In this document: positions 1 to 41,504 of the stretch, piece after piece | How positions within the stretch are numbered: position 1 is the first letter of the stretch | Layout: each line of letters begins with the position of its first letter | Made by a program: the position numbers and the translations under genes | NCBI GenBank assembly: GCA_013153635.1 | Contig: JAADDZ010000028.1 | Coordinates: 1-41,504, forward strand | Source: Aquificota bacterium | GTDB lineage: Bacteria > Aquificota > Aquificia > Aquificales > Hydrogenothermaceae | Length of the DNA stretch: 41,504 nt | Reading direction: 5' to 3' | Notes under the pieces: generated by a model | What the model saw: the letters and a program-made list of their open reading frames with translations, nothing else | Told to the model about the DNA's origin: nothing | Database searches by the model: none

Positions 1-79
1 TCCGAACCCGGCAGTTAAGCTCCCCCGCGCCGATGATACTGGCTGGGAAACCGGTCGGAAAAGTAGGTCGGTGCCGGCT
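1..79 (+). rRNA. rrf: 5S ribosomal RNA, 3' part
   Basis: The window opens inside a 5S rRNA. The conserved loop with the CCGAACCCGGCAGTTAAGC block, the GATGATACTGG segment and the GGGAAACCGGTCGGAAAAGTAGG block are all recognisable. The closing helix strand GGTGCCGGC ends near base 79. The 5' part lies before the window, so an rRNA operon probably ends here. The exact 3' end is uncertain by a few bases. Confidence 0.9.
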
Positions 80-100
80 CCTTATTTATACCCCACACAT

Positions 101-130
101 TTGACCTCTATGTCTTTTTTAGTTTATATT
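101..130 (+). promoter_or_regulatory. Putative sigma-70-type promoter for the IclR-dapE pair
   Basis: TTGACC at 101-106 and TATATT at 125-130 are separated by 18 bp, which fits a -35/-10 pair. The predicted start lies near 137, shortly before the gene at 163. Assigned by motif only. Confidence 0.45.
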
Positions 131-162
131 TTCTTGATAGAGTTTTTCACATGAGGTTTATT

Positions 163-960
163 ATGCATAGAAAGAGAGAAAAGAATGAATATATAGTCCA
201 CAATGTTGAACTAGCTTTTGACATTTTGTTTTTGCTTGCTAAATATAATAGCCTTTCTCTGATAGAGATAGAGGAAAATCTAAATATTTTTTCTTATCAA
301 GTTGAAAAAATCTTGGATATTTTGATAAAAAGGGGTTATGTTCAGCATAATAAAAAAACTAATTTGTACTCTCTAGGTATAAAGAATTTTGAGATTGGTC
401 ATTCTTATTTGACTCATATTGAGATTAGAAAACAGGCTAAACCTTTTCTACAAAAACTTGGCGAGTTTGTTAAGGAAAATGTCTATCTTGCGGTAAGAAG
501 TGGTTGGGAGATTGTGTATATCGATGCTTATGAGGTAGATAAGCCTGTGATTGTTAAGTCTAGAGTTGGAAAATTGCTTCCTATGTATGCTTCTGCTTCT
601 GGTAAAGTTCATTTGGCTTTTATGGATAAAGATGAGCTTGATGAGTTTTTTAAAGATATTGAGTTAAAACCTTATACTCCAAAAACTATAGTCGAACCAA
701 AGGAGTTATTGAGTCATTTGGAAATGGTTAGGAAAAACGGATATGCTATTGATGATGAGGAGTGGGAAAAAGAGGTAAGGTGTTTTTCTGTACCTGTTAG
801 AGATTATACTTGCAAAGTTGCGGCGGCTATAACGCTGTCTGCTCCTTCTTACAGATTGTCTTTTGATAAGATTAATGATATTAAAGATGAGTTTTTAAAG
901 TCTGCAAAGGAGCTTTCTGAAAGATTAGGATATACTGTTGAGGAGATTTTAGTTAAGTAA
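163..960 (+). CDS. IclR-family transcriptional regulator
   Basis: Predicted DNA-binding regulator of the IclR family: an N-terminal winged helix-turn-helix (about residues 15-65, with the pattern SLIEIEENL...YQVEKILDIL) followed by the C-terminal GAF-like effector domain. The latter shows the family blocks RVGKLLPMYASASGKVHLAF and, near the end, VPVRDYTCKVAAAITLSAPS. An in-frame ATG exists at 151, but TGAGG at 152-156 sits six bases before the ATG at 163, so 163 is the better start (265 residues). dapE begins one base after the stop, so the two are probably cotranscribed. IclR proteins usually sense small metabolites; the effector cannot be told from sequence. Control of dapE or of itself is an inference from position. 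Confidence 0.85.
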   Translation: MHRKREKNEYIVHNVELAFDILFLLAKYNSLSLIEIEENLNIFSYQVEKILDILIKRGYVQHNKKTNLYSLGIKNFEIGHSYLTHIEIRKQAKPFLQKLGEFVKENVYLAVRSGWEIVYIDAYEVDKPVIVKSRVGKLLPMYASASGKVHLAFMDKDELDEFFKDIELKPYTPKTIVEPKELLSHLEMVRKNGYAIDDEEWEKEVRCFSVPVRDYTCKVAAAITLSAPSYRLSFDKINDIKDEFLKSAKELSERLGYTVEEILVK

Positions 961-961
961 A

Positions 962-2020
962 ATGGAAGATAAGTTAATAGAATATCTGGTCAAACTTGTT
1001 AATATTCCTTCTGTTATTGGAAATGAAAAACAAATAGCTGATTTTGTAGAAGGTTTTGCTAGGTCTTTGGGTTACAGTTATGTTAGGCATAATAACTCTC
1101 TTATTGTGTACAAAAATGAGAACAGACTGACAGACTATAAAAAAACCGTTGGTCTTTTGGGTCACTTGGATACTGTTCCCGGTGAAAATGATTTTAATGG
1201 TAAGATTATTGATGATAAGGTTTATGGTCTTGGTGCTAGCGATATGAAGAGTGGTCTTGCTGTTATGATGGCGTTGATGGAGATGTTTAAAGATAAAGAC
1301 AGTAGGTATGATTTAGTTTTTATTTTTTATGAGAAAGAGGAAGGTCCCTATGAGGAAAATGGTCTAGAACCTTTATTAGATTATCCTCTTGTTAAGAATC
1401 TAGATTTTGTTTTTGCTTTGGAACCTACTGATAATACTGTGCAGGTTGGTTGCTTAGGGACTTTACATGCATCTATTGTTTTTGAGGGTAAAAGAGCTCA
1501 TTCTGCTAGACCTTGGCAAGGTGAAAATGCTATTCATAAGGCTTCAGACTTTCTTAAGAGACTTTCTAATTATGGGTTTCGGGAATATGAGTTTGAAGGT
1601 GTGAAGTATATAGAGGTTATGAATGCTACTATGGTTGATTTTTCTGGTGGGAGAAATATTATCCCTGATAAGTTTGTAATCAATGTAAATTATAGATTTT
1701 CTCCGGGAAAAACTATAGAACAAGCAAAGAAAGATATTTTTGAGCTTGTAAATGGTGATGCTAAGGTGGAATTTACTGATTTGTGTCCTTCTGGAAAAGT
1801 GTGTTTAGATAATCCTGTTTTGGTTGATTTTTTAAAGAAGTTTGAATTACCTGTTGAACCTAAGCAGGCTTGGACTGATGTTGCTAGACTTAGTGTTCAT
1901 GGTATTGATGCTGTTAATTTTGGTCCTGGTCTACCGTCTCAAGCTCATCAAAAAAATGAGTATGTCCCGATAGGGAATGTGGTCAAAAACTTTAAAATTT
2001 TTGATAAGTTCTTTAGCTAG
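962..2020 (+). CDS. dapE: Succinyl-diaminopimelate desuccinylase (M20 family)
   Basis: M20-family zinc amidohydrolase, 352 residues. The metal and catalytic motifs are in order: GHLDTVPG (H68, D70), GLGASDMKSG (D94), and YEKEEGPYEENGL (catalytic E126, ligand E127). The block LEPTDNTVQVGCLGTLHAS and the following RAHSARPWQGENAIHK resemble the actinobacterial type of DapE, and the C-terminal metal His lies in AHQKNEYVP. DapE removes succinate from N-succinyl-LL-diaminopimelate in lysine and peptidoglycan precursor synthesis. Other M20 hydrolases (acetylornithine or LysW-lysine hydrolases) are the alternative, but the SARPWQGENA block favours DapE. It follows the IclR gene by one base and overlaps the convergent gene's 3' end by 8 bp. 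Confidence 0.8.
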   Translation: MEDKLIEYLVKLVNIPSVIGNEKQIADFVEGFARSLGYSYVRHNNSLIVYKNENRLTDYKKTVGLLGHLDTVPGENDFNGKIIDDKVYGLGASDMKSGLAVMMALMEMFKDKDSRYDLVFIFYEKEEGPYEENGLEPLLDYPLVKNLDFVFALEPTDNTVQVGCLGTLHASIVFEGKRAHSARPWQGENAIHKASDFLKRLSNYGFREYEFEGVKYIEVMNATMVDFSGGRNIIPDKFVINVNYRFSPGKTIEQAKKDIFELVNGDAKVEFTDLCPSGKVCLDNPVLVDFLKKFELPVEPKQAWTDVARLSVHGIDAVNFGPGLPSQAHQKNEYVPIGNVVKNFKIFDKFFS

Positions 2021-2876
2021 ACTCTACCTTTTCGAAGGAGATTTTCTCTTTTCCGTCTATTTGTTCCGGTTTTATTATCACTACTTCTTTTAAATTTTTT
2101 TGAAATATCTTCCTAAAATAAGAAGATGTTGAGTTTTCTAATTTTTCTTTGAATATACTGTAAGAGTTAAAAGGGTAGCTGATTATATTGACTTTGTGTA
2201 GGTCTATATATTCTAATTCGCTTATATTTTCTGTCTGCATGGAAGAACTGTAGTAAATTATATCGGGGTCTAAGAGATATATCTCTTTTATAGCTTCTTC
2301 TGGTGAGCCTACGTCGACATTTATATCTCTTTGTATGATTATAGAGTTTCCATGTCTTAAAAGATAAGAAATGGGGTTTTCTAAGGTGCATATGATTTTT
2401 TTATGTTTTTTGTTTATCAGTTTTAATAAGGAGTAAACAAATGTGCTGTTTGAAAGCCATCTATTTCCTAATATCAGAAAAATCCCTAGTTTTTGTTGGG
2501 AAAATTTTTCGTAGAAGTCTAAAAATTCACCTATATCAGTGAATATGTCTGCTGGCTCTGGTATGATAAATGGTGTTTTTACTATGTTTATAACATAGCT
2601 ACCTCTTTGGAGGAAGTAGCTAACTCTTATTCTTCCTACCTCTGAAAGTCCAAAGGAGAAGATTTCTTTTATCGTTGGTGTTTTTGGGATTGAAGCGGTG
2701 TTTCTTAGGGTAAGTAGTATCTCTTTTGTATCTTTTTCTGTTAGCTTTATTTCTAGTATCTTTTTTATTTCTCCGTTTTCTTCTCTAATTACAGGTTCAA
2801 AACCGGGGACTAGGAACATATTAACAAATTTGTGAGTCTGTTTTAGATAGTTTAGTATAAAGTTGGTATAGTTCAT
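2013..2876 (-). CDS. PilT-like protein with degenerate ATPase motifs
   Basis: 287 residues, collinear with twitching-motility ATPase PilT over most of its length: an N-terminal domain with TEKDTKEIL and FSFGLSEVGRIRVSYFLQRGS, then a RecA-like core. The catalytic motifs are degraded. The Walker A site, GPTGSGKST in PilT, reads GNRWLSNST (137-145), so the Gly-Lys pair is lost. The Asp-box IEDPIE reads LENPIS (165-170), and Walker B DPDVILVGE reads DPDIIYYSS (203-211). The HRH and QRE-like blocks (RHGNSIIIQRD) remain. It therefore probably cannot hydrolyse ATP. A regulatory or structural role in a type IV pilus or secretion system is inference; no other pilus gene is in view. It is divergent from era and convergent with dapE. 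The reading frame is intact, so it is not an obvious pseudogene. Confidence 0.6.
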   Translation of the reverse strand: MNYTNFILNYLKQTHKFVNMFLVPGFEPVIREENGEIKKILEIKLTEKDTKEILLTLRNTASIPKTPTIKEIFSFGLSEVGRIRVSYFLQRGSYVINIVKTPFIIPEPADIFTDIGEFLDFYEKFSQQKLGIFLILGNRWLSNSTFVYSLLKLINKKHKKIICTLENPISYLLRHGNSIIIQRDINVDVGSPEEAIKEIYLLDPDIIYYSSSMQTENISELEYIDLHKVNIISYPFNSYSIFKEKLENSTSSYFRKIFQKNLKEVVIIKPEQIDGKEKISFEKVESS

Positions 2877-2981
2877 TTTGCCTCCCCTTGCCTATAACTT
2901 CTTTTGATTCGGATATTTTGCATTAATCTTTAGATATTATCTTAAGTTAAAATATTAACACATTAAAAGGAGGTTTTTGAT

Positions 2982-3899
2982 ATGGAACAAGGGGAAAAAC
3001 CCTTTAAAGCTGGGTTTGTAGCTTTGATAGGAAGACCTAACGTTGGTAAATCTACTTTACTTAATCACATACTTGGAACAAAGCTGTCTATCGTTAGCCC
3101 AAAACCTCAAACTACGCGTATGAGGATTTTGGGAGTTAAGCATGAAGATGATGCCCAGATAATATTTTTGGATACTCCGGGTATTCAAAAGGGAAAGGAT
3201 ATTTTGACAAAGACTGTTGTTGAGTCAGCTGTTGCAAGTATGGAAGAAGCTGATGTTATTGTTATGATAATTGATGCTGAAAAGGGTTGGACTAGAGAAG
3301 ATGAACTGATTTTAGAAAATTATATAAAAAGGTTGAATAAACCTACTATTCTTGTTATAAATAAGGTTGATAAGGTAAAAAAAGATTCGTTACTTCCTCT
3401 TATTGAAGAGGTTTCTAAAAAATATGATTTTAAGGAGATTATTCCTCTATCTGCGAAGAAGGGGGAAAATATTGATAGGTTTTTAGAGGTTTTAAAGAAG
3501 TATTTACCTCCTTCTCCACCTCTTTTTCCTGAAGACCAGATTACTGATTTGCCTCTTAAGTTTTTTATTGCTGAAATTATAAGGGAAAAAATCTTTAATA
3601 ACATTAGAGATGAAGTTCCTTATTCTGTAGCTGTAGAGGTAGAGAGCATAAGAGAAGGGGAAAATAATCCAAATATTTTGGTTATTGATGCGGTTATTTA
3701 TGTTGAAAAACAAAGGCATAAGGGCATTTTAATTGGGAAGAAAGGTCAGATGTTAAAAAAGATTGGTAAGGAAGCTAGAGAAGAGCTGGAATATCTGTTA
3801 GGTAAAAAGGTTTATCTTAATCTATGGGTCAAGGTTAAAGAAAGGTGGAAAGAAGATGCAAGATTGCTTAAAATGTTAGGCTACCATTATATATCATAA
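2982..3899 (+). CDS. era: GTPase Era
   Basis: Essential GTPase that binds 16S rRNA near its 3' end and assists 30S assembly. The G1 motif GRPNVGKS (17-24), G3 DTPG (64-67) and G4 NKVD (127-130) are intact. The C-terminal KH domain carries GILIGKKGQMLKKIGKEA and ends in the Era-typical VKVKERWKEDARLLKMLGY. Length 305 residues is normal. The start is supported by AAAGGAGG shortly upstream. mgtE follows after 13 bp. The 105-bp gap upstream is a divergent promoter region shared with the PilT-like gene; I see AT-rich -10-like stretches there but no clear pair. Confidence 0.97.
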   Translation: MEQGEKPFKAGFVALIGRPNVGKSTLLNHILGTKLSIVSPKPQTTRMRILGVKHEDDAQIIFLDTPGIQKGKDILTKTVVESAVASMEEADVIVMIIDAEKGWTREDELILENYIKRLNKPTILVINKVDKVKKDSLLPLIEEVSKKYDFKEIIPLSAKKGENIDRFLEVLKKYLPPSPPLFPEDQITDLPLKFFIAEIIREKIFNNIRDEVPYSVAVEVESIREGENNPNILVIDAVIYVEKQRHKGILIGKKGQMLKKIGKEAREELEYLLGKKVYLNLWVKVKERWKEDARLLKMLGYHYIS

Positions 3900-3912
3900 A
3901 GGGGATAAAAGT

Positions 3913-5277
3913 TTGACACCTAGTTTAGAAGTTTTAAAAGAGGTTTTAAAGAAACTTCTTAGTAAGGGAAATTTAAAAACGCTTGAAAGGCTTGTTGACA
4001 AAACTCACCCGGGAGACCTTGCGGCTGTCTTTCGGTATCTGAACAGACAAGAAAGATTAAAAACTTTTCAGGCTATTTTAAAGAAAGATGTTAGAAAGGC
4101 TTCTGATGTTTTGTATGATTTAGATGAAGATATTAAGATAGAGATTTTGAGAAATCTTCCTATAGAAGATGCTGTTCGTGTCTTGCTTACTTTTTCTGCT
4201 GGGGAGATTGCAGAGATTATAGACAAATTACCAGAGAGGTTACAGGAAGAGGTTCTTTCTAGATTAAAGGAAGAAGAAAGGGAGGAGATTAAAAGGTATC
4301 TTCAGTATGAGGATAGTGTTGCTCCTTTGATTAGTGATGAGTTTGCTGTGGTTAGAGATGATGTTACAGTTGGGGAAGCTCTAGAGTATATAAAGAAATT
4401 GCCTAATGATTTTGATGTTATATATGTTTATGTAGTTGATGATAAGGGTAGAATAGTTGGGGTAGTGTCTTTAAAGGAGTTGTTAGAAGCTCCTTCTAAT
4501 GCTTTGGTTAGAGATATTATGAATAGAGATGTTATCTCTATTAGAGATGATGCTACTAAAGAAGATGCTATTGAAATTATGCGTAGGTATGATTTACTCT
4601 CTTTGCCTGTTGTAGATGAGGAGGAAAGACTGATAGGGGTTATAAGTATCGATGATGTTCTTGATGTTATTACAGAAAAAACTACAGAAGAGTTTTTGAA
4701 GATAGCTGGAGCTACTGAAGAAGAGATTTTTTTTACTGGTAGTACTTTAAAGGTTGCTAATCTAAGACTTAGATGGTTTTTGGTTGTTATTGTAGGTGAG
4801 CTTATAACGGCTTTTATTATAAGTAGATTTGAGTTTACTTTAAGGCAGTTTTTACCTCTTGTTTTTTTTATTCCTCTTATTGCGGCTATAAGCGGTAATA
4901 TCAGTTCTCAATCGGCGATTATCGTTTCTAGGGGATTGATTACAGAAAGAATTGGTGAAAATCTAAAGGATTTTTTGTATGTGCTGTTTAGAGAGGTAAA
5001 GGTCGCTTCTATTATCGCTTTGGTTTCCAGTATTATTGTAGGTACTATCGCAACGCTGTGGATAAGTAACCATTTACTTGGAATAGTCATTGGGATTGCT
5101 CTGTTTTTTAATGTGGTTCTTGCTTCTTTTTCTGGTAGTGTTCTACCTTATATTTTGGATAAGTTAGATTTAGACCCTAATCTTGCTACTAGTCCTCTTA
5201 TATTAACGTTGAATGATATTTTTGGTATTTTGATATATCTTTCTATTGCTAGTACCTTTATTCATCGATTATCGTAA
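3913..5277 (+). CDS. mgtE: Magnesium transporter MgtE
   Basis: 454 residues with the MgtE order: an N-terminal superhelical domain (about 1-130, with [12 protein letters not shown] and LPEERL-like repeats), a pair of CBS domains (about 140-255, ending [21 protein letters not shown]), a connecting helix, and five membrane segments from about residue 285. The family signature region [15 protein letters not shown] and the C-terminal segments are present. It imports Mg2+, gated by the CBS domains. The start is TTG with AAAGGGG about ten bases upstream, so it is probably translated from the era transcript. The last 20 bp overlap the 3' end of the convergent nadE. Confidence 0.95.
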
Positions 5278-7000
5278 ATTCATCAAATTTGTTTGTTATT
5301 GGCATTCTTCTATCTTTGCCAAAGGCTCTTTCTGTTATTTTGATTCCTATGGGTGCTTGTCTTCTTTTGTATTCGTTTTTGTCTATCATTCTTACTATCT
5401 TTTTAACAAGGTCTTTGTCTATTCCATACTTAGTCGAGATTTCTACTGCTGGTATATCTTCTTCTATATAGAGTCTTATTATTTCGTCTAGTATTGGGTA
5501 TGGTGCTAGTTCTTCTTCATCTGTTTGTCCCGGTCTTAACTCTGCTGATGGAGGTTTTTCTAATACTCTTTGTGGAATCACTGGGGATATACTATTTCTG
5601 TATTCTGCAAGCTCATAGACTCTCGTTTTGAGTACATCTTTTAAAACTGCGAATCCTCCTACCATATCTCCATAGAGAGTAGCATATCCTACACTCATCT
5701 CTGATTTGTTTCCTGTGGCAAGGACTATCCAACCAAATTTATTTGATAATGCCATAAGAATGTTTCCCCTTATTCTTGCTTGTAGGTTTTCTTCTGTATG
5801 ATTCCATGGGAGGTCTTTGAATATAGGTTTTAACTTTTGCATGTATAGGTCAAATATGTCAGATATAGAGATAACAAATGTTTCTATTTCAAGATTTTTG
5901 GCTAACTGCTGTGCGTCTTCTATGCTTTCTTTTGACGTAAATTGGGAAGGCATAATTACTCCTTTTACATTCTCTTTACCAAGAGCGTCTACCGCTATAG
6001 TAGCTGTCAAAGAACTGTCTATCCCTCCACTTAAACCAATTACTACTTTTTGGAAATCGTTCTTTTTTATGTAATCTCTAAGTCCTGTTTTTAGGGCTTC
6101 ATAAATCAGCTGAACTTCTTTATAGTCTAAGACGATGTATTGAGGTGGCTTATCTTTTTTTTCTTTTATTTTGTAATTTAAGAAAATTTCTTTTACTTTG
6201 TTTTCTCTTTTATAAGAGGCTCTAAGATTTCTAAGTCTGTTATCTTTTAGCTGATTTCTAAATACGCTGTCCAAATCTATATCTGCTATAAAGAGATTCT
6301 CTTCATAGGGAGGTGCTTTTATCAAAAATGAGCCATCTGGCATTGTTACAAAGCTACTTCCGTCAAAAACTAATTCGTCCTGCCCTCCTACCATATTTAT
6401 GTAGGCTATTGCTGTTGTATTGTCTTTAGACCTTACTTTTACCATCTCTTCTCTGTATTTTATCTTTCCTATGTGATAGGGGGAGGCATTTATATTTATT
6501 ACTAGTTCTGCTCCTTCTATAGCTTGAATATTTATCGGATTTTCTGGATACCATATATCTTCACATATGGATACTCCTATTTTGTACCCTTCTATGTTTA
6601 TTAGGGTTATTTTGTTACCTTTTTGGAAGTATCTATTTTCATCAAAAACGCTGTAGTTAGGTAGATAGTTTTTATGATACACATCTACGATTTGTCCATC
6701 ATATATAATAGCCGCCGCATTATATATGTCCTCTTCTTTGTCTACAAAACCTACTATGGATATTATATCTTTGGAAGCATCAGTTAGTTTTTTTATCTGT
6801 CTCAAGTTTTCTTCTATAAAGGAAGGTTTTAACAGTAGGTCTTCTGGAGGATACCCTGTTAGAGCTAGTTCTGGAAAAGCAACTATATCACAACCTTTTT
6901 CTTTTGCTAGATTTATATAGTTTTTTATCTTCTCTGCATTTCCTTTTAGGTCTCCTACTGTTACATTTATCTGTGCTAATCCAACTCTTAAGTTTTTCAT
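5258..7000 (-). CDS. nadE: Glutamine-dependent NAD+ synthetase
   Basis: Two-domain enzyme, 580 residues. The N-terminal nitrilase-type glutaminase has the Glu-Lys-Cys triad (E44 in [16 protein letters not shown]110 in [10 protein letters not shown]146 in SICEDIWYP). The C-terminal N-type ATP pyrophosphatase has the P-loop SGGIDSS (324-330) and [19 protein letters not shown]. It amidates nicotinic acid adenine dinucleotide to NAD+, using ammonia channelled from glutamine. nadC, from the same pathway, lies at 32.9 kb. The 3' end overlaps mgtE, leaving no room for a conventional terminator between them. Confidence 0.97.
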
Positions 7001-7062
7001 TTTTTCTCCATATAAATGTTTGTATAGTTATTATTATAGGTGAGATTATCTGGTTAGGTTAA

Positions 7063-7761
7063 CTAATTCTTTTCTATGCTGTCTAGTAATTTGTACAGTA
7101 GATTTTTTATTTTAGAGAAATACTCTCTTTGAGAAATCATCTCTTGGGGTGTTTGTATATACTTTCCTTTTTGTTTTAGTTCTTCTTTTGAGTTCTCTAT
7201 GAGAGCTTTTGCACTGTTTATATCTGTTTCTAGATGGAACTGAAGAGCTATAACCTTTCCGTTGTTGTATTCGAAGGCTTGATTTTCACAACCAGAGCTT
7301 TTTGCTGTATGGACTGCTCCTGTTGGAATTTCAAATGTGTCTCCGTGCCAATGAAATGCTATGTATTCTTTTGGTAGTTTTGAAAAATGTACTGAATCTT
7401 TTGCATTGGGGGTTTGGCTAACTGGAAACCAACCTATCTCTTTGTATTCGTTTTTGTATACTTTTGCTCCTAAAACATCAGCGATAAGTTGCGCTCCAAG
7501 ACATATACCTAAAACTTTTTTCCCTTTTTTGATAGTATTTTCTATAAACTTTTTTTCTTGGGTCAGCCACGGATATTCTTTTTCATCGTATACTCCCATA
7601 GGTCCTCCCATTATAACTAAAAAATCAAAACTCTCTGGTTTAGGTAATAGGTCTTTTTTGTACAAGTGAGTGCCAGTAATAGGGTACCCTTTTTCTTCTG
7701 CCCAATTAAGTATGTTTGCAGGGGTTTCAAAAGGTACATGTTGGATATAATGTATTTTCAT
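7063..7761 (-). CDS. Class I glutamine amidotransferase (stand-alone)
   Basis: 232 residues forming a single class I amidotransferase domain. The nucleophile elbow GICLGAQL contains C87; the His-Glu pair is in LQFHLETD (H176, E178). The pattern MGGPMGVYDE and HWHGDTFEIP match the GMP-synthase-like stand-alone family, not GuaA or CarA, because no synthetase partner is attached or adjacent. Members hydrolyse glutamine or related gamma-glutamyl compounds; the acceptor is unknown. It lies 62 bp upstream of nadE on the same strand and may be cotranscribed with it. It is divergent from the NifA-type regulator, which fits a nitrogen-related role, but that link is only positional. Confidence 0.85.
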   Translation of the reverse strand: MKIHYIQHVPFETPANILNWAEEKGYPITGTHLYKKDLLPKPESFDFLVIMGGPMGVYDEKEYPWLTQEKKFIENTIKKGKKVLGICLGAQLIADVLGAKVYKNEYKEIGWFPVSQTPNAKDSVHFSKLPKEYIAFHWHGDTFEIPTGAVHTAKSSGCENQAFEYNNGKVIALQFHLETDINSAKALIENSKEELKQKGKYIQTPQEMISQREYFSKIKNLLYKLLDSIEKN

Positions 7762-7774
7762 GGCAATACTCCTT

Positions 7775-7802
7775 TTGTAAAATTCTGTATTGAGAATATA
7801 AT
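7775..7802 (+). promoter_or_regulatory. Putative sigma-70-type promoter of the NifA-type regulator gene
   Basis: TTGTAA at 7775-7780 and a perfect TATAAT at 7797-7802 are 16 bp apart. The predicted start is near 7809, just before the palindrome at 7813-7826. That geometry suits repression by a protein bound there. Confidence 0.5.
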
Positions 7803-7812
7803 AAATCTATTG

Positions 7813-7826
7813 TTACAAAATTGTAA
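7813..7826. promoter_or_regulatory. Operator-like palindrome TTACAAAATTGTAA, copy 1
   Basis: Inverted repeat with 6-bp arms (TTACAA / TTGTAA) and a 2-bp centre. It lies between the predicted transcription start and the ATG at 7841. The identical 14-mer occurs twice in tandem at 10482-10509. A binding site for the regulator encoded at 7841 or for another nitrogen regulator is inferred. Confidence 0.6.
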
Positions 7827-7840
7827 ATTTTTGGAGTGTT

Positions 7841-9370
7841 ATGGATTCAAACTTGATTATAGACATAGTTTATGAGACTAGTAAAATTTTAGCTTCATCT
7901 TTAGATTATTTGAAAAATATAGAGAAGATTATCCGTCTTGTTAAGAATTATACTAACCTTGAGTACATCTCTGTAAGAATAGAAGATAAAGATACACAAG
8001 AGTTAAAAGTTTTATCTCATACAGACATAGAACTACCTCATCTAAGGTATAAAAAAGGAGAAGGTATAACTGGAAAAGTATGGCAGTATGGGGTACCTGT
8101 TGTTATCCAAGATATTTCTAAGGAAGAAAGTTTTTTAAATAAAAGTTTGATTGCTAAACACAAAAATAAAAAAGTGGCTTTTTTAGCCGTTCCTATCAAA
8201 GTAGAAAAAGAAGTGATAGGAGTATTATCAGCTTACAAGATTGTAAAAGAAAATGAAAGTTTTGATATGTACATCAGACTCTTAAGTCTGATAGCAAATA
8301 TGACAGGTCAGTTTATAAAACTCTACTTAGATGTAAAACAAGAAAAAGAAAAGTTAGAAAAAGAAAAACTCGTTTTAAAAAGACAGATAGAAAAGATGCT
8401 GTCTTCATCTCAATTAGAGGGAATTATAGGAAAGAGTAAAGCTGTTTTAGAGCTTTCCCAGATGATAAAAAAAATAGCTCCTACTTCTGCTACAGTTCTT
8501 TTGACAGGTGAAAGTGGAGTAGGAAAGGAAGTTTTTGCTAAAGCTTTACATTTTCACTCTCCTAGGGCTTCTAAACCGTTTATAAAGATAAATTGTGCGG
8601 CGATTCCTGAAGAACTGTTAGAATCAGAGCTGTTTGGTTATGAAAAAGGAGCTTTTACTGGAGCTACTCATACCAAAAAAGGAAAATTTGAACTTGCCGA
8701 TGGAGGGACTATTTTCCTTGACGAGATTGGGGATATGCCTTTATCTTTACAAGCAAAAATACTTAGAGTACTTCAAGAAAAAGAAATAGAAAGGTTAGGA
8801 AGCTCTTCTCCTAGAAAAATAGATGTAAGGATTATAGCGGCTACTAACAAAGATTTGGAAAAAATGGTGTATGAGGGTACCTTTAGAGAGGATTTATATT
8901 ACAGGTTAAATGTGATTTCCCTGTATATACCTCCTTTAAGAGATAGGAAAGAGGATATTCCTCTTCTTGTTTATTATTTTCTTGATGTTTTTAACAAAGA
9001 GTACGGTAAAGACCTAACCATATCTGACGCTCTTATGGAAAAACTCGTAGAGTATGATTGGCCCGGAAATATACGCCAATTACAAAACACCTTAGAAAGA
9101 ATGATAATCCTCTCCAAGGACAAAATCCTAACTGACAAAGACCTTCCTATAGACATAAAAAAGCAGGTCACTACCCAAAGCTCTCCAAATAAAAAACTCC
9201 AACTTCCAAAAACAGTAGAAGAGATAGAGAAAGAGGCAATAACAAAAGCCTTAGAAGAAAGTGGTTACATTATAAAAGATGCGGCAAAAAAGTTAGGAAT
9301 GACCCCAAGACAGGTAAGGTACAGGATAGATAAATACAGTATACCCCTGAAAAAAGGTAGGTTTAGGTAA
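7841..9370 (+). CDS. NifA-type sigma-54-dependent transcriptional activator (GAF-AAA-Fis)
   Basis: 509 residues in the NifA order: an N-terminal GAF sensor (about 15-160), a linker coil (165-190), a sigma-54 AAA+ domain with Walker A GESGVGKE (223-230), the sigma-54 contact loop GAFTGA (270-275) and Walker B GTIFLDE, then a Fis-type helix-turn-helix (about 463-503) with [16 protein letters not shown], the form typical of NifA. The start is supported by GGAG five bases upstream. No nif structural gene is present, so it is more likely an activator of the nitrate assimilation operon at 10620; the shared palindromes and a sigma-54-like promoter there support this. The GAF ligand is unknown. Its 3' end overlaps the convergent gene by 8 bp. 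Codon use changes visibly along the gene (see findings). Confidence 0.85.
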
Positions 9371-10388
9371 CTATCTTTTTCCTTTTTGTTAAAGACCTGT
9401 AAATCTCAAAAGATTCATAGGCGGCTCCTGTTTTTAGACTATCTTCTGCCATATCTACAGCATGTTTTAAATCTTCTGTTACACCGTAGGCTATCAAAAG
9501 AAGTCCTGCTGTAATCAAAGACCAGTTATTAAAAGGGGTTTGCTGATTTTTAAGTATCTGTAGACACAAGTTTGCATTTTCTTCTATAGATAACTGTTGT
9601 GATGTAGGAGTAGCCTCTATCTGTAACTCTTTAGGTCTTATAGTTAGACTAAATATTTTGTTTGTAACAATCTTTGTATCCTTGTTAGGAAAAGGCTCTA
9701 TCCCTCCTTCTAATCCTTTTACTACAAATATTTCCTTGTATCCAGAGTATAGACCTAACTGTATGTATTTAGATATATAAGGGTTATGAGCTACCCCTAC
9801 TATGACCTTTGTAGTTTTAAAAGGATTTAACATCTTCTCTACTGTATTTAGATAGTTCCTAAGACCAAATTCTTGTCTTTTTGGAAGTAAAGATGCTAAT
9901 TTTGGATTCATAAACTTCTGGTGATAAAAGGAAAATCCAGAAAGCTCTAAAGCCTTTAATATCTCATCAGGATTAGATATGTTTAAACAGCCCATAGCGT
10001 TTAAAATCTCGTGATAAGTAACTCCAAACTTAGAAGGTACTTTTTCATTCCCGTGACCTACTATTTTTATTCCAGCCCCAGTAGCTATAAATATAGAAGC
10101 AGGTAATATATGAACAGAACGGTTTTTTCCATCATAAGATACTGCTAAATCTAACGGACAAAGCTCGTCAGAATCTACAAAATCTACTTCTTCCTTTAGA
10201 GAGCTTAAAAAACCAAAAAGTTCTTCATCTGTCTCATACTTCATTCTCATTGCTCCCCAAAAATAACCTATCTGAATGTCTGTCGCTTCTGCGTTTAATA
10301 CCTTTTTATTTGCATCGTAAGCTTCTTCATAGGAAAGGTCTTTTGACCTCTCTTTTCCTACTCCTACCTTTTTCAAATATTGAATCAT
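9363..10388 (-). CDS. TrpD2-like (anthranilate phosphoribosyltransferase family) protein
   Basis: 341 residues with the glycosyltransferase family 3 fold, but most like TrpD2/YbiB proteins, not true TrpD. The TrpD motif GTGGD is replaced by a sequence around YDGKNRS, while the later [13 protein letters not shown] block (KHGN...SSKSG in TrpD) is kept. A tryptophan-pathway role is therefore doubtful; E. coli YbiB is known to bind nucleic acid. There are no trp genes around it. It is divergent from cobA across a 231-bp region holding the tandem operators, so it may belong to the same nitrogen regulon. I cannot name its reaction. Confidence 0.75.
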
Positions 10389-10438
10389 CTGCTAAATCCT
10401 CTTCAAAATTTATTCAGCCTAAATATAATTTTAAAAAT

Positions 10439-10467
10439 ATTCTATATTTTGTCTTCCCTTCGTTCAA
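10439..10467 (-). promoter_or_regulatory. Putative sigma-70-type promoter of the TrpD2-like gene
   Basis: On the minus strand TTGAAC (10467-10462) and TAGAAT (10444-10439) are 17 bp apart. The tandem palindromes lie just upstream, about 50-80 bp before the predicted start, a position from which a bound regulator could also affect this gene. Confidence 0.45.
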
Positions 10468-10481
10468 AGAACAAAATTCAA

Positions 10482-10509
10482 TTACAAAATTGTAATTACA
10501 AAATTGTAA
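10482..10509. promoter_or_regulatory. Tandem operator-like palindromes TTACAAAATTGTAA, copies 2 and 3
   Basis: Two identical 14-bp palindromes abut exactly (10482-10495 and 10496-10509). They match the single copy at 7813. The pair lies about 90 bp upstream of the sigma-54-like promoter at 10570, the usual distance for an enhancer-binding protein. The canonical NifA site TGT-N10-ACA is not matched, so the binding protein is inferred. Confidence 0.65.
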
Positions 10510-10569
10510 ATGTTACCAAAGTAGAAACAAAATTCCTAAGAATTTTAACACTTCTAGCGCTAAAACAAA

Positions 10570-10585
10570 TGGCATGAAAGTTTCG
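10570..10585 (+). promoter_or_regulatory. Putative sigma-54 promoter of the nitrate assimilation operon
   Basis: TGGCATG-AAAG-TTTCG aligns with the sigma-54 consensus TGGCACG-N4-TTGCA. The -24 GG is intact; the -12 GC reads TC. The predicted start near 10596 gives a leader of about 24 bases before the ATG at 10620. A 7-bp-arm inverted repeat (10529-10546) lies between it and the operators. The -12 mismatch keeps confidence moderate. Confidence 0.5.
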
Positions 10586-10619
10586 TATATATAGCTAAAA
10601 CCTTATAAAAGGAAAGCTA

Positions 10620-11381
10620 ATGAAAGGAAAAGTATACCTTGTAGGCTGTGGAACTGGAGACCCTGAATTACTTACAATAAAGGCTCTAAAAGCTTTTGAA
10701 ACAGCAGACATAGCATTTATAGACCATCTAGTAACTGATGATATAGTGTATCTTTTACCAAAAAGCACTAAAAAGTTTTACGTAGGGAAACAAAAAGATA
10801 AATCAAGCATCACCCAAAGCCAAATAAATAGACTTATGTATATTTTTGCAAAGGAAGGTTTTAACGTAGCAAGGCTAAAAAGCGGAGACCCTTTTGTATT
10901 TGGCAGAGGAGGGGAAGAACTTTTGTATCTTTTATCAAAAGAAATAGAAGTGGAAATCATTCCCGGAGTTTCTTCAGCTACAACTGCACCTTTATACGCT
11001 GGAATACCTGTAACTTTTAGAAATATTTCTACAGGTTTTTCTGTAGTATCAGCTTACTTATCTGGTAACAGATTTAATAAACAATGGATTCCTCTTTTGA
11101 AACTTAAAAATCATACAGTGGTAGTTTTGATGGGTTTGAGCAAAGTAAAGGAGATTGTTATTGAGATAAAAAAACAAAACATACCCTTAGAGACACCTGT
11201 AGCTGTAATTAGCAAAGCGTCTAGACCAGACCAGAAAATACATGTAGGTACAGTAACATCTCTAATAGAGATGTCTAAAAAAACAGATAAACCAGCTGTT
11301 TTAGTCTTTGGTGATACTGTTAGGATAAATCACCTCCTATCTAACACAACAAACAAAGGAGAACTAATATGGAAAAACTAA
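10620..11381 (+). CDS. cobA: Uroporphyrinogen-III C-methyltransferase
   Basis: 253-residue SAM-dependent methyltransferase of the SUMT family. The SAM loop VGCGTGDPELLT (8-19), LKSGDPFVFGRGGEE and EIIPGVSSATTAPLYAGIPVTFR are all characteristic. It methylates uroporphyrinogen III at C2 and C7 to precorrin-2, the siroheme precursor. It overlaps the start of nirA by 13 bp, and nirA needs siroheme, so cofactor supply is built into the operon. The start is backed by AAAAGGA upstream. A separate dehydrogenase/ferrochelatase (CysG-N or Met8-like) is not in the window. Confidence 0.95.
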   Translation: MKGKVYLVGCGTGDPELLTIKALKAFETADIAFIDHLVTDDIVYLLPKSTKKFYVGKQKDKSSITQSQINRLMYIFAKEGFNVARLKSGDPFVFGRGGEELLYLLSKEIEVEIIPGVSSATTAPLYAGIPVTFRNISTGFSVVSAYLSGNRFNKQWIPLLKLKNHTVVVLMGLSKVKEIVIEIKKQNIPLETPVAVISKASRPDQKIHVGTVTSLIEMSKKTDKPAVLVFGDTVRINHLLSNTTNKGELIWKN

Positions 11382-13309
11382 AAAAAATCTCTGAAGAAAG
11401 AAACAGAAGACTAAATAAAATAGAAAAATTAAAACAAGAACACTGTCCTAAAGAGACATGGGAAAAACTAGAATACTATGCAAGACACGGCTTTTCATCT
11501 ATCCCCCAGTATGACCTTGACTTTTTTCTAAAATGTTTTGGTATTTTTTACCGTCCTGCAACTCCAGAAAGGTTCATGCTTAGAGTAAGGATTCCCGGAG
11601 GAAAGCTAACACCCAAGCAGGCACAGAAGATTGGAGAGATAGCCCAAAGATATGGAAACGACTATATAGACCTAACTACGAGAATGCAAGTAGAACTTAG
11701 ATATTTGAGAATAGAAGATATTCCTACCATTTTAAAAGAATTAGAATCTGTCCAAATCACAACATTTCAAACCGGCGTAGACAACTTTAGAAACATCGTT
11801 CAAGACCCGCTAGATGGTATCGCATTCGATAATGTAATATCTACATGGGACTCCCTTTTAAAGATACAACAGATTTTTTTAAAAAAAGAAGAATGGATAT
11901 GTACTCTACCTAGAAAATTTAACATAGGTATATCTGGTTCTTACTCTAATAGATGCAATATCTACGGACATGATGCTTGTTTTGTACTTGCAGAAAAAGA
12001 CGGAATTTATGGATTCAATGTGTACCTAGGAGGTAAGGTTGGTGCAACCGCTCAACCTGCTGATGTCTTCCTCTTGGAAGAAGAGATACCTATTTTTTTC
12101 GAAGCTCTTGCAAAAATTTTCAAAACATATGGATTTAGAGACAGTAGAAACAAAAATCGTCTCAAATATATGATAGATGCTGTAGGTATGGAGGAGATTA
12201 TAGATGCTGTAAAACACGAAGCAAAAAGAAACTTTGAAAGTTCTGGAAACACTTTAACCTCTCTACAAGGTGGAGAAAAATCTGGGAAAATCCTTCTTAA
12301 AGATGGCACTTTTGCTGTTCATATGGTAGTCCCTTCAGGTATATTTAGTGGAACTGCAATGATACAAGCTTCTCAAATAGCCCAAGAGTATGGATATGGT
12401 ATTAGATTAACAGTTCAGCAAAATCTATACATAGTAGGTATTAAAGAAGAAGACTTTCAAAATGTCTTATCTCAACCTATTTATAAAACTTACAAAAATG
12501 TAAACTCTATATTTTTCAACGACCTTATAGCCTGTGCTGGTACTGAACACTGCCCCTTTGGAGTAATACCAAACAAACCTGATGCCATAGAGATGGCAGA
12601 GTATCTAACAGAAAAATTTCCTATAAACGATGGAAAAATCAGAATGTACTGGTCTGCATGTACTAAAGGCTGTGGTATTCATGGAGTAGGAGATTTAGGT
12701 TTTGTGGGAGTAAAATTCAAACAAGATAATCAAGCAGTTCTAGGGGTAGACATATATTACGGAGGAACGATAACAGGAGAATCACAAGAAGGAAAAGTAC
12801 TATTTAAAAACATATCCCTCGACAGAGCAAAGGAGATAGTAGAAGAGATTGTACAGATTTACATCAACCTAAAGAACCCAAAAGAGAGTTTCGAGAACTT
12901 TTACAAAAGAATTTTAAGCAAAGTATCAAAAGAAGCGTTTAGATTCATAGTACTGTTTAATAACATCGTAAAAGAGGTTTTCCCACATCTAAAACTAGAA
13001 CTAAATCACATGATAATTGGGAAATCTTCAGAAGAAGAAGAGATATTTATATTAGGATACCAGCTTTACAAAAAAGCCACAGGAAAAAGCCCTTACACAA
13101 GAGCAAACATACTACAAATATATGATGAACCAGAACCAGAAAAACCATCAAAACTAAACCCAGAAATCCCTAAAGAATTAGATAACATCATTCTAAAGAT
13201 GATTACAAAAAACCCCCACAAAAGATACAAAGTATTTACAGAGATAGAAGCAGATTTAAAACAGATAGAGAGGCTAAAGGAGGGTTTTAATGCAATTGGA
13301 AAACTTTAA
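11369..13309 (+). CDS. nirA: Ferredoxin-type nitrite reductase with a kinase C-lobe-like C-terminal extension
   Basis: 646 residues; known NirA/sulfite reductases are near 510-570. Residues 1-535 are a complete enzyme of this family: a ferredoxin-like half-domain (FMLRVRIPGGKLTPKQ, LTTRMQVELR), a central catalytic half, and the siroheme/4Fe-4S ligands C389-X5-C395 and C431-X3-C435. It reduces nitrite to ammonia with ferredoxin electrons; sulfite reductase is the alternative, but operon context favours nitrite. Residues about 556-635 resemble the end of bacterial Hanks-type kinases: FILGYQLYKKATGKSPY (helix F region), a Pro-rich spacer, then IPKELDNIILKMITKNPHKRY with the buried Arg, and an ADL-type end. 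The kinase N-lobe, HRD and DFG are absent, so it cannot phosphorylate. AAAGGAG supports the start. It overlaps both neighbours (13 and 20 bp). Confidence 0.92.
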   Translation: MEKLKKISEERNRRLNKIEKLKQEHCPKETWEKLEYYARHGFSSIPQYDLDFFLKCFGIFYRPATPERFMLRVRIPGGKLTPKQAQKIGEIAQRYGNDYIDLTTRMQVELRYLRIEDIPTILKELESVQITTFQTGVDNFRNIVQDPLDGIAFDNVISTWDSLLKIQQIFLKKEEWICTLPRKFNIGISGSYSNRCNIYGHDACFVLAEKDGIYGFNVYLGGKVGATAQPADVFLLEEEIPIFFEALAKIFKTYGFRDSRNKNRLKYMIDAVGMEEIIDAVKHEAKRNFESSGNTLTSLQGGEKSGKILLKDGTFAVHMVVPSGIFSGTAMIQASQIAQEYGYGIRLTVQQNLYIVGIKEEDFQNVLSQPIYKTYKNVNSIFFNDLIACAGTEHCPFGVIPNKPDAIEMAEYLTEKFPINDGKIRMYWSACTKGCGIHGVGDLGFVGVKFKQDNQAVLGVDIYYGGTITGESQEGKVLFKNISLDRAKEIVEEIVQIYINLKNPKESFENFYKRILSKVSKEAFRFIVLFNNIVKEVFPHLKLELNHMIIGKSSEEEEIFILGYQLYKKATGKSPYTRANILQIYDEPEPEKPSKLNPEIPKELDNIILKMITKNPHKRYKVFTEIEADLKQIERLKEGFNAIGKL

Positions 13310-14606
13310 AATCAAAGGAAGTCCTACTACAGGACTTATTATGGCAACTTTTGGTTTTTTTATTGGTTTTGCGGCTGTTTCCCTTTATGCTCCCGTTGCA
13401 AAAAACCTCAAAGATATTTTGGGATTGTCTGGCTTTTTGATGGGACTACTAGTAGCCGCTCCTAACTTAACAGGTTCTTTACTTAGAATACCTTTTGCCG
13501 CGTGGGTAGATAAGGTTGGAGGGAAAATACCTCTTGCCACTCTTTTGATTCTATCTGTAATAGGAATGGCTGGTTTATCCACCCTTCTATATCTCTATTA
13601 TCCAGAGTTAACACCTTCGATGTATTGGCTGATACTGTTTTTTGGTTTTTTAAGTGGTTGTGGAATAGCTACCTTCTCTGTAGGGATAGCCCAGACAGCT
13701 TATTGGTTTCCAGAAAAAAAACAAGGGTTTGCTCTTGGTGTTTATGCAGGAATTGGAAATTTAGCCCCGGGAATATTTGGAATGTTACTTCCCTTCGCCC
13801 TAAAAGAGATAGGGCTAACCACCTCGTATATTCTGTGGTTTTTATTTTTATTAGCTGGAACAGTTATCTATATACTATTCGCAAAAGATGCTCCCTATTT
13901 TCAGCTTGTAAAAGCTGGAGTTCCTAGAGAGGAAGCTGTAAGAAAGGCAAAAGAACTAGGACAAGAACTAATCCCTACTGGAAGTTTAATCCAATCTCTA
14001 AAAAACTCTGCAAAACATATAGAAACATGGGCGTTAGTCGCCCTTTATTTTACCTCCTTTGGTGGATTTTTAGCTCTTACTGGTTGGTTTATAGTTTTTT
14101 GGGTTCAAAGTTATGATATTGAACTTCGACAGGCAGGTCTACTTATGGCGTTTGGCTTTTCTCTACTTGCATCAGTTATAAGGATTTTTGGTGGTTGGCT
14201 GTCTGACAAAATAGGTGGAGAACTAGTATCTATAATGGCTTTCTCCTTAGTTTTAATAGGAGCTTTCATAATAATCTTAGCAGGAAACAGCAACTTCCCC
14301 CTTTCTATATCTGGAGAAATAGTAATGGGAGCTGGTATGGGTATAGCAAATGGAGCGGTATTTAAACTTGTTCCTAAATATGTTCCCCATGCTACAGGAG
14401 GAGCGGCTGGTTGGGTTGGAGGACTTGGAGCTTTTGGTGGATTCGTAGTACCTCCGATACTAGGATTGTTTGTTCAAGGAATGGGGAATATAGGATATTC
14501 AAGAGGGTTTGTAGTTTATATAGTTTTAGCGTTAAGCGCTATCGTTATCTCTTCTCTACTTTGGAAAGCTTATGGAAAAGAGATAAATAAACCAATAGAG
14601 GAGTAA
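13290..14606 (+). CDS. narK: Nitrate/nitrite transporter (MFS, NarK/NasA type)
   Basis: 438-residue major facilitator protein with about twelve membrane segments. It begins with the NarK-type segment GLIMATFGFFIGFAAVSLYAPVAK, has the loop motif AAWVDKVGGK between helices 2 and 3, and contains two Gly-rich signatures of nitrate porters, near residues 150-170 (GVYAGIGNLAPGIFG) and 360-385 (GGAAGWVGGLGAFGGFV). It is expected to import nitrate, possibly also export or import nitrite. It starts inside the end of nirA after a strong AAAGGAGGG site and ends three bases before narB, so the four-gene operon is translationally coupled. Confidence 0.93.
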   Translation: MQLENFKIKGSPTTGLIMATFGFFIGFAAVSLYAPVAKNLKDILGLSGFLMGLLVAAPNLTGSLLRIPFAAWVDKVGGKIPLATLLILSVIGMAGLSTLLYLYYPELTPSMYWLILFFGFLSGCGIATFSVGIAQTAYWFPEKKQGFALGVYAGIGNLAPGIFGMLLPFALKEIGLTTSYILWFLFLLAGTVIYILFAKDAPYFQLVKAGVPREEAVRKAKELGQELIPTGSLIQSLKNSAKHIETWALVALYFTSFGGFLALTGWFIVFWVQSYDIELRQAGLLMAFGFSLLASVIRIFGGWLSDKIGGELVSIMAFSLVLIGAFIIILAGNSNFPLSISGEIVMGAGMGIANGAVFKLVPKYVPHATGGAAGWVGGLGAFGGFVVPPILGLFVQGMGNIGYSRGFVVYIVLALSAIVISSLLWKAYGKEINKPIEE

Positions 14607-14609
14607 AAA

Positions 14610-17087
14610 ATGAATGAACTGTTAGCAAAAGTCCAATGTCCCTACTGTGGGGTAGGGTGTGGATTGGATATTGTAAAAGACAAAAAAGGAAGAATAAAGG
14701 TAAAAGGAGACTACAGTCACCCCTCTTCTAAAGGTGATATATGTATAAAACCTATCCCCCTTCCCAAGGTTATGGACATTGGAAGAGTACCAGCACCTTT
14801 GTACAGAGAAAGTAAAAAAGAGGAATTTAGAGAAATATCTTGGGAAGAAGCATTTGATATTATTGTACAAAAATTAAAACAGAACAAACCAGACGAAAAC
14901 TATTTTTACCTATCTGGTCAGCTTTTTACAGAAGATATTTATGTGATAAACAAATTTATAAAAGGTTTTATAAAAACAAACAATGTAGATGCAAACTCTA
15001 GATTATGTATGACTTCTGCAGTCATGGGTTATAAACTCGCATTTGGTTCTGATGGTCCTCCTGCCTCATTTGAAGACATAGACTATGCTGATGCTTTTGT
15101 ACTGGCAGGTTCTAATGCCGCATGGACTCACCCTGTTGCATTTAAACGTATGTTAAAAAGGAAAAAAAGTAACCCAGATACAGTAATCGTAGCGATAGAC
15201 CCAGTATATACAGAAACAGCAGAGAAGGCAGACATATGGATACCTATAAAACCGGGAACAGATACAGTGCTGTTCAATAGTGTCCTGTACTTGTTAAATG
15301 AGAAAGGTTGGATAGATAAAAACTTTATACAAAATCATACAGAAGGTTTTGAAGAAGCGTTAGAAGAAGCCAAAAATTACCCTCCCGAGATAGCTTCCAA
15401 GATATGTGACATAGACCCCCAGCTTATAGAGATACTAGCACAGATATATGGAAAGAGGAAAAAAGTCCTTTCCTTTTGGACAATGGGATTAAACCAATCT
15501 TCAAATGGAACAATGAAAAATATAGCTCTTATAAATCTACATCTTGCAACTGGGAGATTAAACGAAAAAGGAAGTCCTTTCTCTCTCACTGGTCAACCAA
15601 ATGCAATGGGAGGAAGAGAAGTAGGATATTTAGTAAATGGACTTCCCGGATACAGAGATGTTAGGAATGAAGAAGATAGAAATTTTATCGAAAAGTTTTG
15701 GAAAATACCAAAAGGGAGTATAAACCCCAAACCGGGAAAAACAGTAGTAGAAATAATAAACCACATGTTAACAGGAGAAATAAAACTGTTCTGGATTGTA
15801 TGTACAAATCCAGCTGTTACTATGCCCAACTTAGAAAAATTTTGGAAAGCTCTAGAAAACACATTTGTAATAGTCCAAGACGCCTACCTCACTGATAGTA
15901 TGGACTTTGCTAATTTAGTTTTACCAGCTACCCAATGGGGAGAAAAAGAAGGTGTAATGACAGGCTCTGATAGGACTGTAACCTTTAATCAAAAATTCAA
16001 ACAGCCTCCACCTCAATGTAAACATGACTGGGAAATATTCGCAGAAATAGCAAAAAGGCTCGGTTGGGAAAAATGGTTCAGCTATGAAACCAGCGAAGAT
16101 ATATTCAATGAATACAAAAAATCTACTTCTGGAAGACTCTGTGATATATCAGAGTTTTCATATGAACAGCTTCCAAAACAGTGGGGAGGTAAATGGCTGT
16201 ATAAAAATCTAGAATTCAAAACCCCTTCGAAAAAGGCAAAATTCAACCGTGCAGTATACCAACCACCAGCAGATAGATTAGATTATCCCTTTAGTTTTAT
16301 CTTAACCACTGGAAGAACCAAAAAACAATGGCATACTATGACAAGAACAGGGAAATCATTTGAACTAGTAAGAGGAGAAGACGAACCATATATAATGATA
16401 AATGAAGATGACGCTTACGAACTTGGAATAATAGATGGAGACTACATTACAGTAGAATCCCCAAGAGGAAAAATATACATAAAAGCAAAAATCGCAGATA
16501 TTAAGAAAGGAGTAGCCTTTGCACCATTTGGATACGGACTTATGTATCACTACCCTACAAACATAGTAGTATCAGATGCTCTAGACCCTATATCAAAAGA
16601 GCCAGAACTTAAATTTTCTGCTATATATATAAAAGCAAAGAAAAAGAAGATAGCCTCTTTATCTCTAGACAGTAAAGAACTTTTAAAAAGCTCCTTACCA
16701 AAGATAAAAGATACTTTAGACACTGTTTTAGAGAAGATGTACGACTCCCTATTTGAGTTGTACCCAGAGTTAAAAAATATGTTTACCTCACCTATAAAAG
16801 AAGTATCAAAAAAACAGGCAAGCTTACTTATAGAGTTTGCACAAAACATCGACAATATAGAAAACCTAGAACCTAAAATAGAAAAAGTAGTTTATACCCA
16901 CATAAAGAAAAAAGTCCAACCGAAACATTACGCCTTATTTGCAAAAGAGTTCATTAAAACTCTAAAAGAGTATACAGACCTTGATGATGCCCAGATAGAA
17001 GCTTGGAAGGAAGGATACAACTACATAGCAAACATCTTAAGTGCAAAAGAAAAAAGGATTTACGAGAAGAATCTACTAACTAAATAG
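14610..17087 (+). CDS. narB: Assimilatory nitrate reductase fused to a C-terminal globin domain
   Basis: 825 residues. Residues 1-675 are a molybdopterin nitrate reductase of the Nas/NarB type: the 4Fe-4S ligands C10, C13, C17, C45; the NSRLCMTSAVMGYK segment holding the Mo-ligand Cys; FTLTGQPNAMGGREVG-like and TGRTKKQWHTMTRTG cofactor-binding blocks. It reduces nitrate to nitrite in the cytoplasm. Residues about 681-822 are a globin of the flavohemoglobin class: KMYDSLFELYPELKNMF with Tyr711 (B10), Gln736 (E7), and proximal His764 (F8) in VYTHIKKKVQPKHY, ending WKEGYNYIANILSAKEKRIYE. All three heme-pocket residues are kept. There is no flavin reductase domain. The fusion is in one uninterrupted frame. 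GAGGAG supports the start. It is the last gene before a terminator. What the globin does here (NO removal, O2 binding or sensing) is inference. Confidence 0.93.
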   Translation: MNELLAKVQCPYCGVGCGLDIVKDKKGRIKVKGDYSHPSSKGDICIKPIPLPKVMDIGRVPAPLYRESKKEEFREISWEEAFDIIVQKLKQNKPDENYFYLSGQLFTEDIYVINKFIKGFIKTNNVDANSRLCMTSAVMGYKLAFGSDGPPASFEDIDYADAFVLAGSNAAWTHPVAFKRMLKRKKSNPDTVIVAIDPVYTETAEKADIWIPIKPGTDTVLFNSVLYLLNEKGWIDKNFIQNHTEGFEEALEEAKNYPPEIASKICDIDPQLIEILAQIYGKRKKVLSFWTMGLNQSSNGTMKNIALINLHLATGRLNEKGSPFSLTGQPNAMGGREVGYLVNGLPGYRDVRNEEDRNFIEKFWKIPKGSINPKPGKTVVEIINHMLTGEIKLFWIVCTNPAVTMPNLEKFWKALENTFVIVQDAYLTDSMDFANLVLPATQWGEKEGVMTGSDRTVTFNQKFKQPPPQCKHDWEIFAEIAKRLGWEKWFSYETSEDIFNEYKKSTSGRLCDISEFSYEQLPKQWGGKWLYKNLEFKTPSKKAKFNRAVYQPPADRLDYPFSFILTTGRTKKQWHTMTRTGKSFELVRGEDEPYIMINEDDAYELGIIDGDYITVESPRGKIYIKAKIADIKKGVAFAPFGYGLMYHYPTNIVVSDALDPISKEPELKFSAIYIKAKKKKIASLSLDSKELLKSSLPKIKDTLDTVLEKMYDSLFELYPELKNMFTSPIKEVSKKQASLLIEFAQNIDNIENLEPKIEKVVYTHIKKKVQPKHYALFAKEFIKTLKEYTDLDDAQIEAWKEGYNYIANILSAKEKRIYEKNLLTK

Positions 17088-17088
17088 A

Positions 17089-17112
17089 GGGGCAAAAAGC
17101 CCCCTTTTTTTT
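17089..17112 (+). terminator. Rho-independent terminator of the nitrate operon
   Basis: GGGGC (17089-17093), loop AAAAA, GCCCC (17099-17103), then a run of T. It follows the narB stop directly. In the opposite direction there is no good T-tract, so it probably serves only the plus strand. Confidence 0.9.
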
Positions 17113-17113
17113 C

Positions 17114-17968
17114 TTATAAAAGGGCACCTGATAACTCTTCTAACTTGCCAGTAATAAGTAAAATACCTATAAATATCAGCAGTAACCCACCAACTATCTC
17201 AATAACAGAAAAGTACCTTCTTATAAAGTTAAAAAATCTAAAAAACTGGTCGATAGCCGCCGCTGTAATAATAAAAGGAATACCTAAACCCATAGAAAAA
17301 GCAAACAGCAAAACTATACCCTGTATAACAGTTTCCTGCTGTGAAGCATAAAGGAGTATAGCTCCTAAGACAGGACCGATACAAGGAGACCAGCCAAAAG
17401 CAAAGGCTATACCTACTATAAAAGCTCCAATAATTCCCGGCGGTTTTTTCTTCACCTGTGTCTGTTTTACTTCGTAAAGAACCTTATATATACCTGAATA
17501 ATAAAAAGCTAACAGACCTAATCCAGTAGCAAGAATCCATATAAAATCATTTAGGTAATCTTTTGTAGTTATAAGTCCATACCCATACAAAATAGCAGAA
17601 AAAGACAAAAACAGGTAAAGCCATTGTTTAGCTCGTGGGGACAGGAAAATACCTGTAAAGTGAACCCCTAGTAGAATAACAAGAACCCCAGCAACTTTTG
17701 AGATTATATATTTATACTCTTGTAAAAGCTGACCAATAAAAGTAGCCGCCGCTCCCATCATAGTAAATACAAGAGAAAACCCAATAACAAAAGCTATTGC
17801 CGCATACACTACCTTCCAATCTCTCTTTTGAGGAGAAGAAGAAACAGTGCTAGCTGATACACCAGAGATATAAGCTATATATCCGGGAATGATTGGAAGA
17901 ACACAAGGAGATACGAAAGCCAAAATACCAGCCAAAAAAGCCGCAAAAACCGAAATCTGCTGTTCCAT
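17114..17968 (-). CDS. ccdA: Cytochrome c biogenesis / thiol-reductant membrane protein CcdA
   Basis: 284 residues, six or more membrane segments, DsbD-beta/CcdA family. The two redox cysteines are in the conserved sites FVSPCVLPIIPGYIAYISG (C22) and GWSPCIGPVLGAILLYAS (C196). Such proteins carry electrons from cytoplasmic thioredoxin to the outside for cytochrome c maturation or disulfide reduction. Length is slightly above the shortest CcdA forms. It is separated by 99 bp from the upstream gene and has its own promoter with a CRP/FNR-type palindrome (18037-18052). It converges on the nitrate operon. Confidence 0.93.
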   Translation of the reverse strand: MEQQISVFAAFLAGILAFVSPCVLPIIPGYIAYISGVSASTVSSSPQKRDWKVVYAAIAFVIGFSLVFTMMGAAATFIGQLLQEYKYIISKVAGVLVILLGVHFTGIFLSPRAKQWLYLFLSFSAILYGYGLITTKDYLNDFIWILATGLGLLAFYYSGIYKVLYEVKQTQVKKKPPGIIGAFIVGIAFAFGWSPCIGPVLGAILLYASQQETVIQGIVLLFAFSMGLGIPFIITAAAIDQFFRFFNFIRRYFSVIEIVGGLLLIFIGILLITGKLEELSGALL

Positions 17969-18012
17969 ATTTTTCTCCTAATTTATTTTTAACAACCTTA
18001 CCAAAGTATATG

Positions 18013-18052
18013 ATTATACATCTCTATCAAAATCTCTGTGAAATTTATCACA
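18013..18052 (-). promoter_or_regulatory. ccdA promoter with CRP/FNR-family-type palindrome
   Basis: On the minus strand a perfect TATAAT occupies 18018-18013. Upstream, 18037-18052 reads TGTGA-N6-TCACA, an exact match to the CRP half-site pair. Its centre is close to -39 from the predicted start, near the -41.5 of class II activation. There is no clear -35 hexamer, which fits an activated promoter. Which regulator binds is unknown. Confidence 0.55.
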
Positions 18053-18067
18053 TAAGTGTTTGCTCAC

Positions 18068-18340
18068 TTAAGGCTTTACTATAGCTACAGTGTTTTCGTT
18101 ATGTACAGAAACAACTATATAGCTTCCATTTTTAACTTTTCTTTTTAATATCTTTATCTTTTTGTTCAATATACCACCTTTTGTCTTATCGTCTAATTCC
18201 TCAAATAGAAAAATCCAGTCCACAAAAACATTATCAAAAAGTCTATCCAAAAGTTCAGATAAGGTATGAACGTCAGAGATTTTACTTATTTCTAATGTTA
18301 TATACGATTTCTCTTCACTGTAGTTATGTATTATTACCAT
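18068..18340 (-). CDS. Small protein of unknown function
   Basis: 90 residues, no recognised family. It is soluble (no membrane segment or signal peptide), mixed alpha/beta in pattern, with charged middle region (ELDDKTKGGILNKKIKILKRK) and hydrophobic strands at each end (VDWIFLFEEL, GSYIVVSVHNENTVAIVKP). It has no cysteine. GAAGG upstream of the ATG supports translation. It starts five bases after the stop of the flippase-like gene, so it is the last gene of the ntrB operon. A link to that membrane protein is only positional. Confidence 0.65.
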   Translation of the reverse strand: MVIIHNYSEEKSYITLEISKISDVHTLSELLDRLFDNVFVDWIFLFEELDDKTKGGILNKKIKILKRKVKNGSYIVVSVHNENTVAIVKP

Positions 18341-18345
18341 ATCTA

Positions 18346-19212
18346 CTACCTTCTCAAAAATAGAAAACTAAAAAGTCCAAGTAAAGCTGAACCTACAAGT
18401 ATAAATATATGCACAAAAACAGAAGCTATTAAAGCTGATTCTTTATCCACACCCATTAATATGAGTACTCCTGCATATCCTCCTTCGTATGTACCTATCC
18501 CTGCAACCCCATGGATAGGTAATATAGTAGTAAGGTCTCCTGCAGAAGAAGCGATAAACGCTTCTATAAAAGATAGATTTATAGACTTTGGTAAAACTAA
18601 ATAAAAACCTGTAAATTTGAGTACAAAAGTAAACAAAGACAGAAAATACAAAGAAAAGATGTTCTTTAAGGTTAATATACTCTCTTGAAAGTCTTTTACT
18701 TTGTCTTTCTTTATGAAAGAAAGAACAAATTTAAAAAGATAAAAAGAAAAAGGCATAAAAACAAAAACTAAAATAGAAAGAAGAAAAAAACCAGTATATA
18801 TGAGGTAAGATACCAAGAAAACAGTAATTAGAGCTATACCATCAAATATCCTTACAGAAAAAAAACTAAGAGTAGTTTGAGATATAGGGATATTTTCTTT
18901 TTTTAGCATATAAAAAAATGAAAGCTCACCTGTTCTAAACGGTAAGAAAATATTAAAAACAGTGTTAAAAGATGTAATCTTAAAAAGCTTCCAAAAATCC
19001 TTTATCCTTAAGGTTATCTGCCATCTTATAGTACGGGTTACATAAGATAGAGTGTACAAAGATAAAGCAAAAATAATATTTATTATAGAAATCTCTGTAA
19101 AGAACCTGATTAGCTTGTCAAATCCAACAACTTTATAAAACAGATATAAAAAACCTATACTTATACCTAATGCAAAGAATAGCTCAAAGATTTTGACCCA
19201 GTTACTTCTCAA
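18346..19212 (-). CDS. Flippase-like membrane protein (LPG synthase transmembrane/YbhN family)
   Basis: 288 residues with about eight hydrophobic segments. Family marks are the early RTIRWQI (in YVTRTIRWQITL), FRTGELSFFYMLKK and the C-terminal block PIHGVAGIGTYEGGYAGVLILMGVD. This family covers the transmembrane part of lysylphosphatidylglycerol synthase and several lipid-linked sugar flippase candidates; the aminoacyl-transferase domain of MprF is absent. Its start overlaps the end of the glycosyltransferase gene by four bases, so the pair probably makes or moves a lipid-linked glycan. That is inference. Confidence 0.8.
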   Translation of the reverse strand: MRSNWVKIFELFFALGISIGFLYLFYKVVGFDKLIRFFTEISIINIIFALSLYTLSYVTRTIRWQITLRIKDFWKLFKITSFNTVFNIFLPFRTGELSFFYMLKKENIPISQTTLSFFSVRIFDGIALITVFLVSYLIYTGFFLLSILVFVFMPFSFYLFKFVLSFIKKDKVKDFQESILTLKNIFSLYFLSLFTFVLKFTGFYLVLPKSINLSFIEAFIASSAGDLTTILPIHGVAGIGTYEGGYAGVLILMGVDKESALIASVFVHIFILVGSALLGLFSFLFLRR

Positions 19213-20216
19213 TCCTTATAGTCCTTTCTTACTATTTCTTTGACAATGTAGGGTCTTTTCCCTTGGGACTCGTAGTAAGTCCTAGTGATTAGCTCTGCAA
19301 TAATCCCAGTAGAAAGCATCATTATTCCAGAAAGCACAAACAAGATACCAAACAGCAACAAAGGACGGTCTCCTATATCCTCTCCAAAGAATATCTTCAC
19401 AAAAACAAGATAAGCAAGGATTAAGAAACCAAGGAGTATAAGTATTATTCCAGTACCTCCAAAAACCCTAAAAGGTTTAGTCCTATAATCTAATAGAAAC
19501 TTCACTAGTATCAAATCTAATATGACCTTAAAAGTTCTTGATATTCCATACTTTGACTTTCCAAATTTTCTAGGGTGATGTTTCACAGGAACTTCTGTAA
19601 CCTTAGCTCCTAAGGGTTTTGCAAGAGCTGGCAAAAATCTGTGCATCTCTCCATAAAAATCTAACTGTTTAGCTACATCTGCCCTATAGGCTTTTAATGA
19701 ACAGCCGTAATCATGCAGATGTACTCCAGTAACTTTTGATATTAACCAGTTAGCTATTTTAGAAGGGAGAGTTCTGCTTATAAATGGGTCTTTTCTATCT
19801 TTTCTCCAACCGCTGACTATATCGTATCCTTCTTCTAATTTTTGTAAAAGTTTAGGTATATCTTCTGGGTCATTTTGGAGGTCAGCGTCCATAGCTATAA
19901 CTATCTTCCCTCTCGCATGCTCAAAACCAGCAGACATAGCCGCCGTCTGACCGTAATTCCTTCTAAATCTAATACCTACAACATGAGGGTCTTTTTGAGC
20001 TAACTCTTTTATAATTTCCCACGACCTATCAGAAGAACCGTCATCTATAAAGATGATTTCATATGTGTAACCTAAATTATCTAAGACCTTTTTTAGTTTT
20101 TCGTACAGTATTGGTAAGTTTTCCTCTTCGTTATAAACAGGTATAGTAACTGACAGATATATTTCTTCTTGGTTATTATCTTTTTTATCTACTGTTTTTT
20201 CAGCTATTTTATCCAT
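19209..20216 (-). CDS. Membrane glycosyltransferase family 2 (DPM1/GtrB-like)
   Basis: 335 residues. The GT-A catalytic domain has VTIPVYNEEENLP, FIDDGSSDRSWE and the metal-binding MDADLQNDPED (109-119). RYG-type QTAAMSAGFEHARG follows the GtrB/DPM1 pattern. Two membrane helices near 253-277 and 290-312 close the protein. Relatives move a sugar (mannose, glucose, aminoarabinose) from a nucleotide donor to a polyprenyl phosphate. It begins one base after the TPR-SPOR gene ends and overlaps the flippase-like gene, indicating a shared envelope-glycan function. Confidence 0.9.
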   Translation of the reverse strand: MDKIAEKTVDKKDNNQEEIYLSVTIPVYNEEENLPILYEKLKKVLDNLGYTYEIIFIDDGSSDRSWEIIKELAQKDPHVVGIRFRRNYGQTAAMSAGFEHARGKIVIAMDADLQNDPEDIPKLLQKLEEGYDIVSGWRKDRKDPFISRTLPSKIANWLISKVTGVHLHDYGCSLKAYRADVAKQLDFYGEMHRFLPALAKPLGAKVTEVPVKHHPRKFGKSKYGISRTFKVILDLILVKFLLDYRTKPFRVFGGTGIILILLGFLILAYLVFVKIFFGEDIGDRPLLLFGILFVLSGIMMLSTGIIAELITRTYYESQGKRPYIVKEIVRKDYKD

Positions 20217-21395
20217 CTATAACCTCTCAAATTTTATTATCCCGTTTATCCCTTTCTTTTTTAGTTTTTCGTTTAAAAACTCATAAGCTTTCAGATAATT
20301 ATCAAAATATCCTATTATTACATAATAGTAAATCTTATCAGCTAGAGGTTTTTCTTTTATTTGAGGTTTAAGCCCATGAATAGTAAGCTTTTCTAAAAAC
20401 TCTGAAGCTCTCAACTTAGAAGAAAAAACCCCAACTTGTATATAAAACTTAAAATTTTTCTCTGTATTTTTTTCTATAACTTTATTATTTAGAACCTCCT
20501 CTACCTGATTTTTTGGCGGATTATTCACAGGAGTTTTTTCCTCCATTTTTGGAGGTTCTTTTGGTTTTGTCTCTCTTTTTTTTGTTAATTGGGAAGAATC
20601 TTTAATAGGATAGGGATACTCTTTTTCTAGAGTTAGGTACTCTAAAAGTTTTCTAGCTTCATCTTTTACAAACTGGTTAGATACAGCTTTTTTATAAGCC
20701 TTTTTTAGATATTCCTGTGCTTTATCTTTATCTCCATAAGCGTAGTACACTTTTCCTAAGTTTAGATATATATATGGACTGTCTAATCCGTAATGTTTTG
20801 CTTTTAATAGAAGGTTTTTTGCCTTCTCTATCTCCCCTATAGAGAGGTAATAATTAGAAAGAGAAACATACGCAGGTAAAAAGGTTACTTTGTAAGATAC
20901 TGCTTTGTTCATATACATTTCATATTTTTCGTAGTCTTTTAGTCGTTTATAAACAAGTGCTAGATTATAGTAAGCTTTCTCTTTTTCGTAGTATTGAGTT
21001 ATACTTACCGCCTTTTCAAGATACTCTATAGCTTTGTTATATTTTCCCATTTGGGCATACAAAGCCCCAAGATTAGTATACGTTTCTGCCTTTTGGTTAT
21101 CTAGCTCTATAGCTTTTAAAAAATACTTTTCTGCGTTTTTTGTGTCTCCAACTGAAGCATAAACGATACCTAGAGCGTTTAATATATCTGGGTTTGATGG
21201 GTTTTTCTCATAAGCTTTGTGCAAGTAACTTATAGCTTTTGCATTCTCTCCAGAACTTATATAGGATAGACCTAATCTGTAGTAGTACTCCCAGTTTTTT
21301 TCTTGGGTGGTTTTTTTTGATGTCACTGACGATGAGCAACCTATAAATGCTGACAATACTAATCCTACAATAAATATTTTAAATAAAGCTCTCAT
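20217..21395 (-). CDS. TPR-repeat lipoprotein with C-terminal SPOR domain
   Basis: 392 residues. The N-terminus is a lipoprotein-type signal (hydrophobic stretch ending FIGC at residue 20; the -3 position is Phe, so the lipobox is imperfect). About six tetratricopeptide repeats fill residues 33-255, for example YYRLGLSYISSGENAKAISY and AYYNLALVYKRLKDYEKYEM. A Pro/Lys-rich linker leads to a SPOR domain (about 316-392, KFYIQVGVFSSKLRASEFLEKL), which in known cases binds denuded septal peptidoglycan. A periplasmic scaffold at the division site is likely. Its start overlaps the end of the ntrC-like gene by 17 bp. Confidence 0.85.
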   Translation of the reverse strand: MRALFKIFIVGLVLSAFIGCSSSVTSKKTTQEKNWEYYYRLGLSYISSGENAKAISYLHKAYEKNPSNPDILNALGIVYASVGDTKNAEKYFLKAIELDNQKAETYTNLGALYAQMGKYNKAIEYLEKAVSITQYYEKEKAYYNLALVYKRLKDYEKYEMYMNKAVSYKVTFLPAYVSLSNYYLSIGEIEKAKNLLLKAKHYGLDSPYIYLNLGKVYYAYGDKDKAQEYLKKAYKKAVSNQFVKDEARKLLEYLTLEKEYPYPIKDSSQLTKKRETKPKEPPKMEEKTPVNNPPKNQVEEVLNNKVIEKNTEKNFKFYIQVGVFSSKLRASEFLEKLTIHGLKPQIKEKPLADKIYYYVIIGYFDNYLKAYEFLNEKLKKKGINGIIKFERL

Positions 21396-22776
21396 TTTTC
21401 TCCTTTATTTGTATATTTAGTTCATCTATTTTTCTATGTATCGTGTTCCTATGTATACCTAGTATTTTAGCCGCTTCTGATATATTTCCTCTAGTATGTT
21501 TTAAAGTCTCTTTTAATAAAATTTCTTCAAAATCACTTAAAAGCTTAACATAAATACTCTTCTTATTATTTGCTATTAGTCTAAAAATCTCCTTTTTTAA
21601 GCCCTCCTTCCATGAAGGAGCAGATGAGATTATCTTGTCTCCTACTATAAAATTAGGTAATAAATCCGGAGTTATAGGTCTTTCTCTGTATATAGCTACT
21701 AATTTAAAAATTATGTTTTTAAGCTCTCGTACGTTACCCGGATAGTTATAACTTTTCATATATTGAACCGCCTCTTTTGTAAAACCTCCTCTCTTTAAGC
21801 CATGTTTCTCTAATGCTTGTTTTGTAAACAGTTCTATCAAATCTGGAATGTCTTCTTTTCTCTCTCTCAAAGGAGGGACATTTATCTCAATGACTGACAG
21901 CCTGTAAAACAAGTCTTCTCTAAATTTCCCTTCGGCGGTTAGTTTCACCAAGTCTTTGTTAGTAGCGGTTATAATTTTTACATCGACTTTATAGGTATTG
22001 TTAGAGCCTACAGGAGTTACTTCCATCTCTTGTATAACTCTCAAAAGTTTTCCTTGGGCTTCCAAAGGCATCTCTGATATTTCGTCTAGAAATATTGTTC
22101 CTTTATCTGCAACTAAAAATTTTCCTTTTTTCGTATGAGTAGCTCCAGTAAAAGCTCCTTTTTCATAACCAAACAGCTCACTTTCTACCAGACCAGAAGG
22201 GATAGCCGCACAGTTTACAGCTATAAAAGGTTTATTTTTTCTATCACTGTAGGCATGTATCAGTCTTGCTATAACCTCTTTTCCTGTTCCACTTTCTCCA
22301 GTTATTAGTACAGGCTCTAAACTAGAAGAGGCTCTACCTATAAGTTTGAATATATTTCTCATAGCTGGACTTTTTCCAATAATGTCTATAGTGGGCTTTT
22401 CTACAATAGGAGATGCGTCTATACTCTTTTTTATATCATTCACAGCTTTTCTAATCTGATTAATATCAAAAGGTTTGACTATATAATCATATGCTCCATG
22501 TTTCATAGCTTCTATTATGTACTTGTATTCGTCATGCCCAGAAATCATAACAATAAATGGATAACTATCTTGAGATACTATCTCTTTTAAAATATCTATC
22601 CCGTTACACTCTTCCATAAAAATATCCAAAAATACGATGTCTGGTTTTTCTTCTTTTACTATGGAAACCGCTTCTTTACCTGTTTCAAAGGTCAAAACCT
22701 CTAAACCTTCTTTCTCTAATACTTTTTTTAGTACATTTCTAATTGTTTTTTCGTCATCAAAAACAACCGCTTTCAT
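21379..22776 (-). CDS. ntrC: NtrC-family response regulator (sigma-54 activator)
   Basis: 465 residues: a receiver domain (1-115, acidic pair D7-D8, phosphoacceptor D51 in DIVFLDIFM, K101 in KPFD), a sigma-54 AAA+ domain with GESGTGKE (160-167), GAFTGA (207-212) and GTIFLDE (226-232), and a Fis-type helix-turn-helix near the end (AAKILGIHRNTIHRKIDEL). It is expected to activate sigma-54 promoters when phosphorylated by the partner kinase. NtrC itself and other NtrC-family regulators share this layout. The kinase has the NtrB signature, which supports a nitrogen role, but the genes downstream in the operon concern the envelope. It overlaps the kinase gene by four bases. Confidence 0.85.
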   Translation of the reverse strand: MKAVVFDDEKTIRNVLKKVLEKEGLEVLTFETGKEAVSIVKEEKPDIVFLDIFMEECNGIDILKEIVSQDSYPFIVMISGHDEYKYIIEAMKHGAYDYIVKPFDINQIRKAVNDIKKSIDASPIVEKPTIDIIGKSPAMRNIFKLIGRASSSLEPVLITGESGTGKEVIARLIHAYSDRKNKPFIAVNCAAIPSGLVESELFGYEKGAFTGATHTKKGKFLVADKGTIFLDEISEMPLEAQGKLLRVIQEMEVTPVGSNNTYKVDVKIITATNKDLVKLTAEGKFREDLFYRLSVIEINVPPLRERKEDIPDLIELFTKQALEKHGLKRGGFTKEAVQYMKSYNYPGNVRELKNIIFKLVAIYRERPITPDLLPNFIVGDKIISSAPSWKEGLKKEIFRLIANNKKSIYVKLLSDFEEILLKETLKHTRGNISEAAKILGIHRNTIHRKIDELNIQIKEKNESFI

Positions 22777-23771
22777 TTTTTTTCCTCTCTATATGGTAAA
22801 AGAATTTCGAATGTCGAATCTCCTACGTATCTTAATATTCCCCCATGTTCTTTTACGATTTTGTAAGAACTAGCAAGACCTATCCCCATTCCTCCTTTTT
22901 TAGTAGATACAAAGGGAATAAATAATTTTGTCTGCATATCTACAGGAACTCCCTCTCCTGAATCTTTTATTTTTATAAAAACCTTATCCCCTTTTGGAGA
23001 GTATACTTTGTCCCATGATATTCCAGTAGACAACCATACTTTCCCTTTACCTTGTACAGCTTCCACTGCATTTCTGATGATGTTTACAAATACCCGTCTT
23101 ATATAATCAATATCCACTGGTATGTCAGGTATACTTGGGTCATATGACCGTATAAACTGTACATTTTTGTACTGCTTTTTGAAAGATGACACTATATCAT
23201 CGAGAAGATAATGAACGTTAACTATCTCCCTATAAAGCTCAATAGGTTTGGTAATAGTTGTTATCTCACTTACCATATTTTCAAGACGTTTAACTTCATA
23301 GAGTATATCTGTTATAAGCTCTTTATCTGTTGGGTCTTCTAACAATAACTGTGCAGAACCTTTTATACCTCCAATAGGTCCTTTCATATCGTGAAATATC
23401 CTAGACAAAAGTTTAGATATTGTTATTATCGTACCTTCTATTTTAGAGCTTTCTTCTAATTCTATAAATCTCGTAACATCTCTTATCAGGATAGTTACAC
23501 CTTCATCAGTAAAAGGATAGACATCTATCAAGAATTTATATTTGCCGATTTCTCTAAAGATTCCCTTTACTGAAGATTTTTTTAAAACTCTGTCTATAGA
23601 AAAAGGATAGTGAATAAGCTCAAAGTATCTCTTTTTGCCTATCTTTAGTTGGAGTTCTTTTGCGGCAGGATTTTCGTATAAAAGTTTTTTACTCCAAGAT
23701 AATACTATAACTGGTTCTTCTATACTCTCTAGTGTTTCCTTTAAGATGTCCGTAGATATTTTTGTCAACAT
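22773..23771 (-). CDS. ntrB: Sensor histidine kinase, NtrB-like
   Basis: 332 residues without membrane segments. A PAS-like sensor fills residues 5-110. The phosphoacceptor helix FHDMKGPIGGIKGSAQLL contains H127 and follows the NtrB pattern HE(I/L)KNPLGGIRGAAQLL closely. The ATPase domain has the N-box (VNIIRNAVEAV), the G1 box DSGEG (270-274), an F-box (FIPF) and the G2 box GGMGIGLA. A cytoplasmic NtrB-type kinase paired with the overlapping NtrC-type regulator is a good fit. PII control would be expected, but no glnB is in view. It heads the six-gene minus-strand operon; a TATAGT -10-like element lies upstream. Confidence 0.8.
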   Translation of the reverse strand: MLTKISTDILKETLESIEEPVIVLSWSKKLLYENPAAKELQLKIGKKRYFELIHYPFSIDRVLKKSSVKGIFREIGKYKFLIDVYPFTDEGVTILIRDVTRFIELEESSKIEGTIITISKLLSRIFHDMKGPIGGIKGSAQLLLEDPTDKELITDILYEVKRLENMVSEITTITKPIELYREIVNVHYLLDDIVSSFKKQYKNVQFIRSYDPSIPDIPVDIDYIRRVFVNIIRNAVEAVQGKGKVWLSTGISWDKVYSPKGDKVFIKIKDSGEGVPVDMQTKLFIPFVSTKKGGMGIGLASSYKIVKEHGGILRYVGDSTFEILLPYREEKK

Positions 23772-23812
23772 AAAAGAAAAAATTTCCTAAAAGTTTTAAT
23801 TAATTTTACTAT

Positions 23813-23837
23813 AAAAAAGGAGGACTTAGCTCCTCCT
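23813..23837 (-). terminator. Terminator downstream of thiC
   Basis: Stem AGGAGGA (23818-23824) and TCCTCCT (23831-23837) with a six-base loop. On the minus strand it is followed by TTTTTT (plus-strand A run 23813-23818). It lies just past the thiC stop and before the ntrB operon promoter. Confidence 0.85.
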
Positions 23838-23844
23838 AAAATTT

Positions 23845-25221
<1,377 letters not shown>

Positions 25222-25298
25222 TTACCTCCAAAGGCTTTTGTTAAAAAATTTCTATCAGATTTACCGCTATTCAAAAATGAAATATCTCATAATATAAA

Positions 25299-25336
25299 TA
25301 AAAAAGCCATCTCCCTGATTGTGCAGGAAAGATGGC
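25299..25336 (-). terminator. Intrinsic terminator of the TPP riboswitch expression platform
   Basis: On the minus strand GCCATCT...CCTG pairs with CAGG...AGATGGC (25336 to 25306), followed by a run of T. It stands between the TPP aptamer and thiC, so it most likely ends transcription when TPP is bound. Confidence 0.85.
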
Positions 25337-25351
25337 TTGATTTTTAAATCA

Positions 25352-25432
25352 AACCTGCTTCCTACGACGGTGTTAACCGTATCAGGTTCAAAGGGTATAA
25401 TCTCAAGCCCTACAGGGCTACCCCCGCAGGTT
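25352..25432 (-). ncRNA. TPP riboswitch (THI element)
   Basis: The minus strand carries the conserved TPP aptamer: closing helix AACCTGC / GCAGGTT, a GGGG start with a short P3 hairpin (AGCCCTGTAGGGCT), the pyrimidine-binding TTGAGA (CTGAGA in most members), then ATACCCTTTGAACCTGAT and the AACACCGTCGTAGGAAG arm. The next gene is thiC, the classic target. Confidence 0.95.
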
Positions 25433-25454
25433 AAAACTTATTTAGTTAATTTTT

Positions 25455-25482
25455 AATATAGATGCTAAAAAATTTTTGGCAA
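25455..25482 (-). promoter_or_regulatory. Putative promoter of the thiC riboswitch transcript
   Basis: TTGCCA (25482-25477) and TATATT (25460-25455) are 16 bp apart on the minus strand. The predicted start near 25448 lies about 16 bases before the aptamer. The promoter abuts the sucD stop codon. Confidence 0.5.
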
Positions 25483-26364
25483 CTAGTCGCCTCTTAACAA
25501 TTTTTCTACTGTTTCTCCTATGATAGAGGGGTTTTTAACAGTGGTTGCTCCTGCCTCCTCTAAGGCTTTGTATTTTGCGTCTGCCGTTCCTTTTCCTCCT
25601 GTAATTATAGCCCCTGCATGTCCCATTCTCTTTCCTGCTGGTGCTGTTACTCCTGCTATGTACGCAACTACCGGTTTTGTAACATACTCTTTTATAAACT
25701 CTGCGGCTTCTTCTTCTGCTGTACCTCCTATCTCTCCAATCAGCACAATAGCTTCTGTTTCTGGGTCGTCTTGAAACCATTTTAAAACGTCAGCAAAAAC
25801 TGTACCGGGTACTGGGTCTCCACCTATTCCTACAGCTGTTGATTGTCCTATATCTTTTTGAGTGAGCTGATATGCGGCTTCATAGGTTAATGTTCCAGAC
25901 CTTGATACTATACCTACATTTCCTTTTTTGAATATATGTCCGGGCATTATTCCTACTTTTGCTTCTTCTGGAGTAATCACTCCGGGACAGTTTGGTCCGA
26001 TTAGTACTGTGTCTGGGTAGTAGGTCTTGATGTACTGTTTTACAGGTATCATATCGTTTACTGGGATACCTTCTGTGATACAAATCACAGTTCCTATTCC
26101 TGCATCTACAGCTTCTACTATAGCATCTGCGGCAAACGGCGGAGGAACAAAGATAAGAGAGCAGTCTGCTCCTGTATTGTCTACAGCTTCTTTTACAGAG
26201 TCGAAAACAGGAATACCTTCTACTTCTTGTCCTCCTTTTCCGGGGGTAACTCCTCCTACAACCTGTGTCCCATAATTTTTACACTGGGTTGCATGAAAAC
26301 TACCTTCTCTTCCTGTAATCCCTTGTACTATCACTTTTGTATCTTTATTTACTAGTACTGACAT
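25483..26364 (-). CDS. sucD: Succinyl-CoA synthetase alpha subunit
   Basis: 293 residues. The CoA-binding Rossmann part has [12 protein letters not shown], and the ligase part has [18 protein letters not shown] and the phosphohistidine site GHAGAI (H249). With SucC it converts succinate, CoA and ATP to succinyl-CoA, in the reductive TCA direction in this type of organism. It lies 25 bp after sucC on the same strand and is the last gene of the mdh operon before the thiC unit. Confidence 0.97.
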
Positions 26365-26389
26365 CTATTTAACCTCCTTTTTCTTTTTG

Positions 26390-27556
26390 TTAATTGTTCT
26401 TTGCCACTTCAACCGCTTTTTTAGCTCCTTCCCACATGGTATCAGCTGTGATTAGGTTAAGACCGCTTTCTTTGAGCATCTTTTTACCTAGCTCCACATT
26501 TGTACCTTCCATTCTTACTACTATTGGAACATGAGGTTTTACTTCGTGGGAAGCTTTTATTATTCCTTCTGCTAATCTGTCACATCTAAGAATTCCACCG
26601 AATATATTGATAAATATAGCTTTTACATTCGGGTCAGAGAGGATTATCTTAAAAGCGTTTGCTATCTGTTCTGCATTTGCAGAGCCTCCAACATCAAGGA
26701 AGTTTGCCGGTTCTCCTCCTGCTAGTTTTATTGTGTCCATAGTAGCCATTGCAAGCCCTGCTCCATTTACCATACAAGCTATATTACCGTCTAGCTTGAT
26801 ATAGTTTAGATTGTACTGTTTTGCCTTTATTTCTAGCTCACTTTCTTGAGTTGGGTCTTCCATTTCCATAATGTCTGGATGTCTGTATAAGGCATTATCA
26901 TCAAAGTCGACTTTTGCGTCTAACACTACTACATTTCCTTCTTTTGTAAGGACTAATGGGTTTATCTCTACAAGTGAAGCATCTTCTTTTATGTAAACTT
27001 CATAGAGTTTTAAAAACACATTAGCAACTTTGTTTATTAAGTTTTTAGGAAAACCTAGTTTTAAGGCTACCTCTCTTGCTTGATATGGTCTTAGTCCCAT
27101 AAATGGGTCTATCTCTACTGTTATTATCGCCTCTGGGTTTTTTGCGGCTACTTCTTCTATCTCCATTCCCCCTTCTGCTGATGCCATAAGGATAAGTTTG
27201 GATTTACTTCTATCTAGAAGTATAGCTGTGTAGTATTCTTTGTATATATTTGTGGCTTCTTCTATGTACAATCGACTAACTGGTAGACCCTCTGCTCCTG
27301 TTTGAAATGTTATTAACCTTTTTCCTAAGAGTTCTGCGGCTATTTTTTGAACTTCGTCTATGGAGTTCGCTAGTTTTACTCCTCCAGCTTTTCCTCTACC
27401 TCCAGCGTGTATTTGAGCCTTTACAACTACTGGCCACGTTCCTAGCTCTTGAGCGGCTTCTACAGCTTCTTCTACAGTAAAAGCAGGAAAACCTCTTGGT
27501 ACAGGAAGACCGTATTTTGCAAAAATCTCTTTTGCCTGATGTTCGTGAACCTTCAT
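26390..27556 (-). CDS. sucC: Succinyl-CoA synthetase beta subunit
   Basis: 388 residues. The N-terminal ATP-grasp domain begins with the family signature [19 protein letters not shown] and has [16 protein letters not shown]; the C-terminal flavodoxin-like domain has [20 protein letters not shown] and [17 protein letters not shown]. It provides the nucleotide site and catalyses phosphoryl transfer with SucD. The nucleotide preference cannot be assigned safely by eye. AGGAGGAAAG precedes the start. It is 21 bp downstream of the DUF488 gene. Confidence 0.97.
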
Positions 27557-27577
27557 TCTTTCCTCCTATTTTTTATT

Positions 27578-28177
27578 TTAAAAAAGTTTTAAGTTTTTAG
27601 GTTTTTCTGGGTATCTTTCTTCTCTTTTATTTTGAATTTTGTATAGTAACTTAAACCTTTCAGATATGAGTTTTTCATCTTCTATATCTATATTATCAAG
27701 TTTATTTTCTTTTTTAAATCTGTTTATCGTTTGATTTACAGTTTCTTGTTTGTCTGGAAAGAGGTTGATTATCTCTTCTTTTGTTTTTTGATAGAAAAGG
27801 TAAGAGATGTACAATCTATGACAGTCAAAAGGCTCTTTTTCTGCACACATAATAGATACTCTTTTTTCTCTAGAGAGTTTGTACAGTGTTTTCATTCCTT
27901 TTTTTATATCTTTGTCTTTAAGTAGGGCTTGGGTAGAGGTTATGCCTTGTTTTACAAGAGTTTTTATCTTTTGTCCTCCTAGGTATGTACCTAAAAACAT
28001 ATGGTCTATCTCATGCTTTTTTAAAAAGGTTTTTAATGGTTTTTGGTCATAGTTAGGAAAAGTTTTTGAGTATGGGAATGTTCTTATGTCTATAACTAGA
28101 TTTATCTGGTTCTGTTTTAATACTTTTAAAAATTTTTCAATCTCAAAAAAGCCCGAATATCCTATGGTGAACAGCAT
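27578..28177 (-). CDS. DUF488-family protein
   Basis: 199 residues. The DUF488 pattern is clear: FTIGYSGFFEIEKFLKVLK at the start, VIDIRTFPYSKTFPNYDQ, FLGTYLGGQ, and the conserved Cys-rich block CAEKEPFDCHRLYIS near residues 115-130. The family's biochemical function is not established. It lies between fumarase beta (six-base gap) and sucC (21 bp), so it is cotranscribed with reductive TCA genes. The two conserved cysteines (CAEKEPFDCHR) could be a redox or metal site; that is inference. Confidence 0.85.
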   Translation of the reverse strand: MLFTIGYSGFFEIEKFLKVLKQNQINLVIDIRTFPYSKTFPNYDQKPLKTFLKKHEIDHMFLGTYLGGQKIKTLVKQGITSTQALLKDKDIKKGMKTLYKLSREKRVSIMCAEKEPFDCHRLYISYLFYQKTKEEIINLFPDKQETVNQTINRFKKENKLDNIDIEDEKLISERFKLLYKIQNKREERYPEKPKNLKLF

Positions 28178-28183
28178 GCTATC

Positions 28184-28747
28184 TTAGATGCATATTTTTC
28201 TGTATTTTTTCTGTCCCTCCTGAAAAATATCTCCACCATATATATCATTTGCAACAACTACTGGAAAATCTTTAAATACTAACTTTCTTATCGCTTCAGG
28301 TCCAAGTTCTTCATAGGCTATTATTTCTGCGTGGACTATATGTTTTGATAAAAGAGCGGCTACTCCTCCATACGCCGCAAAGTATACTGCTTTGTATTTC
28401 TTTAGGGCTTCTTTTACTGGAGGGGTTCTCCACCCTTTTCCTATCGTAGCTTTTAATCCTAATTCGTGTAATTTTGGGGTGTATTTATCCATTCTGTAAG
28501 CTGTGGTAGGTCCTGCTGAACCTATAACTTGTCCTGGCTTAGCTGGTGTAGGTCCTACATAGTATATAATCTGACCTTTAACATCAAAGGGTAACTTACC
28601 TGTTTCCTCATACTCTTGGAGCATTTTCTTATGAGCCGCATCTCTAGCGGTATAGACTACTCCATTTAATAGGATTCTATCCCCTATTTTTAAATCTTGT
28701 ATGATTTCGTCTGTTAATGGGGTTGTTATCCTTTTTGGTTCATTCAT
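28184..28747 (-). CDS. Class I fumarate hydratase, beta subunit
   Basis: 187 residues matching the C-terminal (beta) domain of class I fumarases and L-tartrate dehydratase. Blocks are RILLNGVVYTARDAAHKKM, GPTPAKPGQVIGSAGPTTAYRMDKYTP and the swivelling-domain end FPVVVANDIYGGDIF. With the alpha subunit (34 bp upstream) it makes the split oxygen-sensitive 4Fe-4S fumarase that converts malate to fumarate in the reductive direction. Tartrate dehydratase beta is similar in sequence, but the operon context (mdh, sucCD) favours fumarase. Confidence 0.93.
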   Translation of the reverse strand: MNEPKRITTPLTDEIIQDLKIGDRILLNGVVYTARDAAHKKMLQEYEETGKLPFDVKGQIIYYVGPTPAKPGQVIGSAGPTTAYRMDKYTPKLHELGLKATIGKGWRTPPVKEALKKYKAVYFAAYGGVAALLSKHIVHAEIIAYEELGPEAIRKLVFKDFPVVVANDIYGGDIFQEGQKKYRKICI

Positions 28748-28781
28748 TTTCGTTCCTCTCTTTGTTTATAGATTCTGTATT

Positions 28782-29627
28782 TTACAGTTCTATCTCTTTA
28801 TGTCTTGCGGCATGACATTGAATATTCACAGCCACAGGCAAAGAAGCTATATGACATGGGGCTATTTCTATTTTTACATCAATCGCTGTGATAATACCTC
28901 CAAAGCCCAAAGGACCTACTCCCAATTTGTTTGCATCTTCTAACAGCTGTTTTTCTAACTTTGCTATTCTTGGGTCTGGGTGTCTTTCTCCTATGTGTCT
29001 AAATAGTGCCTTTTTAGCAAGAACAGTAGAATAATCAAATGTTCCTCCTATACCTATTCCAACTGTAAATGGAGGACATGCGTTTGGTCCTGCATTTGCT
29101 ATCGTTTTTAAAACGAACTCTCTTATACCTTCTAGTCCGTCTGCTGGTTTTAGCATCGCTTGTTTACTTTGGTTTTCTGAACCTCCTCCTTTTGCGGCAA
29201 ACTTTATTCTTATCTTGTCTCCGGGAACTATATTGTAATAGATAAGAGCTGGGGTATTATCTCCTGTGTTTTGCCTTGAGAATATAGGGTCATATGCCAA
29301 AGATGCTCTAAGATAGCCTTCTTTTGTTGCTTCTTTTACAGCTTCGTTTATTATATCTGTTATGTTTCCTCCTTTTATGACTACATCTTGTCCTATGTCT
29401 ATGAAAAATACTGGGTATCCTGTATCTTGACAGTAAGCTACCTGTTCTGATGAGGCTACCTCTGCATTTTTTATGATAGTTTGGAGTATCTCTTTACCAA
29501 CCTCTGATTCCTCTTTTTCTATCGAGTCTTTTAACGCTCCGATAAAATCTTCTGGAAGATTATATTCTGTATCCATAACAAGATTTTTTACTGCGTCTTT
29601 TATCTGCTCTGCATAGATTTCTCTCAT
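28782..29627 (-). CDS. Class I fumarate hydratase, alpha subunit
   Basis: 281 residues, the 4Fe-4S catalytic domain of class I fumarases. The first Cys ligand lies in AYCQDTGYPVFF, others in PNACPPFTVGIGIGG and in the C-terminal EIAPCHIASLPVA. Also present are GGGSENQSKQAMLKPADG and GERHPDPRIAKLE, both typical. It forms the active hydratase with the next gene. It follows mdh after 21 bp, and AGGTTTTAAT precedes the start with only a modest ribosome site. Confidence 0.94.
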   Translation of the reverse strand: MREIYAEQIKDAVKNLVMDTEYNLPEDFIGALKDSIEKEESEVGKEILQTIIKNAEVASSEQVAYCQDTGYPVFFIDIGQDVVIKGGNITDIINEAVKEATKEGYLRASLAYDPIFSRQNTGDNTPALIYYNIVPGDKIRIKFAAKGGGSENQSKQAMLKPADGLEGIREFVLKTIANAGPNACPPFTVGIGIGGTFDYSTVLAKKALFRHIGERHPDPRIAKLEKQLLEDANKLGVGPLGFGGIITAIDVKIEIAPCHIASLPVAVNIQCHAARHKEIEL

Positions 29628-29648
29628 ATTAAAACCTCTAAAATTTTT

Positions 29649-30647
29649 CTATATTAGATTTAACTCTTTTATTCTCTCTATTCCTGATTTGACAGAGTTT
29701 ACAGATGACTTCCACATCTGCTTTTCTTCTGGGGTAAATGGCAATTTTATTATCTGTTCTATACCATTTCTGCCTAATTTTGCTGGTACTCCAATACATA
29801 CATCTTCAGCATCATAAAATTGTGCGTCTTCCCCTTCTAGATAAACAGAACAAGGCATTATCTCTTTTTTATCTTTTAGGATAGCCTCTACCATCTCTAC
29901 TACAGAAGCTCCCGGAGCATGATAAGCAGAAGTTCCCATAAGTTCTACTATCTCTCCTCCTCCAAATTTTGTTCTTTTCACTAGCTCTTCAAGTTTTTCT
30001 TTGTCAAACAAGTCAGTTAACGGAACTCCTGCCACATTAGAAACTGACAAAAGAGGTACCATGTCATCTCCATGACTTCCTAAGACATAACAGTTTATAT
30101 TTTCTATAGAAACTTTTAGCTCCATTGATATAAACGCTTTGAATCTAGCGGTATCCAATACTCCTGCCATACCAAAAACTCTCTCTTTTGGAAAACCTGT
30201 TATCTTAAGTGCCGCATATGTAAGGACATCTACAGGGTTTGATACAACTATAACAATCGAGTTTGGGGTATATAGTGCTACTCTTTCTGATATAGTTCTG
30301 ATGATGTTCACATTTTTTGATAAAAGGTCATCTCTGCTCATTCCCGGTCTTCTTGGAAATCCAGCAGTTATTACAACTATGTCAGAATTTTCTAACGGCT
30401 CGTATCCCTGACCATCTGGAGTGACATTAAAACCTTCTACTTCTACATCACTTCCTATAGCCGCCGCCATCTGCTTGATGTCTAGAGCTTTTCCTTTGAC
30501 TACCTCAAAAGTTTTTTCTTCTGTTTTTCTAGGAAGGTCAAACATTCTAATATCAGCTAATTCTTTAATGGCTATTAGATTTGCTACATGCTCTCCAACA
30601 TTTCCCGCCCCTACAACTGAAACAATAGGTCTTTTGTAAGTTGTCAT
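29649..30647 (-). CDS. mdh: Malate dehydrogenase (LDH-like class)
   Basis: 332 residues. NAD(P)-binding GAGNVGEHVANL (13-24), substrate loop FPRRPGMSRDDLL with the Arg residues of malate dehydrogenases in place of the lactate-type Gln, SNPVDVLTY, and catalytic His192 in GSHGDDMVP. It reduces oxaloacetate to malate in the reductive TCA cycle. Whether it prefers NADH or NADPH is not clear. It is the first gene of the operon, with a strong GGAGG and a promoter region with a TTGACA hexamer and an inverted repeat upstream. Confidence 0.96.
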   Translation of the reverse strand: MTTYKRPIVSVVGAGNVGEHVANLIAIKELADIRMFDLPRKTEEKTFEVVKGKALDIKQMAAAIGSDVEVEGFNVTPDGQGYEPLENSDIVVITAGFPRRPGMSRDDLLSKNVNIIRTISERVALYTPNSIVIVVSNPVDVLTYAALKITGFPKERVFGMAGVLDTARFKAFISMELKVSIENINCYVLGSHGDDMVPLLSVSNVAGVPLTDLFDKEKLEELVKRTKFGGGEIVELMGTSAYHAPGASVVEMVEAILKDKKEIMPCSVYLEGEDAQFYDAEDVCIGVPAKLGRNGIEQIIKLPFTPEEKQMWKSSVNSVKSGIERIKELNLI

Positions 30648-30659
30648 AAGTAATCCTCC

Positions 30660-30712
30660 AGACTAATTGAAAATCTCAAATTAGTCTATTACTTATTAGC
30701 CTTTTTTGTCAA
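30660..30712 (-). promoter_or_regulatory. Promoter and inverted repeat upstream of the mdh operon
   Basis: On the minus strand a perfect TTGACA (30712-30707) is followed at about 17 bp by a weak -10 (ATAGAC, around 30689-30684). A perfect inverted repeat with 9-bp arms, AGACTAATT (30660-30668) and AATTAGTCT (30679-30687), overlaps the -10 and the predicted start. It could be an operator or a 5'-leader hairpin; the sequence cannot decide. Confidence 0.45.
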
Positions 30713-30717
30713 TTTAA

Positions 30718-30773
30718 GGTATCATCTTATTTCCCGATACCATAAGCTTTCGGGCTGGAAGCCTTTACGAAAG
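30718..30773 (+). other. Two adjacent hairpins in the leader region of the NYN gene
   Basis: Hairpin 1: GGTATC (30718-30723) pairs with GATACC (30736-30741) over a 12-base loop. Hairpin 2: CTTTCG (30747-30752) pairs with CGAAAG (30768-30773), enclosing an inner GGCT/AGCC stem (30753-30763) and a TTTA bulge. AGATTTTT follows. They lie about 57 bp before the start at 30830. I do not recognise a known riboswitch; terminator/attenuator or protein site are possible. Confidence 0.45.
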
Positions 30774-30829
30774 AGATTTTTCAAAATAGATTAAATAAAA
30801 CTATACCAAAATTTAAAAAGGGAGTGTGA

Positions 30830-31498
30830 ATGTTAGAACTCTTTACAAAAAAGACAAAAATAGAGTACAGATACCCTAATGAGAAGGTAGCTATATTTAT
30901 AGATGGAGCAAATATGTTCCACGCATCTAACTATCTAAAATTAAAAATCGATTACAGAAAGCTTATTGAGATACTTAGAAGAGATAGATGGCTTTTGAGA
31001 GCTTATTTTTACACAGGTATTCCAGCTGATAGAAATCTACCTCCAGAAATATATCAACAGTTTAAAAAACAGCAAAACTTTTTAAATGAACTATCAAATA
31101 TAGGTATAAAAGTAAAAACCATGCCTTTAAAAAGAACTCCAGAGGGTTTTATAGAAAAAGGTATAGATATTCTTTTAGCAACAGATATGGTAAGCTTAGC
31201 TTTTAGAGATGCTTATGATACAGCTATACTTGTTAGTGGAGATAGTGATTACGTTCCTGTAGTAGAAGAGATTCAAACTCTTGGTAAAAGAGTAGAAAAT
31301 GTAACATTTAAAAGAGAAAGCTCTTTTCATCTTCGAAAGGTATGTGACAGCTACCTAATCCTCGATGAGATAAAAGACGAATTTACTACCTCTTTAAATG
31401 GTACTTCTCTACCAAAACCTGTACAGCCATCATTTAAAAGTTTTTTCAAATCAATGTTAGAAAAAATAAAAAGTCTTTCTACAAGGGGTAAAAAATGA
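30830..31498 (+). CDS. NYN-domain (PIN-like) protein, LabA/DUF88 type
   Basis: 222 residues with a PIN-like nuclease fold of the NYN family. The acidic residues are in VAIFIDGANMF (D25), ILLATDMV and AILVSGDSDYVPVVEEIQTLGK. A C-terminal tail of about 50 residues is basic and less conserved. NYN proteins are thought to be RNases; some members (LabA) act in clock or stress circuits. It starts a plus-strand operon and overlaps the HDAC gene by four bases. GGGAGTG upstream supports the start. Confidence 0.88.
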   Translation: MLELFTKKTKIEYRYPNEKVAIFIDGANMFHASNYLKLKIDYRKLIEILRRDRWLLRAYFYTGIPADRNLPPEIYQQFKKQQNFLNELSNIGIKVKTMPLKRTPEGFIEKGIDILLATDMVSLAFRDAYDTAILVSGDSDYVPVVEEIQTLGKRVENVTFKRESSFHLRKVCDSYLILDEIKDEFTTSLNGTSLPKPVQPSFKSFFKSMLEKIKSLSTRGKK

Positions 31499-32415
31499 AA
31501 AATGTAGGATATGTGTATGACCCTGTTTATCTGAAACACGATACAGGAGAAAATCACCCAGAGAACTATAAAAGGCTCATATCTATACAAAAACACCTAA
31601 ACCCGGTAATGGATAAATTAACATTTATAAAACCAAGAAAAGCTACTGCTAGAGATATAACTATGGTACATGATACTTACTATCCCCAAGAAATTATGGA
31701 TTTGTGTTCTGGAGGTGGCACACATCTAGACCCTGATACTGTATGCTCTGAAGGTTCTTATGAAGCCGCAGTATACGCTGTAGGAGCTGGACTAGAAGCT
31801 GTAGACAGAGTAAAAGACTCCCAGATAGAAAGGGTCTTTTGTGCGGTAAGACCCCCGGGACACCATGCAGAAGAAGCAAAAGCTATGGGTTTTTGTATCT
31901 TCAACAACATAGCAATAACAGCAAGGTACGCACAAAAACAAGGATACGAAAAAGTTTTTATAATAGATTTTGATGCTCACCACGGTAACGGTACTCAAAA
32001 GATTTTTTATGAAGATGACACAGTCTTTTACTTTAGTACTCACCAATATCCCTTCTATCCGGGTACAGGTTCAGCAGAAGAAAAAGGTAAAGGAAAAGGA
32101 TATGGGTTCACCTATAATGTCCCTCTCCCAGCATGGACAGGAGATTCTGTCTACGAAAATGTATATTCGACTATCGTCCCAGAGCTGATAAACAGATTTA
32201 AACCTGACATAGTTCTTGTTTCTGCTGGATATGACCTCCATCAAGCAGACCCTCTTACCAATCTGATGGTATCTACAGAAGGTATAGGAAAGATAGTAGA
32301 GCTAATCTTAAAGTCTGCAAACACTCCTTTCATTTTTATGCTAGAGGGAGGATACAATTTAGATGCCCTAGGAGAAAGTGTTAAACTAACTGTAGAAAAA
32401 ATGCTGACCGTTTAA
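31495..32415 (+). CDS. Histone deacetylase-family (AcuC-like) deacetylase
   Basis: 306 residues of the zinc-dependent HDAC/AcuC/acetylpolyamine amidohydrolase family. Catalytic H123-H124 in RPPGHHAEE; zinc ligands D160 and H162 in DFDAHHGNGTQ and D252 in HQADPL; GYN tyrosine in LEGGYNLDAL. All key residues are present. In bacteria such enzymes deacetylate acetyl-CoA synthetase or small acetylated amines; the substrate here is unknown. No acs or acetyltransferase gene is adjacent. It is coupled by a four-base overlap to the NYN gene and is 10 bp before hemJ. Confidence 0.93.
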   Translation: MKNVGYVYDPVYLKHDTGENHPENYKRLISIQKHLNPVMDKLTFIKPRKATARDITMVHDTYYPQEIMDLCSGGGTHLDPDTVCSEGSYEAAVYAVGAGLEAVDRVKDSQIERVFCAVRPPGHHAEEAKAMGFCIFNNIAITARYAQKQGYEKVFIIDFDAHHGNGTQKIFYEDDTVFYFSTHQYPFYPGTGSAEEKGKGKGYGFTYNVPLPAWTGDSVYENVYSTIVPELINRFKPDIVLVSAGYDLHQADPLTNLMVSTEGIGKIVELILKSANTPFIFMLEGGYNLDALGESVKLTVEKMLTV

Positions 32416-32425
32416 GGAGGAATTT

Positions 32426-32854
32426 ATGTATCTATGGATAAAAGCTTTTCATATAATAGGATTCGTATCTTGGATGGCGGTACTATTCTACCTACCGAGA
32501 TTATTCGTATACCATGTAGAGAACAAAGATAAACAAGAATTTGTATCCGTAATAAAAATAATGGAAAAACGGCTGTTTTTTGGAATAGGGCTAATTGCTT
32601 TTCTAATAACTTATATAACAGGTACTTCTATGATAATCCTAAACCCCCAACTATTTAAAACAGGAATGTGGTTTCACCTTAAACTCACATTAGTAGGTTT
32701 AATGACTGTTTATTTTTTCCACAACTGGATAGAGATGAAAAAATTACAGGCAGAAGTTTATACAAAAACAGGAAAATTCTACCGTATGTATAACGAGATA
32801 CCTACTATATTGTTTGTTCTTATAGCTATATTTGCGGTAGTAAGACCTTTTTAA
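32426..32854 (+). CDS. hemJ: Protoporphyrinogen IX oxidase HemJ
   Basis: 142 residues with four membrane helices, HemJ (UPF0093) family. The typical start LWIKAFHIIGFVSWMAVLFYLPRLFVYH carries the conserved His, and a second region WFHLKLTLVGLMTVYFFHNW holds the Lys/His residues of the family. It oxidises protoporphyrinogen IX to protoporphyrin IX in heme synthesis. Length is normal. It is preceded by AAGGAGG and followed nine bases later by nadC. Confidence 0.93.
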   Translation: MYLWIKAFHIIGFVSWMAVLFYLPRLFVYHVENKDKQEFVSVIKIMEKRLFFGIGLIAFLITYITGTSMIILNPQLFKTGMWFHLKLTLVGLMTVYFFHNWIEMKKLQAEVYTKTGKFYRMYNEIPTILFVLIAIFAVVRPF

Positions 32855-32863
32855 GGTTTAGAT

Positions 32864-33691
32864 ATGTTAGACAAAACCTTTATAAAAGAAAAATTAAAAG
32901 AGTTCCTACTAGAAGATATAGGTTACAAAGACCTAACCACAGATAACATCGAAAATCATAAATCCATACATGCCACCATCATAGCAAAAGAAGATTTGAT
33001 ATTAGCTGGTATCGATTTTGCTGTAGAGATTTTTAGGCTCTTGGATAACGACACAAAAATTCTCTTTCAGGCAAAAGAAGGAACACTTATTAAAAAAGGA
33101 GAAAACATACTAACACTCCAAGCCGATAGCAAAGCCATTTTGAAAGGAGAAAGAACCGCTTTAAACATACTCCAGAGATTATCAGGTATCGCTACCAATA
33201 CAAAAAGATATGTAGAAAAAATAAAAGATACAAAAACGAAGCTTTTAGATACTAGAAAAACAACTCCCGGTTTTAGGGCTTTTGAAAAATATGCGGTAAC
33301 GGTAGGAGGAGGATACAACCATAGATTTGCTTTGTATGATATGGTCATGATAAAAGACAATCACATAAAGCTAATAGGTAACATCGAAGATGCAGTAAAT
33401 CAGATAAAAAATAGAGTATCCCCTATGACAAAAATAGAGATAGAAGTATCAAACTTAGACCAGCTTAAACAAGCTCTAAAAACAGATGTGGACATTATAA
33501 TGCTTGATAATATGTCTTTAGAAGAGATAAAAAAAGCGGTTAAAATAACCAAACAGAAAAAACCATTAGAAGTCTCTGGGAATATAAATCTTGACAACAT
33601 AAGAGATATAGCTCTAACAGGTGTAGATTTTATCTCTTCTGGTTCTATTATACACGCTAGTAGGTGGGTAGATATAAGCCTAAGACTATAA
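32864..33691 (+). CDS. nadC: Quinolinate phosphoribosyltransferase (nicotinate-nucleotide pyrophosphorylase)
   Basis: 275 residues of normal length. Blocks are LLEDIGYKDLTTDNI near the start, GERTALNILQRLSGIATNTKRYV, LDTRKTTPGFRAFEKYAVTVGGG, HRFALYDMVMIKDNH and IMLDNMSLEEIKKAV, then VSGNINLDNIRDIALTGVDFISSG. It makes nicotinate mononucleotide from quinolinate and PRPP, upstream of nadE in NAD synthesis. It is the last gene of the NYN operon and is followed at once by a bidirectional terminator. Confidence 0.96.
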   Translation: MLDKTFIKEKLKEFLLEDIGYKDLTTDNIENHKSIHATIIAKEDLILAGIDFAVEIFRLLDNDTKILFQAKEGTLIKKGENILTLQADSKAILKGERTALNILQRLSGIATNTKRYVEKIKDTKTKLLDTRKTTPGFRAFEKYAVTVGGGYNHRFALYDMVMIKDNHIKLIGNIEDAVNQIKNRVSPMTKIEIEVSNLDQLKQALKTDVDIIMLDNMSLEEIKKAVKITKQKKPLEVSGNINLDNIRDIALTGVDFISSGSIIHASRWVDISLRL

Positions 33692-33692
33692 A

Positions 33693-33714
33693 ACGCCCAA
33701 AAGGGCGTCCTTTT
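33693..33714. terminator. Bidirectional terminator between nadC and the HdrB-like gene
   Basis: ACGCCC (33693-33698), loop AAAA, GGGCGT (33703-33708), then CCTTTT on the plus strand. On the minus strand the stem is followed by TTTTA. It separates two convergent operons and its end touches the stop codon of the minus-strand gene. Confidence 0.88.
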
Positions 33715-34600
33715 AAGCGGCTAATTTCTTTATAATCTCTGCAGTTGGAACTATATGTTTATGAAGTCCTAATTTTTTTGGATTCATACCAAGGGCAAGA
33801 CCTATCATCTGGGGAAGATGTAATATAGGCATACCTATATTAGTACCTATCTTTTCTTCTGCCTCTGGTTGCATAGCATCAAGCTGGGTATGACATAGAG
33901 GACAAGGGGTTACCATAAAGTCAGCTTTCTCTTTTTTTGCAGATTGGGCATCTTTCGCTGTCAGCTTAAGAGTTACCTCATCTTCAGCAGACCAAAAAGA
34001 GTGAAAACCACAACAAGCTAACCTAGCGTCATGCTCTACAGGAGTTGCTCCACATGCTTGTATCACCATTTCCATAGATTTAGGATTGTCTGGGTCTTCG
34101 TAACCAATCAGATAAGGAGGTCTTATAATATGACACCCATAAAAAGAAGCTACCTTAAACTCTTTAAGAGGTCTTACCACTAGCTCTTTTAACTTATCCA
34201 ATCCTACTGCGTCAATAACTTCCCATAAAAAATGGGTAACTTCTACAGTTCCTTTGTATTCCAATCCTGCTTCTGCAAGAACCTCGTTGACAGCTTTTTT
34301 TAGCTCTGGGTCGCTATCTAGCTTGAACTTCGACTCTCTAAGCATAACTGTACAAGTATTACATATAGTCAACATATCTAGTCCCATCTCTTCCGCAAGG
34401 GCAAGATTTCTAGCATTTATAGTGATAGCTAAAAACTCATCTTTCTCTTGTACTGCTCCAGCTCCACAGCAGGTAGCCGCCTCTAATTCCACAAGCTCCA
34501 TACCTAGCTTTTCTGCCACAAGCATTGTAGAATCATACAGTTCTGGTGCTACCCCTTTTGCAGAGCAACCTGTATAAAAAGCATATTTTAAATCAGCCAT
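33713..34600 (-). CDS. HdrB-like CCG-domain subunit of fumarate reductase/succinate dehydrogenase
   Basis: 295 residues with two cysteine-rich CCG domains: C12, C44-C45, C80, C83 and C156, C196-C197, C233, C236. This matches HdrB, the fumarate reductase chain TfrB's C-terminal part and SdhE of the non-classical succinate dehydrogenases. These domains bind non-cubane 4Fe-4S clusters that handle thiol/disulfide or quinone electron transfer. The gene begins at the last base of frdB, so the two proteins are almost certainly partners. No classical membrane anchor (SdhC/D) is next to it. Confidence 0.88.
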   Translation of the reverse strand: MADLKYAFYTGCSAKGVAPELYDSTMLVAEKLGMELVELEAATCCGAGAVQEKDEFLAITINARNLALAEEMGLDMLTICNTCTVMLRESKFKLDSDPELKKAVNEVLAEAGLEYKGTVEVTHFLWEVIDAVGLDKLKELVVRPLKEFKVASFYGCHIIRPPYLIGYEDPDNPKSMEMVIQACGATPVEHDARLACCGFHSFWSAEDEVTLKLTAKDAQSAKKEKADFMVTPCPLCHTQLDAMQPEAEEKIGTNIGMPILHLPQMIGLALGMNPKKLGLHKHIVPTAEIIKKLAA

Positions 34601-35664
34601 TATTCTTGACCTCCATTTGAGGAAGATTCTTTATTCTTCTTAGATTTTCTCTTGTCTTCATACACGAGACCTAAGATTTGTGGAATTTTTATATGTACTT
34701 CTTTTTTCTTTTCTTGAGCTTTTTCATATATTTTTTGTACTTCTTCTATTCGAGGAATAGAATGACCACCAAAGAAATCAGCGATATTTACCTTCCCTTT
34801 CAAAAACATCTTTATACCAAAAGGAGCCCTTTTAAGACCACCTAAAAGACCCTCTTGTCTAAACGGCAAGAGCATCTCATTTAGTAGACCTCTATTTACT
34901 ATATCTTGTTCGAATATCTCTGCATGAATTTCTCCGGGAGATTTAAAACCCTCTTCTGCCGCCATTATCCGAAGTCTGATAATGTTTTCATAAGGTTGAA
35001 CTTCTTTAGGACATCTGGTAGTACATTCCCAACATCTCACGCACCACTCTAGATTAAATTTGTCCAAAACTGCCTCAAGCCTTTCTCTTTTAGCTCCATC
35101 TCTTGTATCTGCCGCAAATCTATAAGCCTTAGATAGAACTAAAGGTCCAAGGAACTCTTTATTCACGCTTAAAGCATTACAGTCAGACATACAAGAAGCA
35201 CACAAAATACAATCAGAAGCAAAATCTATTTTGGCATGGTCTTCTGGAGATTGTCTGTACTCTGTTCCATCTTCCGGAGGAGGTTCTTTAGGGATAAACC
35301 AAGGTTTAACCTTTTTCATCTTGTCTACTATCCAGTCCATATCAAAAATAAGGTCTTTTAAAACCTTAATGTTCCCTGCTGGTTCTACTGTTAGAGTATC
35401 TGTATCAAACTGTTTTAGAAGTTTTGTTATCTGCTCTTTACACGCCAATTTTGCGTGTCCGTTTATCCTAACAGCACAAGACCCACATATAGCGGCTCTA
35501 CAATTATATCTAAAAGATATAGATGGGTCTTGCTCTTCTTTTACTTTAAATAATGCGGCTAAAACTGTCATTCCTTTTTCTAATGGAAGGGTATACGTTT
35601 CATACTTAGGTTCTTCATCAACTGTAGGGTCATACCTAAAAACTCGTAGGTTAAATTTCTCCAT
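34600..35664 (-). CDS. frdB: Fumarate reductase/succinate dehydrogenase iron-sulfur subunit
   Basis: About 354 residues from the ATG at 35664; an upstream ATG at 35709 would add 15 hydrophobic residues atypical of FrdB, and AGAGGTAGG stands before 35664. The 2Fe-2S ligands are C55, C60, C63 and C75 (CX4CX2CX11C). Two ferredoxin-like clusters follow: DCILCASCMSDCNAL and CVRCWECTTRCPKEVQP. A C-terminal extension of roughly 100 residues goes beyond the usual 240-residue subunit. It transfers electrons between the flavoprotein and the HdrB-like subunit. The flavoprotein gene is not in the window. In this organism the enzyme likely reduces fumarate to succinate. Confidence 0.93.
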   Translation of the reverse strand: MEKFNLRVFRYDPTVDEEPKYETYTLPLEKGMTVLAALFKVKEEQDPSISFRYNCRAAICGSCAVRINGHAKLACKEQITKLLKQFDTDTLTVEPAGNIKVLKDLIFDMDWIVDKMKKVKPWFIPKEPPPEDGTEYRQSPEDHAKIDFASDCILCASCMSDCNALSVNKEFLGPLVLSKAYRFAADTRDGAKRERLEAVLDKFNLEWCVRCWECTTRCPKEVQPYENIIRLRIMAAEEGFKSPGEIHAEIFEQDIVNRGLLNEMLLPFRQEGLLGGLKRAPFGIKMFLKGKVNIADFFGGHSIPRIEEVQKIYEKAQEKKKEVHIKIPQILGLVYEDKRKSKKNKESSSNGGQE

Positions 35665-35690
35665 AATGTACCTACCTCTAAGTAGTAAAA

Positions 35691-35722
35691 ATATTAAAAA
35701 ACATATCACATATTTATGTGAT
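35691..35722 (-). promoter_or_regulatory. frdB promoter region with an 18-bp inverted repeat
   Basis: A perfect inverted repeat ATCACAT-ATTT-ATGTGAT spans 35705-35722. On the minus strand TAATAT (35696-35691) is a possible -10 of frdB, which places the repeat over the -35 region, as for a repressor site. It is also about 95 bp upstream of the ribbon-helix-helix gene. A further 8-bp-arm repeat (35731-35759) lies nearby. Confidence 0.45.
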
Positions 35723-35816
35723 TATTCAACAAAATCTACAAAACTAGATTATAGATTTTTATATTTAGCATATTTATAATAATCTGTATAGAAATTATAA
35801 AATAAGGGGTAGCCTT

Positions 35817-36074
35817 ATGAATCAAAAAATAAAAAAAACATATGTTTTTAACCAAAGTACAGCCCAGCTTTTGGAAAAATTAAAAATTTCCCTTGGCAAA
35901 AGTGAAACCCAAATCATTTCTGATGCACTTATATGTTTAGAAAGATATACAAACAGGGAAAAAGAATTTAAAGATAATTTAGAAATTTTTATATCAAAAA
36001 TAGAAAACTTAAGTTTTTTACTTGGAAAATATGAAGAAAAAATAAAACAGCTTGAAGAAAAATTGAAAAAATAA
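35817..36074 (+). CDS. Small ribbon-helix-helix protein with C-terminal coiled coil
   Basis: 85 residues. Residues 5-45 fit a ribbon-helix-helix (CopG/MetJ-like) DNA-binding fold: a beta strand KKTYVFNQS, helix TAQLLEKLKISLG, the turn KSETQ and helix IISDALICLERY. Residues 50-85 are a heptad-like coil rich in Leu, Ile, Lys and Glu. TATAAT at 35775-35780 could be its -10, and AAGGGG precedes the start. It may bind the inverted repeats just upstream and regulate itself or frdB; this is inference. An antitoxin-like role was considered, but no toxin gene is adjacent. Confidence 0.7.
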   Translation: MNQKIKKTYVFNQSTAQLLEKLKISLGKSETQIISDALICLERYTNREKEFKDNLEIFISKIENLSFLLGKYEEKIKQLEEKLKK

Positions 36075-36115
36075 CAAATTATTTAATACAAAACAAAAAA
36101 AACAAGAGATACTTT

Positions 36116-36805
36116 ATGAAATTTGAAAAATATATCTACAAAAGAAAAATAAAAGACCTCCCCCAAGAACTTATGCCTAGAGAAAAAGCTCTAAAATACG
36201 GTATCGAGTCATTATCAGACAACGAGCTTTTGGCTTTATCCATTGGACAAGGAATAAAAGGCTTGAATGTATTAGGATTAGCAGACAAAATACTAAACAA
36301 AAAAAACATAAAAGACCTAAAGGAGATTAGACTAGAAGACCTCCTATCCATAAAAGGAATAGGTAAAGCAAAAGCTTTGCAGATTTTAGCTATCTTTGAG
36401 ATTGTTAAAAGAGTAGAAAAAGAAGAAGACAAGGTAGTTTTTAACAATCCGGAAGATGTATATCTCTTTGTAAAAGACCTATCCAAAGAAAGAAAAGAAA
36501 AATTAATAGGTATCTATACAAACACAATGAACCAGTATCTAGGCAAAGAAACCATAGCCGTAGGCTCTTTAAATGTCTTAAATGCTCTTCCTCGAGATAT
36601 TTTTTTCCCTGCTATAAACCTAAATGCTTATGGAATAATCCTAGTCCATAATCACCCAAACGGAAAACCAGAACCATCAAAAGAAGACATAGACTTTACA
36701 AACAACATAAAACAGCTATCTTTGAATCTTGGTTTTGAACTTTTAGACCATATTATAGTAGGTGATAGAGGATATTTTAGCTTTAGTAGCGAAGGTTTAA
36801 TATGA
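36116..36805 (+). CDS. radC: RadC-family JAB/MPN domain protein
   Basis: 229 residues. An N-terminal helix-hairpin-helix part contains LPQELMPREKALKYGIESLSD-like family start and the LLSIKGIGKAKALQI hairpin. The C-terminal JAB domain has the metal site E...HNHPNGKPEPSKED (H-x-H-x10-D pattern). The family's cellular role is not settled; it is no longer thought to be a general DNA repair factor. Its last four bases overlap the next gene. Confidence 0.93.
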   Translation: MKFEKYIYKRKIKDLPQELMPREKALKYGIESLSDNELLALSIGQGIKGLNVLGLADKILNKKNIKDLKEIRLEDLLSIKGIGKAKALQILAIFEIVKRVEKEEDKVVFNNPEDVYLFVKDLSKERKEKLIGIYTNTMNQYLGKETIAVGSLNVLNALPRDIFFPAINLNAYGIILVHNHPNGKPEPSKEDIDFTNNIKQLSLNLGFELLDHIIVGDRGYFSFSSEGLI

Positions 36806-37308
36806 AACTTTTTTGGGTAGTAATTTTCTTTTTTAGTATAGTTTTGGCGCAAGAAAACGATGATAACCTCCTCAAAGAAGAGGCTAGACAGTATCTCATC
36901 TCTGTAATTCCTCCTTATAACTCTGTTTATTTTGCAGGAGAAGACTTTGCACTTGTTCTACAAAAAATATCAAATATAAAATGGAAAGAAAATTACGAAT
37001 TTGAACAACTAGCAAAATATTACGCAAATCTTTATATAGGGAAATCAGCCTGTTTCGAAGCTGTATATTACAAAAAAACAGAATTTTCGTATGAAGAAAG
37101 AGAAAAACTACGAACCATAAAAAGTAGTTTAAAAGCTATGATGTTTGATAACACTGAAAAATATAAAAGATTCGTTCTATTTAACAAACTTATCAGTGGA
37201 AAAACCTATTCTATAGTCGTTGTTACAGATGAAAATCTGGATAAAATTATTTCTAAATACTGCCAAAAAGGAGTAAAAGATTATCTTAAACTTGAAGAAG
37301 TTAAGTAG
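36802..37308 (+). CDS. Exported protein of unknown function
   Basis: 168 residues with a signal peptide: MKLFWVVIFFFSIVLA followed by QE, a plausible signal peptidase I site after residue 16. The mature part is alpha-rich, with two cysteines (in GKSACFEAV and SKYCQKG) that could form a disulfide in the periplasm. I do not recognise a family. It overlaps radC by four bases and the next gene by 17 bp, so the three are translated from one message. Confidence 0.7.
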   Translation: MKLFWVVIFFFSIVLAQENDDNLLKEEARQYLISVIPPYNSVYFAGEDFALVLQKISNIKWKENYEFEQLAKYYANLYIGKSACFEAVYYKKTEFSYEEREKLRTIKSSLKAMMFDNTEKYKRFVLFNKLISGKTYSIVVVTDENLDKIISKYCQKGVKDYLKLEEVK

Positions 37309-38116
37309 GCTTTTTATAATTTTTACTCTTCTTATACAGCTATCTTGTTCAGACAACCAAGAAGAAGAAAAATTTAGAATCTACTATATCAATGGAATGG
37401 CATCAGACTTTATGGAAGCTGTAGAAGACCAAAAAGAGCTGTATCAAGCATTGGTAGAATATAGAGACAAAAATCCAGAAGTAAAAGAACTATATTCCCT
37501 ATCCGAAGATACAGTTAGACTAGCTTACAACTACAACGAGCAGATATTCCTTGAATTTTTTGAAGTTTTTTTACAAAAAAATCTCGATACTTTTACCTTT
37601 TTTGTGTTCTTATCTGGAAAGATGCCTATGCCTGATTGGTTTAATGATATGTATCAAAATCTAGTAGTACAAAACACTCTCAAAATGGTAGGAGAAGGGC
37701 TAAAAATTGCTGACGAAGATATAAGAGAACATATAGATATGTATGAAGAAGACCTAGACAAAGGATACAAAGTTATCCTCTTAGGACATTCTCAAGGGAA
37801 CTTTTATGCAAATTTTGAGTATGACATTCTTAGTAGTGATTCAGTTGGCGTAGTTTCTGTAGCAACCCCAGCTGATAGAGTAGGAGACGGTAGAGACTAC
37901 TATACTACCTTTTATGAAGATATACTTATCCATGCTGTTAGATTCTTGTACCCAGAAAGCTACCTCTACCTTCCTCCAAATATGCACGCCCAAAGATGTG
38001 GAGATATAGACTGTCATTCTTTCAAAAGCTCATACATGCACCCGGGCAACGAAAGTAGAGAAAAAATAATCCAAGATATAATAAAAGTAATAAGAGAATT
38101 AAAAAAACCTGACTGA
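37292..38116 (+). CDS. Exported lipase-like alpha/beta-hydrolase (probable lipoprotein)
   Basis: 274 residues. The start is TTG inside the end of the preceding gene. The N-terminus is a signal with Cys19 after LIQLS, an imperfect lipobox. The nucleophile elbow GHSQG carries Ser167 in VILLGHSQGNFYANF, preceded by a beta strand and followed by VGVVSVATPADRVGDGRDYY. A candidate catalytic His lies near the C-terminus (YMHPGNE or DCHSF). Substrate is unknown; esterase or lipase activity is inferred from the elbow only. fbp follows 37 bp later with its own ribosome site. Confidence 0.7.
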   Translation: MKKLSRLFIIFTLLIQLSCSDNQEEEKFRIYYINGMASDFMEAVEDQKELYQALVEYRDKNPEVKELYSLSEDTVRLAYNYNEQIFLEFFEVFLQKNLDTFTFFVFLSGKMPMPDWFNDMYQNLVVQNTLKMVGEGLKIADEDIREHIDMYEEDLDKGYKVILLGHSQGNFYANFEYDILSSDSVGVVSVATPADRVGDGRDYYTTFYEDILIHAVRFLYPESYLYLPPNMHAQRCGDIDCHSFKSSYMHPGNESREKIIQDIIKVIRELKKPD

Positions 38117-38153
38117 TATAATTTTTAGAACTAACTTAAAAAGGGGGATACCA

Positions 38154-39119
38154 ATGGCACAAATAGGAACAGACCTAAACAGATTCATTCTCGAAGAAGA
38201 AAGAAAATACCCTCAAGCAACAGGCTCTTTATCTTTGGCATTAACAGCCATAGAAACTGCAACCAAAATCATAGGGTCTCACATCAGACAGGCAGGTTTG
38301 GTAGATATTTTAGGGAAAACAGGAAAACTAAATGTCCAAGGAGAAGAAGTCCAAAAATTAGACGAATTAGCAAATGAAATAATGATAGAACATCTATTAG
38401 ATAGCGGTGAATTTTTTGCATTATCTTCTGAAGAGATGGAAGAACCTATATTTTCTGAAAAAGGAAAAAATGGAAAATATATCATATCTTTTGACCCTTT
38501 AGATGGTTCTTCGAATATAGATGTAAATGTAAGCATAGGGACGATTTTCTCTATACACAAAAAAGTAACAGGTACAATAGAAGATTTCTTCCAAGAAGGC
38601 TACAAACAAGTAGCCGCAGGATACATAGTGTATGGCTCTTCAACGATGTTAGTATACTCCACAGGAAAAGGAGTAAACGGATTTACATTAGACCCATCTG
38701 TAGGAATGTTCCTTTTATCACACCCTAACATGAAGATGCCAGAAAAAGGAAAAATCTATTCTATAAATGAAGCAAATGCAAAAAAATGGATTGACGACGG
38801 TCTAGTAGATTTTGTAGAAAGTCTAAAAGAAAAAGGTTACACATCTAGATATATAGGCTCTATGGTAGCTGATGTCCACAGGACTTTAATAAAAGGGGGT
38901 ATCTTCGCATATCCTGCAGACAAAAAAAACACAAACGGAAAATTGAGACTTTTATACGAAGCCTCTCCTATGGCTTTTCTAATTACGCAAGCTGGAGGAT
39001 TAGCCACCACTGGCAAAGAAGAAATCTTGAACATCAAGGCAAAAAGTATCCATCAAAGAGTCCCTGTCTTTTTAGGTAGTAAAACAGAGATTCAAGAACT
39101 TTTGAGTTATATAGCCTAA
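38154..39119 (+). CDS. fbp: Fructose-1,6-bisphosphatase class I
   Basis: 321 residues. The metal and phosphate motifs are present: EEMEEPIF (metal Glu), DPLDGSSNIDVNVSIGTIFSI, YGSSTMLVYSTGKGVNGFTLDPS, RYIGSMVADVHRTLIKGGIFAYPAD and KLRLLYEASPMAFLITQAGG. It is a gluconeogenic enzyme that hydrolyses fructose 1,6-bisphosphate, needed to build sugars from reductive-TCA carbon. Presence of class I together with a possible archaeal-type enzyme elsewhere cannot be judged. AAAAAGGGGG precedes the ATG. Confidence 0.97.
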   Translation: MAQIGTDLNRFILEEERKYPQATGSLSLALTAIETATKIIGSHIRQAGLVDILGKTGKLNVQGEEVQKLDELANEIMIEHLLDSGEFFALSSEEMEEPIFSEKGKNGKYIISFDPLDGSSNIDVNVSIGTIFSIHKKVTGTIEDFFQEGYKQVAAGYIVYGSSTMLVYSTGKGVNGFTLDPSVGMFLLSHPNMKMPEKGKIYSINEANAKKWIDDGLVDFVESLKEKGYTSRYIGSMVADVHRTLIKGGIFAYPADKKNTNGKLRLLYEASPMAFLITQAGGLATTGKEEILNIKAKSIHQRVPVFLGSKTEIQELLSYIA

Positions 39120-39122
39120 GAC

Positions 39123-39497
39123 ATGGATTTATTATTTGTAGCCATTGGAGGAGCTATAGGAGCTGTATCTAGGTATCTTGTCGTAAGAATTTCTGCCAAT
39201 GTCTTAGGGGTAGACTTTCCCTATGGAACTCTCATAGTAAATACGGTAGGCTCTTTTATTCTAGTATTCTTTATGGTGGTAACTATAGAAAAACTATCTA
39301 TAGACCCTGTATGGAGATTATTTTTTGGGGTTGGTTTTTTAGGAGCTTTTACCACTTTTTCTTCATTTTCTTATGAAACTATATCTTTGTTCCAAGAAGG
39401 AGAAGTTTTTAAAGGATTTTTGAACATAATATTGAATAACGTTTTTTCTCTCACTGCTGGTTTGTTAGGATTACTAGCAGGAAGGTATATATCTTAA
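39123..39497 (+). CDS. fluC: Fluoride channel FluC/CrcB
   Basis: 124 residues, four membrane helices. Family motifs are GGAIGAVSRYLVVRI, the NTVGSFILV helix with the channel Asn, and GFLGAFTTFSSFSYET with the Phe-box and Na+-site residues. It exports fluoride as a dual-topology dimer. The start is three bases after the fbp stop and the ribosome site is weak, so it is probably translated by coupling. No fluoride riboswitch could fit before it. Confidence 0.95.
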   Translation: MDLLFVAIGGAIGAVSRYLVVRISANVLGVDFPYGTLIVNTVGSFILVFFMVVTIEKLSIDPVWRLFFGVGFLGAFTTFSSFSYETISLFQEGEVFKGFLNIILNNVFSLTAGLLGLLAGRYIS

Positions 39498-39498
39498 A

Positions 39499-39591
39499 CC
39501 GGGCACTCCCATCCGGCGTAGGAAACAAGGCTTACCGTTGCTCCCTTCCGGGCCTGGCGGAGTTCACCTGTCCCTACCCGGTGGGACCCGG
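39499..39591 (-). ncRNA. ffs: Signal recognition particle RNA (4.5S type)
   Basis: The minus strand shows the bacterial small SRP RNA: terminal helix CCGGG / CCCGG and the conserved apical domain CAGGTGAACTCCGCCAGG, CCCGGAAGGGAGCAACGGTA (GGAA tetraloop with flanking internal loops). About 93 nt. It lies downstream of tRNA-Ser on the same strand, and the two may share a transcript. Confidence 0.95.
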
Positions 39592-39635
39592 ATTATTTAA
39601 TCTAATCCTTTTTGATATTTTATCAAACTTTAATA

Positions 39636-39724
39636 CGGATGGGGAGGGATTCGAACCCTCGGTACCGGGAAACCGGTACACAGCATTTCCAGTGCTGCGC
39701 CTTCGTCCACTCGGCCACCCATCC
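39636..39724 (-). tRNA. tRNA-Ser (anticodon GGA)
   Basis: The minus strand folds as a class II tRNA of 89 nt: acceptor GGATGGG pairing with the 3' CCCATCC, anticodon stem GCAGCACTGGAAATGCTG with anticodon GGA, a long variable arm TACCGGTTTCCCGGTA and TTCGAAT in the T loop. The discriminator base is G, as expected for serine. The CCA end is not encoded. Its anticodon stem contains the only GCWGC site I found in the window. A 12-bp palindrome AGAATATATTCT (39734-39745) lies just upstream in the promoter region. Confidence 0.96.
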
Positions 39725-39794
39725 TCAAACACAAGAATATATTCTATTACAAAAAATTTCCAGTTTAAATTTTTTATAACCCAGAAAGAAATCC

Positions 39795-40052
39795 TTAGAA
39801 AACATTATTTTTTAATAAATCTTCGCCCCCAATCCTTATAATTTCTCTATAATCCTTCACACAAAAAGCAAAAACCTTATCTCCCTTTTCTAGAAATTTT
39901 TCTGTCTCTTGTATTATCTGCCTTACAGAATTTTCAGGAAGAGTTGTTTCAAATACGCTAAATTGAGTTCTGATACCATAAGATTTTAATATTTTGTACA
40001 CTTTTCTCCATACTTTTGGATTTGATATGTCATAACACACAACAAATCTCAC
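39795..40052 (-). CDS. cas2: CRISPR-associated protein Cas2 (first copy)
   Basis: 85 residues, ferredoxin-like fold of Cas2. The N-terminal strand FVVCYDISNP carries the conserved Asp8, followed by WRKVYKILKSYGIRTQFSVFE, the family's helix-strand signature. It partners Cas1 in spacer acquisition. It overlaps cas1 by four bases. It differs clearly from the second Cas2 at 40930 (for example TQFSVFETTL against QKSVFEVPI), so the two are diverged paralogues. Confidence 0.9.
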   Translation of the reverse strand: MRFVVCYDISNPKVWRKVYKILKSYGIRTQFSVFETTLPENSVRQIIQETEKFLEKGDKVFAFCVKDYREIIRIGGEDLLKNNVF

Positions 40053-40933
40053 AACATACTCTCTATTTGGCTAAGAAATAGTTGAGAGTTATTTATGTAC
40101 TTTGGATTTTTTAAAATTTCCTCATTTACCTTTTTGAAAAAATCCTTTGACTTTTCAGAAGTTATCATATAACCTTTTTTCTTTTTGAAATCCGACTTCC
40201 TAAAATAACCACTATTAAACAATTCTAAAACATACATAGACAAAGCAGGTCTAGAATATTCAATTAAATCAGATACAAATGCAGAGTGAGAACCTCTTTT
40301 CCTATGCAAAAAACCAATATATGGGTCATAGCCTCTAGATGTAACCAAAGAAAACAAAACATTATGGTACAAAGTATAAACAAGGCTCAAAACAGCATTC
40401 ACAGGGTCTAGAGATGGGTTATACTTTCTACCTTCAAATCCATACTTATTTTTTAGGCTTTTTTTAAAAAAATCAAAAAACAAAGCAGATGCCAACCCTT
40501 CGATTCCCAATACTTCCTTGTAAGTAGAAACATTTAATAACTTTTCTTTTAGATTTGTTAAATCTAAACCAGTATGTTTTTCTATCTGTTCTAACTTGTT
40601 AAAAACTATAAATTTAGTAATTTTTGCTTTCTTTTGTGAATTATTAAAAGCACTATACTGTTTTAACCTCATTTTATAATCACTTTTTAAATAAAATTTC
40701 GTAATCAGACCTCTAAGCTTGCCTCCCAATGTAGAAAGAAAAATATCCACATCATACGCAAGCAAGAAATTTATAGCATTTATAGAAATGTGAACATTAC
40801 CAAAAATAAATAAGTTATCTATAAGATTGATAGGGATTTCTCCTATCTTTTCTTTTCCATTATATATAACAATTTGATTATCTTTCTTTTTAACAGAAGC
40901 TCCTTGCGTAGATATAAAATAGTTTTGTCTCAA
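40049..40933 (-). CDS. cas1: CRISPR-associated endonuclease Cas1
   Basis: 294 residues. The N-terminal beta domain (about 1-80) includes FGNVHISINAINFLLAYDVDIFLST; the C-terminal helical domain has the metal residues E145 (IEGLASALFF), H210 (GFLHRKRGSHSA) and E225 with D222 (SDLIEYSRP). Cas1 integrates prespacers into the array together with Cas2. Start and stop each overlap a cas2 gene by four bases. No effector genes or CRISPR repeats lie within the window, so the type cannot be fixed. Confidence 0.95.
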   Translation of the reverse strand: MRQNYFISTQGASVKKKDNQIVIYNGKEKIGEIPINLIDNLFIFGNVHISINAINFLLAYDVDIFLSTLGGKLRGLITKFYLKSDYKMRLKQYSAFNNSQKKAKITKFIVFNKLEQIEKHTGLDLTNLKEKLLNVSTYKEVLGIEGLASALFFDFFKKSLKNKYGFEGRKYNPSLDPVNAVLSLVYTLYHNVLFSLVTSRGYDPYIGFLHRKRGSHSAFVSDLIEYSRPALSMYVLELFNSGYFRKSDFKKKKGYMITSEKSKDFFKKVNEEILKNPKYINNSQLFLSQIESML

Positions 40934-41193
40934 AAGGAAATCTCCCTATTAAAAAATTCTTTAAATTCTTCATTCACAATAGGTTTTTTATAAAATGGAA
41001 AGATATAAACAATATCTTCATCTTTATCTATAATATCTTTTATCTCTTTTTCTAGCTTTTGGATTAATGTTTTGTTATCTATTGGTACTTCAAAGACACT
41101 TTTTTGTATGTTATATCCATATCCTTTTAACAGTTTAAAAAGTCTATTTCTTCTCCTATCATCTTTAATGTCATATGCTACCAAGTACCTCAT
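40930..41193 (-). CDS. cas2: CRISPR-associated protein Cas2 (second copy)
   Basis: 87 residues. The Cas2 start YLVAYDIKDDRRRNRLFKLL has the conserved Asp8 and the YDI(K/S) motif, then GYGYNIQKSVFEV. It is the first gene of the cas2-cas1-cas2 operon and overlaps cas1 by four bases. A -10-like TATATT lies only about six bases before the ATG and no ribosome site is evident, so the message may be leaderless or nearly so. Confidence 0.9.
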   Translation of the reverse strand: MRYLVAYDIKDDRRRNRLFKLLKGYGYNIQKSVFEVPIDNKTLIQKLEKEIKDIIDKDEDIVYIFPFYKKPIVNEEFKEFFNREISF

Positions 41194-41202
41194 AATATAT
41201 GA

Positions 41203-41227
41203 ATTTAAGCTTTGTAACAGCTTAAAT
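41203..41227. repeat. Inverted repeat upstream of the cas operon
   Basis: Perfect 9-bp arms ATTTAAGCT (41203-41211) and AGCTTAAAT (41219-41227) with a 7-bp loop TTGTAAC. It lies 10 bp before the cas2 start and so covers the likely promoter. An operator is the simplest reading. Confidence 0.6.
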
Positions 41228-41504
41228 CAAGCTTATTAGGTAATTTATTATTGATACAAAATTGAGACTGGACTTGAAAGTTTGGACAATGCTAGACCCG
41301 TTTATTATCAACGGTTAGCCGATTTTGACCTTCGATTTATATAAGGACATAGAGGGGTTTTTGGTGATTTTTGAGTGTCTATATATAGCTAAGTTATTGA
41401 TATTTATAGATTTAGTTAAAAACTTGACAGACCCGTTTAATGGTGGTATTTTGATAGTATCAAAGGCTAATTTGTATAAGGAAATAGGCTACTTGGCTTT
41501 TTGA
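41228..41504. other. Gene-free stretch beside the cas module with two spaced repeat blocks
   Basis: No convincing gene on either strand. AGACCCGTTTA occurs at 41294-41304 and 41429-41439. In both cases a TATAAGGA(C/A)ATAG block follows, starting with ATAAGGA exactly 47 bp after the first block (41341 and 41476), while the sequence between has diverged. A 15-bp palindrome TTTGATA-G-TATCAAA lies at 41450-41464. No CRISPR repeat is visible. It may be a CRISPR leader or remnants of an older duplicated element. Confidence 0.35.

Follow-up and report, generated by a model that had tools for sequence, protein, structure and literature searches.

Identity and predicted fold

A 287-aa protein encoded at 2013-2876 (minus strand) of the stretch of DNA analysed here (41,504 nucleotides from an Aquificota genome, G000, of 1.69 Mb; hereafter the window) is a relative of PilT and PilU by sequence profile, profile-profile alignment and predicted fold, and belongs to a single-copy family of the Aquificales in which, judging from sequence, no nucleotide-binding or catalytic residues are recognisable. 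PilT is the motor that retracts the type IV pili of bacteria, and the Aquificales, an order of mostly heat-loving bacteria, include the structurally studied Aquifex PilT. The explanation that we favour, with somewhat less than even confidence, is that this ATPase-dead paralog regulates the retraction motor in the Aquificales, its N-terminal domain packing against the ATPase domain of PilT so as to cap or slow the motor.

An M20 peptidase gene (962-2020) converges on the open reading frame, with an overlap of 8 bases at its end. The frame is intact, and 48 further intact orthologs were found. The match of the product to Pfam T2SSE was marginally below threshold (22.4 versus 24.9 bits). Against NCBIfam TIGR01420 (pilT_fam) it scored 84.3 bits (E 9e-24), far under the cut-off of 319 bits, and five other members of the family scored 45-85 bits, likewise below it. 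The top PDB match obtained with phmmer was A. aeolicus PilT (E 2.5e-19, residues 20-218), and profile-profile alignment of the family with PilT gave an E value of 1.6e-47 and a probability of 100. The preliminary description of the window had called the protein PilT-like from the order of its motifs, and this identity is borne out by the TIGR01420 and PDB matches, the profile-profile alignment and the predicted fold.

AF2 models of the 287-aa protein and of a second family member had pLDDT values of 91.4 and 88.5, respectively. The fold predicted for the 287-aa protein is that of PilT and not an unrelated one; the top Foldseek matches were PilT4 (6ojy, E 5e-19), PilU (9n32), Thermus PilT2 and A. 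aeolicus PilT, with TMq values of 0.71-0.80 to PilT/PilU structures. DotB, PilB and GspE, which are active ATPases, have the superfamily fold in common with it (TMq about 0.45-0.71), but match less well than PilT/PilU in both sequence and fold. A search for viral folds with the 287-aa protein gave nothing specific.

In the secondary structure of both models an N-terminal domain is followed by a RecA-like core, and the chain ends about where the C-terminal helical domain of PilT starts. The global profile alignment reaches as far as residue 307 of the 363 in PilT1 and is of low confidence towards its end; the [AG]IRxLIR motif of the AIRNLIRE domain occurs in 0 of 49 family members versus 26 of 44 PilTs; and PilT open frames in the compared genomes are mostly about 361-385 aa long. 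The gene had been described as an intact frame encoding a full-length protein; the first part is right, but the protein falls short of a full-length PilT, ending where the C-terminal helical domain of PilT begins. By AF2, profile alignment and motif count, residues 216-287 (2016-2231, minus strand) form a degenerate end of the RecA-like core, in which the HIS box is lost and after which the AIRNLIRE domain would start.

Distribution and ancestry of the family

To delimit the family, a profile of 19 orthologs was searched against 136 Aquificota genomes at E<=1e-40. Members were found in 49 of these genomes, exactly one copy in each and all free of internal stops. All carriers come from three families within the order Aquificales, and no genome from other families of the class was among the matches at this threshold; within the family to which the window belongs, the carriers are confined to two genera (g1 and g2). 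Members are separated from canonical PilTs by a clear gap in score: the 49 members scored 172-413 bits, and no PilT with a Walker A in the fetched genomes exceeded 113. A wider scan of genome contigs, which used two short peptide patterns and could miss distant relatives elsewhere, gave 172-413 bits for members and at most 119 for Walker A proteins, and outside Aquificota-type loci returned canonical Walker A PilTs plus one family member in each of two oddly titled metagenome-assembled genomes (MAGs). These MAGs are titled Acidobacteria (contig L033) and Verrucomicrobia (contig L055). L033 has Aquificaceae-like synteny and L055 shares one neighbouring gene cluster, so that mistaken titles or contaminant contigs are the probable explanation.

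In six genomes of the window's own family that are without the gene, no convincing remnant was found beside the orthologous M20 gene; the best candidate was a single 63-residue match (E 0.04) inside another ORF. The absence is therefore clean at this locus. In a maximum-likelihood tree all sampled members grouped together with an SH-aLRT support of 100, and a very long stem leads to this clade. The tree came from a quick search with SH-aLRT support only, and the point at which the clade joins PilT/PilU is not fixed by it; as far as sequences tell, the family has one origin. Carrier genomes probably annotate the gene as PilT twitching motility protein, which would be misleading.

Lost and retained residues

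The three motifs quoted in the preliminary description are exact. The former Walker A (residues 137-145, GNRWLSNST; 2442-2468, minus strand) has the residues V, H, N, A, Y or I in the lysine column of the family, and GxxxxGK[ST] is present in 0 of the 49 orthologs, so its loss is more than chance. In the former ASP box (residues 165-170, LENPIS; 2367-2384, minus strand) the first Glu, E166, is invariant (49/49), and the Mg-coordinating second Glu is replaced by S, T or N in 47/49. The catalytic Glu of the former Walker B (residues 203-211, DPDIIYYSS; 2244-2270, minus strand) is Ser in the 287-aa protein; 39 of the 49 orthologs have D or E in this column (E204), but these lie beside small insertions and lack the GE context, and we therefore did not count the residue as kept. 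Both histidines of the HIS box are gone in the family. In the numbering of V. cholerae/P. aeruginosa PilT, which is the open-frame number of L083 minus 22, the losses comprise K136, E163 (the second ASP-box Glu), the HIS-box histidines, R97 and R194.

The invariant core FSFG..GRIRVSY..QRGSY..KTP..P (residues 73-106; 2559-2660, minus strand) contains Arg finger 1 (R84), which is retained in 48 of 49 orthologs; R82, R84, Q90 and R91 are each present in 48-49 of them. Arg finger 2 is gone in all 49, its position (R97, or R119 in the PilT1 frame) being taken by V, L, I, T, M or A and by V99 in the 287-aa protein. Among the charged residues invariant in the sampled PilT and PilB/GspE proteins, only PilT R82 (R84 here) and E159 (E166 here) stay invariant. 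The PilT-specific residues of GR.R...QRG and QRE..D also persist (R82, R84, Q90, R91, Q182, R183, E184 and D188 of the 287-aa protein).

Selection and gradient of conservation

The dN/dS ratios (Nei-Gojobori) of close ortholog pairs were 0.005-0.21 with a median of 0.11, and canonical PilT pairs had a median of 0.08. The ratio of the N-terminal domain was mostly below that of the remainder of the protein. This domain (residues 1-106; 2559-2876, minus strand) is the most conserved part of the family: mean pairwise identity was 0.55 for residues 1-106, 0.45 for 125-215 and 0.23 for 216-287, and the order is reversed in canonical PilT1, with 0.58, 0.80 and 0.81 for the same regions. The trend was unchanged in a subset of matched genomes. 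The family has long been under purifying selection, which is most stringent in the N-terminal domain and at Arg finger 1; constraint falls mainly on the region with which a PilT subunit packs against its neighbour, and the RecA half drifts. No disruption was seen in close relatives. The view of the gene as a selected pseudo-ATPase, put forward earlier, gains support from the single-copy, intact, Walker A-less orthologs in 49 genomes, the low dN/dS and the PilT fold.

Genomic surroundings and co-occurrence with PilT

In 24 of 31 loci, all of the Aquificaceae type, the gene is convergent with that of a PLP-dependent decarboxylase, assigned by eye from its sequence to the ornithine/diaminopimelate type. 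Upstream there are often Mrp-type and cysteine desulfurase genes, and other loci have other housekeeping genes. Hydrogenothermaceae carriers have the gene convergent with the M20 peptidase gene, and in the window era lies on its other side. No pil genes or pil operon were recognised near the gene in the Aquificota loci examined. Every carrier has canonical PilT, with two intact copies in most and one found in a few fragmented assemblies; in the genome of the window the two are PilT1 (C13, 20132-21160) and PilT2 (C27, 42930-43967). Co-occurrence with pil genes had been proposed as a check on the protein's role; PilT accompanies the gene in all carriers, but non-carriers have it too and its presence therefore does not discriminate, and linkage to a pil operon is lacking.

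The only type II secretion linkage seen was in one genome (G064; L111, 5456-8525), where the gene is divergent from genes for a gspC-like PDZ protein and gspE, with 3 bases between. A type II secretion partner was considered as a general role on this account, and was weakened by two carriers (G037 and G041) that at E<=1e-15 have only PilB besides their PilTs and no GspE-like match.

A putative pseudo-motor acting on PilT

In PilB, each chain has its N-terminal domain packed against the ATPase domain of the adjoining chain; of the two Arg fingers, R271 binds E357, a Glu in the ASP box of that neighbour, and R286 binds the nucleotide phosphate (PMC5424180); the Arg fingers of CpaF likewise act in trans (PMC12019362). 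We mapped E357 and R271 of PilB onto the family from the number of residues that separate them from the catalytic Glu and the HIS box, and E357 thus corresponds to the second ASP-box Glu, which is absent from the family. If this packing is extended from PilB to PilT-type rings, Arg finger 1 would touch the Mg-coordinating ASP-box Glu of the neighbour. The paralog would then have kept the trans finger R84 while losing the corresponding Glu in cis, so an intact partner for R84 would be found only on canonical PilT, and it would be onto the ATPase domain of PilT that the N-terminal domain of the paralog docks. An interface without the phosphate-contacting Arg finger 2 would be non-hydrolysing and non-productive, and might cap, brake or tune the PilT ring. 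A salt bridge between R84 and E166 was also considered as the retained R271-E357 contact of PilB; this was dropped, since E357 corresponds to the second ASP-box Glu (S170 here) and E166 is the first.

The earlier suggestion that the protein modulates PilT hexamers or docks at a pilus motor seems plausible and indirectly favoured. Its more specific form, in which a dedicated Aquificales pseudo-ATPase uses its N-terminal domain to enter or cap the rings of canonical PilT as a built-in retraction brake, seems to us rather doubtful. In favour of an action on PilT are the contact between PilT and PilU, which withstands Walker A mutation in two-hybrid tests (PMC6821130), and the Walker-less PilT1 of Bdellovibrio, whose deletion partly suppresses a pilT2 mutant (PMC4237445). 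On the other side, PilT and PilU form separate homohexamers that interact, not mixed rings (PMC6821130); mixed rings are therefore not the default, which counts against placing the paralog within a PilT ring. The loci examined have no adjacent pil gene, and the co-occurrence with PilT is uninformative, which also weigh against an action on PilT. R84 may be merely structural, which would speak against docking on PilT.

The same PilU data bear on a different reading, in which the protein has a structural or docking role of its own in the pilus machine and forms a separate ring or binds PilC, a polar scaffold or a second motor (by PilU-like stacking) outside the PilT ring. Separate PilU and PilT rings that both contact PilC even with Walker A mutated (PMC6821130) would fit it, as would the AIRNLIRE domain missing from the family and from PilU alike. 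We regard it as unlikely, if a serious competitor: the C-terminal two thirds, which would make up much of the ring body, are the least conserved part (0.45 and 0.23), and in a homo-ring Arg finger 1 would miss its ASP-box partner. The lack of pil linkage, the metabolic genes nearby and the weakly conserved C-terminal part could instead point to an exapted protein whose present role is unrelated to pili. This is improbable in our view, as the invariant PilT-specific residues are retained, which suggests that a PilT-type contact is still in use.

A regulator of the extension or secretion ATPase (PilB or GspE) in place of PilT is slightly more improbable still; the arrangement in G064 would suit it, but the gsp adjacency is confined to that genome, G037 and G041 lack a GspE-like match, and sequence and fold are closest to PilT/PilU, not PilB. 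A decaying pseudogene or an annotation artefact, to which the vanished catalytic motifs and shortened C-terminus might have pointed, is refuted by the 49 intact orthologs of 49, the dN/dS values, none above 0.21, and the clean absence at the M20 locus in six non-carriers.

Comparison with known systems

With PilT, the type IVa pilus retraction ATPase (TIGR01420), the family shares the N-terminal domain, the RecA-like core and the FSFG..GR.R...QRG signature; unlike PilT, it is without Walker A, the Mg-coordinating Glu, the HIS box, Arg finger 2 and the AIRNLIRE domain, and the catalytic Glu is missing in the 287-aa member. PilU, a PilT-dependent retraction ATPase, is likewise a PilT paralog without AIRNLIRE and with PilT as a plausible partner, but its Walker A and B are both retained and required; moreover, two canonical PilT/PilU-type ATPases are already present in the Aquificota besides the ATPase-dead paralog.

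A characterised likeness, judged by its published description, is PilT1 of Bdellovibrio bacteriovorus (Bd1510), a PilT paralog reported to lack Walker A beside the canonical PilT2, whose deletion partly relieves a pilT2 mutant (PMC4237445). A Walker-less PilT is thus not unprecedented. Unlike the Aquificales gene, that of Bdellovibrio PilT1 sits in a pil operon and its product reportedly keeps the Walker B box. A family that is inherited vertically across an order, and from which the AIRNLIRE domain and most of the catalytic residues have gone as well, does appear to be new; no description of it turned up in a limited full-text literature search.

Pilus motors are studied as homohexamers of active ATPases. 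Within the type IV filament superfamily we know of no pseudo-ATPase that acts as a mixed-ring regulator, and a literature search found none. If the proposed action on PilT is true, pilus retraction would be controllable by a pseudoenzyme subunit, as is the case with pseudokinases and other dead enzymes. The family also offers a natural test of what Arg finger 1 and the N-terminal domain of PilT do when catalysis is gone.

Other genes in the window

The gene at 14610-17087 encodes an unusual fusion, a molybdopterin oxidoreductase of 825 aa that carries a globin domain at its C-terminus (Pfam Globin, residues 709-808). It lies downstream of genes for a two-domain nitrite/sulfite reductase (11369-13309) and a tetrapyrrole methylase (10620-11381), and together these genes look like a nitrate/nitrite assimilation cluster. 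The cas1 gene (40049-40933) is located near the right end of the window, so that a CRISPR locus may extend beyond it. A protein of the histone-deacetylase fold (Pfam Hist_deacetyl, E 2e-92) is encoded at 31495-32415.
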